A stretch of DNA of 64,000 nt, from positions 736,789 to 800,788 of the forward strand of contig NZ_OMPQ01000009.1 of assembly GCF_900313025.1 (NCBI RefSeq), written 5' to 3'. The position numbers and the translations under genes are program-made. Of the stretch, positions 1 through 64,000 are shown one piece after another. The notes beneath the pieces were generated by a model. It worked only from the letters and a program-made list of their open reading frames with translations. It did no database searches and had not been told where the DNA came from. Within the stretch, counting starts at the first letter, position 1. Each line of letters opens with the position of its first letter. The stretch comes from Pseudophaeobacter sp. EL27. Its GTDB lineage: Bacteria > Pseudomonadota > Alphaproteobacteria > Rhodobacterales > Rhodobacteraceae.

Positions 1-386
1 TCCAGGCTGCCCGGCCCGCTCCAGCGCAGAATGCCACGATAGCTGTCAGCAATATAGAGCGCCCCGTCCGGCCCAGCCTTGAGCCCCAAGGGACGCCCCC
101 CCAGATCCTCGATGAATTCGGGAACCGCGCCGTCAATGCGATAGAGCCTGCCCGCAAGGTCGGTGGTATAGACGCGGCCATCCGGCATGACCGCCAGATC
201 CTCGGGGCCAACTGCCGCATCTGGCAACGCAACCAGCTCCAGCGCGGCCATAGCATCGTTGCTTTCAAACTCGCCACTAAAGGCCGGAGCCTTGAGCGGT
301 TCATAGACCTCAGGGCTCAGGGGGATCGGCCAAAAGGCCAGATAGCTCAGGCCCAGGGCAAGCGCCGCCAGTAAAGTCTTCTTCAT
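1..386 (-). CDS. SMP-30/strictosidine-synthase-like beta-propeller protein (3' end outside window)
   Basis: The frame opens at 386 and runs off the left edge, leaving about 128 N-terminal residues. A GGGAG ribosome-binding site lies about 7 nt before the ATG. The N-terminus (MKKTLLAALALGLSYLAF) is a signal peptide or membrane anchor, so the product is exported or membrane-tethered. After residue 55 come propeller-blade sequences (GPEDLAVMPDGRVYTTD, then GLKAGPDGALYIADS) of the kind seen in SMP-30/gluconolactonase and strictosidine-synthase-like proteins. The catalytic region is not in the window, so substrate and reaction cannot be stated. It is divergent from the aminotransferase at 479, with a 92-nt gap holding both promoters. 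Confidence 0.75.
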   Translation of the reverse strand, partial: MKKTLLAALALGLSYLAFWPIPLSPEVYEPLKAPAFSGEFESNDAMAALELVALPDAAVGPEDLAVMPDGRVYTTDLAGRLYRIDGAVPEFIEDLGGRPLGLKAGPDGALYIADSYRGILRWSGPGSL

Positions 387-478
387 CCCAGTTCTCCCTT
401 GATTTGCGCCATTCTGCTCTGGGTTGAAGCGACAGGCAAGCCTTGCCGCAACATGGCAATTTGCGCTATCTGCCCTGC

Positions 479-1597
479 ATGAAAACGCCTCGCTACACCC
501 CGCTTGCCCTGTCCCTGCCCTCTACTGTGCCCTTTGTCGGCCCGGAAACCCAGGAGCGCAGCCGTGGCAAAGAATTTGCCGCCCGGCTTGGCGCCAACGA
601 AAACATCTTTGGCCCCTCGCCTTTGGCGATCGAAGCCATGCAGCAAGCTTCTGAAGAGATCTGGAAATATGGCGATGCCCAGAGCCATGATCTGATCCAG
701 GCGTTGGCTGCGCATCACGGCATTCCAGCGCAGAACATCATGGTTGGCGAAGGCATCGACGGCTTGCTGGGCTATCTGGTGCGGTTGTTGATTGGCCCCG
801 GTGATACGGTTGTTACCTCGCAGGGCGCCTATCCAACCTTCAACTACCATGTGGCGGGGTTTGGCGGCGCGCTGCATATGGTCCCTTACCGCGACGACCT
901 TGAGGACATTCAGGCGCTTTTTGCCAAGGCAGCAGAGGTAGATGCCAAGCTGGTTTACCTTGCCAACCCTGACAACCCGATGGGCAGCTGGCATCGCGGA
1001 CAAACAATCGTCGAGGCACTTGAGCACCTGCCCGACGGCGCTTTGCTTTTGCTGGACGAGGCCTATGTGGAATGCGCACCGGAAGGCACCGCCGCTCAAG
1101 TAGATATCAATGACCCCCGCGTGATCCGCATGCGCACCTTCTCCAAAGCCTATGGTATGGCTGGGGCTCGGGTGGGCTATGCACTGGCTCAGGCCGATTT
1201 GATCCAGGCCTTCAACAAGGTGCGCAACCATTTTGGCATGAACCGGGCCGCACAGGCCGGGGCATTGGCCGCCTTAACGGACCAGAAATGGCTGACCCAT
1301 GTGCAGGGCGAAATTGCCACCGCGCGCCGCCATATCGCTGAGATTGCCGCAGAAAACGGCCTCAACGCCCTGCCCTCGGCCACTAATTTTGTAGCCATCG
1401 ACTGTGGCCGGGACGGGGATTTTGCCAAATCGGTTCTGGAATCGCTTCTGGCACAGAATATCTTTGTCCGCATGCCCTTTGCCGAGCCGCAAAACCGCTG
1501 CATCCGGGTCAGCTGTGGTCCCGAAGAAGATCTCGCGCTTTTTGCCGCTGCCCTGCCGCAGGCCCTTGCGGATGCGCGGGCGGCTCTCAATTCCTGA
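479..1597 (+). CDS. PLP-dependent aminotransferase, histidinol-phosphate aminotransferase-like (class I/II)
   Basis: A 372-residue fold-type I aminotransferase. Visible family marks are the substrate-side motif LGANENIFGPSP near residue 40, the PLP-binding Asp in LLLLDEAYVE near residue 190, and the Schiff-base lysine in FSKAYGMAGARVGYA near residue 225. HisC-type enzymes transaminate histidinol phosphate or aromatic amino acids; this one is not next to his genes, so the substrate is open. An in-frame ATG at 443 adds 12 residues. I prefer 479 because the protein then begins at the usual position for this family, but neither start has a clear ribosome-binding site. The PLP-enzyme call is firm; the exact substrate is not. 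Confidence 0.85.
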   Translation: MKTPRYTPLALSLPSTVPFVGPETQERSRGKEFAARLGANENIFGPSPLAIEAMQQASEEIWKYGDAQSHDLIQALAAHHGIPAQNIMVGEGIDGLLGYLVRLLIGPGDTVVTSQGAYPTFNYHVAGFGGALHMVPYRDDLEDIQALFAKAAEVDAKLVYLANPDNPMGSWHRGQTIVEALEHLPDGALLLLDEAYVECAPEGTAAQVDINDPRVIRMRTFSKAYGMAGARVGYALAQADLIQAFNKVRNHFGMNRAAQAGALAALTDQKWLTHVQGEIATARRHIAEIAAENGLNALPSATNFVAIDCGRDGDFAKSVLESLLAQNIFVRMPFAEPQNRCIRVSCGPEEDLALFAAALPQALADARAALNS

Positions 1598-1723
1598 GGC
1601 ACAGCCTACCCGCAGCCCTTACAGTCTCCAGAACGCAGCTTCGCGCAGAATTTTTGTTGGTTTTACCGGACTTTCATCCCTTGCGCGCTAGCTTCTAAGG
1701 GGAGACAGCCAGGAGGCCAGGCC

Positions 1724-1951
1724 ATGGACTATGATAAGGACAACAGAAACACTCAACAGACCAGCTCCGCACAACCGCAGGAGCCGATTGATCTCTTTGC
1801 AGCAGCGCTGTCCTTTATTGGGCTAAACTTGATGTGGGTCTTCTTTGCCGGCTGGATGTTGTTTGGCATGGTGCCAGTGCTGATATTTGCACTGTTTCTC
1901 AATCATCTCATCGATCGCCTTGAAGATCACTTACAACATCCCGAAACCTGA
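1724..1951 (+). CDS. Small two-helix membrane protein, unknown function
   Basis: A 75-residue protein preceded by a strong AGGAGG ribosome-binding site 7 nt before the ATG, which supports translation. The first 23 residues are polar and Gln/Asn-rich. Residues about 24-63 form one long or two short hydrophobic helices (LFAAALSFIGLNLMWVFFAG, then LFGMVPVLIFALFLNHLI). The tail is charged. I do not recognise a family. It lies about 125 nt after the aminotransferase on the same strand and converges on the class V aminotransferase. Confidence 0.65.
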   Translation: MDYDKDNRNTQQTSSAQPQEPIDLFAAALSFIGLNLMWVFFAGWMLFGMVPVLIFALFLNHLIDRLEDHLQHPET

Positions 1952-2031
1952 GCACCGCCGAGGCAGCGCTACCCGCATCATTGGGTGACGAACCTTGGCA
2001 CGCCACCCAGAAAGAGTGCTTACAGTCGCCG

Positions 2032-3255
2032 TTACTGCTCGCCAGCCAGTGCCTGCGCAGCCGCACTCAGCGCCCCGCTGCCATGCGGGATCTCCAACGC
2101 TTGTAGTCCGGTTTCGATCCCGCCCAACAGCCCCATGATCATCTGACCATTCACATGACCCATATGGCCAAGGCGGAAATGACCATGCCACTCGGGGCTG
2201 TCAGGTGGCGCCAGCCCCAGCCCGATCCCCAGCGTCAAACCGAGGTTCTGCTCCAGCCATTGGCGCAGATCGCTGGCGCGCGGCGTCGGCAGGTGCAGTG
2301 CAGTCACCGCATGGGAGCGCAGGCCCGGATCGGACACGTTCATCCGCAGCCCCTGCTCTGGTGTCTCGATCTGCCCCCAGGCCTCGCAGGCGGCCCAGAC
2401 TGCCCTTGCCAGGCGCGCATGCCGATCCCAGACCTGCTGCAGCCCTTCACCGTGGATCAGATCCAATGCGGCGCGCAGCCCGTATAGATGGTGCGTCGGC
2501 GCAGTGCCGCCAAAATACTGGTAGAACTCCTGTGGGTTGGCACGCGGGCTCCAGTCCCAATACAGGCTGATCCGCGGCAGCCTGGCGCGCGCCGCAGCCG
2601 CCCTGTCGTTGAAAAAGACAAAACTCACCCCAGCTGGGGTCATCAGCCCCTTCTGGCAGGCAGCAACCATGACATCGACCCCCCAGGCATCCATCTCAAA
2701 CCGGTCACAGCCCAGCGAGGCAATACAATCGGCCATCAACAGCGCCGGGTGCCCTGCCGCATCCATCACCGCCCGCAGTGCCGGGAAATCATTGCGAATG
2801 GAGCTGGAGGTATCCACATGAACGCCCAGAACCGCCTTGATCTCATGTGCCTCATCGGCTGCCAACCGCTCCGCCACCAGGGTAAGATCCCAGGCTGAGG
2901 CCGTGCCAAAATCAATCAGCTCAACCTCGATCCCCAACGCCTTTGCCATTTCCGACCAGCTAATGGCAAAGCGCCCCGAGGCGGGCACCAGTACCCTGTC
3001 GCCCGGTTTCAGTGTATTCATCAGTGCCGCTTCCCAGGCGCCATGACCATTGGCGATATAGATCGCCACAAAATGCGAGGTTCCTGCCAGCGCCTTGAGA
3101 TCCGGCACCAGACTGTCGGTGAGGGTCAAAAGCTCACCTGCATAGATATTGGGCGAGGGTCGATGCATCGCCTGCAAAACCGGGTCCGGAATGACCGATG
3201 GTCCCGGAATTGCCAGATAGGGCCGCCCGCCCGATGGGTTTGATGTCGCGCTCAT
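2032..3255 (-). CDS. Class V PLP aminotransferase (alanine/serine-glyoxylate aminotransferase-like)
   Basis: A 407-residue class V aminotransferase. It has the N-terminal AIPGPSVIPDPVLQAMHRPS motif of the serine/alanine-glyoxylate group, the glycine-rich segment IANGHGAWEAALMNTL that holds the cofactor phosphate, VHVDTSSSIRND, the Asp of LLMADCIASLG, and the Schiff-base lysine in VAACQKGLMTPAGVSF. Enzymes of this type move the amino group of serine or alanine to glyoxylate in C1/serine-cycle or photorespiration-like metabolism. It is transcribed alone, divergent from the ABC exporter at 3528. Donor specificity cannot be read from sequence. Confidence 0.88.
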   Translation of the reverse strand: MSATSNPSGGRPYLAIPGPSVIPDPVLQAMHRPSPNIYAGELLTLTDSLVPDLKALAGTSHFVAIYIANGHGAWEAALMNTLKPGDRVLVPASGRFAISWSEMAKALGIEVELIDFGTASAWDLTLVAERLAADEAHEIKAVLGVHVDTSSSIRNDFPALRAVMDAAGHPALLMADCIASLGCDRFEMDAWGVDVMVAACQKGLMTPAGVSFVFFNDRAAAARARLPRISLYWDWSPRANPQEFYQYFGGTAPTHHLYGLRAALDLIHGEGLQQVWDRHARLARAVWAACEAWGQIETPEQGLRMNVSDPGLRSHAVTALHLPTPRASDLRQWLEQNLGLTLGIGLGLAPPDSPEWHGHFRLGHMGHVNGQMIMGLLGGIETGLQALEIPHGSGALSAAAQALAGEQ

Positions 3256-3527
3256 CTTTTCTGCCCCAGATGGGATCGGGGGCCGCCCCTGGCAGCCCGC
3301 AATCAGTTAACTCTGCCGCAACCCTAGCCTGCGTTCTGGTGAGGTCAATTGCGGAAAAGACGCGCCCGCAGCCCGGCACAGCCTCTCAACGCCGGGGTCA
3401 CGCCCGCCAAGAGGAGGCGCAGAACGCTTGCACCCCGGCCCTGAGCTGCTTAAATGACGCGATCAAGTCACGAGAAGGCGCCAGATGACAATCGAGTTAC
3501 GACGCTCTCCAGCCGGGCAATCCCATC

Positions 3528-5387
3528 ATGAGCACTGAACACAAGTCTTCCCGCGAGTTGCTAGGCTGGCTGTGGCGTGGCTATCTGCGTCAATACATGG
3601 GGCTGTTGGGCGTAGCGGTTCTCTTTATGCTCGTCGAGGGTGCCACCATGGGGGCGCTTGGCTACATGATGCAGCCGATGTTTGATCTGGTCTTTGTGGC
3701 GGGCAATACCAATGCCCTGTTCTGGGTCAGCCTGGCCTTTCTGGCGATCTTCGCGATGCGCGGGATATCCAGCGTCACCCAGAAAGTTCTGCTGAGCAAG
3801 GTCTCGCAAAGTTCTGCGGCGCGGCTGCGCAAGGACATGCTGGCGCGGCTGATCCGTCAGGACCCCGCCTTTCATCAAACCCATGCCCCCGGCCTGTTGC
3901 TGCAACGGGTGCAGAGCGACGTTGGTTCAATCAATGCCGTCTGGCAGGCGATGATCACTGGCGCCGGCCGCGATGTAGTGGCCCTGGTCGCCGTACTGAG
4001 CGTCGCCATCAGCATTGATTGGCGCTGGACCGCAATCCTGCTCATCGGCGTTCCCGGCCTGCTGCTGCCGATCTCTTTACTGCAGAAATACGTCCGCCGC
4101 AGGGCCTCCGAGGCCCGCGACCTGGGCGCCACCCTGGCGACCCGCTTGGATGAAATCTTCCATGGCATTGTGCCCATCAAACTAAATAACCTGGAAGACT
4201 ACCAGCTGGGTCGGTTTTCCAAACACACGGATGGTTTTGTGAAGGCCGAGGTGAAATCCGCCTTTGGCACCTCGGCGATTTCCGGCATGACCGATATCAT
4301 GGCTGGTGTCGGCTTTATGGCGGTGCTGCTCTATGGCGGTTCGGAAATCATTGCCGGCGAAAAATCCGTGGGCCAGTTCATGAGTTTCTTCACCTCGATC
4401 GGCCTCTCCTTTGAACCGATGCGCCGCCTTGCCAATATCTCAGGCATCTGGCAGGCCGCTGCTGCCGCGCTGGAACGGATCAAGGCGCTGATGGACGCGC
4501 CGATCCTGCTGACCTCGCCCGCAGAGCCCAAACCCGCCCCCAAGGGCCTGCCCGGTATTCACCTGCGGGATGTCAATCTGAACTATGGTGAGGCGGCAAT
4601 CCTGCGCGACCTGACACTGGAGGCCGAAGCAGGCAAGACAACCGCTCTGGTCGGGGCTTCTGGTGCTGGCAAATCCACCATCTTCAACCTGCTAACCCGC
4701 ATGGTGGACCCACAGTCCGGCGCGGTGCAGGTCAATGACACCAGCGTTACGGATCTGGCCACCGAGGATCTACGCGGGCTGTTCTCTGTCGTGACCCAAG
4801 AGGGGCTACTGTTTGACGAGACCCTGCGTGAAAACATTGTTCTGGGCCGCGAGGACGTCAGCGACGAGGCTTTGGCCAAAGCGCTTGAGGATTCTCATGT
4901 CGCTGACTTTCTTGGAAAACTGCCCGATGGGCTGGAGACACTTGTGGGACCACGCGGCTCGGCGCTGTCGGGCGGGCAACGCCAACGGGTGGTGATTGCC
5001 CGTGCACTGTTGCGCGATACGCCGGTGCTGTTGCTGGATGAGGCCACCTCAGCGCTGGATGCGCAGTCAGAAAAGGTGGTGCAGCAAGCGCTCGACAGTC
5101 TTGCAGGCGGGCGCACCACCCTGGTGATCGCCCACCGCCTGTCCACCGTGCGCAATGCCGATAAGATCATCGTGATGGAACGGGGTCAGGTGGCGGATCA
5201 GGGCACCCATGAAGAGCTCATTGCCCGTGGCGGCATCTATGCTGATCTCTATCGGTTGCAGTTTCAGGATGGCAAAACCCTGCTGGACCCCAAGGGCATT
5301 GCAGCGCAAATTCCGGCCCGTCTCGCGGCGGAACAAACTGCCCCTTCAGGCTGGTTTCGGCGTCTGGTGACCCGGCTCCTGGGATAA
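3528..5387 (+). CDS. ABC exporter, fused permease and ATPase (MsbA/lipid-export type)
   Basis: A 619-residue half-transporter acting as an inner-membrane homodimer. Residues about 20-310 are the six-helix exporter domain. The ATPase domain follows from about 345, with Walker A GASGAGKST, signature LSGGQRQR, Walker B VLLLDEATSALD and the switch histidine in VIAHRLST. The arrangement matches MsbA-type lipid or multidrug exporters. The convergent neighbour is a family-2 glycosyltransferase, which is compatible with an envelope role but does not prove it. The substrate is unknown. The ribosome-binding site is weak, but no better start lies upstream in frame. Confidence 0.9.
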   Translation: MSTEHKSSRELLGWLWRGYLRQYMGLLGVAVLFMLVEGATMGALGYMMQPMFDLVFVAGNTNALFWVSLAFLAIFAMRGISSVTQKVLLSKVSQSSAARLRKDMLARLIRQDPAFHQTHAPGLLLQRVQSDVGSINAVWQAMITGAGRDVVALVAVLSVAISIDWRWTAILLIGVPGLLLPISLLQKYVRRRASEARDLGATLATRLDEIFHGIVPIKLNNLEDYQLGRFSKHTDGFVKAEVKSAFGTSAISGMTDIMAGVGFMAVLLYGGSEIIAGEKSVGQFMSFFTSIGLSFEPMRRLANISGIWQAAAAALERIKALMDAPILLTSPAEPKPAPKGLPGIHLRDVNLNYGEAAILRDLTLEAEAGKTTALVGASGAGKSTIFNLLTRMVDPQSGAVQVNDTSVTDLATEDLRGLFSVVTQEGLLFDETLRENIVLGREDVSDEALAKALEDSHVADFLGKLPDGLETLVGPRGSALSGGQRQRVVIARALLRDTPVLLLDEATSALDAQSEKVVQQALDSLAGGRTTLVIAHRLSTVRNADKIIVMERGQVADQGTHEELIARGGIYADLYRLQFQDGKTLLDPKGIAAQIPARLAAEQTAPSGWFRRLVTRLLG

Positions 5388-5430
5388 CCCGGCGCAGCCT
5401 TGCTGACACGGGCACTGGCACTGGCCGGGG

Positions 5431-6126
5431 CTATTTGTGATACTCTCGCGCCAGTTCTTGCGGCTCCGCCCCAAGAAAATAGCGCAGCAAGGTCCATAGA
5501 TTGCCTGCCCCCCGGCGCAACCAGCCATCGCGTTGATATCGTGCTGCGCTGGTCAGGGCTGTGACCGGCAATGGCGTCAGCGTTTTGAGACGGCGCACCA
5601 AGGCCACATCTTCCATCAAAGGCTGGTCGGGGTACTCACCCGCCGCCAGATAGGTGGCACGTGGCATGAGCAGCCCCTGATCGCCATAGGGCAGCCCAAA
5701 GACCCGCGCCCGCAGATTGGCCCAGCCTGCCACCAGGGTCGCCGCCACTCCCTTGGCGCGGAATTTCAACTGAAAATAGGCGGGGCTGCCCTGGCCAGTC
5801 GTGCCTTGCCCTTCCTGAATATGCGCGGCTACCACCGAGGCCCATCCCGGCGCCAGCTGCGTGTCGGCATGCAGCACCAGAATCCATTCGCCGCGTGCGG
5901 CAGCACAGCCCCGGCGCAGCTGACCTCCACGTGACGCCGCGCCTGTGACCAGCTCCGCTCCGGCCTCCTCAGCCAGATCCGGCGTCGTATCCGTCGAGCC
6001 GCCATCGCTGATCACCACCTCCCGGATCAGACCCTCAGACAGCCCCTCCATCAGCGCCCCCAGACTGCCCGGCAGCTCAGCAGCGGCATTCAGGGTTGGT
6101 ATCACAACAGTAATCGGCGCGGCCAT
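5431..6126 (-). CDS. Family 2 glycosyltransferase (TIGR04283-like)
   Basis: A 231-residue GT-A fold glycosyltransferase that begins APITVVIPTLNAAAELPGSL. The nucleotide-sugar region is VVISDGGSTDTTPDLAEEAG, and a DxD-like motif (LVLHADTQLAPGW) sits near residue 85. A further conserved part is FGLPYGDQGLLMPRATY, and the C-terminus holds the acceptor region (PLMEDVALVRRLK). It resembles the short soluble TIGR04283 family, called arsenosugar- or rSAM/selenodomain-associated. The usual TIGR04282 partner is not adjacent. The start at 6126 is supported by CAGGA 8 nt upstream; a longer frame to 6234 lacks this. The acceptor is unknown. Confidence 0.82.
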   Translation of the reverse strand: MAAPITVVIPTLNAAAELPGSLGALMEGLSEGLIREVVISDGGSTDTTPDLAEEAGAELVTGAASRGGQLRRGCAAARGEWILVLHADTQLAPGWASVVAAHIQEGQGTTGQGSPAYFQLKFRAKGVAATLVAGWANLRARVFGLPYGDQGLLMPRATYLAAGEYPDQPLMEDVALVRRLKTLTPLPVTALTSAARYQRDGWLRRGAGNLWTLLRYFLGAEPQELAREYHK

Positions 6127-6263
6127 GGTGTTTTCCTGGTTCAACTCTTGCCTCATTCCTATATCACTAGGAATGGGCTTGGCCACGCCTCTGCGACCTC
6201 GCCCGCCCAGAACACCACCACCGCCCGCAGCCAAATGGCCCGGGCCGCTTTGGAGAACTCGCC

Positions 6264-6998
6264 ATGCGCGCGCGCAAGATCCTTCGCCTATCCGGGGCAG
6301 ATGCCCGCGATTTCCTGCAGGGGCTGATCACCAGCGACATCAACAAGATCGATCAGGGTCTGGTCTATGCCGCCTTACTGACACCGCAGGGCAAATACCT
6401 GGCTGATTTCTTTCTGGCAGCCGATGGCGATGATGTGCTGCTGGATGCTGATGGCGATCAGGCAGAGGCCTTGATAAAGCGCCTGACAATGTACCGTTTG
6501 CGCGCCAAGGTCGAGATCACCGCAACAGATTTGCAGGTACAGCGCGGCACTGGCCCGGCCCCAGCGGGCGCACTGGCGGACCCACGCCATGCGGATCTGG
6601 GCTGGCGGTTGATCGGCGCGGAGGCTGGCGAGGATGCCAGCGACTGGGAGGCCCTGTATGTCGCCCATTGCATCCCCCGGAGTGGCATCGAACTGGGCCC
6701 CGACAGCTATATTCTGGAATCCGGGTTCGAGGATCTGAACGGGGTGGATTTCCGCAAAGGCTGCTATGTCGGCCAGGAGGTCACCGCCCGCATGAAGCAC
6801 AAAACCGAGCTGCGCAAGGGATTGCGTGTGGTCGAAATCAGCGGCTCCGCCCCTGTTGGCAGCGACATTACCGCCGGTGGCAAAACCGTCGGCACGGTCT
6901 TCACCCAGTCCAAGGGGCAGGCGATTGCATATCTGCGCTTTGATCGCGCCAAGGGCGAGATGACAGCGGGCGAGGCAAAGTTGCACTGGAAACCTTAG
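6264..6998 (+). CDS. ygfZ: YgfZ/GcvT folate-binding protein, Fe-S cluster maintenance
   Basis: A 244-residue member of the COG0354 YgfZ family. The diagnostic motif KGCYVGQEVTARMKHK, containing the conserved cysteine, is near residue 170. The N-terminus (LSGADARDFLQGLITSDI) is the tetrahydrofolate-binding GcvT-like region. Known members help assemble or repair certain [4Fe-4S] enzymes in the cytoplasm. A GGAG ribosome-binding site 8 nt before 6264 fixes the start. It is divergent from the glycosyltransferase and stands alone. Confidence 0.92.
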   Translation: MRARKILRLSGADARDFLQGLITSDINKIDQGLVYAALLTPQGKYLADFFLAADGDDVLLDADGDQAEALIKRLTMYRLRAKVEITATDLQVQRGTGPAPAGALADPRHADLGWRLIGAEAGEDASDWEALYVAHCIPRSGIELGPDSYILESGFEDLNGVDFRKGCYVGQEVTARMKHKTELRKGLRVVEISGSAPVGSDITAGGKTVGTVFTQSKGQAIAYLRFDRAKGEMTAGEAKLHWKP

Positions 6999-7147
6999 TG
7001 GGATCAAACCTCAGGCTGCCCTACTGAATTCATCAGCGCATTATCAGTTTGTTGCAACCTTATAGGGAATGCTGTGCCAAACTCAGATTTTCTCCTTCCC
7101 AGCGAAGGCGAGAATGAACCCAAGCGAATTACCCCTCCGGAGATCCC

Positions 7148-7711
7148 ATGCACCGTTCCAGCCTTGCTCTTGCCCTGACCCTCCTGCCTGCCCTGCCTGC
7201 CACGGCACAGTATTGGGAATTCGGCGACTGGCGGGTCTTTGTTGAGGTGCAGGAGACCAGCGAGCACACTAGCCATACCTGTACCGCCCTTACCGGCGGC
7301 GATGGTAGCCCCTCGCTCAGCCTGTCGGTCTATGACCTGGACGCGGGCCCTCCGAATGACTACCCAAAGCCAACCCTGCACGAATCTGCCATTCGCGGCC
7401 ATGCAACCCTTGTGCAAAATGGCCAGGCTGTAGGCTTTGTCTTTGATCAGCAGGCTGCGTTTTATGGCATCGCCAATGGCTATTTTGATGCCGAAGGGTT
7501 TGCCCACGCCAAAGTAGCGCCGCGCTGGCAGGACACGGTCAATATGCTGCTGTGGATGAAGGCAGGCCAGAGCATCGACATCCGAACGGTACAGCCCTAT
7601 GGCCCTGGGCACCCGATCATGCAGGCATCGCTTAGCGGATTTACTGCCGCCTATGGCAAGATGATGGACGAATGTGGATTCAGCATCGAGCTGCCGTCTC
7701 CGAGTCAGTAG
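7148..7711 (+). CDS. Exported protein, IalB-like N-terminus, unknown function
   Basis: A 187-residue protein with a clean signal peptide (MHRSSLALALTLLPALPATA, cleavage probably before QYW). The mature part begins YWEFGDWRVFVE, resembling the FGDWxV start of invasion-associated locus B (IalB)-type periplasmic proteins. A Cys in HTCTAL and a second in MDECGFSIE could form a disulfide. The rest has no motif I recognise. The gene ends about 90 nt before a hairpin shared with the convergent efp gene. The periplasmic location is well supported; the role is not. Confidence 0.7.
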   Translation: MHRSSLALALTLLPALPATAQYWEFGDWRVFVEVQETSEHTSHTCTALTGGDGSPSLSLSVYDLDAGPPNDYPKPTLHESAIRGHATLVQNGQAVGFVFDQQAAFYGIANGYFDAEGFAHAKVAPRWQDTVNMLLWMKAGQSIDIRTVQPYGPGHPIMQASLSGFTAAYGKMMDECGFSIELPSPSQ

Positions 7712-7801
7712 CACAGCAGCCTTCAATGCTCGTCCTGAACAGGTCAGACACGAATGAAAGGCGCTCACCGGTTTCGCTGGCACCCCATGCAGACCTCTTC
7801 A

Positions 7802-7848
7802 AAAGAAAAGCCCTCGCAGACTGTAACGATCTGCGAAGGCTTTTCTTT
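7802..7848. terminator. Bidirectional terminator between the exported protein and efp
   Basis: A 19-bp inverted repeat with one mismatch (left arm 7802-7820, right arm 7830-7848, 9-nt loop) has A-rich and T-rich outer ends, giving a U-tract in both directions. It lies between two convergent genes. Confidence 0.85.
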
Positions 7849-7864
7849 AAGTCGATAGCCTGAT

Positions 7865-8428
7865 TTAGGCGCGTTCGGAATAGTCCATGGTATCAGTATT
7901 GACCACGATCATTTCATCCTGGCCCACAAAGGGGGGCACCATGACCTTTACGCCATTGTCCAGGATCGCAGGCTTGAACGAATTTGCTGCCGTCTGGCCC
8001 TTAACCACCGGTTCGGTCTCGACGATCTTGCAGATCACTTTCTGGGGCACAGTGGCGTTCAACGCCTCTTCTTCGTAGAATTCTACGACAATTGTCATCC
8101 CATCCTGCAAGAAGGGGCGACGATCCCCCAGAAGCTCGGCAGGAAGTTCGATCTGCTCGTAGGTTTCGGTATCCATGAACACCAGCATGCCGTCGCTCTC
8201 ATAGAGAAACTGCTGGTCTTTTTGCTCCAGACGCACGCGCTCAACCTTGTCGGCGCTGCGGAAGCGTTCGTTCAGTTTGGAACCATTGCGCAGGTTGCGC
8301 ATTTCCACCTGGGCAAAAGCACCACCTTTACCGGGCTTTACGTGATCGACCTTGACTGCGGCCCAAAGACCGTCGTTGTGCTCCAGAACATTGCCGGGGC
8401 GGATCTCGTTACCATTGATCTTGGGCAT
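7865..8428 (-). CDS. efp: Elongation factor P
   Basis: A 187-residue EF-P, the translation factor that helps ribosomes through polyproline stretches. The three-domain length is normal. The modified-lysine loop reads [10 protein letters not shown], placing the candidate lysine at residue 34. The C-terminal signature region [23 protein letters not shown] is intact. No modification enzyme (epmA/epmB or earP) is next to it. It ends against the shared bidirectional terminator. Upstream lies an AT-rich region with a short palindrome at 8534-8548. Confidence 0.97.
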
Positions 8429-8533
8429 CTGAAAAATCCATCTGGGAAGGTTGATGATATATTAAGCGACCCTATATCTGTCGTGGTCCCGGCTGGCAAG
8501 ACAACGATATCTCGTAGATGCGCCGCTTAAGCC

Positions 8534-8548
8534 ATGCAATTTTTGCAT
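8534..8548. promoter_or_regulatory. Short palindrome ATGCAA-TTT-TTGCAT in the efp / 8647 divergent region
   Basis: A perfect 6-bp inverted repeat with a 3-nt centre in the AT-rich gap between the divergent genes at 8428 and 8647. The spacing and symmetry suit a dimeric DNA-binding protein. The factor and function are inference. Confidence 0.3.
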
Positions 8549-8646
8549 GAAAGCTATGCATATACAGGCTATCCGAATCGTCACAGTTCCGTCATAAGGA
8601 ACGCCACGCCGAGAATTGCAATAGCAAGAACAATAGAGGAAACGGG

Positions 8647-8964
8647 ATGCGAGATTTCGTTGACGGCACTGCGTACAATAATGAACAGGGCAACCGAGCG
8701 CGCAAGCTCTTTGCTGCTGTTGTACTGGCCGCATTGGATGATGCCATTGCCGATGATAAAAAATATGGCAACGGCCCCGAACAGATTGCCCGCTGGGCAC
8801 GTTCGCGCGATGGGCGCGAAGTGCTGAGCTGTGCCGGCATTGACCCCAATGAGCGGGTTGTCGGTGGGCTGATGGATTTTGTTGGTCGGGGTGTGCGCAC
8901 CTCTGTTGCCCTGTCGCGCGAAGAGAGCGAACGCCGCAACGCAGCCCAGGCCGAAGCCGCCTGA
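8647..8964 (+). CDS. Conserved small protein of unknown function (probably DUF6280)
   Basis: A 105-residue, mostly helical, soluble protein: RKLFAAVVLAALDDAIADD, then YGNGPEQIARWARSRDGREV, then GGLMDFVGRGVRTSVALSREE. No membrane segment or catalytic motif is visible. I recall near-identical proteins throughout Roseobacter-group genomes, annotated as DUF6280; the number is from memory. It is divergent from efp and followed by its own terminator at 9011-9044. Confidence 0.8.
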   Translation: MRDFVDGTAYNNEQGNRARKLFAAVVLAALDDAIADDKKYGNGPEQIARWARSRDGREVLSCAGIDPNERVVGGLMDFVGRGVRTSVALSREESERRNAAQAEAA

Positions 8965-9010
8965 AGCTGACCAAGGCCAAAAGGCCAAACAAGATGATCA
9001 CTGATCTAAA

Positions 9011-9044
9011 GAAAAGCGCGTCCTGGGGGGCGCGTTTTTCTTTT
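9011..9044 (+). terminator. Rho-independent terminator after the 8647 gene
   Basis: A CGCG-centred stem flanked by AAAA on the left and a TTTTTCTTTT tract on the right, about 47 nt after the stop codon at 8964. The stem contains small bulges. Confidence 0.7.
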
Positions 9045-9234
9045 ATACGCAGCCCGCTTACCCACAGCCATCACGCAAACCTGTCGCTCACGGCTCCGCC
9101 AAGGGCGAATTTTCCCGTCCCCCGCTCCTTAAATTCTTTATCTTGACCAAGAAAACTCTTTTCCTTGTCGCAGCAATCGGCAATCAGACAGGGAAGACCC
9201 CGCCTGTTCAGGCCAGCCAGATGAGGAGAGAGCC

Positions 9235-10698
9235 ATGACGGCACGCGCACTGATGATCCAGGGCACCGGCAGCAATGTCGGGAAATCTCTGCTGGTGGCT
9301 GGGTTGGCACGCGCCTTTGTGCGTCGTGGGTTAAAGGTGGCCCCCTTCAAATCCCAGAACATGTCCAACAATGCTGCCGTTACCCCCGAAGGGGGCGAGA
9401 TCGGCCGCGCCCAGGCGCTACAGGCGCGAGCCGCCGGGTTGGCGCCACATGTGGACATGAACCCGGTGCTGCTCAAACCCGAAACCGACACCGGAGCTCA
9501 GGTCATCGTTCAGGGCAAACGACGCGGCACCCAGGCGGCCGGATCCTTCATGCGCGACAAAACCGGGCTGATGGAGGCGGCACTGGACAGCTATCACCGT
9601 CTCGCCGCTGGCGTTGACCTTGTACTGATTGAGGGGGCGGGCTCCCCGGCAGAAACCAACCTGCGCAAAGGTGATATCGCCAATATGGGCTTTGCCTGCG
9701 CGGTGCAGGCCCCTGTTGTGCTGGTGGGCGATATTCATCGCGGTGGTGTCATTGCCCAGATTGTCGGCACCAAAGCCGTGCTTGAGAGCACAGATCTGGA
9801 CCGTATCGTTGGCTTTGCTGTGAACCGCTTTCGCGGCGATATCAGCCTGTTTGACGCTGGGCGAGATGACATCGCTCAACGCACCGGCTGGCCCTCGCTA
9901 GGGGTTATCCCATGGTTTTGGGAAGCCTGGAAGCTCCCCGCCGAGGATATGATGGATATCGCCTCCCGCAAAGGTGGCGCCTGTAAAGTGGTTGTGCCCC
10001 AGCTGGAGCGCATGGCCAATTTTGACGACCTGGACCCGCTGGCCGCCGAACCAGAAGTCACTGTGGAAATTGTGCCGCCCGGGCGGGCCCTGCCGGGGGA
10101 TGCCGATCTCGTGTTGATACCGGGCAGCAAGTCCACCATTGGCGACCTCGCCTATCTGCGCGCCCAGGGGTGGGACATCGACATTCTGGCCCATCACCGT
10201 CGCGGCGGCCACGTGCTGGGGCTTTGTGGCGGCTATCAGATGCTGGGCAAGACCATCGACGACCCCCAGGGCGTTGAAGGGGCCGCTGGTAAGGTTGCCG
10301 GGCTGGGGCTGCTCGACGTGCATACAGTGATGTCGCAGGAGAAACGCGTCACCCTGACCGAGGCCACCAGCCTGGAAGGCGGTCTGCCTGTGCGCGGCTA
10401 TGAAATCCACATGGGGCGCACAACAGGGCAGGATTGCAAAGGCGGCTGGTTACAGATCGCAGATCGCGTCGAGGGAGCCGCCTCCGCAGATGGGCGGGTG
10501 CTGGGCTCTTATCTACACGGGCTGTTCAGCGCCGATAGGTTTCGGGCGCAGTATCTCTCAAGGCTCGGCTATGACAGCTCCACCCAGTATGAAGACAGTG
10601 TTGAAGATACGCTGGACGCCCTGGCAGACCATCTGGAACGACACATGGATCTGGATCAGCTCCTGGCCCTCGCCGCGCCAGTTCCTGCCGGCCCTTAA
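9235..10698 (+). CDS. cobQ: Cobyric acid synthase
   Basis: A 487-residue glutamine-dependent amidotransferase that amidates the b, d, e and g carboxylates of adenosyl-cobyrinic diamide in cobalamin synthesis. The N-terminal ATP-binding domain starts [18 protein letters not shown] and continues [22 protein letters not shown]. The C-terminal triad-type glutaminase domain has the nucleophile in [12 protein letters not shown] near residue 330 and the catalytic-region histidine in SYLHGLFS near residue 425. A GAGGAGAG ribosome-binding site precedes the ATG. I looked for a cobalamin riboswitch in 9045-9234 and saw no recognisable B12 box. It stands apart from other cob genes here. Confidence 0.96.
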
Positions 10699-10772
10699 CC
10701 TCTTGGCGGTAGGCCGCGTTGCCAAAAGCAGCGACATCTGTCTTCACCACTGCAGGTGCCGGGAAATGAGCC

Positions 10773-10794
10773 GCGCCGCGCGTCAGCGCGGCGC
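10773..10794. repeat. GC-rich palindrome downstream of cobQ
   Basis: A perfect 9-bp stem, GCGCCGCGC (10773-10781) and GCGCGGCGC (10786-10794), with a GTCA loop. It precedes the cobQ terminator by about 12 nt and has no T-tract of its own. Confidence 0.5.
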
Positions 10795-10805
10795 CGGGCC
10801 CAAGG

Positions 10806-10835
10806 AAAAAGGCCCTCCTTCAGGAGAGCCTTTTT
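10806..10835 (+). terminator. cobQ terminator
   Basis: AAAAAGGC-CTCC / GGAG-GCCTTTTT arms with a TTCA loop and a five-T tract. It also carries A5 on the left, so it could work for the convergent PopZ-like gene as well. Confidence 0.8.
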
Positions 10836-10885
10836 GGGCGGGAGCCCCCGCTTGTTCTCGTGAAAGTCACCCCAGGCACTGGGAT

Positions 10886-10915
10886 CAGCCAGGTCAGACC
10901 AGGTCAGACCAGGTC
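10886..10915. repeat. Tandem 10-bp repeat over the 3' end of the PopZ-like gene
   Basis: The unit AGGTCAGACC occurs twice head to tail (10891-10910), with half-units on both sides. It covers the last codons and the stop codon (10904-10906) of the minus-strand gene. Because the unit is 10 bp, a gain or loss of one copy on the coding side would change the C-terminal frame. Confidence 0.6.
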
Positions 10916-12046
10916 CTGAGCGGCAAGGGCACGTTGGATCTCACGCCGGACCAGCTTGCGCACATTGCGGGTGATTCTCTCGCCCAGGGCCCCCTGCAAC
11001 TCACTGCGCACAATTTCGGCAACCAGCTCGCGCAGGCTCTCTTCATCGAGATAGCTTTCCTCACCGTTGCCTGCGTCCAGAGCATCCAAAGCGGCGTCGG
11101 TCACGGCCTCCTCGGCCAGAGTGCCCGAGTCAAAACCAGCTTCAGACCCGCCCTCAGATCCGTCCGGGACACGTGACGTCAGCTCCTCTTCGCGCTCGGC
11201 TTCGCCGTCTTCATCAATGTGATCTTGCCATTCCAGGGTTTCAATATTGGTCCCCGCATAGGGATCAGTGGATTGACCGTCCGGCTCCCACTGCCCGCTT
11301 GAACGCGCCACCTTGGCCTCCAGCTCAGCAATCTTCTGCACCACCGCCGAGACCCGCTGACTGCCGTCCAGCTCAACAGGCTGATCCACCTCCGGCTCAA
11401 CCTCATCCCAGTTCTGCTCGGCAACCCTCTCGTCCAGCTGCGGCGAAGACTGTGATGTCTCCTCTTCTGGAGCCTCCACCAGAGCCTCCACCGAAGGCTC
11501 TACGGCGCCAAACAGCGTTGCCTCTGGATCACGCCACGGCGCGGTATCGAGCTGCTCCTCGGCATCGGTGATTGGTTCCTCCAGGGCCTCCGAAGGCTCA
11601 AGGTCAGCCTGCGGCTCGGCATCCGTGTAGCTATCGACGACGGTCTGATCTTCGACGGAATCATGCGGGCGGAAGGCCAAAACTTCGGCAGGATCCAATT
11701 CTGGAGCAACCTCGATATCCATATGGCTCTCGGCCTGCGATGCACTCTCTGCGGGCTCCGCCGCACCCAAAGCCGCATCGCTGTCCATCGTGGCGATGAC
11801 CTCCGGCTGCTCCGCATCATCCTGTGCCCTGTCCGAGACCTCATCGGCCACGCGCAATGCGGGGGTCAGAACCAGGCGCGATGTGGGCTTTGCCAGATCC
11901 AGCGAGGCGGCTTCCCCTGCGTCTCGCTGTGCCTCTGCGCGTTGCGCAGAAACCGGGCGCGGCGCTGAGCGCCCGTCCTCACTCACCAAACGGCGGATGG
12001 AGGACAGGACATCTTCGATTTCGGCCTGCGTTACAGGATCGGACAT
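10904..12046 (-). CDS. Divergent PopZ-like polar organising protein (DUF2497-type ends, long acidic linker)
   Basis: A 380-residue, very acidic protein. Residues 1-26 contain EIEDVLSSIRRLVSED, which closely resembles the N-terminal helix of PopZ/DUF2497 proteins (MEEILASIRRIISED). Residues about 60-325 are a low-complexity Asp/Glu/Pro/Ser/Ala linker. The last 48 residues form amphipathic helices (ESLRELVAEIVRSELQGAL, then ITRNVRKLVRREIQRALAA) in the position and style of the PopZ oligomerisation helices. It lies downstream of pcm and tolC on the same strand, the neighbourhood I recall for popZ in Caulobacter and relatives (pcm-tolC-popZ-valS). Caulobacter PopZ is about 177 residues, so this one is twice as long, mainly through the linker. 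PopZ identity is inferred from motif and context, not from an alignment. Confidence 0.65.
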   Translation of the reverse strand: MSDPVTQAEIEDVLSSIRRLVSEDGRSAPRPVSAQRAEAQRDAGEAASLDLAKPTSRLVLTPALRVADEVSDRAQDDAEQPEVIATMDSDAALGAAEPAESASQAESHMDIEVAPELDPAEVLAFRPHDSVEDQTVVDSYTDAEPQADLEPSEALEEPITDAEEQLDTAPWRDPEATLFGAVEPSVEALVEAPEEETSQSSPQLDERVAEQNWDEVEPEVDQPVELDGSQRVSAVVQKIAELEAKVARSSGQWEPDGQSTDPYAGTNIETLEWQDHIDEDGEAEREEELTSRVPDGSEGGSEAGFDSGTLAEEAVTDAALDALDAGNGEESYLDEESLRELVAEIVRSELQGALGERITRNVRKLVRREIQRALAAQDLV

Positions 12047-12129
12047 AGTATTTGAACCACTCTAGCCTTTGCGACGAGTGTAGCTCTCCCGCCGCAATCG
12101 CACAACATTTAGAGACACTTTTAGTTTTT

Positions 12130-12152
12130 TCCCGGCATTGTTTCCGCCGGGA
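12130..12152. repeat. Hairpin between tolC and the PopZ-like gene
   Basis: TCCCGGC (12130-12136) pairs with GCCGGGA (12146-12152) around a 9-nt loop, in the 133-nt gap between the two minus-strand genes. On the minus strand the stem is followed by A, not T, residues, so it is not a standard terminator. It could stabilise an RNA end. Confidence 0.4.
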
Positions 12153-12179
12153 ACCTCTGGGTCTTGTTTCCAGCCCGTT

Positions 12180-13592
12180 CTAGTTCTTCCCCAGAGCCCG
12201 CAACACCCGGTCAAGATCCCGGCTCTGGCGGCTGACCTGCGCTGGCGCATCCTTGACCAGATTGTAATAGAGGGTTGGGTCATAGATCTCGACCGCAAGG
12301 CCAAGGTGTTCAGCGGTCAAAAGCCCCTGTGCCTGCAGCAAGGAATAGGCCGCCGTGGCCTGATTGGCCCGTGACTGCACCCGCGCCGTCAACGCATCCA
12401 GAAGATCCTGTTCCGCCTGCAACACATCCAGTGTGGTCCGGGCCCCCAATGTGGCCTCTTCGCGGATACCATCAAAGGCCACCTGCGCCGCCCGTACGCT
12501 CTCATTTGAAGACACGAGACTGGCACTCGCCGCCTCGTGCGTGACATAAGCCGCGGCAACAGATTGGGTCACCGCCCTCTGGGTGCTGAGCAAAACCCCT
12601 TTGGCCGCATCGACATTAGCAATGCTTGTCCGCAAAGCGGAAGCAAGCGAACCACCAGAATAGATCGGCTGAGTAAGTCTCACAGAGGCATTGGAGCTGT
12701 GAAAATCCTTAGAATTGATTCCCCCAAGTGTACCCGTTACGCCCGCACTCAGGTTCACCTGAGGCCCCAGCCCTTTTCGCGCAGCCTCAACCAAATGCTC
12801 TGCTGATTTAACAGAATGTTGCTGAGCTAGGAGGCTCGGATGATTGCGCGCCGCAATGGCCGCAGCAGCTTGCAATGAAGCGGCACGCTTGGGAAGCGGG
12901 GGTTGCCCAGCCACAACTCCGATGGGGCTCCCGACAGCCTGCACATATGAGGCTTTTGCCTCCAGCAGGTTGCCCCGGCTTTCGATAAGGTTTGCCCGTG
13001 CCGAGGCCAGGCGGCTCTGGGCCAGCGCGACATCCGTGCGGGTGACCTCGCCCACTTCAAAGCGATCCTGCGAGGCCTTCAATTCTTCCTGCAGCAAGCG
13101 CAGGTTGTTGCTTTGCAGACGGACTGTATCCTGCTGCAACAACACGTTTACATAGGCCTGCACGGCCCCAAACAACACATCCTGTTCAAAATTCAAGAGG
13201 CTCTGGCGCGTTGCCAGAACAGCTTGTTGCGCCGAAAGCTGTCTCTTACGAGTTGCCCCACCATCAAACAGGAGCAAGGAAAGTTCGACCCCTGAGGTCA
13301 AGCTGGTTGAGGTGTTTCCAGCACTACCGCGCGCGGACCCCCCATTGCTTGCTGTTGCAGTCGTTACCCAATTGATGATGGGTCGCAGCCCCGCAACAGC
13401 CAAAGCTACATTTTCATCCTGAACCCGCAGCAAAGCCCGGTTCTGTTCCAGCAAGCCGCTGGATTTATAGGCGCCAATCAGCGCGTCAGACAGGTTGTCC
13501 GCACTCGCGGATTTTGGCAGCGCAAATGCAAGCGCTACAGAGCCTGCAAATACAAACGTTTTCAACAAACTTGCCGAATTCTTCTTCAACAT
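12180..13592 (-). CDS. tolC: TolC-family outer-membrane efflux channel
   Basis: A 470-residue type I secretion/efflux outer-membrane factor. Signal peptide: residues 1-31, ending KSASA-DN. The body has the two-fold helical repeat of the family, with long coiled helices (FEQDVLFGAVQAYVNVLLQ, then LRLLQEELKASQDRFEVGE) and the typical GEVTRTDVALAQSRLA segment; the second half repeats this pattern (GARTTLDVLQAEQDLLDA). It forms the trimeric outer-membrane duct for inner-membrane pumps that are not encoded nearby. The start at 13592 has AGGG upstream; the frame continues to 13727 but would bury the signal peptide. It lies between pcm and the PopZ-like gene on one strand. Confidence 0.9.
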   Translation of the reverse strand: MLKKNSASLLKTFVFAGSVALAFALPKSASADNLSDALIGAYKSSGLLEQNRALLRVQDENVALAVAGLRPIINWVTTATASNGGSARGSAGNTSTSLTSGVELSLLLFDGGATRKRQLSAQQAVLATRQSLLNFEQDVLFGAVQAYVNVLLQQDTVRLQSNNLRLLQEELKASQDRFEVGEVTRTDVALAQSRLASARANLIESRGNLLEAKASYVQAVGSPIGVVAGQPPLPKRAASLQAAAAIAARNHPSLLAQQHSVKSAEHLVEAARKGLGPQVNLSAGVTGTLGGINSKDFHSSNASVRLTQPIYSGGSLASALRTSIANVDAAKGVLLSTQRAVTQSVAAAYVTHEAASASLVSSNESVRAAQVAFDGIREEATLGARTTLDVLQAEQDLLDALTARVQSRANQATAAYSLLQAQGLLTAEHLGLAVEIYDPTLYYNLVKDAPAQVSRQSRDLDRVLRALGKN

Positions 13593-13778
13593 CGGTCGCC
13601 CTATTCGTTGTCCGCGCCGCCAGCCGCGGAAGTTTTGGTTTTGGCTCAACCCATACATGCTGCAGGGGTCGTCAGTCTTGCTTTTCCCTGCGTCATCTCC
13701 CCCCATTGGTCCGGGCAAAGGTCGCAAGGTAAATTTGCCTGCCTGATTGGTCTCAGGTCAGGCAATGGTCGGTTGCGA

Positions 13779-13800
13779 CAGACCCGCCAGCGCGGGTCTG
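13779..13800. repeat. Hairpin after pcm
   Basis: A perfect 9-bp stem, CAGACCCGC (13779-13787) and GCGGGTCTG (13792-13800), with a 4-nt loop, starting 4 nt beyond the pcm stop codon. No T-tract follows on the minus strand, so it may be a weak terminator or an RNA-stabilising element between pcm and tolC. Confidence 0.5.
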
Positions 13801-13803
13801 ACC

Positions 13804-14457
13804 TCACAGAGAAAAGGCAGCAGCCCGTTCAAATCCGGGCATGACTTGGGCGCCCGCATTAAATTCAAAGCGCCAGGAGATTTGGTCACCCTGCTTATAG
13901 CCGACCTTCACTTCGCCCAGGGAGCCCGTCATGAAAATCACCGCAATCCGGCCACCGTCCTTGAGCTGCGCCAGCAGGGACTCTGGTAGATCCTCAACTC
14001 CGCCCTGTACCATGATGACATCATAGGGGCCATGTTCAGCTGCGCCTTCGGTGAGCGGACCAACATGGACAATCGCATTGTCCGCGCCAGCCTCGGAAAG
14101 CTGCGACTGCGCGTCAGCAGACATGATCTCATCTTCTTCGACGCCGATCACCATTTCGGCCATCTGCGCGGCAACCGCGGTGGAATAGCCCAAACCGCAG
14201 CCCACATCGAGCACCAGCTCATCGCGTTGAATGTCCAGCGCATCCAGCATTTTTGCCAGGGTGCGCGCCTCGATCAGGGTGCGCTGCCCACCGAGATCCA
14301 TATTGCGATCAGCATAGGCACCTTCACGCTGTGCAACGGGGACAAAATCCTCGCGTGCAACAGACAGCAGGGCCTCGATGATCGGATATTTGGTCACGTC
14401 CGAAGGACGAACCTGTGTGTCAACCATCAAGCGGCGACGTTCGGCAAAGTCGGTCAT
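13804..14457 (-). CDS. pcm: Protein-L-isoaspartate O-methyltransferase family protein
   Basis: A 217-residue SAM-dependent methyltransferase of the PCMT family, which repairs isoaspartyl damage in proteins. SAM motif I is VLDVGCGLGYSTAVAA near residue 80, with the acidic residue after motif II in VIGVEEDE. Motif IV is YDVIMVQGGVEDLP, which differs from the usual AAP-E-IP. The N-terminus (RLMVDTQVRPSDVT) is typical of the shorter alphaproteobacterial form found beside tolC. The motif IV change could mean reduced or altered activity. The next genes on the strand are tolC and the PopZ-like gene. Confidence 0.88.
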   Translation of the reverse strand: MTDFAERRRLMVDTQVRPSDVTKYPIIEALLSVAREDFVPVAQREGAYADRNMDLGGQRTLIEARTLAKMLDALDIQRDELVLDVGCGLGYSTAVAAQMAEMVIGVEEDEIMSADAQSQLSEAGADNAIVHVGPLTEGAAEHGPYDVIMVQGGVEDLPESLLAQLKDGGRIAVIFMTGSLGEVKVGYKQGDQISWRFEFNAGAQVMPGFERAAAFSL

Positions 14458-14570
14458 ATGCTAAACTCTTTTGTTCAGTCTGTTTGACTGAGTTGTGCCA
14501 TATCGCTTCACACTCGGCAACGGCCCTTGAGCGACAGATAGGCGAATTGCGAAGGATGTTGCCACAGCAT

Positions 14571-15080
14571 CTATTTCTTTTTGACAAATTTGGTCAAAAT
14601 CACGATGCGCTGCCCCTCAACACGGCCCTCGATATGTTCCGGATTGTCCTGCACCAGCGATATGCCGCGCACTGCGGTACCCCGTTTGGCAGTAAACCCG
14701 GCACCCTTGACCGGCAGATCCTTGATCAGCACCACATTGTCCCCAGCAGCCAACGCCGCGCCGTTGCTGTCGACATGGCCGCCACCTGAGATCTGATTGT
14801 CAGCCCAGGCCCGGGTTTCCTCGTCCAGCCAAAGCTGATCGGCCAGATCGCGTGCCCAGTCCTGCTCCGCCAGCCGGGCAAGGATGCGCGCCGCCAGAAC
14901 CTGCACCGCAGGCTCTTCAGACCACATGGAGGAGGCCAGGCAGCGCCAGTGACCAGGCTCCAGCTCGCCTTCAATCTGTGTTTGACAGGTATCGCAGATC
15001 TGCGCTCCGGCCTCATCGGGCCCGCCGGAAACACCAAAAAACCGGGTCGCAGCCTCAGCTGAACACAAGGCACAAGTCAT
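14571..15080 (-). CDS. PhnA/YjdM-like zinc-ribbon protein
   Basis: A 169-residue protein. The N-terminus carries a zinc-ribbon (CALCSAEA, then ICDTCQTQI), followed by a helical middle. The C-terminal PhnA/YjdM domain reads DSNGAALAAGDNVVLIKDLPVKGAG, then KRGTAVRGISLV, then a Lys-rich tail. YjdM proteins were named for alkylphosphonate utilisation, but their biochemical role is not established and no phosphonate genes are near. It lies 82 nt after the DksA/TraR-like gene on the same strand, so the two may be co-transcribed. Confidence 0.85.
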   Translation of the reverse strand: MTCALCSAEAATRFFGVSGGPDEAGAQICDTCQTQIEGELEPGHWRCLASSMWSEEPAVQVLAARILARLAEQDWARDLADQLWLDEETRAWADNQISGGGHVDSNGAALAAGDNVVLIKDLPVKGAGFTAKRGTAVRGISLVQDNPEHIEGRVEGQRIVILTKFVKKK

Positions 15081-15173
15081 GGGAAACCCTCCTGGAAAAG
15101 ACCCTCTCGCCTTATCGCCTTCGCCTCAGGATGAAAAGCCACCCAAGGGCACTGCCCCAGCCCGGGTCTAGCC

Positions 15174-15488
15174 TCAGGAGGCACAGCCGCTGCAAAAGGG
15201 GGTCGCAGGGAGCAAATCCAAGCGCTTTGCGGCAATTTCATCGCCGCAGATCTGACAATAGCCGTAAGAACCCTCAACCAGTCGCGCCAAAGCTGCATCA
15301 ATCTGGCGCAGCTCCTCCATCTCATGCAGGCCAAGCGTTTCCAGCACCTCGTCCCCCTGGCGCTCTGAAGAGCGGTCTTCCCAGTCTTTTGGCATCGGCG
15401 CATCCAAGGCGTGCTCGACCTCAAGCAAATGCCCAGCCAAAGCAATTCTACGTGCCTCAAGCGTTTGTCTTCGTGCTGCAAAGTCCAT
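15174..15488 (-). CDS. DksA/TraR-family zinc-finger regulator
   Basis: A 104-residue short DksA/TraR protein. The C-terminal four-cysteine finger is YCQICGDEIAAKRLDLLP followed by PFCSGC. The middle helix LHEMEELRQIDAALARLVEG matches the family. Such proteins bind in the RNA-polymerase secondary channel and alter promoter choice, often with ppGpp. The acidic tip typical of full-length DksA (DxxDxA) is not clear here. A GGAGG ribosome-binding site 7 nt upstream fixes the start at 15488, five codons inside the longest frame. Confidence 0.85.
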   Translation of the reverse strand: MDFAARRQTLEARRIALAGHLLEVEHALDAPMPKDWEDRSSERQGDEVLETLGLHEMEELRQIDAALARLVEGSYGYCQICGDEIAAKRLDLLPATPFCSGCAS

Positions 15489-15873
15489 GCGTAATCCTCC
15501 CAAATCAGTGGCTTTACATTACCTTACCCAAGGGCAAGCTTAGAGCATTGACCGAAGTCAAAGAACTCGCGGGATCTGGGGAGTGTTGCGCAGGCTTAAC
15601 GCCAGACGCCTGCGAAATGCGCAATACTTAACCTCACAGCCCAAACTTTAGGCAAGTTAAGAGCAGAATGGAGGCCTGCGACCCAAGAATGGCGCCACAT
15701 CAAAGCGAAGGCCGAGCGCCCCCTCTTGCCGAGCGCTGACCGGTGTACCGCCGACTAGACGCTGAAAAGCGTGCAACAAAAAAGGCCATGTCTGCAAACC
15801 GTGTTGGTCCGCTTCGAGCCCAATCTTTAAGGATGCTGCACAGCCCACAGACGTCGGCAATTGGTTGATTTGA
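15489..15873. other. Intergenic region with a degenerate repeat copy
   Basis: There is no convincing gene in these 385 nt. An open frame at 15657-15860 (minus) reads through the dispersed repeat and has the repeat-derived sequence VSARQEGALGLRF, so I treat it as spurious. The left part contains the promoter side of the DksA-like gene. The repeat copy is listed separately. Confidence 0.6.
15705..15756 (+). repeat. Degenerate copy of the two-hairpin dispersed repeat
   Basis: It keeps the outer AGCGC...GCGCTGACCGG frame of the copy at 20078-20126, but the first hairpin has decayed and the second is reduced to CGGT-GT-ACCG. It lies next to the AT-richer orphan gene at 15874. Confidence 0.5.
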
Positions 15874-16410
15874 TCAAAGCTCTTCCGGCGAGGTTATGTC
15901 GTGAACCGACGCCGTGATGGGATGTGAGAAATCCCCTCTGGTTTCTGACACAATCTTCTTGAACCAAGGAAAGACAATTCTAGGAACGTTTAGCTTGTCG
16001 AGCGGTTGCTCCAAGGCCACTTGGCGCCCCCACTTTGGATCATCTTCCCAGATCGTATATTGATCTAGTTCGTCGTCTGTCATGATTGGCCAAAGGCGAT
16101 CTATGGTCTCGTTAAGTTCCCTAACTGGTTCAGGTTGATCTGCCCAAACATCGTTTTTCCCTTGGCTAAAAAGCTGAAAAGAAAAAGCAGGGTCATCAAG
16201 AAAAACCTCGATGTGAAGCCCTTTTATGCTTTCGGAAAAGTCAGCGTCCAGCAGCGCTGCGAATGCGTCTCTGACGTCGGGATAAAACTTTGTCATCCGG
16301 TCAGCGAGAAAGACCTCAAACTGCTCTAGCAGATCGCTGTCTTGCACAGTGTCGGTTGAAGAGTTTGCTGTCCCTAGCTTTCTAAAAAGAAATTTGCCCC
16401 ATTTGATCAT
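15874..16410 (-). CDS. Orphan protein of unknown function, AT-richer than neighbours
   Basis: A 178-residue soluble acidic protein with many aromatic residues (FYPDVRDAFAALLDADFSES, DRLWPIMTDDELDQYTIWED, RIVFPWFKKIVSET). I recognise no domain. Codon use is visibly AT-richer than in lepA or the dksA-like gene, which suggests acquisition. The size, acidity and aromatic content recall single-domain immunity-type proteins, but no toxin partner is beside it and this is only an impression. It sits between the DksA-like gene and lepA, with a degenerate repeat copy 120 nt beyond its stop. Confidence 0.6.
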   Translation of the reverse strand: MIKWGKFLFRKLGTANSSTDTVQDSDLLEQFEVFLADRMTKFYPDVRDAFAALLDADFSESIKGLHIEVFLDDPAFSFQLFSQGKNDVWADQPEPVRELNETIDRLWPIMTDDELDQYTIWEDDPKWGRQVALEQPLDKLNVPRIVFPWFKKIVSETRGDFSHPITASVHDITSPEEL

Positions 16411-16554
16411 AGCCTTATCTCAACGCCCTCAGATTGTCACAGTGAGTACCAATAAACAACTTCTAACTGAATTACGAAAGCGGACATTGAGACACCCGGT
16501 ATGGACTGCAACAAAGTCCGCATTGCCGCCAATACGATTTGCAGACATGCCCAC

Positions 16555-16578
16555 AAAAAACGGGACCGAAGCCCCGTC
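16555..16578 (-). terminator. lepA terminator
   Basis: On the minus strand, GACGGGG...CCCGT forms a hairpin with a TTCGG-type loop followed by T6. It lies about 50 nt after the lepA stop. Confidence 0.8.
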
Positions 16579-16626
16579 TTGAAATCTATCTTTGTCTCTC
16601 TCACTTTCCCTTCAAACTGAACAGCC

Positions 16627-18426
16627 TTAGCTATCCATCTTGAGGGCTGAGATAAACGCCTCCTGCGGGATGTCGACCTTGCCGAACTGACGCATCTTTT
16701 TCTTACCCTTCTTCTGCTTCTCCAGCAGTTTCTTCTTCCGGGTTGCGTCGCCGCCATAACATTTGGCCGTCACATCCTTGCGCATCGCCGAGAGTGTCTC
16801 ACGGGCGATAACCTTGCCGCCAATGGCCGCCTGGATCGGGATCTTGAACATATGGCGCGGGATCAGGTCTTTCAGCTTCTCCACCATGGCACGGCCACGG
16901 GCCTCGGCACGGTCGCGGTGCACCATCATCGACAGCGCATCCACCGGCTCATCATTGACCAAGACCGACATCTTGACCAGATTGTCGGTTTGATAGCCGG
17001 TCATCTGGTAGTCAAAGGAGGCATATCCCTTGGTCACGGATTTCAGCCGGTCGTAGAAATCAAATACCACCTCATTGAGCGGCAGGTCATAAACCGCCAT
17101 AGCACGGCTGCCGGCATAGGTCAGATCGGACTGGATACCGCGCCGGTCCTGGCACAGCTTCAGCACATCGCCCAGATACTCATCCGGCACCAGAATGGTC
17201 GCCTTGATGCGCGGTTCTTCCAGATGATCCACATGGGTCAGATCAGGCATATCGGCCGGGTTGTGCAGCTCGATCATGGTCTCGTCCCGCATATAGACGT
17301 GATAAACCACGCTCGGCGCCGTGGTGATCAGCTCGATATTGTATTCGCGCTCCACCCGGTCCCGGATCACCTCGAGGTGCAGGAGCCCCAGGAAGCCACA
17401 GCGGAAGCCAAAGCCCAGCGCCGCAGAGGTCTCCATCTCAAAGCTAAAGGAGGCATCGTTCAGCGCCAGCTTGTCGATGGCATCGCGCAGATCTTCGAAC
17501 TCGGAGCTATCAACCGGGAACAGCCCACAGAACACCACGGGCTGTGCTGGCTTAAAGCCCGGCAGCACCTCTTCGGTGCCCTTTTTCTCATGGGTGATGG
17601 TATCGCCCACGCGGGTGTCACGCACCTGCTTGATCGAGGCGGTCAGGAAGCCGATCTCACCGGGGCCCAGCTCCTCAATCACTTCCATCTCGGGGCGGAA
17701 CACACCGATGCGATCCACATGGTGGGTCGAGCCATTGGAGAGCATCTTGATCCGCTCGCCCTTTTTCAGCACCCCGTCCATGATCCGCACCAGAACAATC
17801 ACGCCCAGATAGGCGTCATACCAGCTGTCCACCAGCATCGCCTTCAAGGGCGCATCGCTGGTGCCGGTTGGGGCAGGCAGATCCTTGACGATGCTTTCCA
17901 GCGTCTCATGGATGCCCTGGCCGGTTTTGGCCGAGACCTGAATGGCGCCGGTGGCCTCGATGCCGATCACATCTTCGATCTGCTCCGCCACCCGGTCACA
18001 ATCCGAGGCCGGCAAGTCAATCTTGTTCAGCACCGGCACGATCTCGTGGTCGGCCTCCATGGCGTGATAGACATTGGCCAATGTCTGCGCCTCGACCCCC
18101 TGGGTGCTGTCGACCACCAGCAAGGAGCCTTCAACCGCGCGCATCGAGCGAGAGACCTCATAGGCAAAGTCAACGTGGCCGGGGGTGTCGATGAGGTTGA
18201 GCACATAAGCCTCGCCGTCATCGGCCTTGTAATCAATACGCACTGTATTGGCCTTGATGGTGATGCCGCGCTCGCGCTCGATATCCATCGAGTCCAGGAG
18301 CTGCGCCTTCATATCACGGTCCTCCACCGTGCCGGTCTCCTGGATGAGCCGGTCAGCGAGGGTGGATTTGCCATGGTCGATATGGGCGACGATGGAGAAA
18401 TTGCGGATTTTGGCCAGATCAGTCAT
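16627..18426 (-). CDS. lepA: Elongation factor 4 (LepA), ribosome-associated GTPase
   Basis: A 599-residue protein of full length. GTPase motifs are [13 protein letters not shown] (G1, near residue 15), RERGITIKA (G2), [11 protein letters not shown] (G3) and LNKIDLP (G4). The unique C-terminal LepA domain ends in a Lys-rich stretch ([17 protein letters not shown]). It binds ribosomes and affects translation initiation or back-translocation. It is transcribed alone with its own terminator, and the 68-nt gap to the divergent orphan gene at 18495 holds its promoter. Confidence 0.98.
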
Positions 18427-18494
18427 GCATGGGGATATGTATAGATTCTAGGGTTTGGTCAATGGGGTGCATGCCTCGACAACAGAGATTGCTC

Positions 18495-20039
18495 ATGATG
18501 ACTTTCGCACAATATGAAATAGCACTTGAAGATTTGTTGGACGAACTCACCCTTGAGGACGCACAACAACTTCTTATCAGGCATGCTTGGAGAAGCTTGT
18601 TCCTTGTCAGTCCCAGTTTTCCTGGTTCAGACACACCGCAAGGCCAACCTGTTCTATTTCCCAACTTTGAGGCCAAGTACATTCTCTCATGCTTTCGAAC
18701 CTTAGTGGCTGCTGAAGCCTTGTTTTGGGACAGTCAGGCCTTAGACCAAATGACCGTAACCCAGATACGAGACTCACTTAGTGGATTTCGCCAAGGGGCA
18801 GATCATTTTTCATCTCAAACGCTATTGGCTCTTAAAGGTGCAATTGATCTGGTCGATCCATACACGATAGAAAAAAGTAGAGGTTTAGCACTCCATTACC
18901 TTCAAAGAACCGCAGCTCCGGAACAATGGGTGAATACATACACTTTGGCAGACGGCGAAAAACTCGCTACCGAATCCGGAGGGATATCAATGGATCCGCT
19001 TTATCCCTCACAAGAAGCGACATCACAGCAAGACCCCACACACAAATTCGATATCGTTCACTTTGAGAATGAACTTCACCTAAACGGTCCTGCGTGGAAT
19101 TTCTGGAAGTCACAATATGCTGCAAGGCTTGCAGGTCAGCGTATAGACTTTTCGAACTTGCGAACTATTTCCAAAATTCAAGAGATTGTCTGGGAAGCAG
19201 GCCCCGAGGCGGTTGCCAAAGAAATCGAGCGTATTCAGGCGGAAATGCTCGCTGAAAAACTGCCACTGGCAGAGCGCATTGAGGCCAACCCCGACACCGG
19301 AAAGTTCCGAGCCATTCCGATCTCGGTGGAAAACCCCACCACACTCTCTGCCCTTTTGTCACAGATCGAAGATGCGCTGGAGGATTGCCTGGGTGGCCAC
19401 AACGGGCTGGCGGAACACTCTGGATCGGCAAAAAAGCTCAACCGGGTTCTGACCAAATACAAAGACGACCCGCAGAATGCGGAACTCACCCTGACCCGCG
19501 TTGCAGGCAGCCTGCGCAATCAGTTGCATGACACGCGAGAGCTGCCCGACAATGAAGACAACCTCGCCCTGCTGAATGCGGTCGAGGAAGGCGTGCGCGG
19601 CATTCGCGCCAACCATCCCGAAGTGGCCAAAAACCGTGAACAACTGGCGCAGCAGGCTATCCACGCCCTCACACCCGAGGACAAAGACCTTCTCCAACAG
19701 GCGCTTCCGGTTTTGGAGCAAATCAGTGAGCCAGAACTGGCGGATGACTTTGGAACGGACATCCCCGAACTGATCAATGACACCCTCCTGCCCCTCCCCG
19801 ATGGGGCACCACCCCTGCCCGGCGCGGATACAACAACACGGATCTTCAGTCGCATTTCGAAGATGGCTTTGCTTATCCAGAATGGGAAAGACCTAGCGCA
19901 AAAAGGCGCCAAGACTTTTGACAGCGGCATCGTGAAATCGGTCCGCCTCGCGGGGCTTGCCATTTCTGTTACGGGTGGAATTGGAGGAATAGTATTCGCT
20001 CTCGTCAAGGTTGGCCTCAAAATACTAGGCGTCCTCTGA
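18495..20039 (+). CDS. Mosaic orphan protein: AT-rich variable N-terminal part joined to a conserved-looking C-terminal part with hydrophobic end
   Basis: A 514-residue protein of unknown function. Residues 1 to about 230 are encoded by AT-richer DNA and are mainly helical with several Trp/Phe. Near residue 205 is AWNFWKSQYAARLAGQRI, followed by VWEAGPEAVAKEIERIQ; this WxFW...GP pattern is one I recall from alphaproteobacterial orphan proteins. From about 19190 the DNA becomes GC-rich like the core genome. The second part (LSALLSQIEDALEDCLGG, VAGSLRNQLHDTRELPDNED, ALNAVEEGVRGIRANHPEV) is helical and ends in a hydrophobic segment (SVTGGIGGIVFALVKVGLKI). Starts at 18495 or 18498 are equivalent. 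The protein is probably membrane-associated; its role is unknown. Confidence 0.7.
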   Translation: MMTFAQYEIALEDLLDELTLEDAQQLLIRHAWRSLFLVSPSFPGSDTPQGQPVLFPNFEAKYILSCFRTLVAAEALFWDSQALDQMTVTQIRDSLSGFRQGADHFSSQTLLALKGAIDLVDPYTIEKSRGLALHYLQRTAAPEQWVNTYTLADGEKLATESGGISMDPLYPSQEATSQQDPTHKFDIVHFENELHLNGPAWNFWKSQYAARLAGQRIDFSNLRTISKIQEIVWEAGPEAVAKEIERIQAEMLAEKLPLAERIEANPDTGKFRAIPISVENPTTLSALLSQIEDALEDCLGGHNGLAEHSGSAKKLNRVLTKYKDDPQNAELTLTRVAGSLRNQLHDTRELPDNEDNLALLNAVEEGVRGIRANHPEVAKNREQLAQQAIHALTPEDKDLLQQALPVLEQISEPELADDFGTDIPELINDTLLPLPDGAPPLPGADTTTRIFSRISKMALLIQNGKDLAQKGAKTFDSGIVKSVRLAGLAISVTGGIGGIVFALVKVGLKILGVL

Positions 20040-20341
20040 AACTCAAAGGTTAGCGCCTGACCCTGGGTGGGTGCGAAAGCGCCCTCCCGTGGGGAGGGTC
20101 GGGCGCTGACCGGCGGTGCCGCCGGTCCAGGGATCTGTTGGTCACCCCCACTTCCGCGAGTATAGCGCTGCACCTTCCCAAGGTTAGACGTAGCTCCCAT
20201 CATTTCCCAGATCAGCAAAAACCCGGCAAAATCCTGCGCATTTGTAAATGGATTTTAACCACGATTGAAACTCCCCGCGCTCTTCGTCATATTCCCCCAA
20301 ATCCGGGCACGCGATCCGGGCCTAACCACGAGGGACATCTG
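20040..20341. other. Intergenic region with an intact repeat copy
   Basis: These 302 nt contain the repeat at 20078-20126 directly after the orphan gene. The remainder, up to the small secreted protein at 20342, shows no supported gene. The AT-rich piece around 20240-20275 could hold that gene's promoter. Confidence 0.55.
20078..20126 (+). repeat. Two-hairpin dispersed repeat, best-preserved copy
   Basis: Hairpin 1: CCCTCCC (20082-20088), GTG loop, GGGAGGG (20092-20098), enclosed by AGCGC (20078-20082) and GCGCT (20103-20107). Hairpin 2: ACCGGCGG (20109-20116), TG, CCGCCGGT (20119-20126). Related copies are near 15.7, 25.5, 50.5, 52.3 and 53.25 kb. Confidence 0.8.
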
Positions 20342-20683
20342 ATGACATTGCTGCCCACCTCCCTGCGCTCTGCGGGGCTTTGTGCTCTTTTGACGGCTCA
20401 GGTCTTTACCGCGCAGATTGTGCTGGTGCAGCCCGCTCAGGCCGGTGCGATTGAGCGCGCCTGCCGCAGCTCTGATCGCTCTGCAGCCAGCCCCTCGCTG
20501 TGCCGCTGCATCCAGAGGGTGGCCAATGTGCAGCTGACCTCCTCTGAGCGCAAAACCGTGTCCAAATGGTTTGGCGATCCACATCAGGCCCAGGTCACCC
20601 GCCAGTCCAGCAACTACCGCGATGAACAGCTTTGGGAGCGTTACAAGCTCTTTGGCGACACTGCCGCCAAGACCTGCGGATAA
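20342..20683 (+). CDS. Small exported Cys-containing protein (family sometimes labelled arginine transporter)
   Basis: A 113-residue protein with a signal peptide (residues 1-34, ending QPAQA-GA). The mature domain has the pattern ERACRSSDRSAASPSLCRCI, then RVANVQLTSSER, then FGDPHQAQVTRQS, and a terminal Cys (AAKTCG). I recall Roseobacter proteins with this pattern that databases call arginine transporter, a name the sequence does not support: it has no transporter fold or membrane helices. Four cysteines could form two disulfides. Starting at 20342 gives a normal signal peptide; the open frame to 20138 adds an implausible leader. Confidence 0.75.
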   Translation: MTLLPTSLRSAGLCALLTAQVFTAQIVLVQPAQAGAIERACRSSDRSAASPSLCRCIQRVANVQLTSSERKTVSKWFGDPHQAQVTRQSSNYRDEQLWERYKLFGDTAAKTCG

Positions 20684-20808
20684 CGCCAGCCCTCTCCTCT
20701 CTTTTGTTCAGGCTCCGCCAACGTTCAACCGGTGCCCGCAGCATTATAGATTTTACAAAACAAAATTTCCGCACCATCCGGCCAGCATGCCCCTGCCCAG
20801 TTATGGCC

Positions 20809-20829
20809 TGCGCCAACATTTATGGCGCA
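20809..20829. promoter_or_regulatory. Inverted repeat upstream of the LysR gene
   Basis: TGCGCCA (20809-20815) and TGGCGCA (20823-20829) form a perfect 7-bp inverted repeat with a 7-nt AT-rich centre, about 110 nt before the LysR start. The size and symmetry suit a LysR-type site, possibly autoregulatory. Confidence 0.4.
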
Positions 20830-20937
20830 ACTTCCCCTCGTACCACTTTAGGGGGAACGGCAGCCCGATTGGCACCCTTGACCCGGCAGCAAGTCACGGG
20901 GAAACTACGCTGAAGTAATAGTTTTTTGGAGTTCGGC

Positions 20938-21909
20938 ATGTTGATCAAGGGGGTTACCCTTCGGGGGCTGGAGGTTTTTGAAACCCTGGCCAAGACCGGA
21001 TCCGTTGCGCAGACGGCCGAAGTGACCGGGCTGAGCCAGCCTGCCGTCAGCCAGCAGTTGCGAAACCTTGAAAAGGCGCTGGGAACCGATCTGGTTGATC
21101 ACGGTCGTCGCCCCATGGTGCCCACCTCTGCCGGGCGCAATTTCCTTGCCCGCACCCAGGCGGTCCTGTCAGAGCTACGTCTGGCCCAGAACGAACTGTC
21201 GATGATGGACCTCAGCCACCTGCCGGCGCTCTCCATCGGATTGATTGATGATTTTGACAACGACCTGACGCCACGGCTGGTGACCGCCCTGGCCGAAAGC
21301 CTCACTGAGTGCCGGTTCAAGATGATCACCGCTTCCAGTCATGACATCCTGCGCGCCATTGAAGCGGATGAAATCCACCTCGCCGTGACCGCCACAACAG
21401 GCGAGCCACAGGAGGGGTTGATCGAGTTCCCGCTGGTCCGGGATCCCTTTATTCTTGTTGCCCCCAAGGGCTTCATAACCAATCCCAAAGCCCCGCTTGG
21501 CCAACTCAACCAGCTGCCGTTTCTACGCTATGCTTCAGATCAGCTGATCTCGCAGCAGATCGAAGCCCAGATCACAGAGCAGCAAGTCACGTTTGAAAAC
21601 CGTTTTGAAGTGGGCTCACATCTGGCGCTCATGGCCATGGTTGCCCGCAATATCGGCTGGGCGGTGACGACCCCGCTGGGCTATATGCGCGCCACCCGCT
21701 TCCATGACGAGATCGAGGCCTTTCCCCTGCCCTTTGGCACTGCGGCACGCCAGATATCGCTCTTTGCCAGCAGCGACTGGGCCGACCAGCTGCCCCGCAC
21801 TGTAGCTCAAACCACCCAGGGCCTGATCAAACGTCAGATGGTAGATCCTGCGATTGTCCGGCTCCCCTGGCTGGCACAGGACTTCCAATTGCTCGACGAT
21901 TTGAGCTAA
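20938..21909 (+). CDS. LysR-family transcriptional regulator
   Basis: A 323-residue LTTR. The winged helix-turn-helix is residues 5-65 (LRGLEVFETLAKTGSVAQTA, then LSQPAVSQQLRNLEKALG), followed by the linker helix and a substrate-binding domain (SIGLIDDFDNDLTPRLVTAL, LAVTATTGEP). The effector and targets are unknown, and no divergently transcribed metabolic gene lies next to it. A GGAG 6 nt before the ATG supports 20938; a TTG 12 nt upstream is less likely. An inverted repeat lies about 110 nt upstream. Confidence 0.9.
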   Translation: MLIKGVTLRGLEVFETLAKTGSVAQTAEVTGLSQPAVSQQLRNLEKALGTDLVDHGRRPMVPTSAGRNFLARTQAVLSELRLAQNELSMMDLSHLPALSIGLIDDFDNDLTPRLVTALAESLTECRFKMITASSHDILRAIEADEIHLAVTATTGEPQEGLIEFPLVRDPFILVAPKGFITNPKAPLGQLNQLPFLRYASDQLISQQIEAQITEQQVTFENRFEVGSHLALMAMVARNIGWAVTTPLGYMRATRFHDEIEAFPLPFGTAARQISLFASSDWADQLPRTVAQTTQGLIKRQMVDPAIVRLPWLAQDFQLLDDLS

Positions 21910-21981
21910 CGCCTGCAGACCGGCGCCTGCCCAGCTTGCGATCCGCCCGCTAGGCCCGAGAGTAGATAACGGTCGTTTCTG

Positions 21982-22503
21982 CTAGCTTACTGCGTCGTTC
22001 AAGGCGCGTTTCAGACCTGAAGCGGCCTGTTCAAGCAGATCAAGACATCCCTCAAAATCCCGCGTGTAGTAGGGATCTGGCACATGGTCCATCCCAGCCT
22101 CGGGCGCAAAATCGGTAAACAAGCTAACTGGCACCTGATTGCCTGCTGGTCGCAGCGCCTCAATAGCCTGCAAATTGCTTTGATCCATCGCCAGGATCAG
22201 GCCAAAACTGCCAAAATCTGCGGCGCTAAACTGGCGTGCCCGCAGATCCGACACATCAATACCACGGCGTTTTAACGCCCCCTGCATCGCCCCATAGGGT
22301 GGCTCCCCCACATGGTAGCTGGCAGTCCCAGCGCTATCGCAACTGAGGGATGGTTCGAGCATTCGCAACACCCCTTCCGCAGCCGGAGAGCGGCAAATAT
22401 TGCCTAAGCAGACAAACAGAATGGGACAGGGGTTAGGAGTCACCCCTTCGGCATCACTGGTTTGTAAATTGATCCGTGAACTGGCCTGCAAACGCTGCGA
22501 CAT
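21982..22503 (-). CDS. Low-molecular-weight protein-tyrosine phosphatase family protein
   Basis: A 173-residue protein. The catalytic P-loop is VCLGNICRSP (C-x5-R-S), and the general-acid Asp lies in VPDPYYTRDFEGCLDLL. Family members dephosphorylate tyrosine residues, often in exopolysaccharide control, or act as arsenate reductases. The LILAMDQSN segment favours a phosphatase. It carries about 25 extra N-terminal residues compared with the typical 150. An AGGAGG site just before 22503 fixes the start, 20 codons inside the longest frame. It stands alone, so its partner kinase is not visible. Confidence 0.9.
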   Translation of the reverse strand: MSQRLQASSRINLQTSDAEGVTPNPCPILFVCLGNICRSPAAEGVLRMLEPSLSCDSAGTASYHVGEPPYGAMQGALKRRGIDVSDLRARQFSAADFGSFGLILAMDQSNLQAIEALRPAGNQVPVSLFTDFAPEAGMDHVPDPYYTRDFEGCLDLLEQAASGLKRALNDAVS

Positions 22504-22697
22504 ATATTCTCCTCCTGAGGATCTTGTCAGCATAAAGGGTACACCTAAACGCTGGCGAAGCACGGTGAAATTTCTACTCTTACCAGGGCAGGCAATTCCA
22601 CCGAATGCGGGCCTGGTCTCTTTTGCAACCTAGGGGGGCTTTGGGCGTCTTACCAGATTGAGCCAGGGCGGATAAAAGACGATCGCAACGGTGCAGC

Positions 22698-22723
22698 AAA
22701 AAGCCCGCCACCAGGGCGGGCTT
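22698..22723 (-). terminator. Terminator of the PCu(A)C gene
   Basis: On the minus strand, AAAGCCCGCC-CTGG-TGGCGGGCTTTTT: a GC stem with a T5 tract, about 70 nt after the stop codon at 22792. Confidence 0.8.
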
Positions 22724-22791
22724 TGGGCGCGAAGGAGGGCTGCAGCGCAGCCTGACGCCGCGCCCGCCCCTCCGCTTTCTGTCACACCAGC

Positions 22792-23277
22792 TTAGTTGGT
22801 CTGTTTCATATGGCCATGGCCGCCATGGCCGGGCTTGCGCTCCAGATCAACGGGGATCTCGATGCTGACCTCTCCAGCGTTTTTGAACACAAGGGTCACA
22901 GGCACTACGTCGCCATGTTTCAGCTCCTGGTTCAACCCCATGAACATCACATGGGCACCACCACGCTGCAGCATGTAGCTCCCCTCAGCAGGAATGGGAA
23001 AACCCTCTTCCACATGCACCATCTGCATCACACCGTCGCCGCTTTCCATATGGGTATGCAGCTCAACACGTTTGGCCACATCAGAGCGCGCCTCGACCAG
23101 CTGATCTGCCTCAGCGCCCATATTCATGATTTCCATGAAGGCGGCCCCGCTGGAGGACATTTTTGTGGACACGCGGGCATATTGGTCATGCACCATGATT
23201 TTGGCGCCTTCAGCAGTGGCGGCACCAGCAAAAGACACAGCGGCAACCGCCGCAAACAATACGGATTTCAGGGACAT
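22792..23277 (-). CDS. Periplasmic copper chaperone, PCu(A)C family
   Basis: A 161-residue exported protein. The signal peptide ends GAATA-EG (about residue 22). Copper-binding His/Met residues are spread as in PCu(A)C proteins: VELHTHMESGDGVMQM in the middle and GGAHVMFMGL later, plus a His-rich tail (GHGGHGHMKQ). These proteins deliver Cu(I) to the CuA/CuB sites of cytochrome oxidase in the periplasm. The downstream gene position is empty up to the terminator. The upstream neighbour at 23386 is a small exported Cys protein, and the 108-nt gap allows a two-gene copper unit. Confidence 0.9.
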   Translation of the reverse strand: MSLKSVLFAAVAAVSFAGAATAEGAKIMVHDQYARVSTKMSSSGAAFMEIMNMGAEADQLVEARSDVAKRVELHTHMESGDGVMQMVHVEEGFPIPAEGSYMLQRGGAHVMFMGLNQELKHGDVVPVTLVFKNAGEVSIEIPVDLERKPGHGGHGHMKQTN

Positions 23278-23385
23278 TTTGTCTCCCCTTTCTCTGGTTT
23301 TGAGTAGGTTTGGGTAATCGTAAAATCGTCAACCATCAGCCAGCTCGGGCTTTTGGCAGAACAGATCTGTCGTCAGATAGGGATA

Positions 23386-23736
23386 TCAGGCGGTTTTGGG
23401 CGGGGCCCGTGCGGTCGCCTCAACCTGCATCAGATGGCCTGCCTGAACCTGCATGCCGAGACGATCAAAAGCCTGCCCCCCATAGGAGCGCAGCAGCAGG
23501 TCCTGTGGGCCAGAGACCGCATCCAGCAGATGCATCACACAGTCCGGGCAATAATGCGGCGCCTGGGTCGGCTGACCATCCTCATCGACATAGATGGCAA
23601 CCGGACCGCTAGCCGCGCAGATCACCATCTGCCCCGCAGCATCCCGGCTGCCCTTGGCACTGGCCGACGCATGCCCCGTCAGGGTCACCACCAAAGCCAG
23701 CATCAGAGCCAGAGATATCCGCAGGAATCGAGCCAT
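23386..23736 (-). CDS. Small exported Cys-containing protein (DUF2946-like)
   Basis: A 116-residue protein with a signal peptide (ALMLALVVTLTGHASA, about residues 8-27). The mature part has Cys residues in VICAASGPVAIYVDEDG and APHYCPDCVMHLLD; the CPDC pair resembles the DUF2946 family that is often near copper genes. It precedes the PCu(A)C chaperone on the same strand, 108 nt apart. A role in periplasmic copper handling is inference from context and cysteine pattern. Confidence 0.7.
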   Translation of the reverse strand: MARFLRISLALMLALVVTLTGHASASAKGSRDAAGQMVICAASGPVAIYVDEDGQPTQAPHYCPDCVMHLLDAVSGPQDLLLRSYGGQAFDRLGMQVQAGHLMQVEATARAPPKTA

Positions 23737-23803
23737 GGCAAATCATATGCCTTTGCAACGCTAAGGCTGCAAGTTGTAAATGAGATGCGTCTATAACGGC
23801 AAA

Positions 23804-23832
23804 ACGCCGCGCATCCCTAAGATGCACGGCGC
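23804..23832 (-). terminator. rpmB terminator
   Basis: On the minus strand, GCGCCGTGCATC and GATGCGCGGCG pair around TTAGG and are followed by T4, about 25 nt after the rpmB stop. Confidence 0.8.
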
Positions 23833-23856
23833 TTCAAATTCTCATGTGATCAAAGA

Positions 23857-24147
23857 TCAAGCTTCGGCGGACTGTGCCTTGGCGATCTCTTTTTTCACTT
23901 TCAGTGCGCTTGTGGACAACTCATCGTCCTTGGCTTTTGCCAGGAAGGCGTCCAGGCCACCGCGGTGATCAACAGTGCGCAGAGCAGCAGCTGAGATTTT
24001 CAGCTTGATGCCACGACCCAGAGTCTCGGACTGCAGGGTAACATCGTTCAGGTTTGGCAAAAACCGACGACGAGTTCTGTTTTTAGCATGGCTGACATTG
24101 TTGCCAGTCATCGGGCCTTTTCCGGTCAGTTCGCAACGGCGCGACAT
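23857..24147 (-). CDS. rpmB: 50S ribosomal protein bL28
   Basis: A 96-residue ribosomal protein of normal length. It starts [20 protein letters not shown], with the conserved middle [13 protein letters not shown] and the [21 protein letters not shown] region. The open frame extends 42 codons upstream, but the canonical start is 24147. It is transcribed alone with a strong terminator. No rpmG is beside it. Confidence 0.97.
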
Positions 24148-24446
24148 AGGTTCATCCTTCGTATCTGGGGCAGCACCCGAGGATCCCCCCGAATCGTCTG
24201 CAAATCTCAAAGGGCGCGGCCAAGAGGCAACGCCCGAAAACTGGTTGGATGCGTTTAGGAGGAATCGCCCCAAGGGTCAAGCCAAATGCTGGGGTTTTGT
24301 AGCAGCACCCAGGAAATGGCTCAGGGAAATGTCTCAGGCGCGTTCCAACCTTTGAATTTCACAAGCTCTATAGGCCTTTCTCATCGACTTGGCCAGTGCT
24401 TCTCATGGCTAGTCCCTCTTGATGCTGGCTTGCCGCCTATAGGCCC

Positions 24447-25427
24447 TTAACCCGCAACACCAAGCCCTTTCAGCATCTCCTGCGCGGCTGCAGTTGGCGA
24501 CACCTCTCCGCTGGCCACCTGATCCGACAGTGCCTCCATGCGGTCCTGCGCCCAGGTGGTCTTCAGCCGAGCCAACAGGGCCTGACGCACGTCTTCGCCA
24601 AACCAATATCGCGCCTGCTCTGCCCGGGTACCACTCCAGTGGCCCTTCTCGCGACGCCACTCCATCAAGGTCTTCATGTCTTCCCAGGCTGTGTCCAACC
24701 CGGCCTCCTGCAGCGCCGAGACTGTCTGCGCCTTGGGATACCCCGTCGGATCCTGCGGGCGCTTGCGCAGCAACCGCAGTGCGCCAGAGTAATCGGCACA
24801 GGTACGCATGGCTGCGGATTTCAGATCACCATCGGCCTTATTGACCAGGATGATATCCGCCATTTCCATGATGCCGCGCTTCACCCCCTGCAATTCATCC
24901 CCGCCCGCGGGCGCCAGCAACAGCAAGAACAAATCCGACATCTGTGCCACGACGGTTTCAGACTGGCCCACACCAACGGTTTCAATCAGCACCACATCAA
25001 ATCCTGCCGCCTCGCATAGCGACACCGCCTCGCGAGTGCGCCGCGCCACCCCGCCCAGATTGGTCTGACTGGGTGAAGGACGGATAAAGGCCCCTTTTTG
25101 ACGGCTCAGCTGCTCCATCCGGGTTTTATCCCCCAGAATGGATCCGCCAGTCCGGGCCGAGCTCGGATCCACCGCCAAAACCGCCACCCGCAGGCCTTGA
25201 GCCACCAGCATCATGCCAAAGCTCTCAATAAAGGTGGATTTCCCCACGCCGGGTGTTCCCGACAAACCAATACGCAGGGCTTGGCGACCGGATTTGGCCA
25301 ATTGTTCCAACAGCTCCGTCGCTGCCGCCCGGTGATCCTCGCGGCCACTTTCGACCAGAGTGATAGCCCGCGCCAACGCACGGCGATCCCCGCTTAGGAT
25401 TTTCTCACTCAGCTCGGCGGTCTTCAT
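24447..25427 (-). CDS. meaB: MeaB-type G-protein chaperone of methylmalonyl-CoA mutase
   Basis: A 326-residue ArgK/MeaB GTPase that loads and protects the B12 cofactor of methylmalonyl-CoA mutase. Motifs: Walker A SGTPGVGKSTFIE near residue 55, LAVDPSSARTGGSILGDKTRM (the DPSS switch region), ETVGVGQSE (Walker B side) and VNKADGD (G4). The start at 25427 restores the family N-terminus; the frame to 25610 adds 61 residues from the repeat-containing intergenic region. The mutase is not in the window, but the epimerase of the same pathway is at 57641. It is divergent from hrpB. Confidence 0.93.
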   Translation of the reverse strand: MKTAELSEKILSGDRRALARAITLVESGREDHRAAATELLEQLAKSGRQALRIGLSGTPGVGKSTFIESFGMMLVAQGLRVAVLAVDPSSARTGGSILGDKTRMEQLSRQKGAFIRPSPSQTNLGGVARRTREAVSLCEAAGFDVVLIETVGVGQSETVVAQMSDLFLLLLAPAGGDELQGVKRGIMEMADIILVNKADGDLKSAAMRTCADYSGALRLLRKRPQDPTGYPKAQTVSALQEAGLDTAWEDMKTLMEWRREKGHWSGTRAEQARYWFGEDVRQALLARLKTTWAQDRMEALSDQVASGEVSPTAAAQEMLKGLGVAG

Positions 25428-25525
25428 GCCCGGTCTCCAGTCTTGAACAGCTCGCAAATTTTCCCGCCTAATTGACGCAGCCCGCAAGCCATTGTCCAGT
25501 GCGAAGCTGCCGCAGGGGGCAACTG

Positions 25526-25577
25526 GTCCTCCCTCCCCTCTAAGGGAGAGCACTGGACGCTGACCCGCGCTTTGGCG
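25526..25577 (+). repeat. Degenerate copy of the two-hairpin dispersed repeat
   Basis: CTCCC (25533-25537) pairs with GGGAG (25544-25548). GTCC (25526-25529) pairs with GGAC (25555-25558), and GCTGACC follows as in other copies. The second hairpin is weak. It sits in the divergent meaB-hrpB gap. Confidence 0.45.
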
Positions 25578-25588
25578 ATAAGCAAGCC

Positions 25589-28078
25589 ATGACAAAACCC
25601 ACCATGCCACGCCTGCCCATTGATGACGCCCTGCCCGATCTGATTGCGGCCCTGCAACAGGGCGGCCGCGCCGTGCTACAGGCGCCTCCCGGTGCCGGCA
25701 AAACCACCAAGGTGCCGCTCGCCATGCTCAGGGCCGGTCTGACCGCGCAACGCATCGTGATGCTGGAACCCCGCCGTCTTGCAGCCCGCGCCGCCGCCGA
25801 GCGCATGGCCGAAACTCTGGGTGAGCCAGTAGGCCAGACGGTTGGCTACCGCATTCGCGGCGAGGCCAAGACCAGCAAATCAACCCGCATCGAAGTGGTG
25901 ACCGAAGGCATCCTCACCCGGATGCTGCAATCAGACCCGGATCTGCCCGGCGTCGGCGCGGTGATCTTTGATGAATTTCACGAACGTTCCCTCAATGCCG
26001 ACCTCGGCCTGGCGCTTTGCCTTGAGGTGGCGGGTGCCCTGCGGGACGATCTGATCCTACTGGCCATGTCTGCCACCCTGGATGCTGCCCCCGTGGCTGC
26101 GCTGATGCAGGCGCCGCTTGTGACTTCCGAAGGGCGCAGTTTCCCGGTTGAGACCCGCTGGCTGGAACGCCCGCTCGGACCACAGGCACGCCGTTTGGAT
26201 GCGCTCTGCGATCTGGTGGTGCAGGCAGAAAAGGACAGCCGCGATACCGCCAAGGGCGCACAGATGGGCGGCGGCCTGCTGGTCTTTCTGCCCGGCGAGG
26301 GCGAAATCCGCCGTGCCGCGCAAAACCTCTCACACCGCCTGCCCGGAGATTGCCTGATCCAGCCACTGTTTGGCGCCCTGCCCTTCAAGGACCAGCAGGC
26401 CGCCATTCGTCCCGCCGCCACCGGGCGCAAGGTGGTTCTGGCCACCTCAATTGCCGAAACCTCTCTCACTATTCAGGATATCCGCGTGGTGATCGACATG
26501 GGCCAGGCGCGGCGCGCCCGGTTTGATCCCGGCTCCGGCATGTCGCGGCTGGTGACCGAAAAAGTCACCCGTGCCGAGGCCACCCAGCGGCAGGGGCGCG
26601 CCGGACGTGTTGCCCCCGGCACGGCCTATCGGCTCTGGACCAAAGGCGAAGAAGGCGCATTGGCTGCCTTTCCCCCGCCAGAGATCGCCTCGGCAGATCT
26701 GACAGGTCTGGCACTGGAACTGGCGCTCTGGGGCGCTGGAGCAGAGGATCTGGCCTTTCTCACCACGCCCCCCAGTGGCACCATGGCGGAGGCCCGTAAG
26801 TTACTTGAGATGCTGGGCGCACTGGATGCACGAGGTCAGATGACCGAACATGGCAAGGCACTTGCCAGACTGCCCCTGCACCCGCGCCTTGGACATATGC
26901 TGCTGACAGCGGGTCCCAAAGCGGCCGAACTGACCGCACTTCTGGCAGAACGTGACCCGCTGCGCGGTGCGCCGACGGATCTTACGCTGCGCCTAGAGGC
27001 CCTGAAGGATCCCAAGGGGTTTCAGCGCAAACGTCCCTATCAGCTCTCCTATCCGGTGGTGGATCGCATCCGCAGCGAAACACGACGATTGCAAAAACAA
27101 GGGAGCAGCGCTCACAAAGGAGGCAGCAGCCTCTCCCCCGCCGCCATGGCCGCGCTGGCCTATCCCGACCGCATCGGCCAACGTCGCAAAGGCGAACAGC
27201 CGCGCTATGTGCTCTCAGGTGGCAAAGGCGTGCTGCTGGATCCCGGCGATCCTTTGGCCTCTGCCCCCTTCATCGTAGCGCTGGACACCGACGGCAACCC
27301 CCGCGAGGCCCGCGTGCGCCTGGCGACCCAGATCAGCCTCAGCGAAATCCGCGACCTCTTTGGGGATCAGATCGCCTGGCAGGACAAGTGTCACTGGTCA
27401 AAACGCGACCGTCGGGTGGTCGCCCGCCAACAGGAATGCCTGGGCGCCATTACCCTGGACGACCGCATGTGGAAAGACGCGCCTGAGGATCAGATGGCTG
27501 AGGCCATGCTCGACGGGGTGCGTGACCTAGGATTACGCCTCGACGGCGCGGCGGCGCGGTTGGCGGCCCGCGTAGAGCTGTTGCGCGCCGATGGGATTGA
27601 CCTGCCCGACTTTACGCCCAATGGCCTTCTGGATCGGCTGGAAGACTGGCTCTTACCGATGCTTGGGGGGGTCAAAACTGCCGCCGCCTGGAAACAATTT
27701 GATCTGCTCCCCGCTCTGCGTGCCGCGCTCAGTTGGGAACAGACGCAGGTGCTCGACCGTGAAGCTCCGGGCAGTTTCATCACCCCGCTGGGGCGTAAGA
27801 TCCCAATCACCTATAGCGCAGAAGCCCCCGAGATTTCGGTCCGTCTGCAAGAACTGTTTGGTGTCACCCGCCACCCAAGCGTGGGCGGTGTCCCCCTCAA
27901 GATTACCCTGCTCTCCCCGGCCCAGCGTCCGATCCAGATCACCCGAGATCTGCCGGGATTTTGGTCAGGTTCCTACGCCGATGTCCGCAAGGACATGCGC
28001 GCGCAATACCCCCGCCACCCCTGGCCCGAAGATCCCAGACAAGAAGATCCAACACTGCGGGCAAAAAAACGCCGTTAG
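25589..28078 (+). CDS. hrpB: ATP-dependent helicase HrpB
   Basis: An 829-residue DEAH-box helicase of normal HrpB length. Motifs: Walker A APPGAGKTTKVPLAM near residue 33, EPRRLAARAAAERMAE (Ia), the DEAH-type box FDEFHERSLNAD (here DEFH), MSATLDAAP (III), TSIAETSLTIQDIRVVID (V) and QRQGRAGRVAPG (VI). The C-terminal half is the HrpB-specific domain, ending KDMRAQYPRHPWPEDP. Its cellular role is poorly known. It is transcribed alone, with a snap-back repeat pair right after the stop codon. Confidence 0.95.
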   Translation: MTKPTMPRLPIDDALPDLIAALQQGGRAVLQAPPGAGKTTKVPLAMLRAGLTAQRIVMLEPRRLAARAAAERMAETLGEPVGQTVGYRIRGEAKTSKSTRIEVVTEGILTRMLQSDPDLPGVGAVIFDEFHERSLNADLGLALCLEVAGALRDDLILLAMSATLDAAPVAALMQAPLVTSEGRSFPVETRWLERPLGPQARRLDALCDLVVQAEKDSRDTAKGAQMGGGLLVFLPGEGEIRRAAQNLSHRLPGDCLIQPLFGALPFKDQQAAIRPAATGRKVVLATSIAETSLTIQDIRVVIDMGQARRARFDPGSGMSRLVTEKVTRAEATQRQGRAGRVAPGTAYRLWTKGEEGALAAFPPPEIASADLTGLALELALWGAGAEDLAFLTTPPSGTMAEARKLLEMLGALDARGQMTEHGKALARLPLHPRLGHMLLTAGPKAAELTALLAERDPLRGAPTDLTLRLEALKDPKGFQRKRPYQLSYPVVDRIRSETRRLQKQGSSAHKGGSSLSPAAMAALAYPDRIGQRRKGEQPRYVLSGGKGVLLDPGDPLASAPFIVALDTDGNPREARVRLATQISLSEIRDLFGDQIAWQDKCHWSKRDRRVVARQQECLGAITLDDRMWKDAPEDQMAEAMLDGVRDLGLRLDGAAARLAARVELLRADGIDLPDFTPNGLLDRLEDWLLPMLGGVKTAAAWKQFDLLPALRAALSWEQTQVLDREAPGSFITPLGRKIPITYSAEAPEISVRLQELFGVTRHPSVGGVPLKITLLSPAQRPIQITRDLPGFWSGSYADVRKDMRAQYPRHPWPEDPRQEDPTLRAKKRR

Positions 28079-28110
28079 CGCTGAGATCAAGGCAGTAAGC
28101 AGTAAAGTGA

Positions 28111-28225
28111 GAGGGCTTTGCCCCCTCGCGCCTAAGGCGCTCACCCCCAGGATATTTCTGGCCAAATGAAAACAACCGCCTTTTCATTTGGCCAAAATAT
28201 CCCGGAGCGCGAGGCAGAGCCTCGC
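28111..28225. repeat. Inverted pair of the GGATATTTT/CCAAATGAA dispersed element
   Basis: Left copy 28111-28172 and inverted right copy 28181-28225. The inner arms (28152-28172 and 28181-28200) match over 20 bp except for one extra base, separated by an 8-nt loop. The outer parts carry short GC palindromes (GGGCTTTGCCCC, GCGCCTAAGGCGC). It fills the gap between convergent hrpB and the SDR gene and probably ends both transcripts. Confidence 0.75.
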
Positions 28226-28254
28226 ATCTTCATCTCAACCAGACTTACCTTTTT

Positions 28255-29016
28255 TCAGGAACGCAGGGCGGGCAGGCCAATTCCTGTCGCTTCAAAACCG
28301 CCATCTGCCGCCAGAACCTGGCCGGTGATAAAGCTTGCCTTCTCGGACAGAAGGAAATTGATCGCTGCCGCTATTTCACCCTCGCTTCCATAGCGGTTCA
28401 GCGGCAGCGCGTCGTGATAGGCGGCGATGATCTCCGGGCTATGGACCGCCATGGCCAATTTTGTTGCCACCGGCCCTGGTGCGACACCGTTGACGCGGAT
28501 GCCGAGCTCACCCAGCTCCACCGCCTGCTGTAGTGTCAGCTGCGCCAAAGCCGCCTTGGAGGTCCCATAGGCCACACGCAGCGTGCTGGCGCGCAGTCCA
28601 GAAATTGATGTGATGTTTACCACCGCACCGCCACCCTCTGCCGCCAACAGATCGGTAAATGCTTGGGTCATGAGAAAGGGACCATCGAGATTGGTCTCCA
28701 TCACCCGGCGCCAGCGATCAAATGTCGTCTCCCGGATCGGGCCAAAATCTGCAACACCCGCGTTATTGACCAACCCGTCCAAGCGGCCAAAACGCGCCGT
28801 GACTTCGGTTACGGCCTTCTCCACATCTTCTGGTTTGGAGACATCCCCTTCAATCAGCAAAGCCTCCGGCAGCAGGGTTGCTGCCTTAGCCAGTTCTGGC
28901 CCGTCCCGGTCCATCAGCGCGACCTGCCAGCCCGCCTCCTGCAGTCCCCGTGCCGTGGCCAGGCCAATTCCACGTGCCGCGCCTGTAATCAATGCTGCTT
29001 TCATCTGTTTGCCCAT
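28255..29016 (-). CDS. SDR-family oxidoreductase
   Basis: A 253-residue classical short-chain dehydrogenase/reductase. The cofactor motif is TGAARGIGLATA, with an acidic residue after strand 2 (LMDRDG) that favours NAD(H). NNAGVADFGP and the catalytic serine (NITSISG) with YGTSK (YxxxK) are intact, and the C-terminus has the usual ITGQVLAADGGF. The substrate is unknown. A start at 29004 (MKAAL) is also possible. It converges on hrpB and is divergent from the NUDIX gene. Confidence 0.92.
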   Translation of the reverse strand: MGKQMKAALITGAARGIGLATARGLQEAGWQVALMDRDGPELAKAATLLPEALLIEGDVSKPEDVEKAVTEVTARFGRLDGLVNNAGVADFGPIRETTFDRWRRVMETNLDGPFLMTQAFTDLLAAEGGGAVVNITSISGLRASTLRVAYGTSKAALAQLTLQQAVELGELGIRVNGVAPGPVATKLAMAVHSPEIIAAYHDALPLNRYGSEGEIAAAINFLLSEKASFITGQVLAADGGFEATGIGLPALRS

Positions 29017-29198
29017 TCAATACCCAAGTTTTGTCACTGAGCCCGCCCGCATTGGCAAAGTCAACATAGCGTCTGGCCCCCAGGGCCAACCTTCTGTTGT
29101 GCCCAACCGACAAATAGCAAATGCCCCCTTTGCCGGCGCAAACGCAGTTTAAACATGCAAATGTGGTACATTTTTGATCGAGAGGAGGGACCGAAGGG

Positions 29199-29226
29199 TT
29201 GCACTTTATCCACAAGCCCCTATTTT
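29199..29226 (+). promoter_or_regulatory. Candidate sigma-70-type promoter of the NUDIX gene
   Basis: TTGCAC (29199-29204), a 16-nt spacer and TATTTT (29221-29226), 86 nt before the start codon. A small CCCCT/AGGGG hairpin overlaps the -10 region (29217-29232). Confidence 0.35.
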
Positions 29227-29311
29227 AAGGGGCAATAAGAAAAATGCAGCGGCTTCTAACATCAGTTCAAATGCGCGGCTGTCAAAAATGATGCAGTTAA
29301 GGCAAATCACA

Positions 29312-29770
29312 ATGAGCAACATTATCGCCCAGGCTTGGGAAGAAATGATCAAGCCCATTCTGTTTCGCCCCAAGCGGGTTCAGGTCGCAGCCCTTTGCCA
29401 CCGAACCACGACCGGAAACAAAGAGGTGTTGATGATCACCAGCCGTGGCACCGGTCGCTGGATCATCCCCAAGGGCTGGCCAATCAATGGCAAAGATGGC
29501 GGTGAATCCGCGCTGCAGGAAGCCTGGGAAGAGGCAGGCGTGCAAAAGGGTCGCGTTGAAGGCGACCCTATTGGTGCTTTCAGCTACGAAAAAGAGCTGA
29601 AATCCGGGCTGCCGGTTCCGGTTCAGACCTTTGTTTACACCATTGGTGATATCGAACTGGCCGACAGCTACCCGGAGGCCCATCAGCGGCGGCGCAAATG
29701 GTTCCCCGCTCAAGAGGCTGCAAACATGGTCCGCGAGCCTGAATTGCAAGATATCCTGCGTCAATTGTAA
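29312..29770 (+). CDS. NUDIX hydrolase
   Basis: A 152-residue NUDIX protein. The Nudix box is GKDGGESALQEAWEEAGVQKG, with the metal-binding EAWEEAG and a GWP start that resembles the diphosphoinositol/diadenosine polyphosphate hydrolase group (RWIIPKGWP). It hydrolyses a nucleoside diphosphate linked to another group; the substrate is unknown. AAGG 9 nt before 29312 supports this start over upstream in-frame codons. PiT follows on the same strand after 93 nt. A link between polyphosphate-type hydrolysis and phosphate transport is possible but unproven. Confidence 0.9.
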   Translation: MSNIIAQAWEEMIKPILFRPKRVQVAALCHRTTTGNKEVLMITSRGTGRWIIPKGWPINGKDGGESALQEAWEEAGVQKGRVEGDPIGAFSYEKELKSGLPVPVQTFVYTIGDIELADSYPEAHQRRRKWFPAQEAANMVREPELQDILRQL

Positions 29771-29863
29771 CACTCACACGACTATTTTATGACAGTCCCG
29801 CTTGCCTCATTATGCAGGCTCACTTAGTGCGTGCTCAAACTGCCTGCCAAAGGGACGACCATC

Positions 29864-31348
29864 GTGAGCACCCCACCAAACGACGCCAACCACCGCGAAA
29901 CGCTTGACCGCGACCTGCATCGGTTTTCGCATCTTGAATCCGCAACCCAATATGTCGCCCGCCCCATGATCGCACCTGGCATCGCCCTGGTGTTCATGGT
30001 TCTGGCCGGCCTTGGGGCTGCCATCCTCTTTGGCGGCAGTCAGACCAACCTGATCGTGGTCGCGGCCGCGGTCTTTGGCGCCTATATGGCGATCAATATC
30101 GGTGCCAATGATGTAGCCAACAACATGGGCCCTTCGGTGGGGGCAAATGCCCTGACCATGGGCGGTGCCATCGTCATCGCTGCCGTTTTTGAGAGCGCAG
30201 GCGCGCTCTTGGCCGGTGGCGATGTGGTCTCGACCATCTCCAAGGGCATCATTGATCCCAATGTCGTGGCAACATCCGAAATCTTCATCTGGGCGATGAT
30301 GGCCGCGCTGATCTCTTCGGCGCTCTGGGTCAACCTTGCCACCTGGATCGGCGCGCCGGTCTCCACCACCCATTCGGTTGTTGGGGGCGTCATGGGAGCC
30401 GGGATTGCGGCTGCGGGCTTTGCCGCGGTGAACTGGGCCACCATGAGCAAGATCGCCGCCAGCTGGGTGATTTCACCTGTTCTGGGTGGGGTGGTTGCGG
30501 CCCTGTTCCTGGCACTGATCAAGGCAAAGATCATCTATCAGGATGACAAGATCGCCGCCGCCCGACGCTGGGTGCCGGTGCTGGTTGGCATTATGGCCGG
30601 CGCCTTTGCCTCCTATCTGGCCCTCAAAGGTCTGAAACGCATCATCAAGATTGACCTGCAAACCGCACTGTTGATTGGTGCGATGATCGGCGCTCTGGCC
30701 TATGTCATCACTGCGCCGCTGATCAAGCGTCAGTCCGAGGGCATGGAGAACCGCAACAAATCCCTGAAGGTGCTGTTCCGCATTCCGCTGGTGATCTCTG
30801 CCGCACTCTTGTCCTTTGCCCATGGGGCCAATGACGTGGCCAATGCGGTGGGTCCGCTCGCGGCCATCGTGCACGCCTCTGAGTTTGGGGATTTTGCCTC
30901 AAAGGTGGCGATCCCAACCTGGGTCATGGTCATCGGTGCCTTTGGTATTTCCTTTGGCCTGTTCCTGTTTGGCCCCAAGCTGATCCGCATGGTCGGCAGC
31001 CAGATTACCAAGCTGAACCCGATGCGGGCCTATTGTGTGTCGCTCTCGGCTGCCATCACGGTTATTGTCGCCAGCTGGCTCGGCCTGCCTGTCTCCTCGA
31101 CCCATATTGCGGTTGGCGCTGTTTTTGGTGTTGGCTTCTTCCGCGAATGGCACCACGAGCGCCGTTTACGCCAGAACGCGGTGGCCCGTGCGGAGGTAAA
31201 TCGCATCGCTCCCGAAGAGCGTCGCCGCCGCAAACTGGTTCGACGCAGCCACTTTATGACAATTGCTGCCGCCTGGGTGATCACAGTCCCCGCAGCAGCG
31301 CTGTTGTCAGCCGGTATCTATCTGTTGCTGGCAACGATCACCCTGTAA
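29864..31348 (+). CDS. Inorganic phosphate transporter, PiT family
   Basis: A 494-residue membrane protein with the two inverted PiT signatures, IGANDVANNMGPSVGA near residue 80 and HGANDVANAVGPLAAI near residue 325, and about 11-12 transmembrane helices. It carries low-affinity metal-phosphate/H+ symport. The N-terminal about 35 residues are hydrophilic and His-rich. I chose the GTG at 29864 because AAGGGA lies about 10 nt upstream; another GTG lies 33 nt earlier. No phoU-like gene is adjacent. Its terminator lies inside the end of the convergent panE-like gene. Confidence 0.93.
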   Translation: MSTPPNDANHRETLDRDLHRFSHLESATQYVARPMIAPGIALVFMVLAGLGAAILFGGSQTNLIVVAAAVFGAYMAINIGANDVANNMGPSVGANALTMGGAIVIAAVFESAGALLAGGDVVSTISKGIIDPNVVATSEIFIWAMMAALISSALWVNLATWIGAPVSTTHSVVGGVMGAGIAAAGFAAVNWATMSKIAASWVISPVLGGVVAALFLALIKAKIIYQDDKIAAARRWVPVLVGIMAGAFASYLALKGLKRIIKIDLQTALLIGAMIGALAYVITAPLIKRQSEGMENRNKSLKVLFRIPLVISAALLSFAHGANDVANAVGPLAAIVHASEFGDFASKVAIPTWVMVIGAFGISFGLFLFGPKLIRMVGSQITKLNPMRAYCVSLSAAITVIVASWLGLPVSSTHIAVGAVFGVGFFREWHHERRLRQNAVARAEVNRIAPEERRRRKLVRRSHFMTIAAAWVITVPAAALLSAGIYLLLATITL

Positions 31349-31373
31349 CAGCCTGGAAAATCAGTTCTGGAGC

Positions 31374-32396
31374 CTAAATCTGGCCGGGTTGCATTTTTGG
31401 CAGCCCGGCCTTTTTCATTTCCGCCTGCCGGATCAACAGAATGATCACGTCACAAATCGGCGTCGGAACGCCATGCGCCAGGCCGAGGCGCTGGACTTCG
31501 CCCTGTAATGCGTCCACTTCGGTGATCCGCCCCTGCATCAGATCCTGCGCCATAGAGCTGCGCGCGGTGGGGTCAATTGTCAGCATCTGGGCGGCGATCC
31601 GGGTAAAGGCCCAATTGGGAAGGCGCAGAATATGCGGGCTCATCCAGACTGGCAGCGGCGTTGTGGACACCGGGCGCAGGCCAGCTGCGCGCATGACCCG
31701 CAGGGCCTCTGCCATCTGGTCGGCCATCAATTGTCGCCAGTGGCGACTTTGCAGCTGCGTCATCAGTGGGATACCCGACAGGGCATTCAAGGCGTTGTTG
31801 AGGTTGATCAGCAACTTGCCCCATTGCACCCCGGTTATGTTTGAAGTTTCAACCACTGGCAGCCCCGGCACCGACAACAACCTGCCCCAATGCCCGCCCC
31901 CCGCAGCAATCATGATATCGCCAGAGGAGGCCCGGTGGTAGCCAGGCGGCGCGCCCTCAGAGGTCTCTGCAGGCACCACGTTAAAGGGCACCATCGCGGC
32001 GCGCACATCCCGCCCCGGCAACATTTGACTCAGCATCTGTGCATTTGTCATCGCATTCTGAAAGCTGAGCACCGGCGCATCGGGTCGTCCATATTGCGCA
32101 ATCAATTGCCCCATCGCTGCCGTGCCACTTGATTTGACCGCAACAACCACCAGATCGGCCTCAGCCAGGACCGCCGGGTCTTCGCTGCAGCGTAGCTGCT
32201 GCGGCTCAACCCGCTGCTGCAGCCCCGCATAATCACTCAGCAGCAGACCACGCTGCGCAACAGGTCTCAAGACACGGCTGCGCCCCAGCAGGGAAACGCT
32301 ATGACCCGCTGCCGCCCAGAGCCCACCGCAAAAGCACCCGATCGCCCCGGCACCGGCGATTGCAATGCGCAGCGGTTTCCCTCCCTGCTGGCTCAT
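31374..32396 (-). CDS. 2-dehydropantoate 2-reductase family protein (PanE/ApbA)
   Basis: A 340-residue NADPH-dependent reductase of the ketopantoate reductase fold. The nucleotide motif is IAIAGAGAIGCFCGG at the N-terminus. The conserved lysine region is VVVAVKSSGTAA, followed by QNAMTNAQML, and the second-domain lysine motif is WGKLLINLNNALNAL. In the pantothenate route such enzymes reduce 2-dehydropantoate; several Rhodobacteraceae paralogues have other substrates. The stop overlaps the PiT terminator hairpin. It overlaps the upstream isochorismatase-family gene by 4 nt (32393-32396), so both are translated from one transcript. Confidence 0.85.
   Translation of the reverse strand: MSQQGGKPLRIAIAGAGAIGCFCGGLWAAAGHSVSLLGRSRVLRPVAQRGLLLSDYAGLQQRVEPQQLRCSEDPAVLAEADLVVVAVKSSGTAAMGQLIAQYGRPDAPVLSFQNAMTNAQMLSQMLPGRDVRAAMVPFNVVPAETSEGAPPGYHRASSGDIMIAAGGGHWGRLLSVPGLPVVETSNITGVQWGKLLINLNNALNALSGIPLMTQLQSRHWRQLMADQMAEALRVMRAAGLRPVSTTPLPVWMSPHILRLPNWAFTRIAAQMLTIDPTARSSMAQDLMQGRITEVDALQGEVQRLGLAHGVPTPICDVIILLIRQAEMKKAGLPKMQPGQI
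31382..31415 (+). terminator. PiT terminator, located inside the last codons of the panE-like gene
   Basis: GGCCGGGTTGC (31382-31392) pairs with GCAGCCCGGCC (31400-31410), with one G-U pair, followed by T5. The left arm and stem code for the C-terminal residues of the convergent gene. Confidence 0.75.
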
Positions 32397-32986
32397 GCTG
32401 GAACAGTCAGCCGCGCCAGCACCTCTGCTGTGGGCAACACCCTACCAAATCCCGCCGCGAGGCCTGACAGCGTCACCTCCAACACCACTTCCGCATCCAG
32501 ATCACCGCCATTGCGGGCGGGCATGGCAAAGGCGATCAACGCATCTTCGACCACCTCAATGACAAACCCCAGATTAGCTGCTGAACGCGCGGTGGAGTTC
32601 ACACAAAAGGCGGCAACGCCCCCTGCGATCACCAAGTGAGTAATGCCACGGGCCTGCAGCGCCTCTGCCAACCCGGTGCCGACAAAACCCGAAGAACCCG
32701 TCTTCCAGAACAGGGCCTCGCCCGCCAGGGGGTGGGCACAGGGCATCGGCTGACCTGAGGGCAGATCGCGGCGAAACCTGCTCTCGGGTCTGGGGTCATC
32801 ATGCATGACATGCAACACTGGCAGGCCCGCGCCGCGAAATCCCGCCAGCAGCTGGGCGATATTGGCTTCGGCATCCGGGTTGGCACGGGGGCGCCCCGCT
32901 GCGGTGACATTTTCCATCTCCATCTGCATATCAACGATCAGGAGTGCCCAGTTCTGATCCATCCGCTGCGGCTGATCTTTGCCCAT
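32393..32986 (-). CDS. Isochorismatase-family cysteine hydrolase
   Basis: A 197-residue protein of the isochorismatase/nicotinamidase fold. Catalytic triad candidates are Asp in LLIVDMQMEM (near residue 19), Lys in ALFWKTGSSGF and Cys in GGVAAFCVNSTARSA. Family members cleave amides or vinyl ethers; the substrate is unknown here. It is the first gene of a two-gene unit with the panE-like reductase (4-nt overlap) and lies downstream of the argF terminator. Confidence 0.88.
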   Translation of the reverse strand: MGKDQPQRMDQNWALLIVDMQMEMENVTAAGRPRANPDAEANIAQLLAGFRGAGLPVLHVMHDDPRPESRFRRDLPSGQPMPCAHPLAGEALFWKTGSSGFVGTGLAEALQARGITHLVIAGGVAAFCVNSTARSAANLGFVIEVVEDALIAFAMPARNGGDLDAEVVLEVTLSGLAAGFGRVLPTAEVLARLTVPA

Positions 32987-32993
32987 TAGAAAA

Positions 32994-33021
32994 CCCTCGC
33001 GCTAATTGAATAACGCGAGGG
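32994..33021 (-). terminator. argF terminator
   Basis: CCCTCGCG and CGCGAGGG form a perfect 8-bp stem with a 12-nt loop. On the minus strand it is followed by TTTTC. It lies 87 nt after the argF stop and directly before the isochorismatase-family gene. Confidence 0.75.
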
Positions 33022-33107
33022 TTGCAGAAGTTTTTTGTAATGACCAGTCCCCTGTCCGCCCCTAGGCCAGCCTGTGAGACATCTTGGACACCGGGCGACA
33101 AGCCAGG

Positions 33108-34034
33108 TTAGACGCCAAGACACCAGCGCATGATGGCCTTTTGGGCGTGCAGGCGGTTTTCGGCCTCGTCAAAAATCACTGACTGTGGCCCATCCATAAC
33201 CGAAGAGGTCACCTCTTCTTCGCGGTGTGCGGGCAGGCAATGCATGAACAACGCATCAGATTTGGCATGGGACATCAGGGCGTCATTGACCTGATAGGGG
33301 CGCAGCATATTGTGGCGGCGCTCTTTTGACGACTGGCTGTCATGCATGCTGACCCAGGTATCGGCGACAATCAGATCAGCCCCTTCCACCGCTTTGAAGG
33401 CATCGCGCTCAATCACCACCTTGGAGCCCGCTTTGCGCGCCAGTCCGACAAATTCCTCTTCCGGATCCAGCTGCGCCGGACCGGTAAAGGTGAGGTCAAA
33501 GCCAAACTGTGCCGCCGCATGCAGGAAAGAGGCGCAGACATTGTTGCCGTCTCCGGCCCAGACCACCTTTTTGCCTTTGATCGAGCCGCGGTGCTCCTCA
33601 TAGGTCTGGATATCCGCCATGATCTGGCAGGGGTGGCTGCGGTCGGTCAGCCCGTTGATCACCGGAACCGTGGCATATTCAGCCATTTCCTGCAGCACCG
33701 CCTCGTCAAAGGTGCGGATCATGATCAAATCCACATAGCGTGACATCACCCGCGCGGTATCGGCAATGGTCTCGCCGTGGCCCAGCTGCATGTCCTTGCC
33801 CGAGAGCACCATGCTCTGACCGCCCATCTGCCGCACCCCGACGTCAAAGGAAATGCGGGTGCGGGTGGAGGGTTTTTCAAAGATGAGTGCCACCATCTGG
33901 CCTGCCAGGGGCTGTTCATCATCTGCCATGCCCTTGGGGCGGCCTTGACGCGCCTGTTTCATCAGCTTTGCCTGGTCGATGATACCGTGCAGATCTTTGG
34001 GGTCGGTGGTGTGAATATCAAGGAAGTGATTCAT
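33108..34034 (-). CDS. argF: Ornithine carbamoyltransferase
   Basis: A 308-residue enzyme that makes citrulline from ornithine and carbamoyl phosphate in arginine synthesis. The carbamoyl-phosphate site is [13 protein letters not shown] near residue 55. The ornithine-side motifs [10 protein letters not shown] and [13 protein letters not shown] (HCLPA) are intact. The gene follows argD on the same strand, 90 nt apart, forming an argD-argF unit ending at the terminator at 33021-32994. Confidence 0.97.
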
Positions 34035-34071
34035 AAGATGTCGCTTTTTACTTGCGAGGGCTGTGTAGTAA

Positions 34072-34122
34072 CGGGGGCTGCCTGCCCCCGTAAACCCCCG
34101 GGAATATTTGGGGAAAGGTGAA
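34072..34122. repeat. Single degenerate copy of the GGATATTTT/CCAAATGAA element
   Basis: GGGGGCTGCCTGCCCCC is followed by CCCCCGGGAATATTTGGGG. This keeps the GC palindrome and the GGRATATTT core but has lost the CCAAATGAA end. It lies in the 90-nt gap between argD and argF. Confidence 0.55.
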
Positions 34123-34124
34123 AG

Positions 34125-35300
34125 TCAGCCCTGTTCTATCGCAGTGGCCGCCTTGTCCAGCCGGGTGATGGCTTCGCCGATATCCTCTTCGCTCAGCGTC
34201 AGGGGCGGCAGTAGGCGGATGACATTATCCGCTGCGGGCACCGTGATGACCGCATTGTCATAACCTGCCTGCACCACATCCATGTTCAAAGCCTTGCATT
34301 TCAGCCCCAGCATCAGCCCGGAACCGCGCAGCTCCTCAAAGACATCCGGATGGGCTGCAATCAGCCCTTCGAGCTTTTGCCGCAGCAAGCCGGCGCGACG
34401 GTTCACATCCTCCAGAAAGCCCGGCGTCATGACTTCTTCAACCACCGCACAGCCCACCGCGCAGCCCAGCGGGTTGCCGCCATAGGTAGACCCGTGGGTC
34501 CCTGCGGTCATGCCACTTGCGGCTTCCTCGGTGGCAAGAACCGCCCCCAGGGGGAAGCCGCCGCCAATGCCCTTGGCCACCATCATGATATCCGGGGTGA
34601 TGCCAGCCCATTCATGGGCAAAGAGTTTACCCGTCCGGCCAACGCCACATTGCACCTCATCCAGGATCAGCAGAATGCCTGCATCGTCGCAGATCTGGCG
34701 CAGCGCCTTAAGCTCGGCATCCGGCACCGGGCGAATGCCGCCCTCGCCCTGTACCGGCTCGATCAGCACCGCGGCGGTCTTATCGGAGATGGCATTGGTC
34801 AGCCCGTCCATATCGCCAAAGGTGAGATGCACAAAGCCTGGCAAAAGCGGGCCAAAGCCTTTGACCATTTTTTCAGTTCCCACAGCGGCGATGCCGGCAG
34901 AAGAGCGCCCATGGAAGGAGCCGTCAAAGGTGATGATCTCCACCCGCTCGGGCTGGTCTTTCTCAAAGAAGTATTTGCGCGCCATTTTCACCGCCAGCTC
35001 GCAGGCCTCGGTGCCGGAATTGGTGAAAAACACCGTATCGGCAAAGGTATGCTCGACCAGAAGATCCGCCAGGTTTTCCTGCTGGGGGATCTTGTAGAGG
35101 TTGGAGACATGCCAGAGGTTTTGTGCCTGATGTGTCAGCACCTCAACCAGTTTGGGGTGAGCATGGCCCAATGCATTTACCGCAATGCCGGAGCCCAGAT
35201 CCAAAAATCGGCGCCCGTCCGCCTCGAACAGCCAGGAACCTTCGCCTTTTACGAACTCCAGCGGAGCACGATTATAGGTGGGCAATACGGACGGGATCAT
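34125..35300 (-). CDS. argD: Acetylornithine/ornithine aminotransferase family
   Basis: A 391-residue class III PLP aminotransferase that makes N-acetylornithine in arginine synthesis. It has the start YNRAPLEFVKGEGSWLFEAD, the phosphate motif FFTNSGTEACELAVK, SFHGRSSAG, the Asp of LLILDEVQCGVGRTG and the Schiff-base lysine in MMVAKGIGGGFPLGA. AAGGA 8 nt before 35300 fixes the start, although the frame continues to 35411. Pairing with argF supports the arginine role. Confidence 0.95.
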   Translation of the reverse strand: MIPSVLPTYNRAPLEFVKGEGSWLFEADGRRFLDLGSGIAVNALGHAHPKLVEVLTHQAQNLWHVSNLYKIPQQENLADLLVEHTFADTVFFTNSGTEACELAVKMARKYFFEKDQPERVEIITFDGSFHGRSSAGIAAVGTEKMVKGFGPLLPGFVHLTFGDMDGLTNAISDKTAAVLIEPVQGEGGIRPVPDAELKALRQICDDAGILLILDEVQCGVGRTGKLFAHEWAGITPDIMMVAKGIGGGFPLGAVLATEEAASGMTAGTHGSTYGGNPLGCAVGCAVVEEVMTPGFLEDVNRRAGLLRQKLEGLIAAHPDVFEELRGSGLMLGLKCKALNMDVVQAGYDNAVITVPAADNVIRLLPPLTLSEEDIGEAITRLDKAATAIEQG

Positions 35301-35642
35301 TGGATCATCCTTTTTCGAGAAGTTAAGGCCAAAGCAGTGCATGAGCCAGGCCTGAGGGTCAATAATGAGAGATTGGATTTGTGCCATTACGCCGCAAAAG
35401 CGCGCAGGCACGAGATCAAGCGTGCCGAATTACGCCAATCGGCGTCGGCGTCGCAACAAGGGGATATGCGTGGCTTTGATCATGGTCAGGGTCCATATCG
35501 GAGCTTTTGACAAAAAGAAACCCCTTTCGCCACCTCTGGCTGACATTTTGGCCCTACACCACCGCGCGCATCCTCGAGGCAACAGGGCCAACCCTAGCGA
35601 TAGATCTTGCAAATAGGGACCATCCAGCGCAGCAGTGGCAAC
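35301..35642. other. Divergent intergenic region, possible very small ORF
   Basis: These 342 nt separate argD from the DMT transporter and should hold both promoters. The plus frame 35337-35510 (GTG start, 57 codons) ends in the well-formed sequence RGFDHGQGPYRSF and has AAGG 8 nt before the GTG, but most of it overlaps no recognised family. I do not call it a gene. No ARG-box-like operator was recognised. Confidence 0.4.
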
Positions 35643-36572
35643 ATGAGCATTTCAACCCCACAAAACCCGCCCCTCGCAGCAGCCCTGATCACCGTGGCGA
35701 CGATCTTCATTGCTGCCACCACGCTTCTGGCCAAGGCGCTGGGGACCGATTTCCTGGGGCCTACGCTGCATCCCTTGCAGATCAGCCATGGGCGGTTTTT
35801 GTTTGCATTTATTGCAATTTCCATGGCCGTGGGGGCCTTGCGCTTCAAGCTGCAACGGCCAGAATGGCGGTTGCATATCGGGCGGACCAGCTGTGGTTGG
35901 CTGGGCATCACGCTGATGTTTGCCTCGGTGGCCTACATCCCACTGGCGGATGCCACAGCTATCGCCTTTTTGAACCCCGTCTTTGCCATGTTGCTGGCGA
36001 TTCCGCTGCTCGGCGAGCAGGTCGGACGCTGGCGCTGGGGCGCTGCCGGGGTGGCCCTGATCGGCGCGATGATCCTGTTGCGACCAACACCCGACAGTTT
36101 TCAACCTGCAACCCTTTTGGCTCTGGGCGCGGCGGCGATCATGGGGCTGGAGCTGATCTTTATCAAAAAGCTCGCGGGGCGCGAACGCCCGCTGCAGGTT
36201 TTGTGGTTCAACAATGCCCTGGGGATGCTGATTGCCACAGCGGCTGTGCTGCCGGTCTGGCAAATGCCAACAGCCCTGCAATGGGGGGCTTTGGCCGCGC
36301 TTGGCACCCTGATGGCCTGTGCACAGGCCTGTTTTGTCAATGGGATGGCGCGGGCAGATGCCTCATTTGTGGCGCCTTTCAGCTATGCGACGCTGATCTT
36401 TGCCACGCTCTATGATTTCCTGGGCTTTGGTGTGATCCCGGATTGGATCACCCTCACCGGTGCGGGTGTCATCCTGACCGGTGCTGCGGTTCTTGCCTGG
36501 CGCGAGGGGCGGCAGAAAACAGCGCCCTCGCTCCAAGATCCCTCGGTAAATCAGGCTCGCGTCAAGCCTTGA
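35643..36572 (+). CDS. DMT-superfamily (EamA) transporter
   Basis: A 309-residue, ten-helix inner-membrane protein with two EamA repeats. The first has PLQISHGRFLFAFIAISMAV and YIPLADATAIAFLNPVFAMLLAIPLLGE. The second has VLWFNNALGMLIATAAVLP and ADASFVAPFSYATLIFATLYDFLGFGVIPD. Such proteins export amino acids or other metabolites; the substrate is unknown. The start at 35643 matches the usual length. The last 11 nt overlap the end of the convergent ABC-2 permease (36562-36572). Confidence 0.9.
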   Translation: MSISTPQNPPLAAALITVATIFIAATTLLAKALGTDFLGPTLHPLQISHGRFLFAFIAISMAVGALRFKLQRPEWRLHIGRTSCGWLGITLMFASVAYIPLADATAIAFLNPVFAMLLAIPLLGEQVGRWRWGAAGVALIGAMILLRPTPDSFQPATLLALGAAAIMGLELIFIKKLAGRERPLQVLWFNNALGMLIATAAVLPVWQMPTALQWGALAALGTLMACAQACFVNGMARADASFVAPFSYATLIFATLYDFLGFGVIPDWITLTGAGVILTGAAVLAWREGRQKTAPSLQDPSVNQARVKP

Positions 36573-37392
36573 GACGATAGCCACTGCGCAACATGGCCCA
36601 GGCCAGCAAGCAGATGGCAAAACTGGAGCCAGCACAGATCGCCATGCCCACCAGCGGCGCGCCATCAGAGGTGCCAATCATCCCATAGCGCAGCCCATCG
36701 ATCAGATAAAAAACCGGGTTCACCTGTGACAAGGCGCGCAAGACTGGCGGCAGCGCCTCCACCGAATAGAAGGTGCCTGACAAAAACGCCAATGGCGTGA
36801 CGATAAAATTGGTGATCGCCGCCATCTGATCAAATTTGTTGGCAAAAATCCCGGCAACAATGCCAAGCCCGCCCAGAAACAGCGCCCCCAACACGATGAA
36901 CACAAGCGCAATCAGCGGATGTGCGGGAATGATCTGCAGTAGCAGCGCCAGCCCCATTGCGATGCCGCAGGCCACCAGGGTGCCCCGCACCACTGCGCCA
37001 GCCAGATAGCCCAGCAGGATCTCCAGCCCGGACAGCGGCGGCATCAGGGTGTCAACGATATTGCCCTGCACCTTGGAGATCACCAGCGAGGAAGAGGTAT
37101 TGGCAAAGGCATTCTGGATCACCGTCATCATCATGATGCCAGGCGCCAAGAAATGCAGAAACGGTACCCCCATCACATCGCCCCGCTTGGAACCGATGGC
37201 AAGGTTGAAAATCAGCAAAAACAGCGCCGCTGTCACCAGCGGGGCAAGCAGCGTCTGGGTCCAGACCACTAGAAAGCGGGTGATTTCCCGCTGCGCTAAG
37301 GTTTGCAGCCCCAGCCAGTTTACCCGCCCAAAGCGGCGCTCTCCGAGCGCAATCTGGTAGCCCATCTGATTGTTTGACAGCTGCTCTGGCAT
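36562..37392 (-). CDS. ABC-2 type transporter permease (no adjacent ATPase)
   Basis: A 276-residue membrane protein with six predicted helices and the ABC-2 permease core (FLHFLAPGIMMMTVIQNAFANT, GLGIVAGIFANKFDQMAAITNF, TPLAFLSGTFYSVEALP). It resembles the YadH/lipid-polysaccharide permease group more than KpsM. No ATPase gene lies beside it, so it must pair with a protein encoded elsewhere; the KpsT at 41887 is a possible but unproven partner. A start at 37365 (MGYQIALGE) is also possible. It overlaps the DMT gene tail to tail. Confidence 0.88.
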   Translation of the reverse strand: MPEQLSNNQMGYQIALGERRFGRVNWLGLQTLAQREITRFLVVWTQTLLAPLVTAALFLLIFNLAIGSKRGDVMGVPFLHFLAPGIMMMTVIQNAFANTSSSLVISKVQGNIVDTLMPPLSGLEILLGYLAGAVVRGTLVACGIAMGLALLLQIIPAHPLIALVFIVLGALFLGGLGIVAGIFANKFDQMAAITNFIVTPLAFLSGTFYSVEALPPVLRALSQVNPVFYLIDGLRYGMIGTSDGAPLVGMAICAGSSFAICLLAWAMLRSGYRLKA

Positions 37393-37553
37393 GGTTTCCC
37401 CACATTTGTTGTGCTTTCACTGCATAGCGCTTGGGTTCTGAGGCGCAAGGTCTCTTGTAACTCGCGGCCCTTTGACTAAGATAGGGGACTGAATACGGAA
37501 CTCGATGGCGGCCGCAGGATTCTGGGGCCGCTATTAGCTTGGAAAGGCAACAG

Positions 37554-38144
37554 ATGTCCTGGACAGACGATCGCGTCGAATTGCTCAAGAAGATGTGGGG
37601 CGAAGGTCAGTCGGCCAGCCAGATCGCAAAAGAACTGGGTGGGGTGACCCGCAATGCTGTGATTGGCAAGGTGCATCGCCTCGGCCTGTCCAACCGCGCC
37701 ACCACGGGCGCCAAGGCCGCAGCCGAACCGAAAGAAAAGCCAGCCGCGGCCGCCAAACCGGCGCCAAAGCCAAAACCGCAGCCCAAGACCGAGCCTGCGC
37801 GCCCGGTGACGCCACCGCCTGCGGCAACGCCTGCCTCGGATGCGCGCCCACTGGTGCCTGCCCGCAAGCAGATCATCCCGGCCGGTCAGCCGCTGCCACC
37901 GCAGCCTTCGGCCAATGAGATCAGCCCAGAGGCCCTGGCCAAAGTCAATGAAATTGAAAAGAAAGCCAAGAAGCTGTCTTTGATGGAACTGACCGAGCGC
38001 ACCTGCAAATGGCCTGTTGGCGACCCCGCCACCGAGGATTTCTGGTTCTGCGGTCTGCCTGTGCAGCAGGGCAAGCCCTATTGCGAGGCCCATGTCGGCG
38101 TGGCCTTCCAGCCAATGAGCGCCCGTCGCGATCGCAAACGGTAG
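37554..38144 (+). CDS. gcrA: GcrA-family cell-cycle transcriptional regulator
   Basis: A 196-residue alphaproteobacterial GcrA. The N-terminal helix-turn-helix domain reads MSWTDDRVELLKKMWGEGQS, then SQIAKELGG, then TRNAVIGKVHRLGLSNR. A Pro/Ala/Lys-rich linker covers about residues 48-125. The C-terminal sigma-70-binding part has RTCKWPVGDP, FWFCGLP and KPYCEAHVGVAFQP. GcrA binds sigma-70 polymerase and acts at GANTC-methylated promoters. GGAAAGG about 8 nt upstream sets the start at 37554. A candidate promoter is TTGTAA/AAGATA (37455-37483), and one GATTC (GANTC) site lies in the leader at 37518-37522. Confidence 0.95.
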   Translation: MSWTDDRVELLKKMWGEGQSASQIAKELGGVTRNAVIGKVHRLGLSNRATTGAKAAAEPKEKPAAAAKPAPKPKPQPKTEPARPVTPPPAATPASDARPLVPARKQIIPAGQPLPPQPSANEISPEALAKVNEIEKKAKKLSLMELTERTCKWPVGDPATEDFWFCGLPVQQGKPYCEAHVGVAFQPMSARRDRKR

Positions 38145-38165
38145 TTTTATCCCACCGGATTTTTA

Positions 38166-38200
38166 AAAAGCCCCGCGCCATCCTGGCTGCGGGGCTTTTC
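38166..38200 (+). terminator. gcrA terminator
   Basis: AAAAGCCCCGC and GCGGGGCTTTT form an 11-bp stem around a 12-nt loop and run into TTTTCTTTT, 21 nt after the stop. Confidence 0.88.
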
Positions 38201-38268
38201 TTTTGGCGTACATCACCCTGTGGCACATCCCGCCTGCAAGGTCGTTGCAAACGGGATGCTATCCGGTA

Positions 38269-38784
38269 TCAGCTCTCCGGGGCCGAGGATGAAAAGTTGG
38301 GAATGGTATTGCCCGAGGCATCTTTAGGCTCGATGCCCGGCCAATTGCCTTCGGCGAGGTTGATGTTTCCGGGAATGTCCTCTTCCCAGAAACCCACAAC
38401 GTTTTTGGTGATGTTCAGATAAAGCCGATCATCCACAATCCGCCAGAGATTGGGGTTGCCCGGAACCTTGCCACCTTTGGAGACTCCATAGGCGCAGTGA
38501 CCATCATATTGCGGCGCATAATGCGCGGGGTTTTCCAGGAACTTTGCCCGGTTTTCTTCGCTGGAGAAGGCAAATTTGGCACCATTGTATTCCGCTGTGA
38601 TATCCGCCCGCCCCGGTACGCCTGCCGGTTGTGACTGGCCAACAGCAGCCTGATCGAGGCTGCGATAGGCAACCACGTCATAGCCCGACACGGCAAAACC
38701 GGTCTCGTCGACAAACTGTGGCCCAGCAAAGGCTGGCAGAGCAAAACTTATGGCCGCAAGGGCGGCAAATGCAAATCGCTTCAT
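38269..38784 (-). CDS. Exported YHS-domain protein
   Basis: A 171-residue protein. The signal peptide is MKRFAFAALAAISFALPAFA. The mature part matches the YHS-containing family: FAVSGYDVVAYRSLDQAAVG, then FAFSSEENRAKFLENPAHYAPQYDG and HCAYGVSKG (Cys), then LYLNITKNVVGFW. The YHS segment is a small metal-binding motif; here the central part reads YDGHCAYG. It may bind copper or another metal in the periplasm, but its function is not known. AGGAGA 8 nt before 38784 fixes the start. Confidence 0.88.
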   Translation of the reverse strand: MKRFAFAALAAISFALPAFAGPQFVDETGFAVSGYDVVAYRSLDQAAVGQSQPAGVPGRADITAEYNGAKFAFSSEENRAKFLENPAHYAPQYDGHCAYGVSKGGKVPGNPNLWRIVDDRLYLNITKNVVGFWEEDIPGNINLAEGNWPGIEPKDASGNTIPNFSSSAPES

Positions 38785-39077
38785 CTGTGTCGTCTCCTGA
38801 GTTAATTCATCGCCTGACCTAGGCGTTTGGACCTGTGGCAATGTCTGAACCACAGCCCCGTTGAAACCCAGATTAGCCAGTTCCTCACAGCTGTGAAACG
38901 GGGCTCACGTGACTGTGTTTTACGCTGGCAATTCCGTGAACACGCAAAAAGTTGATGTGATCAGACCTTCCAGTCATTGGAATTTTGAACAAAGCCCCTA
39001 TTCTCAATAGACAAGGCGTTTAGGCCATTGGCTCCGCGCATTTAACATACGGTTAGCAAAAGACAGGGTTTCTCCAG

Positions 39078-39959
39078 ATGAGTGATACAACCTATACCCC
39101 GCCACAGGTTTGGACCTGGGAAAAGGGCAACGGCGGACAGTTTGCCTCGATCAATCGCCCAATTGCCGGGGCAACCCACGATAAGGAGCTGCCGGTGGGC
39201 AAGCATCCGTTTCAGCTCTACTCCCTGGCCACACCCAATGGTGTCAAAGTCACGGTAATGCTGGAAGAGCTCTTGGCTAAGGGGCACACAGGCGCCGAAT
39301 ATGACGCCTGGCTGATCAATATCGGCGAGGGCGATCAGTTTGGATCCGGGTTTGTGGCTATCAACCCAAACTCAAAGATCCCCGCCCTGCATGATTTGAG
39401 CGGCGACGCGCCGCTACGGGTGTTTGAATCCGGCTCCATGCTGGTGCATCTAGCCGAGAAGTTTGGTGAATTCCTGCCCAAGGATGGGCCTGCACGCACT
39501 GAAGTGATGAACTGGCTGTTCTGGCAGATGGGCAGCGCGCCCTACCTGGGTGGCGGTTTTGGCCATTTCTACGCCTATGCGCCAGAAAAATGGCAATATC
39601 CCATCGACCGCTTTTCCATGGAAACCAAGCGCCAGCTTGATGTGCTGGACCGGCAGCTGGCCGACAACCGCTATATTGCCGGGGATGACTACAGCATCGC
39701 GGATATTGCAATCTGGCCCTGGTACGGCCAGCTGGTGCTGGGTCGTCTTTATGAGGCCGCTGAATTCCTCGATGTGGAAAGCTATACCCATGTGATGCGT
39801 TGGGCCAAAGAGGTAGACGCTCGACCCGCCGTCAGCCGTGGTCGCATGGTGAACCGAGCCTTTGGCGCCTTGCACACTCAGCTACGCGAACGCCATGACG
39901 CCGGCGATTTTGACACCCGCACCCAGGACAAGCTGGAACCTTCTGAAGGCGACAGCTAA
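39078..39959 (+). CDS. yghU: YghU-type glutathione S-transferase / disulfide-bond oxidoreductase
   Basis: A 293-residue Nu-class GST-like protein. It has the extended N-terminus VWTWEKGNGGQFASINRPIA, the thioredoxin-fold start HPFQLYSLATPNGVKVTVMLEE, and the glutathione-site motifs NPNSKIPAL and FESGSMLVHLAEK. The C-terminal helical domain has WPWYGQLVLG. The family binds two glutathiones and reduces disulfides or peroxides in the cytoplasm. It is transcribed alone and ends at the hairpin at 39974-39999. Confidence 0.93.
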   Translation: MSDTTYTPPQVWTWEKGNGGQFASINRPIAGATHDKELPVGKHPFQLYSLATPNGVKVTVMLEELLAKGHTGAEYDAWLINIGEGDQFGSGFVAINPNSKIPALHDLSGDAPLRVFESGSMLVHLAEKFGEFLPKDGPARTEVMNWLFWQMGSAPYLGGGFGHFYAYAPEKWQYPIDRFSMETKRQLDVLDRQLADNRYIAGDDYSIADIAIWPWYGQLVLGRLYEAAEFLDVESYTHVMRWAKEVDARPAVSRGRMVNRAFGALHTQLRERHDAGDFDTRTQDKLEPSEGDS

Positions 39960-39973
39960 AACTGAAATCTATC

Positions 39974-39999
39974 GAGCCTGCGCCTCAAACGCAGGCTCG
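39974..39999 (+). terminator. Hairpin after yghU
   Basis: GAGCCTGCG and CGCAGGCTC form a perfect 9-bp stem with a short loop, 15 nt after the yghU stop. There is only a short T content downstream, so it may act with the repeat pair that follows. Confidence 0.55.
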
Positions 40000-40012
40000 T
40001 TACCCACCGTCA

Positions 40013-40150
40013 GGGGGCTTTGCCCCCTCGTGCCAAGGCACTCATCCCCAGGATATTTTGAGCCAAATGAAGAGGCTAACTGCAGGTCTCAAATTCATTT
40101 GGCCATAAATATCCCGGGGGAGTGGCCTTGAGCGACGGGGGCAGAGCCCC
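40013..40150. repeat. Inverted pair of the GGATATTTT/CCAAATGAA dispersed element
   Basis: Left copy 40013-40072 and inverted right copy about 40092-40150, separated by about 20 nt. Each carries a GGGGGCTYTGCCCCC palindrome, a short variable GC part and the GGGATATTT...GCCAAATGAA core. The pair fills the gap between convergent yghU and the SseB gene. Confidence 0.75.
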
Positions 40151-40165
40151 AATCTTTGTTTGGCG

Positions 40166-40972
40166 TTACTTCAGGATTGGAGGCGCATCCGGATCGCCGC
40201 CAGGTATCTTTGGCTGATATAGTTTTGGCGCCTCCATTACAGGCAGATCAAAGCGCAACCCAACCCGTTCCAACCCAGCTGCCATCTGATCCGAGGTGGC
40301 AAAGAAACCAACATCCAGGGCCCCGGCCTCGATCCCCGAAAAGGTCAGAGCCTCGCTCACCGCCTGTGCCAATGCCGCCTCTGCCTCTGGCTTCGCCGCG
40401 ACGAAGCCCAACAAATGCCCCTGACCGCCCCCTGCGTAACGCAGTGAAACCAGATAAGCGGCAGCCGCCAGCCCTGCAGCCGTTGCAAGCTTGGCATCCA
40501 ATGCGGTCAGCAAAACCTCCGGCAATCCACTGGGAGGGAGCAGCTCTTCGATCTCGGCTTCCACCCGGTCTGGTGCATTCTGCAGAGTTTCATGCAGCCA
40601 GTTGATGGCCTCAGCCCCCAAGAGCGTTGACGACGGTGCCACCTCCAGGTTCACCCCCAGGCCAATGCCCTGCCCTGCCAGCATCTCTACAACCCCACGC
40701 CCGGCAAGCCCGGCATAGGGCACCGCGTCACTGGCAAACTGCGCCAGCCGTTCTTCGCGGTCAAAGACCAGTACAAACCGCCCATCCGGCGTTTCAAACA
40801 GCTCCGGCGAGATCCGATCTCCGTCGGCCTCCTTGCTCAGCATAACAAACAACTCGCTATCCGCCAGACGCTCATAAAACCGCAACCGTGCCGCGCCATC
40901 TTCAGGGGCCGCCTGCATCTCCGCATGGGCCCGGTCCAGCGCGGTTACCTCTTCTGGGGGTGTCTCACTCAT
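40166..40972 (-). CDS. SseB-family protein
   Basis: A 268-residue protein. The N-terminal SseB domain covers about residues 10-120: ARLRFYERLADSELFVML, FVLVFDREERLAQFA, and VEMLAGQGIGLGVNLEVAPSS. The C-terminal domain (LLTALDAKLATAAGLAAAAYL) resembles the SseB C-terminal part. The function of the family is not established. It overlaps the UDG-family gene by 4 nt (40969-40972), so the two form a translationally coupled pair. Confidence 0.85.
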   Translation of the reverse strand: MSETPPEEVTALDRAHAEMQAAPEDGAARLRFYERLADSELFVMLSKEADGDRISPELFETPDGRFVLVFDREERLAQFASDAVPYAGLAGRGVVEMLAGQGIGLGVNLEVAPSSTLLGAEAINWLHETLQNAPDRVEAEIEELLPPSGLPEVLLTALDAKLATAAGLAAAAYLVSLRYAGGGQGHLLGFVAAKPEAEAALAQAVSEALTFSGIEAGALDVGFFATSDQMAAGLERVGLRFDLPVMEAPKLYQPKIPGGDPDAPPILK

Positions 40973-41559
40973 GTCATCAGCTCCTTTACCCGCCCGCGCA
41001 GCACTGGCAGAAGCTCAGTCTGGAACCAGGGATTTCGTTTCAACCACCCGGTATTGCGCCAAGACGGATGAGGCAAGGGAAAGAGGCGCGGCGCATAGTC
41101 CCGCCAGGCGGCCACCCGTTGGCCCACCGGCATCTTACCCCCCAGATGGAAGGCCTGGGCAGGACCGCCAATGGCCAATGTCAGCGCAACATTTGGCAGA
41201 CTCTGCATCACCCGGTCATGCCAGGTCTTGGCACAGACGGGTGGTGGCGGCAGATCAGATTTCTGGGCGTTATAGCCCGGAAAGCAAAACCCCATCGGCA
41301 CAATCGCCACCCTGCTCTGATCATAAAACGCGGCCTCATCCAACCCCAGCCAATCGCGCAACCGGTCGCCGGAAGGGTCAGTGAAAGGCTTGCCGCTCTC
41401 GTGTACCCGCAACCCGGGCGCTTGCCCGGCAATCAGGATTCGCGCCGGCGTAGAAAACCAGGCAACCGGACGCGGCTGATGCCCAGTATGTGTTGCCGCA
41501 AACCGATCTGAACAGATCCTGCAGGCTCTGATTTCGTCACAAAGCTTTTCTGCCCGCAT
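40969..41559 (-). CDS. Uracil-DNA-glycosylase superfamily protein
   Basis: A 196-residue protein of the UDG fold. Motif A is LIAGQAPGLRVHESGKPFTD, IVPMGFCFPGY follows, and motif B is LFPLPHPSWRNTGWL with the conserved HPS. Two Cys pairs lie at the N-terminus (CDEIRACRICSDRF), somewhat like the Fe-S-ligand region of family 4/5 enzymes, but a full cluster set is not evident. The LPHPSWRN variant is typical of YqfB-like UDG relatives whose base specificity is unknown. It is the first gene of a pair with the SseB gene. Confidence 0.87.
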   Translation of the reverse strand: MRAEKLCDEIRACRICSDRFAATHTGHQPRPVAWFSTPARILIAGQAPGLRVHESGKPFTDPSGDRLRDWLGLDEAAFYDQSRVAIVPMGFCFPGYNAQKSDLPPPPVCAKTWHDRVMQSLPNVALTLAIGGPAQAFHLGGKMPVGQRVAAWRDYAPRLFPLPHPSWRNTGWLKRNPWFQTELLPVLRGRVKELMT

Positions 41560-41886
41560 CGCTTCCCCCTATTTTCTGCCTCTCCCTGCCAGGCAGCAAA
41601 GCCCCCGGACAAACCGTCACAGCCATTGTTTCCAATACAAAAACAGTTAGAAAGCAGGCAGCTATACCGTTTCCGCCTTTGCAGGCGGCGGATCTCGCCA
41701 CAATGGTTAATCAATCCTTGAAGATTTATGCCATAATTCGACATAATAAAGCCCAAATGAGAGCCCATACCCTTAACAATCTTAGGATATTCCTGAAACG
41801 CAGAGGATCAGACAGTCTTCCAGACCACCAGGTCCCCCGCCAAACCCCGACCCGCAGGGCCGTCAACAGAAACACCGGAACAAGCG
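41560..41886. other. Promoter region of the capsule-type operon
   Basis: This 327-nt divergent gap holds a CCGCC/GGCGG hairpin (41674-41689) and an AT-rich stretch at about 41700-41795, a likely promoter zone for kpsT. No complete ORF or known RNA was recognised. Confidence 0.5.
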
Positions 41887-42546
41887 ATGCTTGAGTTTGA
41901 AAATGTCAGCAAGTCCTTCTGGACTGGAACCCAGCGCAAGGTCATTCTTGACCAAGTGTCCTTTCGGGTTGAGCTGGGCAAATCACTTGGCATTCTGGCA
42001 CCAAACGGCACTGGCAAAACAACGCTGATCAATATGATGGCGGGCCTGGAAAAACCCGACGAGGGTGAAATCCGCCGCGGCTGCAAGATCTCCTTTCCGT
42101 TAGGGTTCATGGGCGGCGTGGTCAGCCGGCTTTCGGCACTGGCCAATGCCCGCTACATCGCCAATCTCTATGGGCTAGACCCCGATTACGTTGAGGCCTA
42201 CTGCCGTTGGCTCTGTGGCCTGGGCGAGTATTTCGACCAGCCCATCGGCACCTACTCCTCGGGTATGCGAGCCCGGTTCAGTTTCTCGCTGATGCTGGCT
42301 TTGGATTTCGACGTCTACCTGATTGATGAGGGTATGCCGAGCACCACAGATGTGGAGTTCAACAAAAAGGCCGGGGCGATCCTGCAGGAACGCTTGCAGA
42401 CGACCACCATCATCATTGTCTCACACCAGGCCAAGACCCTGGAAAAATTTGCCCGCTCCGCAGCCGTCTTGCTGGATGGGCAGCTCAACATGTTTGAAAC
42501 CTTGGAAGAAGCGAAACAGCTCTATGACTATCAAACCCAAGGCTAA
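41887..42546 (+). CDS. kpsT: ABC transporter ATPase for capsular/extracellular polysaccharide export (KpsT-like)
   Basis: A 219-residue ATPase. Walker A is LAPNGTGKTTLINMM, the signature motif is GTYSSGMRARFSFSL (SSGM in place of LSGG, as in KpsT/Wzt relatives), Walker B is DVYLIDEGM and the switch histidine is IIVSHQA. It drives polysaccharide export at the inner membrane. It is the first gene of the operon kpsT-kpsE-kdsA-pmm and overlaps kpsE by 23 nt. The matching permease KpsM is not in the operon. Confidence 0.92.
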   Translation: MLEFENVSKSFWTGTQRKVILDQVSFRVELGKSLGILAPNGTGKTTLINMMAGLEKPDEGEIRRGCKISFPLGFMGGVVSRLSALANARYIANLYGLDPDYVEAYCRWLCGLGEYFDQPIGTYSSGMRARFSFSLMLALDFDVYLIDEGMPSTTDVEFNKKAGAILQERLQTTTIIIVSHQAKTLEKFARSAAVLLDGQLNMFETLEEAKQLYDYQTQG

Positions 42547-44206
42547 AAAGTTCAGAATTCGTCGCAACCCTGCCTCTCCAGATGCCGGGTCCGGAGGCGA
42601 GGCCGCAGCAGCGCGCCCGGTGCCTGCCCCCGATGCCCACAGCAGCGCAGGCGCGGCCAGTGCCTCGGCGCAGCAACAGCCCCCCGCCGCGGCACCAGCC
42701 GAGGAGGCCGGCACCAAGCCTGAACAGCCCCGGTCCGGACAGGTGAGCTCGGCGCGTGAAACCCGCCTTGAAACAGATATCGACGCCATCCGCCAAGAGG
42801 GGCTCACCGGGCGCCAGCTGCGCATGGCGCGGCGCGTGGCACAAAAACACGACCTACCCGCCACTTCAGATTTTGACGCGGTGCGTCTGCTGCGGGAAAA
42901 GGGTATCGACCCGTTCAAACGCGCCAACATGCTGGAACTGGTGGTGCCGCAAAACAAGGCACAGCCCGACAACACGCCAGCTGTCGGCAACAATGTGCAA
43001 TTGCCTCAGACAGTGCCGGCCGCAAAGACCAATCTGCCCTCAACCGAGCTCAGCCCTGCCGAGCGGCGCCAGCGCGAAATTTCCGAAATTCAGCGCGACA
43101 TCGCCGGACGCCGCCGCCGCAAGCTCGTTCTGCTGATGGCCCGTCTGGGCTTCTTTGTCATGTTGCCCACCCTTATCACCGGCTATTTCTTTTATGCCGT
43201 GGCAACCCCGATGTATGCGACCAAATCCGAATTCCTGGTGCTCAAGGCCGATGGCGCGGGCGCGGTCAGCGGCTTGTTGAGCGGTACCCAGTTTGCCACC
43301 AGCCAGGATTCCATCGCGGTACAGGGCTATCTGCAGTCAAAAGTCGCCATGTTGCGGCTGGACGAAGAGATGGGATTCAAGTCCCATTTCACCCAAGACT
43401 GGATCGATCCCATTCAGCGGCTTGATCCCAATCCTACCAATGAAGAGGCCTACAAGACCTACAAGCGAAACGTCAAAATCGGCTACGACCCAACCGAAGG
43501 CGTGGTGCGCATGGAAGTTTCCGCCGCCGATCCCGAAGTCTCTGCCGAGTTTTCCCGTCGTCTGATCAGCTATGCTCAGGATGAGGTAAACCACCTCTCC
43601 GAGCAAAAGCGCTCTGATCAGGTCAGCGAATCCGAGGCCGCCTTGGAACTGGCCGAAGGCAAACGCCGTGAAGCACAGCGGCATCTGGTGGAGTTGCAAC
43701 AGGACGGCATGGTGCTGGACCCGGAAGGGGTAATTGTCTCCCTGCGTTCGCAGATCAATACCTTTGAGGTACAGCTGCAGCAAAAAGAGCTGGAACTGGC
43801 AGCCTTGCTGGACAACACCCGCCCCAACCGTGCCAAGGTCGCCGGGGTCGAGGCCGACGTCAGCCGCCTGAAAGCAGTTATCGAACGGCTGAATGACCGG
43901 ATGACCGATGCCTCCGAAGGCGAAAATTCGCTTGCCAATCATCGGGTGCAAATTCAGATGGCTCAGGCTGATCTCGCCACCCGCGATTTGATGCTGCAAT
44001 CGGCTTTGCAGCAAGTGGAATCCACCCGCATGGAGGCCAACCGTCAGGTCCGCTACCTAACCACCGCCGTGGCCCCCGTTGCCAGCGAAGAACCCACCTA
44101 TCCGCGCAAGTTCGAAAATACGATTTTGGCATTCCTGATCTTTTCCGGTATCTACCTGTTGTGTTCACTCACAGCATCCATTCTCCGGGAACAGGTTTCG
44201 TCGTAA
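42524..44206 (+). CDS. kpsE: KpsE-like capsule export membrane protein with a long N-terminal extension
   Basis: A 560-residue polysaccharide co-polymerase/export protein. Residues 1-75 are an Ala/Pro/Ser-rich tail. Residues 78-145 form a helical domain (RLETDIDAIRQEGLTGRQLR, FDAVRLLREKGIDPFKRAN). TM1 is about 201-223, a periplasmic coiled coil covers about 355-480, and TM2 is about 533-553 (TILAFLIFSGIYLLCSLTA). E. coli KpsE is about 380 residues, so this form has about 190 extra cytoplasmic residues. The start at 42524 lies inside the end of kpsT, which suggests translational coupling. It works with KpsT in capsule transport. Confidence 0.87.
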   Translation: MTIKPKAKKFRIRRNPASPDAGSGGEAAAARPVPAPDAHSSAGAASASAQQQPPAAAPAEEAGTKPEQPRSGQVSSARETRLETDIDAIRQEGLTGRQLRMARRVAQKHDLPATSDFDAVRLLREKGIDPFKRANMLELVVPQNKAQPDNTPAVGNNVQLPQTVPAAKTNLPSTELSPAERRQREISEIQRDIAGRRRRKLVLLMARLGFFVMLPTLITGYFFYAVATPMYATKSEFLVLKADGAGAVSGLLSGTQFATSQDSIAVQGYLQSKVAMLRLDEEMGFKSHFTQDWIDPIQRLDPNPTNEEAYKTYKRNVKIGYDPTEGVVRMEVSAADPEVSAEFSRRLISYAQDEVNHLSEQKRSDQVSESEAALELAEGKRREAQRHLVELQQDGMVLDPEGVIVSLRSQINTFEVQLQQKELELAALLDNTRPNRAKVAGVEADVSRLKAVIERLNDRMTDASEGENSLANHRVQIQMAQADLATRDLMLQSALQQVESTRMEANRQVRYLTTAVAPVASEEPTYPRKFENTILAFLIFSGIYLLCSLTASILREQVSS

Positions 44207-44209
44207 GTC

Positions 44210-45043
44210 ATGAAAAACATCCAAGTCGCCAACCTCACCATTGGCAATGATCGCCCCCTGACCATTCTGGCTGGCCCCTGCCAGCTGGAGAGCGCCGATC
44301 ACGCGCAGATGATTGCAGGCACCCTGAAAGAAGCCTGCGACAAGGCCGGGGCGCAATATGTCTTCAAAGGTTCTTACGACAAGGCCAACCGTACCTCGAT
44401 CAATGCCAAACCGGCGCTGGGACTGGAAAAGGGCCTGGAGGTTCTGCAATCTGTCAAAGACAGCATCGGCGTGCCGGTGCTGACGGATATCCACGAGCCC
44501 GATCACTGCGCGCCTGTGGCCGACGTTGTCGACATCATGCAGATCCCGGCTTTCCTGTGCCGTCAGACGTCGCTCTTGCTGGCGGCAGGGCGCACAGGCG
44601 CGGTGATCAACGTCAAAAAGGGTCAGTTCCTGGCCCCTTGGGACATGCCCAATGTGGTGGCCAAGATCGCCAGCACCGGCAATGACCGCATCATGCTGAC
44701 CGAGCGCGGCGTCTCCTTTGGTTACAACCGTCTGGTGGTTGATATGCAAAGCCTGCCGGAGATGGCCCGCACTGGGTATCCGGTGGTGATGGATGCCACC
44801 CATGCGGTAGCGCAGCCCGGCGGGTTGGGCGGTGCCTCGGGCGGCCAGCGCGAATTTGCCCCGGTTCTGGCCCGCGCCGCTGTCGCCACCGGGATTGCGT
44901 CGGTGTTTATGGAGACCCATGAAGACCCGGACAATGCGCCCTGTGATGGCCCCAATATGATTTACCTGGATCAGATGCCCCAGCTCATTGAAACATTGAT
45001 GGCCTTTGACGCCCTCGCCAAAGCCAACCCCATTTCCATTTGA
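44210..45043 (+). CDS. kdsA: 3-deoxy-8-phosphooctulonate synthase (KDO-8-phosphate synthase)
   Basis: A 277-residue enzyme condensing arabinose-5-phosphate and PEP. Family marks: LAGPCQLESADHAQMIA at the N-terminus, the KGSYDKANRTS loop, VPVLTDIHEPDHCAPVADVVD, IPAFLCRQTSLLLAA, INVKKGQFLAPWDMPNVV and DATHAVAQPGG. Only 3 nt separate it from kpsE. KDO is needed for lipopolysaccharide and as the lipid linker of group 2-type capsules, so its place here suggests supply for capsule anchoring. Confidence 0.97.
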   Translation: MKNIQVANLTIGNDRPLTILAGPCQLESADHAQMIAGTLKEACDKAGAQYVFKGSYDKANRTSINAKPALGLEKGLEVLQSVKDSIGVPVLTDIHEPDHCAPVADVVDIMQIPAFLCRQTSLLLAAGRTGAVINVKKGQFLAPWDMPNVVAKIASTGNDRIMLTERGVSFGYNRLVVDMQSLPEMARTGYPVVMDATHAVAQPGGLGGASGGQREFAPVLARAAVATGIASVFMETHEDPDNAPCDGPNMIYLDQMPQLIETLMAFDALAKANPISI

Positions 45044-45065
45044 CCCTCAAAGGGACTTTTTAAAG

Positions 45066-46562
45066 ATGAAAAAGACAAGCTCCCCGGTGCAGCCAAACAC
45101 CTGGAAATTTTTGCGTGACCCGATGATCACTCCCACCGGCTTTCGTGAGTATGACGCCCGCTGGAAATATCCCGAAGAGATCAACCTGCCCGGCATGACC
45201 GCTCTGGGCCTTGGGCTGGGTACCCAGATGCACCGCCGTGGCATTGATCCCGTCATTGCTGTGGCCAATGACTACCGTGATTATTCTCTGGCGATCAAAC
45301 AGGCGGTGATCCTTGGCTTGATGCAGGCCGGGATCCAGGTCAAGGATATCGGCCCGGCCGTGTCGCCCATGGCCTATTTTGCCCAGTTCCACCTGGATGT
45401 GCCTGCGGTGGCGATGATCACAGCCAGCCACAACCCCAACGGCTGGACCGGTGTCAAAATGGGTTTTGAACGCCCGCTGACCCACGGCCCCGACGAGATG
45501 TCCGAGCTGCGCGACATCGTGCTCAATGGCGAAGGCGAGCCTCGTTCCGGCGGCTCTTACGAGTTTGTTGATGGTGTCAAAGAAGCCTATCTCGACGATC
45601 TGGTCGGCGATTTCAAAATGACCCGCAAGCTCAAGGTAGTCTGCGCCACCGGCAATGGCACCGCCTCGGCCTTTGGCCCCGAGCTGTTTGAGCGCATCGG
45701 CGTCGAGGTCGTCCCCAGCCACAACGAGCTCGACTACACTTTCCCGCACTACAACCCCAACCCCGAAGCCATGGAAATGCTGCACGACATGTCGGCCAGC
45801 GTCAAAGCCTCGGGCGCCGATATGGCGCTGGGATTTGACGGTGACGGTGATCGCTGCGGCGTGGTGGATGACGAAGGCGAAGAGATCTTTGCCGATAAGG
45901 TGGGCGTCATAATGGCCCGCGATCTCAGCAAGCTCTACCCCAATGCCACCTTTGTGGCGGATGTGAAATCCACCGGGCTCTTTGCCTCCGACCCCGAGCT
46001 GCAGAAAAACGGTGTCACCGCTGACTATTGGAAGACCGGCCACAGCCATATGAAACGCCGGGTGAAAGAAATCGGCGCTCTGGCGGGCTTTGAAAAATCC
46101 GGCCATTACTTCTTGGCCGAACCCGTAGGGCGCGGCTACGACTGTGGCATGCGCGTTGCCGTCGAGATCTGCAAGCTGATGGAGCGCAACCCAGACATGT
46201 CGATGTCCGACCTGCGCAAGGCCCTGCCAAAAACCTGGTCGACCCCCACCATGTCGCCCTATTGCGCTGACACCGAAAAATACACTGTGCTAGAGCGCCT
46301 GGTCGAAAAACTGGTCGCCAAACATCAGGCCGGTGAGACACTGGCAGGTCGTGCCATCAAGGAAGTTGTGACGGTGAACGGCGCGCGCGTCATCCTCGAC
46401 AATGGCTCCTGGGGCCTGGTGCGCGCCTCTTCCAATACGCCAAATCTGGTGGTTGTCTGCGAAAGCTCGGAAAGTGAAGCAGAGATGCGCGCCATCTTTG
46501 CCGATATCGACGCCGTGATCCGCACCGAGCCGCTTGTTGGCGACTACGATCAGACCATCTGA
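45066..46562 (+). CDS. Phosphomannomutase/phosphoglucomutase
   Basis: A 498-residue alpha-D-phosphohexomutase. The phosphoserine loop is MITASHNPNGWTGVK, the metal loop LGFDGDGDRCGVV, the sugar-binding part FEKSGHYFLAEPVGRGYDCG, and the phosphate-binding C-terminus VRASSNTPNLVV. It converts mannose-6-P or glucose-6-P to the 1-phosphate for nucleotide-sugar formation. It lies 22 nt after kdsA and is the last gene of the capsule-type operon before the terminator at 46613. The start at 46 kb-side is normal; which sugar is preferred cannot be told. Confidence 0.95.
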   Translation: MKKTSSPVQPNTWKFLRDPMITPTGFREYDARWKYPEEINLPGMTALGLGLGTQMHRRGIDPVIAVANDYRDYSLAIKQAVILGLMQAGIQVKDIGPAVSPMAYFAQFHLDVPAVAMITASHNPNGWTGVKMGFERPLTHGPDEMSELRDIVLNGEGEPRSGGSYEFVDGVKEAYLDDLVGDFKMTRKLKVVCATGNGTASAFGPELFERIGVEVVPSHNELDYTFPHYNPNPEAMEMLHDMSASVKASGADMALGFDGDGDRCGVVDDEGEEIFADKVGVIMARDLSKLYPNATFVADVKSTGLFASDPELQKNGVTADYWKTGHSHMKRRVKEIGALAGFEKSGHYFLAEPVGRGYDCGMRVAVEICKLMERNPDMSMSDLRKALPKTWSTPTMSPYCADTEKYTVLERLVEKLVAKHQAGETLAGRAIKEVVTVNGARVILDNGSWGLVRASSNTPNLVVVCESSESEAEMRAIFADIDAVIRTEPLVGDYDQTI

Positions 46563-46612
46563 TCTGGCTGATCCTGTTAAAATGGTTTCCCCTGCCTTGC
46601 GGCAGGCGACCC

Positions 46613-46638
46613 GGGCCCGCCTATCGGCGGGCCCTTTT
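46613..46638 (+). terminator. Terminator of the kps operon
   Basis: GGGCCCGCC (46613-46621), TATC loop, GGCGGGCCC (46626-46634), then TTTTCT. A second small hairpin (CCTGCC/GGCAGG) lies just before it at about 46591-46606. Confidence 0.85.
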
Positions 46639-46650
46639 CTACACAGACCT

Positions 46651-46768
46651 GTCTCGCCGAGAGGCGAGCCAATTGGGTTGCGCACACAGTTACTTTTCGA
46701 GCACGAGGCACTCGTGTGGCAGAGCTCTCTTTCGTTCAAACCAGTCTCGCCCTCCGGGCGAGCCAATT
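46651..46768. repeat. Two hairpins with the same arms and conserved CCAATT tail
   Basis: GTCTCGCC-loop-GGCGAGCCAATT occurs at 46651-46674 (loop GAGA) and again at about 46744-46768 (loop CTCCG). The arms and tail are identical, the loops differ. Between them is a smaller CACGAG/CTCGTG palindrome near 46705. The set lies between the kps terminator and the convergent AsmA gene. Confidence 0.6.
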
Positions 46769-46806
46769 TGACAAGAGAGCCCTACCAGGACCGGGTCAAT
46801 CCGATC

Positions 46807-48744
46807 TCAGTTGCCCTGCAACAATCGCAAAAGCTGATCTTTGGCCTCTTGCTCGATGCGGTCCCTGATCACCTCATTCAGATCCTGTTCCGGTGCAATC
46901 TCCACCTCCAGCTCCTCGCTGAGTTTTTCAATCACCCGGTCCTTGGCCTCTTGCTCGACAGCGTCAATTTCCGGCTGCAGGGCATTTTTGAGATCAGGGC
47001 GGATCTTGGGGTCTGCCCAGGGGCCGGTGATCAGCACGGGAATGGTCAACCCTGCCACCCCATTGAGACCGGAAATCGTCGGTGCAAACCGGTAGTCCAG
47101 ATCCTGCGCGCCAAGCCCGATCCGCCCGGCGCCATCCGCCCGAATGCCTTTCAACGTCACCAGCAGATCATCGTTCAGCAGATTGCCCTTTTCCAACACA
47201 TAGCTCGCCGACAGTGTCTCAAACACCGTACTGCCGCCATTGCCCTGCCCCGAACGCATCAGTTTCTCCAGATCAAAGCCGGTAAAGAAGCCCTTGTTGA
47301 TCTCCAACCAGCCCTTTCCCGACAGCGAGCGCATCAGCGCATCCAGATTACCGCCCGAGGCCAAGAATTCCAGCTCCCCCAATGTCTCCCCATTCAGCCG
47401 ATCATATCCGGCCACCTGCCCCATGGCCTTCTCCAGGCGGATGCCATTGAAACTCAGCTTGCCCCCGGCGGAAAACCCGTTGCGGTTATTGGCAACCACC
47501 TGTCCCTGCACCTGGCCGCCAAATAACGCTGCGGGCTGAAACTTCAGCACTGCCCGTGAACGGTCTAGGCTCAAGGAGAGTTTGCTGGCACCAAACTCGT
47601 AACCCGCCGCCGAGAGGCTGTCGAAACTCAGCACTGCGGTGCCATTGGCCAGTGCCAATGCGGACGCATCAATCGGCGCCTTTGACCAGCCAGCATCCGC
47701 CTGTCCTGTGGCTTCGCCCCCCCCGGAAGGCGCAGCAGAGCTCAACCCGGGCACCTTCAAATGCCCGCCATTCAGCTGGGCCGTGAATTGTGGCACCTCC
47801 GAGAGGGCAATATCCACCCCACCCTCCAGTTTGTTGCCATCCAGATCCAGTGCCATATCCCGCAGCGCCAGACGCCCATCCGTGGTATAGGTGGCATCAG
47901 CACCAATCACCAAGGCCTGCCCCAGCCCCTGTGGCAGGGCAATCCCGCTCTGACCAAAACCCGTCAAAAAGGTTTCCGTATCGGTGGTCTTAGCCGTGAC
48001 CCGCCCGGTCGCCGCCCCAGTAAGATCAGCGCGCCCGTCAAAGCGCAGGAAACCACCCTCAGCCGTAACCGAGGCCCCGACCGAGGCAACCTCCCCGTTC
48101 AGGAAGGCCGCAAAACTGCCCACCTCGGCCTGCACCTGCAAGGGCGCCCCGGCAGGTCTGACGGTCAGATCCACGTTCACCGTGCCACTGGGATCCGGCC
48201 AGCGCAGAACCATATCAACCTGAGACATTTCCACCGGCGTGCCCTGATGCGGCTGATAGCGCAGGGAGGCCCCGGTCAGGGTCAGCTTTTCAATACTGAT
48301 CGGCAGCACCGCCGCCTGGTTTTCCGGCGCAACAGCTGTCGGGTTGCTCTCAGCCTCTGTCCCTCCGAGCACCCAATTGCCCTGACCCTGGGCATTTTCC
48401 GACAGGTTCAGATGCGGCAGCAGGGCCGAGACCTCGGTCACCCGCACCTTGCCCCGCAGCAGATCCGCCGCAGAGATGCCAATCGACAGGCGCTCCGCCG
48501 TTAACATCGGCTCAGGGCCGGCCCAATCGGCATTGGACAGCGCCACCCCATCGGATTTCACCCCCAGCACCGGCCAAAGGGTAAAGCGTACCTTGCCGTG
48601 AAACGTTAGCTTGCGCCCGGTCTGGGCCTCGATCTGATCGGCTGCCAGCCCCGCCACCTTCTCACCCGGCAGCATGAACAACACCATAAGCAAAACCGCC
48701 AGCGTCGCGACCACTGCCCCCAAGATCCGCAAAATCAGCTTCAT
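46807..48744 (-). CDS. AsmA-family protein
   Basis: A 645-residue envelope protein. One N-terminal membrane anchor (MKLILRILGAVVATLAVLLM) is followed by the AsmA start GRKLTFHGKVRFTLWPVLGVK, a long beta-rich repeat body, and the AsmA-C region near GEQLGELEFLASGGNL and RSLSGKGWLEINKGFFTGFDLEKL. Members bridge inner and outer membranes in lipid homeostasis. AGGAGG 9 nt before 48744 sets the start. It converges on the kps operon. Confidence 0.9.
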   Translation of the reverse strand: MKLILRILGAVVATLAVLLMVLFMLPGEKVAGLAADQIEAQTGRKLTFHGKVRFTLWPVLGVKSDGVALSNADWAGPEPMLTAERLSIGISAADLLRGKVRVTEVSALLPHLNLSENAQGQGNWVLGGTEAESNPTAVAPENQAAVLPISIEKLTLTGASLRYQPHQGTPVEMSQVDMVLRWPDPSGTVNVDLTVRPAGAPLQVQAEVGSFAAFLNGEVASVGASVTAEGGFLRFDGRADLTGAATGRVTAKTTDTETFLTGFGQSGIALPQGLGQALVIGADATYTTDGRLALRDMALDLDGNKLEGGVDIALSEVPQFTAQLNGGHLKVPGLSSAAPSGGGEATGQADAGWSKAPIDASALALANGTAVLSFDSLSAAGYEFGASKLSLSLDRSRAVLKFQPAALFGGQVQGQVVANNRNGFSAGGKLSFNGIRLEKAMGQVAGYDRLNGETLGELEFLASGGNLDALMRSLSGKGWLEINKGFFTGFDLEKLMRSGQGNGGSTVFETLSASYVLEKGNLLNDDLLVTLKGIRADGAGRIGLGAQDLDYRFAPTISGLNGVAGLTIPVLITGPWADPKIRPDLKNALQPEIDAVEQEAKDRVIEKLSEELEVEIAPEQDLNEVIRDRIEQEAKDQLLRLLQGN

Positions 48745-48851
48745 CTGCCCAATCCTCCTGTCTTTCCCCATGGCTTTAGGGGCTTAACACCAGCTTAGCC
48801 AGTCCGTGACTGGGTGCAATGCTTGACTGAGCCAAGCCATCCCCAAGCCCC

Positions 48852-50420
48852 CTAACGCAGCCGGAACCGCTGCCGCAGCCCAAGGCCGAGAAAGAACAAC
48901 AGCGGCAGGCTGGCGACGGTCTGGAAACCTGCTACGAACTTCAGGAATGGAGGCAGCTCATTGAGCTGACCACCAAAATACACTCGACCAAATCCAAACA
49001 CAGGAAACAGATTGGAAAAACTCAATCCAAGCGCAGTCCAGTCATTTGCACTCTCAAACAATCCTGAATGGTCTACCACGAAATGTGCGGAAAAAAATGC
49101 GACACCAACAAACCAAACCCCAAAGAGAAACCAGAAGGGGCGTGCAATGGAATGGCCATAATCGGAGAACAGCCCAAAGAGCAAGTAAGGCAACCGCTGC
49201 CAGATCGAGCCGATCTGCCCCGCAAAGTGCATTTCCTTGCGGAAGAAGAAGTGTTCGTCTTCGGAAAGACTTTGTTTTGCCAGGATGTGGCGGATGGTTG
49301 AGCAGGTCTCCTTTGCGATGTTCAAAGGCTGCTCGGTCCTAGCAGGCCAGTAAGTTTCGCCTTTCTCATCAACAGTGAACTTTGTTCGCTCATGCAATAT
49401 GGCATCTTCAAAGACTGGATAGAGGGTCTCAAATTTTGCTCCTCGGAAATTTGCAGGCTTGTCGAACACGGCTTCGGAAAAATTCGGCGCAAATCTGGGC
49501 TCCTTGGAAAGAAACTCGGCTCTATTGAAAGCAACGACTCCATGAAAGAGTGCTGCCCGAAACGATACAGCAGATTCAAAGATCGCTGACGATAGGGTCA
49601 AGCTTTTGTCAAAAACTGCCGCATCGAAATAGATGTCTTTTTTGAACTCAGTAGCTCCAAAATTTGCCTTCTCTGCAAAGGCTACGTTTTGAAAGATAAC
49701 CGGATGAAAGAAGCAAGATGACGAAAACTCTGCTCTCCCTGAGAACTTTGCATTTTGGAAATCTGTCCGACCTGATCGTTTGTCCTGCGACCCAAAATGA
49801 ACACAGCTAAACTCAGCCAGTTTTTCGAACTCGCTTGAACGGAAGTTGATTAAGCCATTGAAGTGCACGTACTTGAAATTTACTATACCCTTGAAAACCA
49901 CCTCTTGAGAAGACAGCCCACATTTCACCTGGGCGCCAGATACATATAGGTCACCCTCAAACACCGCTCCAGATAGATCCAAGTGCTCTTCAAAGACAGA
50001 AGCATGAAGGTTGAGACCGCCTCGAAAGCAGAACTCAGCTAACTTTACAGAACGTCGAAATTCGCATTCACGCAAGCTTGGTTGTCTTTTGAGGTCAGGA
50101 AATCCTGGGTACATGAAATTTCCACTGTTTCGGAATTTCATTTCCTGTTCATGTTTCTCTTTAATATCTCGGAATGATAGGATCCCTTGCTGTGGTGAAC
50201 TCTCATTGTAGACAAGCCTTTCATGATCCCGATCACTGTTTACTTCAGCACGATCGAGAAAGTTCCAAAGATCGCGGTTCTTCTTCCAGACTTCCAAATC
50301 CTGGAGGTTATCTTTGTCCTCCTGCTCTCCAAACAGTGTCATCAGCACATACCAGGGGTTCTCATTGGCAAGCTTCAGTTTGGACCTTGGCACGTTCTGC
50401 GCCTCACTCTCGTCTCGCAT
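48852..50420 (-). CDS. Pentapeptide-repeat protein with C-terminal membrane domain
   Basis: A 522-residue protein. Residues 100-320 form pentapeptide-type repeats with Phe every 5-10 positions ([39 protein letters not shown]), giving a right-handed beta-helix. Residues about 425-515 hold two or three membrane helices ([20 protein letters not shown], then [12 protein letters not shown]). The N-terminal 95 residues are charged. The DNA is visibly AT-richer than that of rimO or the AsmA gene. Repeat proteins with this layout are known in membranes but have no shared function. It is divergent from rimO, with the repeat copy between them. Origin by transfer is likely; role unknown. Confidence 0.75.
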
Positions 50421-50523
50421 CTGTGGGTCTCGTCCTCAAAATCACTTTGGTTCAGCCTATGAGGTTCCACTGCTACCGTGCAACTTGCAACTTAGGGCAG
50501 CGCTTGACCTTGGGGAGGCGAGT

Positions 50524-50572
50524 AGCGCCTTCCAGGGGGAAGGTCAGGCGCTGCCCGGCCTGTTGGCCGGGC
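50524..50572 (+). repeat. Two-hairpin dispersed repeat, GGAAGG/GCCCGGCC variant
   Basis: Hairpin 1: CCTTCC (50528-50533), AGGG, GGAAGG (50538-50543), enclosed by AGCGC and GCGCT. Hairpin 2: GCCCGGCC (50553-50560), TGTT, GGCCGGGC (50565-50572). Both stems differ in sequence from the 20078 copy but pair fully. It sits in the divergent gap between the pentapeptide gene and rimO. Confidence 0.8.
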
Positions 50573-50689
50573 GGGAAGCTTGCAGCAGCCACCAAATCAC
50601 AGGAGGGTCTACAGGTGCCGCACAAGCGGGAAAGGCCAGGAACTGCCGTTTTTCTTGCCTCCTCGCGCATTCCTGCTATATGCGCGATC

Positions 50690-52096
50690 ATGACCAGCAA
50701 TCCGCCAGAACTCCGCCCCGACCTCGCCCCCAAAGCCCTGATGGGGGATACCCCGCGCGCAGGCCAGCCAACCCTTGGCATGGTCTCGCTTGGTTGCCCC
50801 AAGGCCTTGGTGGATTCTGAGCGCATCCTCACCCGGCTGAGGGCCGAGGGCTATGGCATCTCGCCCGATTACGCCGGGGCTGATGCGGTGATCGTCAACA
50901 CCTGTGGGTTCCTCGACAGTGCCAAGGCCGAAAGCCTGGAGGCCATTGGTGAGGCGCTGAAGGAAAACGGCAAGGTCATCGTCACCGGCTGCCTCGGCGC
51001 CGAGCCGGATTACATCCGCGAGCATCACCCGCGTATCCTCGCCGTTACCGGCCCGCACCAATATGAGCAGGTGCTGGATGCGGTCCATGCTGCTGTGCCC
51101 GCCGACCCGAACCCGTTTATTGATCTGCTGCCAGCCACCGGCGTGCAACTGACCCCGCGCCATTTCAGCTATCTGAAGATCTCAGAAGGCTGCAATCACA
51201 AGTGCAAGTTCTGCATCATCCCCGATATGCGCGGCAAGCTGGCCTCGCGGCCCGCCCATGCGGTGCTGCGCGAGGCGGACAAGCTGGTCAAGGCCGGGGT
51301 CAAGGAACTCCTGGTGATCAGCCAGGATACCTCGGCCTATGGGCTGGACCGCAAATATGACGTGAACCCCTGGAACGCAGGCGAGGTACGCAGCCATATT
51401 CTGGATCTCAGCCGCGAGCTGGGCAGGCTGGCCCCGGCGGATGAGCTGTGGATCCGGCTGCACTATGTCTACCCCTACCCGCATGTGCGCGAGCTGATCC
51501 CGCTGATGGCCGATCCCGACAATGCGCTGCTGCCCTATATGGACATCCCCTTCCAGCATTCGCACCCCGATGTGCTGAAACGCATGGCGCGCCCCGCCCA
51601 TACCGCCAAGACCCTGACCGAGATCGCCGCCTGGCGCGAGATCTGCCCCGATATCACCCTGCGCTCGACATTCATCGTCGGCTACCCCGGCGAGACAGAG
51701 GCCGAGTTCCAGCACCTGCTGGACTGGATGGATGAGGCCCAGCTGGATCGGGTGGGCTGTTTCAAGTACGAAAACGTCGATGGTGCGCGCTCCAATGCCC
51801 TGCCCGATCATGTGGCGGAAGAGGTCAAGCAAGAGCGCTGGGAACGGTTTATGGAGAAGGCCCAGGCCATTTCCGAGGCCAAGCTGCAGGCCAAGGTTGG
51901 CCAAGTGATGCAGGTCATTGTTGATGACATCGACGAGGACGGCATCGCCACCTGCCGCACCAAGGCCGACGCGCCCGAGATCGACGGCAACCTGTTCATT
52001 GATGAGGGCACTGACGCATTGCAGGTCGGCGATCTGGTCACCGTAGAAGTGGACGAGGCCGGCGATTATGATCTGTGGGGGCGTGTGGCGTCCTAG
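50690..52096 (+). CDS. rimO: Ribosomal protein S12 methylthiotransferase RimO
   Basis: A 468-residue radical-SAM enzyme that methylthiolates Asp88/89 of ribosomal protein uS12. The N-terminal UPF0004 domain has [20 protein letters not shown] and [13 protein letters not shown] (first-cluster cysteines, with [13 protein letters not shown]). The radical-SAM motif is [20 protein letters not shown] near residue 165, and the TRAM domain lies at the C-terminus ([20 protein letters not shown]). The start at 50690 gives the normal length. Orphan genes flank it on both sides, and a hairpin starts on its stop codon. Confidence 0.96.
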
Positions 52097-52118
52097 AAAT
52101 GATCCGGGGGATCATTTC
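52096..52118 (+). terminator. Hairpin overlapping the rimO stop codon
   Basis: GAAATGATCC and GGATCATTTC form a perfect 10-bp stem with a GGG loop; the first base is the last base of the rimO stop codon. It works as an RNA 3'-end or terminator-like structure and has a sister copy at 52147. Confidence 0.6.
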
Positions 52119-52146
52119 AGCCACACGCGGGCGGAGCCCCGGCCAC

Positions 52147-52167
52147 AAACGATCCGGGGGATCGTTT
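52147..52167 (+). repeat. Second copy of the GATCC-GGG-GGATC hairpin
   Basis: AAACGATCC and GGATCGTTT form a perfect 9-bp stem with a GGG loop. One T:A pair of the first copy is C:G here, so pairing is preserved. Each copy is followed by a GG(G/A)CGGAGCCC block, giving a tandem unit of about 50 nt. Confidence 0.65.
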
Positions 52168-52264
52168 CCCGAGTTTACGGACGGAGCCCTAACCTACCAG
52201 CTCAGATCCCCCCTTCCCCGTATCTCGCCCCCTCCGCCCGGACCGAGGGGAGGAAGCAAAGCAC

Positions 52265-52311
52265 CCGCCCCGTGGGGGCGGTCCGGGCGCTCCACAGTCA
52301 AAGACTGTGGA
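52265..52311 (+). repeat. Two-hairpin dispersed repeat, CCGCCCC/TCCACAGTC variant
   Basis: Hairpin 1: CCGCCCC (52265-52271), GTG loop, GGGGCGG (52275-52281), then TCCGGGCGCT-like spacer. Hairpin 2: TCCACAGTC (52291-52299), AAA, GACTGTGGA (52303-52311). Hairpin 2 shares no sequence with the other copies, yet it is a perfect 9-bp stem. Confidence 0.8.
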
Positions 52312-52465
52312 TGATTGGCTCTCCCGCCAATGGCCTGCAAGCAATCAAAGTCCTGTGCAGGGCAATCAACTAACTCTTCCACCTACAGGAGAATTGCGTA
52401 TCCTCGCCTCATTCGGTTTCAGTGCCGAAACAGGATTGAAGTCAAAGACTTTTCAGGAGGCGATA

Positions 52466-53221
52466 TTGTTTAGGTTCGTTCGCATTTTCACCAAGGGAAC
52501 AGCTTTTCACGCGTCGATAGGGTTCTACTTTGGTCTTTTCTATATCTGGTTCTTAACCGGATGGGAGATCCAAGAAACAAGCACAAGTGTCATCAACACT
52601 TTGATTACAGTAACTGCCAGTCTATTGGCCGCAGGCGCTGCCATTGCAGCCGCTGTCTACGACTCCGAAAACAAACGCATAGCTTCACTAAAAGCGGCTA
52701 GAGCAACTCTTCCTTTGGCACTCTCGAACTTATCACAAGCCTGTACGAACGGCGCAATCTACTCGTACTGCCGCCACCCCAAAAAGCCTGAAACTGTGAG
52801 CTTTGAAGTTCCCTCAGACACAATCGAAATTTTCAAGGCATGTATCGAGTACTCTGACCCAATTTCGGCACGATGGTTGTCTGCTATACTGGCTAGGTTT
52901 CAGGTTTTGACTTCACGCACCTCCAATCCCACCTTTGAAGGTTCAGATCGTAAGATGGCTGCGGATTGGCTCTTACTAGAAAGGGTCATCGGTCATTGCT
53001 TTTCTTTTGCACGATCACCAGACAGTTCGGTGAGCATTCCTGAAATCATCAACTTGGAAAAGGGATTCGACTATTTCAACGTTGAGGACGCCTGCGGTAC
53101 GGACATCGCAGACGTTGCCGAGTTAATAAGAGACAAAATTTCAAGACTGCAAGGAGTGTTGGAAGAATTTGAAGGCGGCAGCATTCAGAGCAAAGAAGAT
53201 CGCTCCAAAGCTGGAAGGTAA
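52466..53221 (+). CDS. Two-transmembrane orphan protein with cytoplasmic domain
   Basis: A 251-residue protein. Two N-terminal helices (HASIGFYFGLFYIWFLTG and NTLITVTASLLAAGAAIAAAV) are followed by a soluble helical domain of about 165 residues (SLKAARATLPLALSNLSQAC, AADWLLLERVIGHCFSFARS). No catalytic motif is recognised. I chose the TTG at 52466 because AGGAGG lies 6 nt upstream; an ATG at 52307 adds 53 residues read from the repeat-containing intergenic DNA. The gene is AT-richer than its neighbours. Repeat copies lie on both sides (52265 and 53254). Function unknown. Confidence 0.65.
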   Translation: MFRFVRIFTKGTAFHASIGFYFGLFYIWFLTGWEIQETSTSVINTLITVTASLLAAGAAIAAAVYDSENKRIASLKAARATLPLALSNLSQACTNGAIYSYCRHPKKPETVSFEVPSDTIEIFKACIEYSDPISARWLSAILARFQVLTSRTSNPTFEGSDRKMAADWLLLERVIGHCFSFARSPDSSVSIPEIINLEKGFDYFNVEDACGTDIADVAELIRDKISRLQGVLEEFEGGSIQSKEDRSKAGR

Positions 53222-53253
53222 CAAAATCGCTCTCCCCTTTGCCAGAGGCAAAC

Positions 53254-53300
53254 CCCTCCCGTGGGGAGGGTCGGGCGCTAACCTGCTCTTCCATCAGGTT
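53254..53300 (+). repeat. Two-hairpin dispersed repeat, CCCTCCC/AACCTG variant
   Basis: Hairpin 1: CCCTCCC (53254-53260), GTG loop, GGGAGGG (53264-53270), then TCGGGCGCT. Hairpin 2: AACCTG (53280-53285), 9-nt loop, CAGGTT (53295-53300). It lies directly after the two-TM gene. Confidence 0.8.
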
Positions 53301-53386
53301 TTGGTGCAGTCTACACCCCATAGGCTTTCCGACCAAAATCCTGCTACTCTTCCCACATCGCAACCAGCCAGGGAGAGCCCCAAGCC

Positions 53387-53632
53387 ATGTCCGATGAGAT
53401 CCCAGTGATCGCCCAGAAAAGCCCCTATGCCTTGGAGGTCACCGAAGGCAAAAGCTATTTCTGGTGCTCCTGCGGCAAGTCGCAGAAACAGCCCTTTTGT
53501 GATGGCAGCCACAAGGGCAGCAGCTTTACTCCGGTGAAATACACCGCTGAAAAAACCGGCGAGGTCTTCTTTTGCGGCTGTAAACACACAGGCAAGCAGC
53601 CGCTGTGTGATGGCAGCCACTCGGGGCTCTAG
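53387..53632 (+). CDS. CDGSH-type iron-sulfur protein with two CDGSH motifs
   Basis: An 81-residue protein. Two cluster-binding motifs are visible: WCSCGKSQKQPFCDGSHKG and FCGCKHTGKQPLCDGSHSG, each C-x-C...C-x3-H, giving two [2Fe-2S] clusters as in human CISD3/MiNT-like and bacterial double-CDGSH proteins. No membrane anchor is seen, so it is probably cytoplasmic. Its redox or iron role is not assigned. It is a separate single gene. Confidence 0.93.
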   Translation: MSDEIPVIAQKSPYALEVTEGKSYFWCSCGKSQKQPFCDGSHKGSSFTPVKYTAEKTGEVFFCGCKHTGKQPLCDGSHSGL

Positions 53633-53669
53633 CGCCCCTACCCTTCCGGCCTCTCCCCAGGGACTGGCC

Positions 53670-53981
53670 TCAGCGTGATTTACGAAGGTGTTCGAAGATC
53701 GCGCGGTTGGCGCAGAAGGCAGGGATCTCCCGGTGATCTACAGTGGTCTCACCCAGCCAATCAGCGCAGGCCTGCAGGCAATTGGCGGCGCGGCAGCGGG
53801 TGATCATCTCTGAATACTCAGCCGCAGTGATCTGCCGCTCATGCAGGGCCTCGCCAAGGTCGGCGCCTGCACGCTGTGCCACTGCACGCAGCTGTTTGAA
53901 ATGGGGATTAAACTCCCCCAGAGCCCGGCCTTGTACCGGGCTGTGCTCAACAGGGCTGTGCTCACTGCGCCAATCTTTCAT
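53670..53981 (-). CDS. DUF6455-family protein, copy A
   Basis: A 103-residue protein. The conserved part is RAGADLGEALHERQITAAEY, then MITRCRAANCLQACADWLGE and FCANRAIFEHL. The cysteine set (CRAANCLQAC plus the late FC) suggests a metal or redox site. The N-terminus contains a perfect EHSPVEHSPV tandem coming from a 15-bp DNA repeat. It is the most downstream of three consecutive paralogues on the minus strand. The function of the family is not known. Confidence 0.82.
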   Translation of the reverse strand: MKDWRSEHSPVEHSPVQGRALGEFNPHFKQLRAVAQRAGADLGEALHERQITAAEYSEMITRCRAANCLQACADWLGETTVDHREIPAFCANRAIFEHLRKSR

Positions 53982-54022
53982 GATCCCTCTTTCTTACTCA
54001 GCCGTTTATGCCCCTAACGGGC

Positions 54023-54304
54023 CTATGATGTGTCCCCGTCACGCAGCTTCAGCAGGCGAGCGGCGTTGCAGCAATAGCTCGGGGGCAGATCCGTTTGAAC
54101 CTCTCCTTCTGCGCGCTCCTGACTGTCGAGCCAGGCCCTGCAGTGCTCTGGGGCGTCGCAGCCACGACAGGAGGTGATCATCTCTGCCCAGTCCTCAGGA
54201 CTGATTTTGCCCGCTTCAAATGCCTCTACCAGATCCGCGCCAAGATGTTTGCCCATGCGGGCCAAAAGCTGCAGATGCTGCATCGCGTCGCCAAGAGGGT
54301 GCAT
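54023..54304 (-). CDS. DUF6455-family protein, copy B
   Basis: A 93-residue paralogue. The core reads HLGADLVEAFEAGKISPEDW, then MITSCRGCDAPEHCRAWLDS and SYCCNAARLLKL, with CRGC/HC/YCCN giving one more cysteine than its neighbours. The start at 54304 has AAAGGAG 8 nt upstream; the open frame runs further to 54421 into copy C's end region. It lies 41 nt before copy A. Confidence 0.82.
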   Translation of the reverse strand: MHPLGDAMQHLQLLARMGKHLGADLVEAFEAGKISPEDWAEMITSCRGCDAPEHCRAWLDSQERAEGEVQTDLPPSYCCNAARLLKLRDGDTS

Positions 54305-54372
54305 AGGGTCGCTCCTTTTCGTGTGACGGCTCACGCCTGGGTGATTGCGAGGGCCCATCCCTAGGGGCCAAG

Positions 54373-54636
54373 CTAGGCGGCGTTTTCTTTCAGATAGGCC
54401 AGCAGATCCCGGTTGCGACAATAATCCGGAGCCTCAGCCAGCCCCGCTGCGACCTGACCCAGCCGCGCTGAACACTGTGTGGGATGGGCGCATTTGCTAC
54501 AGCGCAGCACCGCTTCGGAAATTTCGTCAAATTGCAAACGGCCAGCAATGGCCTCTTCCTGCAGGTCCAGCCCTAGGGACTGGCTCATGCTGTCAAACAG
54601 GGCTGCGTGGGTTTTTAGGGTTGATTGCGCGCGCAC
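54373..54636 (-). CDS. DUF6455-family protein, copy C
   Basis: An 87-residue paralogue starting at a GTG with AGGAGA 7 nt upstream; a more distant ATG at 54666 lacks this. The core is SLGLDLQEEAIAGRLQFDEI, then AVLRCSKCAHPTQCSARLG and DYCRNRDLLAYLKE. The pattern C-x2-C-x5-C and YCRN is shared with the other copies. It is the first gene of the three and lies 69 nt before copy B. Confidence 0.8.
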   Translation of the reverse strand: MRAQSTLKTHAALFDSMSQSLGLDLQEEAIAGRLQFDEISEAVLRCSKCAHPTQCSARLGQVAAGLAEAPDYCRNRDLLAYLKENAA

Positions 54637-54715
54637 CGATGATCTCCTGTCAATCGTGATGCGCAAAAGCTATGAGAGCGGGATCTGCTTTGCTTTGATG
54701 CAAATCAACGCTGGC

Positions 54716-55090
54716 TCAGCCGGGGTATTGATCCAGATAGGCCCGCACCGCATCCTGGACCCGGCGAAAGCGATCACCGCCCAGTTTCTTGCCGCCGTAC
54801 CAGCGGGTTACGATGATGACATGATCCCGCAGTTCCGCACGCTCCAGCATCCGCAGGATCACCATACCAGCTCCGCTTTCGCCATCATCCGCTTTGAGCC
54901 CACCCGTCGGCAAAAGCGCCGCCCAGGTGTTATGGGTGGCCTTGGCATAGCTGCGGTCTTTTTTGAGCTCCGCCAGAACCCGGTCCACCTCTGCCCGCGA
55001 AGTCACCTGGGCGCCGGTCACCGCATAGCGCGATCCACGGTCCGTCAGAACGACCCCTAGCTGGGTCATGGCGATGTCGGAAGAGGTCAT
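54716..55090 (-). CDS. YigZ/IMPACT-family protein (N-terminal domain only)
   Basis: A 124-residue protein with only the IMPACT N-terminal fold: SRYAVTGAQVTSRAEVDRVL, YAKATHNTWAALLP, the signature DDGESGAGMVILRML and IVTRWYGGKKLGGDRFRRV. Bacterial YigZ is about 200 residues with an extra C-terminal domain (DUF1949), absent here. The family is proposed to bind RNA or to regulate translation. Starts at 55138 and 55069 are also possible, and none has a strong ribosome-binding site. Confidence 0.85.
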   Translation of the reverse strand: MTSSDIAMTQLGVVLTDRGSRYAVTGAQVTSRAEVDRVLAELKKDRSYAKATHNTWAALLPTGGLKADDGESGAGMVILRMLERAELRDHVIIVTRWYGGKKLGGDRFRRVQDAVRAYLDQYPG

Positions 55091-55235
55091 TTCGGGCGCG
55101 ATCCGTTCAGTCAAAGGGCTAGGCTGAAGCCCATTCATATCGATCAAAGCCAAGCAGTACCAGCCACCGCCAGACAGGCCATCTCTGCGTCGAGAGCGCT
55201 TGCAAACCACCACGGATGCGGGCAGTCTGGATCTT

Positions 55236-55487
55236 ATGTTTAGTATCGAACATGAATTTGACTGCACCACCGTCACGCTTGTCGACGAAGGAGAGCAGCC
55301 GCTGTTAGAAGACCTCACCCTGCATGCCTTTGCTGAATGTGTGACCATCGAACAGCTGGATAGCCGCACCGATCAGGTGCAGAAAATCACCCTCTCCTAT
55401 ACCCAGGTCCGCGATCTGGCGGCCGCCTTGGATCTGCCCGAAGGCGTCTACCGGCTGGTCGCGGAGGAAGCAAAACCCCAAGGCTGA
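55236..55487 (+). CDS. Small conserved acidic protein, unknown function
   Basis: An 83-residue protein without membrane segments: MFSIEHEFDCTTVTLVDEG, EDLTLHAFAECVTIEQLDSR, QVRDLAAALDLPEGVYRLV. The mixed beta-alpha layout and lack of low-complexity favour a real gene; I recall similar short proteins in Rhodobacterales, but know no function. It is divergent from the IMPACT gene and converges on the DUF167 gene. Confidence 0.7.
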   Translation: MFSIEHEFDCTTVTLVDEGEQPLLEDLTLHAFAECVTIEQLDSRTDQVQKITLSYTQVRDLAAALDLPEGVYRLVAEEAKPQG

Positions 55488-55509
55488 CCGAACTGCCGCA
55501 CGCCAGGGC

Positions 55510-55791
55510 TTAGCCGCCAGCTGTATAGACAAAGATCTTGTTGCGCGAACTGGCCCCCTGGTGCAGCTCCAACCTTGAAGCCGCCACCCCCATGGCCTTG
55601 GCCAACAGGCGGCGCACGGCTTCGGTTGCCTTGCCGTTTTCAGGAACCGCGGTGACCGCGACCTTGAGCCCCGCCTCACTGCGCAAAATACTATTAGAGG
55701 AAGCTCCGGGCGTGACTTTCACCGCGATCCTGGCGCCTGTTATGGCGAGATCAGAAAGATCTGGCAGGTTTTTTCTCTTTGGTTTGCCCAT
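55510..55791 (-). CDS. DUF167/YggU-family protein
   Basis: A 93-residue protein with the family core ARIAVKVTPGASSNSI, LKVAVTAVPENGKATEAVRR, LLAKAMGVAASRLELHQGASSRNKIF. The function is unassigned. A GTG 21 nt upstream (55812) is an alternative start. It converges on the gene at 55236, with a 22-nt gap. Confidence 0.87.
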   Translation of the reverse strand: MGKPKRKNLPDLSDLAITGARIAVKVTPGASSNSILRSEAGLKVAVTAVPENGKATEAVRRLLAKAMGVAASRLELHQGASSRNKIFVYTAGG

Positions 55792-55997
55792 GCCCTGTTG
55801 ATGCCAGTTCACTACGGAATTGAACAGAGGAACTCCCCATACCGTAATTAGCCACCTCCGATGAAGTCGCCCCGATCACAAAAACGAGCTCCAGAGCAGC
55901 AGAGTTGACAAAAATGTAGCTGTGCAGCCTCTCTGCCTCTTGAATTCCTGCTGCCACATGATGAGATTGACCCCATTGATGTAAAAGGGCTTTACAT

Positions 55998-56591
55998 ATG
56001 ACCAACGACAGCCAAACTCTGGCAAATGATGCCGCGCTGGACTTTCTCTTGTCGCGCCGCTCCCGTCCCTTCAAGACACTGATCGCCCCCGCCCCGACCC
56101 GTGACGAGCTCATGTCGCTTTTGACGGCAGCGGCGCGGACGCCGGATCATGGTAAGCTGGAGCCCTGGAGATTTGTAGTCATCGAGAAGGCGGCAATGCC
56201 CCGACTGGCTGAGCTAACGGCTCAGGCCGGTGTTCGCCTGGGCAAGTCAGACGAAGACATCACCAAGGGGCGCGCCCAGTTCGATCTGGGTCAATTGGCT
56301 GTGGTGGTTGTGGAAGTGCACAAAGAAAGCGAAAAAGTTCCCGCCATTGAGCAGAGCTATAGCGCTGGCGCTGCCTGTCTGGCGCTGCTCAATGCCGCCC
56401 TGGCTGCCGGTTGGGGGGCCAATTGGTTGTCCGGCTGGGCCAGCCACGACCGCATATTCTGCCAACAGGCCTTTGCCCTGCAAGACAACGAGCGTGTGGC
56501 CGGCATCGTCCATATCGCAACCCAGCGCGCCACACCGCCAGAACGGCCGCGCCCAGAGCTTTCTGATCTGACAACCTGGATGCAAGAATGA
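55998..56591 (+). CDS. Nitroreductase-family flavoprotein (YdjA-like)
   Basis: A 197-residue FMN-dependent reductase. FMN-site motifs are FLLSRRSRPF at the N-terminus, AARTPDHGKLEPWRFVVI, SAGAACLALLNAALAAGWGANWLSGW and GIVHIATQR. It resembles the YdjA subgroup; the physiological substrate is unknown. Its stop overlaps the start of the next gene (56588-56591), so translation is coupled. Confidence 0.9.
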   Translation: MTNDSQTLANDAALDFLLSRRSRPFKTLIAPAPTRDELMSLLTAAARTPDHGKLEPWRFVVIEKAAMPRLAELTAQAGVRLGKSDEDITKGRAQFDLGQLAVVVVEVHKESEKVPAIEQSYSAGAACLALLNAALAAGWGANWLSGWASHDRIFCQQAFALQDNERVAGIVHIATQRATPPERPRPELSDLTTWMQE

Positions 56592-57280
56592 TCTTTGACG
56601 CCTTTTTTAAAACCCTGAGCCAGATCACCGACCCGCGTTTTATGCGGGTGCTCTTTATTGGCATCGGCCTGACGCTGGCCCTGTTGATCGGGGCCACTGT
56701 TGGCTTTCTGGTGCTGGTGCAATGGCTGACAGCGGCCTCAGTTAACCTGCCCTTGATCGGGGAAGTCACCTGGCTCGACAGCCTGTTTTCCGCCGGCTCT
56801 GTCCTGTTGATGATGATCCTGTCGATTTTCCTGATGGTGCCCGTGGCCTCGGCGATCACCTCGATGTTTCTGGATGATGTGGCTCAGGCGGTTGAAGACA
56901 GGCATTTCCCCCATCTGCCAAAGGTCGACCCTGTGCCGCTCTGGGCGGCGCTGAAAGACACCGTGAATTTTCTGGGCGTCTTGATCGGTGCCAATATTCT
57001 GGCGCTGATCCTGTATGCGATATTCCCGCCTGCAGCGCCCTTTATCTTTTGGGCCTTGAACGGCTACCTCTTGGGCCGCGAGTATTTCACCCTGGCGGCC
57101 AGCCGTCGCGTTGGCCCGGTAGAGGCACGAAAACTCTGTCGTAAACACAGCGGAACCATCTGGATGGCGGGTGTCTTGATGGCAATGCCACTTTCAATTC
57201 CGTTGGTAAACCTGGTGATCCCAATTCTGGGCGCGGCCACCTATACGCATCTGTTTCACGCGCTGTGGCGGCACCACTGA
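56588..57280 (+). CDS. EI24/CysZ-family membrane protein
   Basis: A 230-residue protein with four to six transmembrane helices (FIGIGLTLALLIGATVGFLV, VLLMMILSIFLMVPVASAIT, LIGANILALILYAIFPP). The family includes sulfate permease CysZ and eukaryotic EI24. NGYLLGREYFTLAASRR is the shared core. No sulfate-assimilation gene is adjacent, so transport of sulfate is only a family guess. It is translationally coupled to the nitroreductase by 4 nt. Confidence 0.88.
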   Translation: MIFDAFFKTLSQITDPRFMRVLFIGIGLTLALLIGATVGFLVLVQWLTAASVNLPLIGEVTWLDSLFSAGSVLLMMILSIFLMVPVASAITSMFLDDVAQAVEDRHFPHLPKVDPVPLWAALKDTVNFLGVLIGANILALILYAIFPPAAPFIFWALNGYLLGREYFTLAASRRVGPVEARKLCRKHSGTIWMAGVLMAMPLSIPLVNLVIPILGAATYTHLFHALWRHH

Positions 57281-57307
57281 TATAGGCCCGGCCCCTTTTG
57301 AGACGGA

Positions 57308-57583
57308 TCAGGAGGGGTCTGGCATTCGGTCGAACCAGTCAAAGTCATTCACCGTGATCAGCCCGGAGAGGATGATCCCCGCGATCACCGCCCAGAGCAG
57401 ACAGGCAACTCCGGTGGTGATCCACGCCTTTTGCTTCAGGTAGTGGTTCTCGGGCGCACCGGCATGGGTTCCGGGTTCAATATTGCCCTTTTCGCCCTGT
57501 GTCTCGATACGGATCGGGATGATGACCAGAAAGGTCATGAACCAGATCACAGCAAACAGAACCAACCCGGATGTAATGGCCAT
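57308..57583 (-). CDS. DUF1467 membrane protein
   Basis: A 91-residue protein with two helices (SGLVLFAVIWFMTFLVIIPI and KAWITTGVACLLWAVIAGII) and a short polar loop (GAPENHYLKQKA). It is the usual downstream neighbour of methylmalonyl-CoA epimerase in alphaproteobacteria, which is the case here (57 nt gap). Function unknown. Confidence 0.9.
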   Translation of the reverse strand: MAITSGLVLFAVIWFMTFLVIIPIRIETQGEKGNIEPGTHAGAPENHYLKQKAWITTGVACLLWAVIAGIILSGLITVNDFDWFDRMPDPS

Positions 57584-57640
57584 AGTGTATTATCCTCAAG
57601 TAGACGGGCTGCACGGCAGCGCAGCCCGCTCTACATAGTC

Positions 57641-58045
57641 TCAAACCTGCTCGAGTTCCACCAGGCAACCGTTGAAGTCTTTGGGGTGCAGGAACAAGAC
57701 CGGCTTGCCATGCGCGCCGATCTTTGGCTCACTACTGCCCAGAACCCGGGCGCCTTCAGCTTGCAGGTGATTGCGCGCTGCCAGGATGTCATCGACTTCA
57801 TAACAAATATGGTGAATGCCGCCTGCTGGGTTCTTTTCCAGGAACCCGTTGATCGGAGAATTGTCGCCCAGCGGGTAGAGCAGCTCGATCTTGGTGTTTG
57901 GCAGCTCGATGAAAACAACGGTCACACCGTGATCGGGCTCATCCTGTGGCGCGCCAACTTTGGCGCCCAACGTGCTGCGGTACTGGGCCGATGCGGCCTC
58001 CAGGTCGGGAACGGCAATAGCTACGTGGTTCAGGCGCCCAATCAT
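57641..58045 (-). CDS. mce: Methylmalonyl-CoA epimerase
   Basis: A 134-residue VOC-fold enzyme that interconverts the (S)- and (R)-epimers of methylmalonyl-CoA in propionate breakdown. Marks: RLNHVAIAVPDLEAASAQYR (metal His), TKIELLYPLG and GGIHHICYEVDD (second His), HPKDFNGCLVELEQV (metal Glu). GGAG about 10 nt before 58045 sets the start. The chaperone MeaB of the same pathway is at 24447; the mutase is outside the window. Confidence 0.96.
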   Translation of the reverse strand: MIGRLNHVAIAVPDLEAASAQYRSTLGAKVGAPQDEPDHGVTVVFIELPNTKIELLYPLGDNSPINGFLEKNPAGGIHHICYEVDDILAARNHLQAEGARVLGSSEPKIGAHGKPVLFLHPKDFNGCLVELEQV

Positions 58046-58281
58046 GATCTGTCTTCTCCTTGGCAAAACATTTGTTGCAGCCTTATGCTCAATTGCGCCG
58101 ATCCCACGCAAGTGCGCCAATGCGCCCAGACCTGCAGATCACGCAGGGTTCGCTCTTGTGGCCCTTCCCTGCCCGTATTTCTACGCGCCTTTGGGCCTCT
58201 CAAACTGGCCTCTGGGGCCGTTAACTTCGAATTAGCCTCAAATTTATAGCGTCTCTACATATCCGATAAGGAGTATATGTA

Positions 58282-59001
58282 ATGGACGATTCGGAACTGT
58301 TTGCAGCCGCCCAAAGACTACCAAGTGCCCGCCGCCCCCTGTTGGGCCTGACCATCCTGGTCATTGAGGACAGTCGCTATGCCTGTGAGGCCCTGCGCCT
58401 TTTGTGCCTGCGTAGTGGCGCCCGTATTCGACGCGCTGACTGCCTGAAATCTGCACGCCGCCATCTGCAGGTCTACCGCCCCTCGGTGGTGATTGCCGAT
58501 GTTGGCCTGCCGGATGGTTCCGGCCTCGACCTGATCCAGGAAATGGACGACGCCCACCCAAGGGTTCGGATCATTCTGGCGATCTCGGGGGATGAAAACG
58601 TCGAAGAACAGGCCATTGCAGCCGGTGCAGACGGTTTCCTGGCCAAGCCCATTACCTCGCTTGCCTCCTTCCAGAACGCCATTCTGTCACGCCTTCCTGA
58701 TGATCGCCAACCCAGCGGTCCGCGTCAGGTCACGGATGAAACCATCGAGCCGGATCCAATCGCCTTTCTTGACGATATGGCCCATGCGGCAGACGTGCTG
58801 AACGACACCCAGGAAGAAAAGTCCCTAGACTATCTGGCCCAGTTTGTCGGCGGCGTTGCCCGCAGCGCCGGAGATGGCCCCCTGGCCAAAGCCGCAGAAA
58901 GCCTGGCTCGTGCCAGATCCGAAGGCCGCCCTGTGGCCAGCGATGCTGCGGTGATCGCCGGCCTGGTCCAAGAGCGCCTGGAACGAAAGATTGCCATCTG
59001 A
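58282..59001 (+). CDS. Response-regulator receiver protein without a classical output domain
   Basis: A 239-residue protein. Residues 20-140 are a receiver domain: acidic pocket VIEDSR, phosphorylated Asp in VVIADVGLPDGSG, the conserved Ser position (ILAISGDEN) and Lys in GFLAKPI. The C-terminal 95 residues are helical and polar (AESLARARSEGRPVASDAAV, IAGLVQERLERKI), not a DNA-binding domain I know. GGAG 8 nt before the ATG sets the start. No histidine kinase is adjacent; a tiny ORF follows immediately. It may act by protein-protein interaction. Confidence 0.88.
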   Translation: MDDSELFAAAQRLPSARRPLLGLTILVIEDSRYACEALRLLCLRSGARIRRADCLKSARRHLQVYRPSVVIADVGLPDGSGLDLIQEMDDAHPRVRIILAISGDENVEEQAIAAGADGFLAKPITSLASFQNAILSRLPDDRQPSGPRQVTDETIEPDPIAFLDDMAHAADVLNDTQEEKSLDYLAQFVGGVARSAGDGPLAKAAESLARARSEGRPVASDAAVIAGLVQERLERKIAI

Positions 59002-59003
59002 TC

Positions 59004-59153
59004 ATGTTCGAAGTCTTTTCGACATCTTTGGCGACTCTCGCCATTGTTCTCTATTTGCAGGCCCGCCACTCCGCGCGGATCATTCGGCGCAACCGTGACA
59101 ATGCCCCGGAGACGCTAAAATCTATGCAGATCCACCCCCGCGAGCTGTTGTAG
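59004..59153 (+). CDS. Possible 49-residue membrane microprotein downstream of the response regulator
   Basis: The frame starts 2 nt after the stop codon of the response regulator. It has one hydrophobic helix (FSTSLATLAIVLYLQA) followed by a basic stretch (RHSARIIRRNR) and a polar tail, the layout of a single-pass protein obeying the positive-inside rule. No clear ribosome-binding site is seen other than coupling to the upstream stop. Its small size makes the call tentative. Confidence 0.4.
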   Translation: MFEVFSTSLATLAIVLYLQARHSARIIRRNRDNAPETLKSMQIHPRELL

Positions 59154-59227
59154 TAGGAAAATCTGTTTCATACTGGCGACATCCGCCAGTTCCTGGTCGG
59201 GCAGCGCGCCGCGATAGGCGTGATCCG

Positions 59228-60451
59228 CTATCGTAGAAAACCGGGATCCTGGTTCATCTGCAGCCCCGGGAAGACCTGCTGTTCCAGATCGCTTTGCCGG
59301 GTTCCGGTCAGCCCACGCATGATCCAGGCCGTGACTTCACGTACATCACCGGTTGGCATCAGATCGCGGCGATTGTACAGCGCGGCCTCTTCCAGCCCAG
59401 GCCAGCGCCCGTAGACCCTGCCCCCGCGAATGGCACCTCCGGCCAGAACCATGGCCCCGCCGGTGCCATGATCCGTGCCGCCAGTGCCATTTTCGCGCAC
59501 CGTGCGACCAAATTCAGTCATCGCCACCACCGCTGTCTTACCCCAGACGGATCGGCCAACCCCACGTTTCAACGCCCAAATACAGCCACTCAACCGCTTC
59601 AAAGCCGCTCCAATACTGCGTTTTTGGTTGCTGTGAGTATCCCAGCCGTTCAAGGAGAACGAGGCAATGCGGGTATCACCGCGCAGCTGTTTTGCGGCAA
59701 ATTCCGCCAGTTTCAGATGCGCCTTGCCGCGTGTCGCGCGCGGCATCTCCATCATGCCCCCCATCGCCCCCTCTGCGGAATCGCTGCCTGCCGCGCCAGT
59801 GATGCGCTCCTCTCCGTCAGACCGCGACAGGGCCAGCGCCTCGGACAGCGCCTCAGAAAACAGCGGATCCTCCTGCATCAACAGCCCGGCCAAATGCTCG
59901 GCCTGCGGGCTCAGCGCCAGATCTGCATCCGGCGACCAATCCGAGACCGGTGCCGCCCCGTGCAACAGCTGCAAATCCCCGTGCCCAATGGCAAAGGCCG
60001 TGCGCGCGGCAACCCCACTTTGCAGTTGCAATAAGCGATTGAGCCAACCATCGCGCCGCTCCCCGAGGCCAAGGGTGCCCGCTTCCAGCAGGTCCTGCCC
60101 GTCAAAATGGCTGCGGCGATCCCGGTAAGGGGTGGAAACCGCCTGTACAAAGCCAAGCTCCTCTTGCCGCCACAGTGGCATCAGGGGGGCCAGTTCCGGG
60201 TGCATCGCAAAATAACCATCAAGATCCAGTCCTGTTTGCGCTGCCAGACCAGGCCGCAACCCGGCAAACCCCGGATCGCCGTAGGGGCGGATAACATCCA
60301 GCCCATCCATGCCGCCGCGCAGGATAATCACCACAAGGCGCTGATCCCAGGGGGCCGCCGCCAGACTCACCGGGGTGATCAGCGGGCTGGCCGCAAGGGA
60401 GCAACCCAATAGGCCGCTGCGGGTCAGGAATTTTCTGCGTGAAAGTGTCAT
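59228..60451 (-). CDS. DUF1501 protein, Tat-exported
   Basis: A 407-residue protein. A twin-arginine signal (SRRKFLTRSGLLG) opens the sequence, followed by RLVVIILRGGMDGLDVIRP and the alkaline-phosphatase-like core of DUF1501 (VVAMTEFGRTVRENGTGGTDHGTGGAMVL, with GGTDHGTGG). AHPELAPL and the HFDGQDLLEAGT part are typical. DUF1501 and DUF1800 genes are often adjacent; here DUF1800 lies just upstream with a 24-nt gap. The activity is unproven. The start at 60451 is preceded by AAGGGGG. Confidence 0.9.
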   Translation of the reverse strand: MTLSRRKFLTRSGLLGCSLAASPLITPVSLAAAPWDQRLVVIILRGGMDGLDVIRPYGDPGFAGLRPGLAAQTGLDLDGYFAMHPELAPLMPLWRQEELGFVQAVSTPYRDRRSHFDGQDLLEAGTLGLGERRDGWLNRLLQLQSGVAARTAFAIGHGDLQLLHGAAPVSDWSPDADLALSPQAEHLAGLLMQEDPLFSEALSEALALSRSDGEERITGAAGSDSAEGAMGGMMEMPRATRGKAHLKLAEFAAKQLRGDTRIASFSLNGWDTHSNQKRSIGAALKRLSGCIWALKRGVGRSVWGKTAVVAMTEFGRTVRENGTGGTDHGTGGAMVLAGGAIRGGRVYGRWPGLEEAALYNRRDLMPTGDVREVTAWIMRGLTGTRQSDLEQQVFPGLQMNQDPGFLR

Positions 60452-60474
60452 GCCGGATGCCCCCTTGATCCCAA

Positions 60475-61863
60475 CTATCGCCGCTGAAAGGCGGGTGAGC
60501 TGAGCACCAGCCCAATCGCCTCGGCGCGGGTTTCCGCAGCTGAAGCGACAAACATCACCCACGGATTTGCGCGGCTTCCCAAACAGTGGCCTGCAAAGTC
60601 AGTTGGATCCGGCAAAGCCTCTACCAGCCGCCGCGGCGCCGCCATGGCCCAGCGCAGCCGCGCTGACAGCCCCTGTGGCGTAATCCAGGCCGCATCGGCC
60701 TCCTCCCATCCATCCGGCCCCACAGGGGATTGCCAAGCCTGTCCCATGAGCCGCAGTGGCGCGATAAAATTTTGCCGCATCTGCTTTGGCTTCCAACCTG
60801 TCAAATGCGCCGGGTCAACCCCCAGGCCACGACAGGCCGAGGCCATGTAGTCAAAGGGCGGTTTCACATTGCCCAGCTCTGGTTCCCAGGACAATTCATG
60901 GTTCAGCAAAACGTCATAGACCTGGGCCAGATCCCCATCGCTGTCGCGATAGGCGGCACTCAGCGCGGCGACCAGTTCTGGCGCAGGCTGGTCCTTGGTG
61001 AAATGCACCGCCAGTTTCCAGGCGATATGATCGGCGGTCGCCGGATGGCGGGCCAGGTCCCGCAGCGCCTGCAGCACCGGTTCCAGCTCTGCCTCGGCAC
61101 CACCATAGACCCGCCCCAAAACGGTTTCAGCGCCCGGTTCAGCCATTCCCTCGTCAAACAAAAACCCCTTGTTGACTCGGTAGCTAAGTCCCGTGAACAA
61201 CTCCGCCAGCTGGCGCACATCCGCCTGATCATAGGGCCCCTCAAGACCCAGGGTATGCAGCTCCAACACCTCGCGGGCCAGGTTTTCATTCAAGCCGCCA
61301 CGACCGCCCTGTCGCTTGTTCAGAGCGCTGTTCTCTCCGCGCGAGCGGAATTGATCCAGGTAGTGCAACATCAAAGGATTGGTGACAGCCGCGATCAACA
61401 GATCCTCAAAGCGGCTGGAGATGTTCGGGCGAATGGCGCTTTCGATGTAGCCATAGGCCAGCGGCTGCATGGCGCGGTTTTTGCCTTTTGCGGTAAAATG
61501 ATCTGCCCAGAACAGGGTCAATCTTTCGCGAAAACTGTCTTGCGTTGTGACATGGCGCAACAGGAGCTGGCGAAACCACAGATCACGCTGTTGCAGGTGT
61601 TTGCGGCGAAAGCGCTTGAAGTCCTTTTCAGCCTGCTTGGCCTCTGAGCTGCCGGCCTTGGTACGGCGGAGTTTACGCAGCCTGGCAAAGTCGCTCACCG
61701 AGGCCAGTATCGTTTCAGTTCCTGCAATGGGGAATTGCTCGGCCGCCCTGTCGGGCCCCTGAAGCCGTGCCAGCATCGCCTCTCTGGAGGCGAGCGGCGA
61801 AATGCTTGGTGACAAGCCGCAGCCAAATCGGATCTCGGCCAGTTCCGGATCAAATACCATCAC
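60475..61863 (-). CDS. DUF1800 protein
   Basis: A 462-residue protein. It has the DUF1800 core RLTLFWADHFTAKGKNRAM, then ILRLNENLAREVLELHTLGLEG-type residues (NENLAREVLELHTLGLEG), ADVRQLAELFTGL, HFTKDQPAPELVAAL and CRGLGVDPAH. Unlike its neighbour, no signal peptide is obvious. DUF1800/DUF1501 pairs are known in many bacteria without an established role. It forms a two-gene unit with the downstream DUF1501 gene. Confidence 0.9.
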   Translation of the reverse strand: MMVFDPELAEIRFGCGLSPSISPLASREAMLARLQGPDRAAEQFPIAGTETILASVSDFARLRKLRRTKAGSSEAKQAEKDFKRFRRKHLQQRDLWFRQLLLRHVTTQDSFRERLTLFWADHFTAKGKNRAMQPLAYGYIESAIRPNISSRFEDLLIAAVTNPLMLHYLDQFRSRGENSALNKRQGGRGGLNENLAREVLELHTLGLEGPYDQADVRQLAELFTGLSYRVNKGFLFDEGMAEPGAETVLGRVYGGAEAELEPVLQALRDLARHPATADHIAWKLAVHFTKDQPAPELVAALSAAYRDSDGDLAQVYDVLLNHELSWEPELGNVKPPFDYMASACRGLGVDPAHLTGWKPKQMRQNFIAPLRLMGQAWQSPVGPDGWEEADAAWITPQGLSARLRWAMAAPRRLVEALPDPTDFAGHCLGSRANPWVMFVASAAETRAEAIGLVLSSPAFQRR

Positions 61864-61992
61864 CCTACTCCCTTGGCGGCGCGCATTGCCGCCGGATCTA
61901 TCCCCAACCTAATCGGTCACAATAAAAGCTGACACCCTGTTATTCTGGGATACGCGTAAACCAGCGCAGTGAGTTGGCATGGGGGTTGTTTT

Positions 61993-62050
61993 GGGGGCTC
62001 TGCCCCCGCGCCCAGGGGCGCTCCCCCGGGATATTTTGGGCCAAATGAAA
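61993..62050 (+). repeat. Single copy of the GGATATTTT/CCAAATGAA element
   Basis: GGGGGCTCTGCCCCC, then a CCCAGGGGCGC part, then CCCCCGGGATATTTTGGGCCAAATGAAA. This is the best single copy and serves to define the element. It lies between aspS and the DUF1800 gene, both on the minus strand. Confidence 0.75.
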
Positions 62051-62090
62051 CCTGGGGAGCCGTGCACAGCAAGGCTGGCGGCAAAGAAAA

Positions 62091-62116
62091 ACACCCGAGA
62101 GCGGCCCCCCGGGTGT
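62091..62116 (-). terminator. aspS terminator
   Basis: On the minus strand, ACACCCG and CGGGTGT pair around a GC-rich loop and are followed by T5, about 42 nt after the aspS stop. Confidence 0.75.
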
Positions 62117-62157
62117 CACTTTGATCGGTGCCAAAGTAGCCGATTTGCAGCAGCGGT

Positions 62158-64000
62158 TTACTGATCCTGTGGGATCACCCGCAGGCCAAGTTCCATCAAC
62201 TGATCGGACATCGGCTCGGACGGTGCTGACATCATCAGATCTTCGGCGCGCTGGTTCATCGGGAACATGATGACCTCGCGAATGTTGGCCTCATCGGCCA
62301 GCAGCATCACCATGCGGTCGATGCCGGCTGCACAGCCACCGTGGGGCGGGGCGCCGTATTGGAAGGCATTGACCATACCGCCAAAGCGTTTCTCAACCTC
62401 GTCCTTGCCGTAGCCGGCAATTTCAAAGGCTTTGAACATGATTTCAGGGCGGTGGTTCCGGATCGCACCCGAGACCAGCTCGTAGCCGTTGCAGGCGAGA
62501 TCATACTGATAGCCCAGCACCTCAAGCGGGTTGCCGTTGAGGGCTTCCATGCCGCCCTGGGGCATCGAGAAGGGGTTATGTTCAAAATCGATCTTGCCGG
62601 TTTCTTCATCTGCTTCATAGATCGGGAAGTCGACAACCCAGGCAAAGGCAAAGCGGTCTTTGTCGGTGAGGCCCAGCTCTTCGCCGATGACATTACGGGC
62701 GCGGCCTGCAACACCTTCAAAGGCTTTGGGTTTGCCACCCAGGAAGAAGGCTGCATCACCCACGTCCAGACCCAGCTGCTGGCGGATTGCCTCGGTGCGC
62801 TCGGGGCCGATGTTCTTGGCCAGCGGGCCTGCGGCCTCATTGCCCAGAGTGATCTCGCCGGATTTGACCAGAGCGTTGACTTCTTTGACGGTGATGCCGC
62901 GTTCCTGGGCGATGCTGTCGGGCGATTGTTTGCGCCAGAAGATATAGCCCATGCCGGGCAGGCCTTCTTTTTGCGCAAAGGCATTCATCCGGTCACAGAA
63001 TTTGCGGCTGCCGCCTTTGGGCGCTGGAATGGCGCGCACTTCGGTGCCTTCTTGTTCCAGCAGTTTGGCAAAGATGGCAAAGCCGGAACCGGCAAAGTGC
63101 TCAGACACCACCTGCATCTTGATCGGGTTGCGCAGGTCGGGCTTGTCGGAGCCATACCAGAGCGCCGCATCACGGTAGGAGATCTGCGGCCATTCGCTAT
63201 CAACCTTGCGGCCACCGCCGAATTCCTCAAACACGCCCTGCATCACAGGCTGGATGGTATCAAAGACATCCTGCTGGGTAACAAAGGACATCTCCAGGTC
63301 GAGCTGGTAGAAATCGGTGGGCGAGCGGTCGGCGCGCGGATCTTCGTCGCGGAAGCAGGGGGCGATCTGGAAGTATTTGTCAAAGCCCGAGACCATCATC
63401 AGCTGTTTGAACTGCTGTGGTGCCTGCGGCAGGGCGTAGAATTTGCCCGGATGCAGACGCGAGGGCACCAGGAAGTCACGCGCGCCTTCGGGGGAAGAGG
63501 CGGTGATGATCGGGGTTTGATATTCGTTAAACCCCTTGTCCCACATGCGTTTGCGGATCGACTGCACCATGTTGGAGCGCAGGAGCATATTCTGCTGCAT
63601 CTTTTCGCGGCGCAGGTCGAGGTAGCGATAGCGCAGGCGGGTTTCTTCCGGGTATTCCTGCTCGCCAAAGACCATCAGGGGCAGCTCATCGGCTTTGCCA
63701 AGGACTTCGATGTCGCGGATGAAGACTTCGACCTCGCCGGTCGGCAGCTTGTCATTCACCAGGCTCTCATCGCGGGCCAGCACATTGCCGTCGATGCGGA
63801 TACACCATTCCGAGCGCACCTTTTCAATCTCGGCGAAAACCGGGCTGTCGGGATCCGCCATCACCTGAGTGATGCCATAATGGTCGCGCAGATCGATGAA
63901 CAAGAGGCCGCCGTGATCGCGGACGCGGTGGACCCAACCAGAGAGGCGCACGGTTTCGCCCACGTTGGATTTGTTCAGTTCGGCGCAGGTATGGCTGCGA
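62158..64000 (-). CDS. aspS: Aspartyl-tRNA synthetase (5' end outside window)
   Basis: About 614 residues are visible, and the frame continues past the right edge ([15 protein letters not shown] precedes the first internal Met). The anticodon-binding OB domain has [20 protein letters not shown]. Class II motif 2 is [19 protein letters not shown] with the Arg of FRDED, and motif 3 is [17 protein letters not shown]. The bacterial GAD insertion is present (residues about 295-420). It charges tRNA-Asp; I cannot tell whether it is discriminating. The terminator is at 62116-62091. Confidence 0.97.

Follow-up and report, generated by a model that had tools for sequence, protein, structure and literature searches.

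Do the Rhodobacterales possess PopZ? Two papers report it as absent or not conspicuous in this order (PMC5182065, PMC6414705), and the second lists Rhodobacter sphaeroides as containing none. The architecture of PopZ has been described as conserved across alphaproteobacteria, with linker lengths that differ by clade (PMC9512792, whose main text does not name Rhodobacter), and popZ was found in 11 of the 13 species of one study (PMC7987155). A survey of titles and the first parts of abstracts, a scope that leaves out preprints and most subscription papers, gave no report of a Rhodobacterales PopZ. The question arises again in Pseudophaeobacter sp. EL27, in a window (the whole stretch of DNA analysed here, 64,000 nucleotides of contig NZ_OMPQ01000009.1) in which the original prediction, made from the letters alone, had placed a divergent PopZ in a pcm-tolC neighbourhood. 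The coordinates of the open reading frame, its N-terminal motif, its C-terminal helix pair and its neighbourhood were all confirmed, and the predicted identity was supported. The main features are:

10904..12046 (-): predicted popZ ortholog, 380 aa, ATG start, stop included
11969..12028 (-): N-terminal helix, residues 7-26, EIEDVLSSIRRLVSED, predicted by AlphaFold2 and aligned by hhalign to the canonical N end
11060..11980 (-): acidic, mostly disordered linker, residues 23-329, set by HMM boundaries, pLDDT mostly below 50
10910..11044 (-): C-terminal hairpin of helices 3 and 4, residues 335-379 (AlphaFold2 helices 335-350 and 353-379), aligned by hhalign and DUF2497
12180..13727 (-): tolC-type outer membrane efflux protein (PF02321, E 4.8e-51; TIGR01844, 261.7 bits, above cut-off)
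13804..14457 (-): pcm, protein-L-isoaspartate O-methyltransferase (PF01135, E 1e-33)
9235..10698 (+): convergent neighbour gene, in the place of valS in canonical loci; presumably cobQ-like from its sequence

Because profile-profile comparison, two-way searches and synteny agree, the gene is regarded as an orthologous PopZ. Very probably it is popZ at the ancestral pcm-tolC-popZ locus, with valS gone from the block, and it has diverged in the Rhodobacteraceae beyond the thresholds used for annotation. A role as polar organiser in Pseudophaeobacter would follow from this orthology.

The curated models recognise the protein only faintly. DUF2497 (Pfam PF10691) aligns with residues 327-373 at E 8e-4 and 20.2 bits (cut-off 27), and NCBIfam NF052660 (PopZ_fam) scores 25.2 bits, E 3e-5 (cut-off 125), so neither curated cut-off is reached by the 380-aa ORF. 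Such values are annotation thresholds rather than biological criteria. Relatives were gathered in an alignment (A1) of 35 rows from loci L003-L058, picked by regular expressions on both ends; near-duplicates and sequences missed by the expressions were left out, several starts were corrected by hand, and L013 and L030, where the gene is split over two frames, are not included. At E 0.01 or better, 30 of the 35 members match DUF2497 and 33 match PopZ_fam. A search of PDB with the 380-aa protein gave no relative at E up to 10, and a scan for promoters and terminators showed nothing clear (no promoter-like and two terminator-like sites, the latter against 1.1 expected).

Both ends of the protein are homologous in sequence to canonical PopZ. 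The comparison set (A2) consists of 30 canonical PopZ from other alphaproteobacteria, hand-picked from 41 distinct sequences extracted from the class, biased to strong DUF2497 matches and trimmed at the Met closest to the motif. A profile-profile check of the ends, proposed with the original prediction, gave Prob 96.7 and E 3.3e-10 at the N end and Prob 95.5 and E 1.6e-8 at the C end (A1 vs A2, local hhalign), while none of 100 column shuffles equalled the real score at either end and reversed profiles scored low. In global mode, one of 100 shuffles of residues 1-80 scored at least as high as the real profile, and the conclusion of homology uses the local runs. Comparison of the whole of A1 with the whole of A2 again aligned residues 335-376 (Prob 91.2, E 1e-6). 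The N end carries the PopZ-type recognition motif E/D-E/D-[IV]-L-x-S-IRR, with 9 of 15 residues identical to a canonical member by BLASTP. In the reverse direction, the A1 profile matched 33 of 241 genomes of the class at E 0.1, four from the family and 29 from outside it. Most of these 29 matches (24) fall inside a canonical PopZ ORF, as judged by coordinates or the canonical C-terminal HMM; two are cut by contig ends, two lie outside PopZ and one is unplaced. Of these 241 genomes, DUF2497 itself finds a match in 207 at E 0.01; the A1 profile thus recovers only a minority of canonical PopZ, and the divergence is large.

It might be argued that the popZ slot is occupied by an unrelated acidic protein whose amphipathic end helices became PopZ-like by convergence. 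Pairwise identity is indeed low (26% over 42 residues at the C end), and the curated models are not reached. Convergence is nevertheless very improbable and is largely refuted by the matching of both ends, independently and in the same order, with shuffled and reversed controls failing in local mode, by the intermediates found at the same locus, and by the ability of the family profile to find canonical PopZ in other genomes. A separate true PopZ, the case that the original prediction had set against itself, is also missing: the 380-aa ORF is the sole DUF2497 match in its own genome at E up to 10.

The gene is also orthologous by position. The tolC-type gene and pcm lie upstream of it on the same strand, and the order pcm-tolC-popZ is found in 15/15 family loci and 14/15 canonical loci, all hand-picked from match lists. 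In canonical loci valS follows popZ in all 15 stretches fetched, less than 200 bases away in 12 of them. The 15 family stretches gave no valS match, 11 of these loci have the convergent neighbour, and the valS of the window's genome sits on another contig. Magnetospirillum gryphiswaldense PopZ, 37.2% identical to that of Caulobacter, likewise has conserved N and C ends, and its gene neighbours one for outer membrane efflux, but there valS adjoins popZ, which is not so at the window locus (PMC6414705).

A tree of Pcm and TolC, in which popZ was not used, places 28 family loci in one clade with a support of 0.995. It contains 42 of 43 loci (L146, with no TolC match, was dropped); the order of its early branches has partly low support (0.12-0.36), and its rooting on one outgroup sequence is arbitrary. 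Five early-branch loci retain valS (L258, L259, L260, L274 and L275), and the hairpins of early-branch loci are intermediate or of WLD/WLH type. The large derived group has no valS at the locus and a hairpin of the ELQGxLGERITRNVRKLVRREI type, while its sister loci L245, L246 and L270 have degenerate hairpins. Early or divergent members (L258/G026, L259/G166, L028/G015 and L275/G019) share with the window's gene the slot behind tolC, an SIR- or SLRR-type N end and a C-terminal hairpin; they differ in an adjacent valS, in the intermediate form of the hairpin (WLD type in G019) and in a widely variable total length.

Presence in the order is nearly universal. With the single protein as query at E 0.01, 189 of 195 genomes of the Rhodobacterales match, although counts across related genomes are not independent. 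A mixed sample of 60 genomes gave 28 matches: all 12 genomes from the genus matched, counting the own genome, as did 16 of the 24 from the rest of the family, but none of the 24 drawn from elsewhere in the class. When 13 missed family genomes were searched again with the A1 profile, seven matched at E up to 1, five of them at E <0.01; the weak match in G019 is on a different contig from the pcm locus and is probably due to chance. The locus was also sought through pcm in nine genomes with weak or missing matches. Eight have a clear pcm, while in G031 the search gave just a 28%-identical match and the locus was not found. An ORF lies directly behind tolC in G012, G019, G028, G066, G169 and G198. 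That of G019 combines a WLD hairpin with an SIRR-type motif, and that of G028 has a WLH hairpin with no recognised N motif. In G012, G066, G169, G198 and G221 the ends of the ORF behind tolC are weak or unrecognisable, and the first four of these are positional counterparts only, with no homology seen in their sequences. Named carriers among the best 80 loci include Roseobacter sp. MED193 and species of Phaeobacter, Leisingera, Sulfitobacter, Roseovarius and Ruegeria, names that point to the Rhodobacteraceae as the family.

The protein shares with Caulobacter-type PopZ the order of SIRR helix, acidic disordered linker and C-terminal helices, as well as the pcm-tolC-popZ arrangement and a single copy in the genome. 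What is new relative to the usual form is a much longer middle part with conserved short motifs. The original prediction had described some 260 residues of low-complexity sequence rich in Asp, Glu and Pro, and far longer than in Caulobacter. The acidic character is real (27% D/E, net charge -0.21 per residue), but HMM boundaries give 307 residues, Pro accounts for just 7.2%, and there are four Trp. The linker is indeed long beside the 78-aa IDR of C. crescentus or the Caulobacterales mean of 93, for which boundaries were defined differently (PMC9512792), and is about 2-4 times the canonical length, a factor that depends on the reference and on the linker bounds. Within its own family, however, it is ordinary, at the 69th percentile of 129 linkers of 109-577 residues (median 284). 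This family set consists of distinct sequences with N >= 12 bits and C >= 40 bits; it therefore lacks members whose N end is degenerate, and many sequences were drawn from the nearest loci. The 30 canonical linkers span 79-197 residues (median 132), and since these include helix 2, the difference in length is underestimated.

In charge the two sets are close, with a mean acidic fraction of 0.25 in the family vs 0.22 in canonical linkers and a mean net charge per residue of -0.18 vs -0.17 (n=129 vs 30). They diverge in Pro (mean 0.09, or 8.8%, vs 0.15) and above all in Trp, which is present in 128/129 family linkers vs 1/30 canonical ones. Linkers of the Caulobacterales have a mean Pro of 0.23 (PMC9512792), and a Pro-rich linker is treated here as a trait of that group, not as family-defining for PopZ. 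Nor is the linker just a spacer, for it contains the following elements, which the original prediction did not mention:

11849..11878 (-): motif RLVLTPALRV, residues 57-66; L58, L60, R65 and V66 invariant in 35/35 A1 rows
11504..11542 (-): motif APWRDPEATLFGA, residues 169-181, seen in part of the family in alignment A1
11303..11365 (-): internal helix predicted by AlphaFold2, residues 228-248, ending KIAELEAKVA; conserved columns 238-244
11276..11293 (-): motif QWEPDG, residues 252-257; E254, P255 and D256 in at least 90% of 35 A1 rows
11219..11260 (-): motif YAGTNIETLEWQDH, residues 263-276; 91% of the 35 A1 rows have W273 and 86% have D275
11075..11125 (-): weak helix predicted by AlphaFold2, residues 308-324, block pLDDT 56-58 over most of it

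With A1 as input, the AlphaFold2 model has a mean pLDDT of 54.8 and a pTM of 0.19; the bulk of the linker is under pLDDT 50, and helices are predicted at 7-26, 228-248, 308-324, 335-350 and 353-379. The internal helix stands out with block pLDDT values of 81 and 76 for residues 231-250, and has no counterpart in the canonical AlphaFold2 model, both models being of low confidence (pTM 0.19 and 0.34). In the family set, regular expressions like RLVLTPALRV, WEPD and LxWxD match 120/129, 107/129 and 100/129 sequences, respectively. The RLVLTPALRV motif resembles the canonical VLELT motif by eye, but its descent from the latter is not supported, as 22 of 200 shuffles reached the hhalign score.

A simpler account would make the long linker an unconstrained acidic spacer, its conserved motifs being minor and no special function being needed. 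The 5-fold variation in length (109-577, n=129) fits such a spacer, as does an average majority residue of just 32% over 296 linker positions in A1. The account is nonetheless rather unlikely: in 38 linker positions the majority residue reaches at least 60% of the 35 A1 rows, and 32 of these 38 lie within the motifs listed above (counts biased upward, the rows having been chosen by end motifs), while the near-constant Trp sets family linkers apart from canonical ones. Within the family, linker length correlates with the fraction of charged residues (Spearman -0.30, p 5e-4), and hardly with the acidic fraction (-0.14, p 0.11) or the net charge (-0.03, p 0.77), all with n=129 and uncorrected for relatedness; this lends weak support to a compensation of length by charge.

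The oligomerisation domain has been called highly conserved across alphaproteobacteria (PMC9512792), and by analogy the C-terminal hairpin is the putative oligomerisation domain here. W175 and D177 of A2, invariant in 30 canonical hairpins, are absent from that of the window; intermediates exist. Helix 4 has become strongly basic, with a mean charge of +5.0 in the family (n=125) vs +0.8 in canonical sequences (n=30), and helix 3 more acidic (-4.0 vs -1.9), as measured in anchor-defined windows (125/129 family, 30/30 canonical). The Pfam match begins only at profile position 27; the weak helix 308-324 lies outside it and is possibly a remnant of PopZ helix 2. Proline-poor linker, Trp-bearing motifs, internal helix and basic helix 4 all distinguish the protein from Caulobacter-type PopZ. 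In L275 (G019) and L274 (G028), the ORFs behind tolC have 909 and 628 aa, with uncertain starts, and WLD- and WLH-type hairpins, so that a very long linker appears possible without a change of hairpin.

In Caulobacter, the N-terminal region of PopZ binds clients, CpdR shifting residues E7-E23 (PMC11519897), while condensation is driven by the C-terminal region and fluidity is tuned by the linker (PMC9512792). The control of fluidity by linker length, invoked in the original prediction, is thus published for Caulobacter PopZ, where a linker of 156 residues gave fluid condensates and a fitness cost (PMC9512792). By orthology, the Caulobacter scheme should hold for the family protein. The C-terminal hairpin would self-assemble; at the pole the N-terminal helix, by analogy the putative client-binding site, would recruit clients such as ParB/ParA, MipZ and the ChpT pathway; and the acidic linker would keep the assembly open. 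RLVLTPALRV, the internal helix, QWEPDG and LxWxD most probably provide further sites for docking or self-association. The charge-segregated hairpin, with acidic helix 3 and basic helix 4, could attract the acidic linker, and such an attraction could offset the fluidising effect of linker length. We infer that the linker motifs and the basic helix 4 most plausibly contribute additional attraction or docking.

Candidates for such clients occur in the genome. A full-length MipZ match reaches 385 bits; this candidate rests on its score, because the same model matches all 14 control genomes. A ChpT-type match has 96 bits, and among the control genomes Caulobacter alone matches that model. A ParA-like gene adjoins the best ParB match on C4, which by inference is chromosomal (the ParB model matches 10/14 control genomes). 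A possible ZitP-like partner is marked by a zinc-ribbon match of 58 bits in a 401-aa frame (G000:C6:123012-123119), from a model that is unspecific for ZitP and matches 5/14 control genomes. Three further ParA-like/ParB-like pairs of G000, on C1 (about 32.4-34.0 kb), C3 (72.7-74.3 kb) and C5 (7.5-9.2 kb), suggest that there are several extrachromosomal replicons, each carrying partition genes of its own.

The ZitP zinc ribbon is structurally divergent in Rhodobacterales, for which other functions or partners have been suggested (PMC5182065). This, together with the strong remodelling of hairpin and linker, could mean that the protein is a PopZ ortholog by descent whose site of assembly is now the envelope or the cytoplasm, and which has ceased to organise the chromosome origin at the pole. 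Such repurposing is quite improbable, given that few parts of the family protein are as well conserved in A1 as the N-terminal helix and that the genome has genes of MipZ, ChpT and ParAB type. For R. sphaeroides, a paper whose main text does not contain the word PopZ suggests that OriC1 has a polar factor and MipZ a polar localising protein (PMC6315104). As a tentative proposal, the polar hub, with its one site and passive spacer, may have been turned by the Rhodobacteraceae into a multivalent 'sticker and spacer' scaffold, in which Trp motifs and the internal helix, distributed over the long acidic linker, would dock clients or self-associate and the +5 helix 4 of a charge-segregated hairpin would attract the acidic linkers of neighbouring molecules, a much longer linker still giving a workable material state; this scaffold would then be the polar factor of OriC1 and MipZ in R. 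sphaeroides. The locus offers a specific and near-universal candidate gene where R. sphaeroides was listed as PopZ-less and unnamed polar factors were invoked (PMC6414705, PMC6315104), and the natural series of linker lengths (109-577, n=129) and hairpin types could serve as a test of whether the material state of PopZ is tuned by the linker and the oligomerisation domain.

Two irregular forms of the gene were also seen. At L256 (G133), the ORF that follows tolC retains the hairpin and an RLVLSPQLRV motif, without a recognisable SIRR helix, and is possibly a hub without the client-binding end. In L013 and L030 (G001) and in L164 (Pseudophaeobacter leonis 306), two reading frames share the popZ sequence; in L164 a 133-aa frame contains the N-terminal motif and a second one, of 389 aa, the C-terminal hairpin, the result of either a frameshift or a sequencing error.
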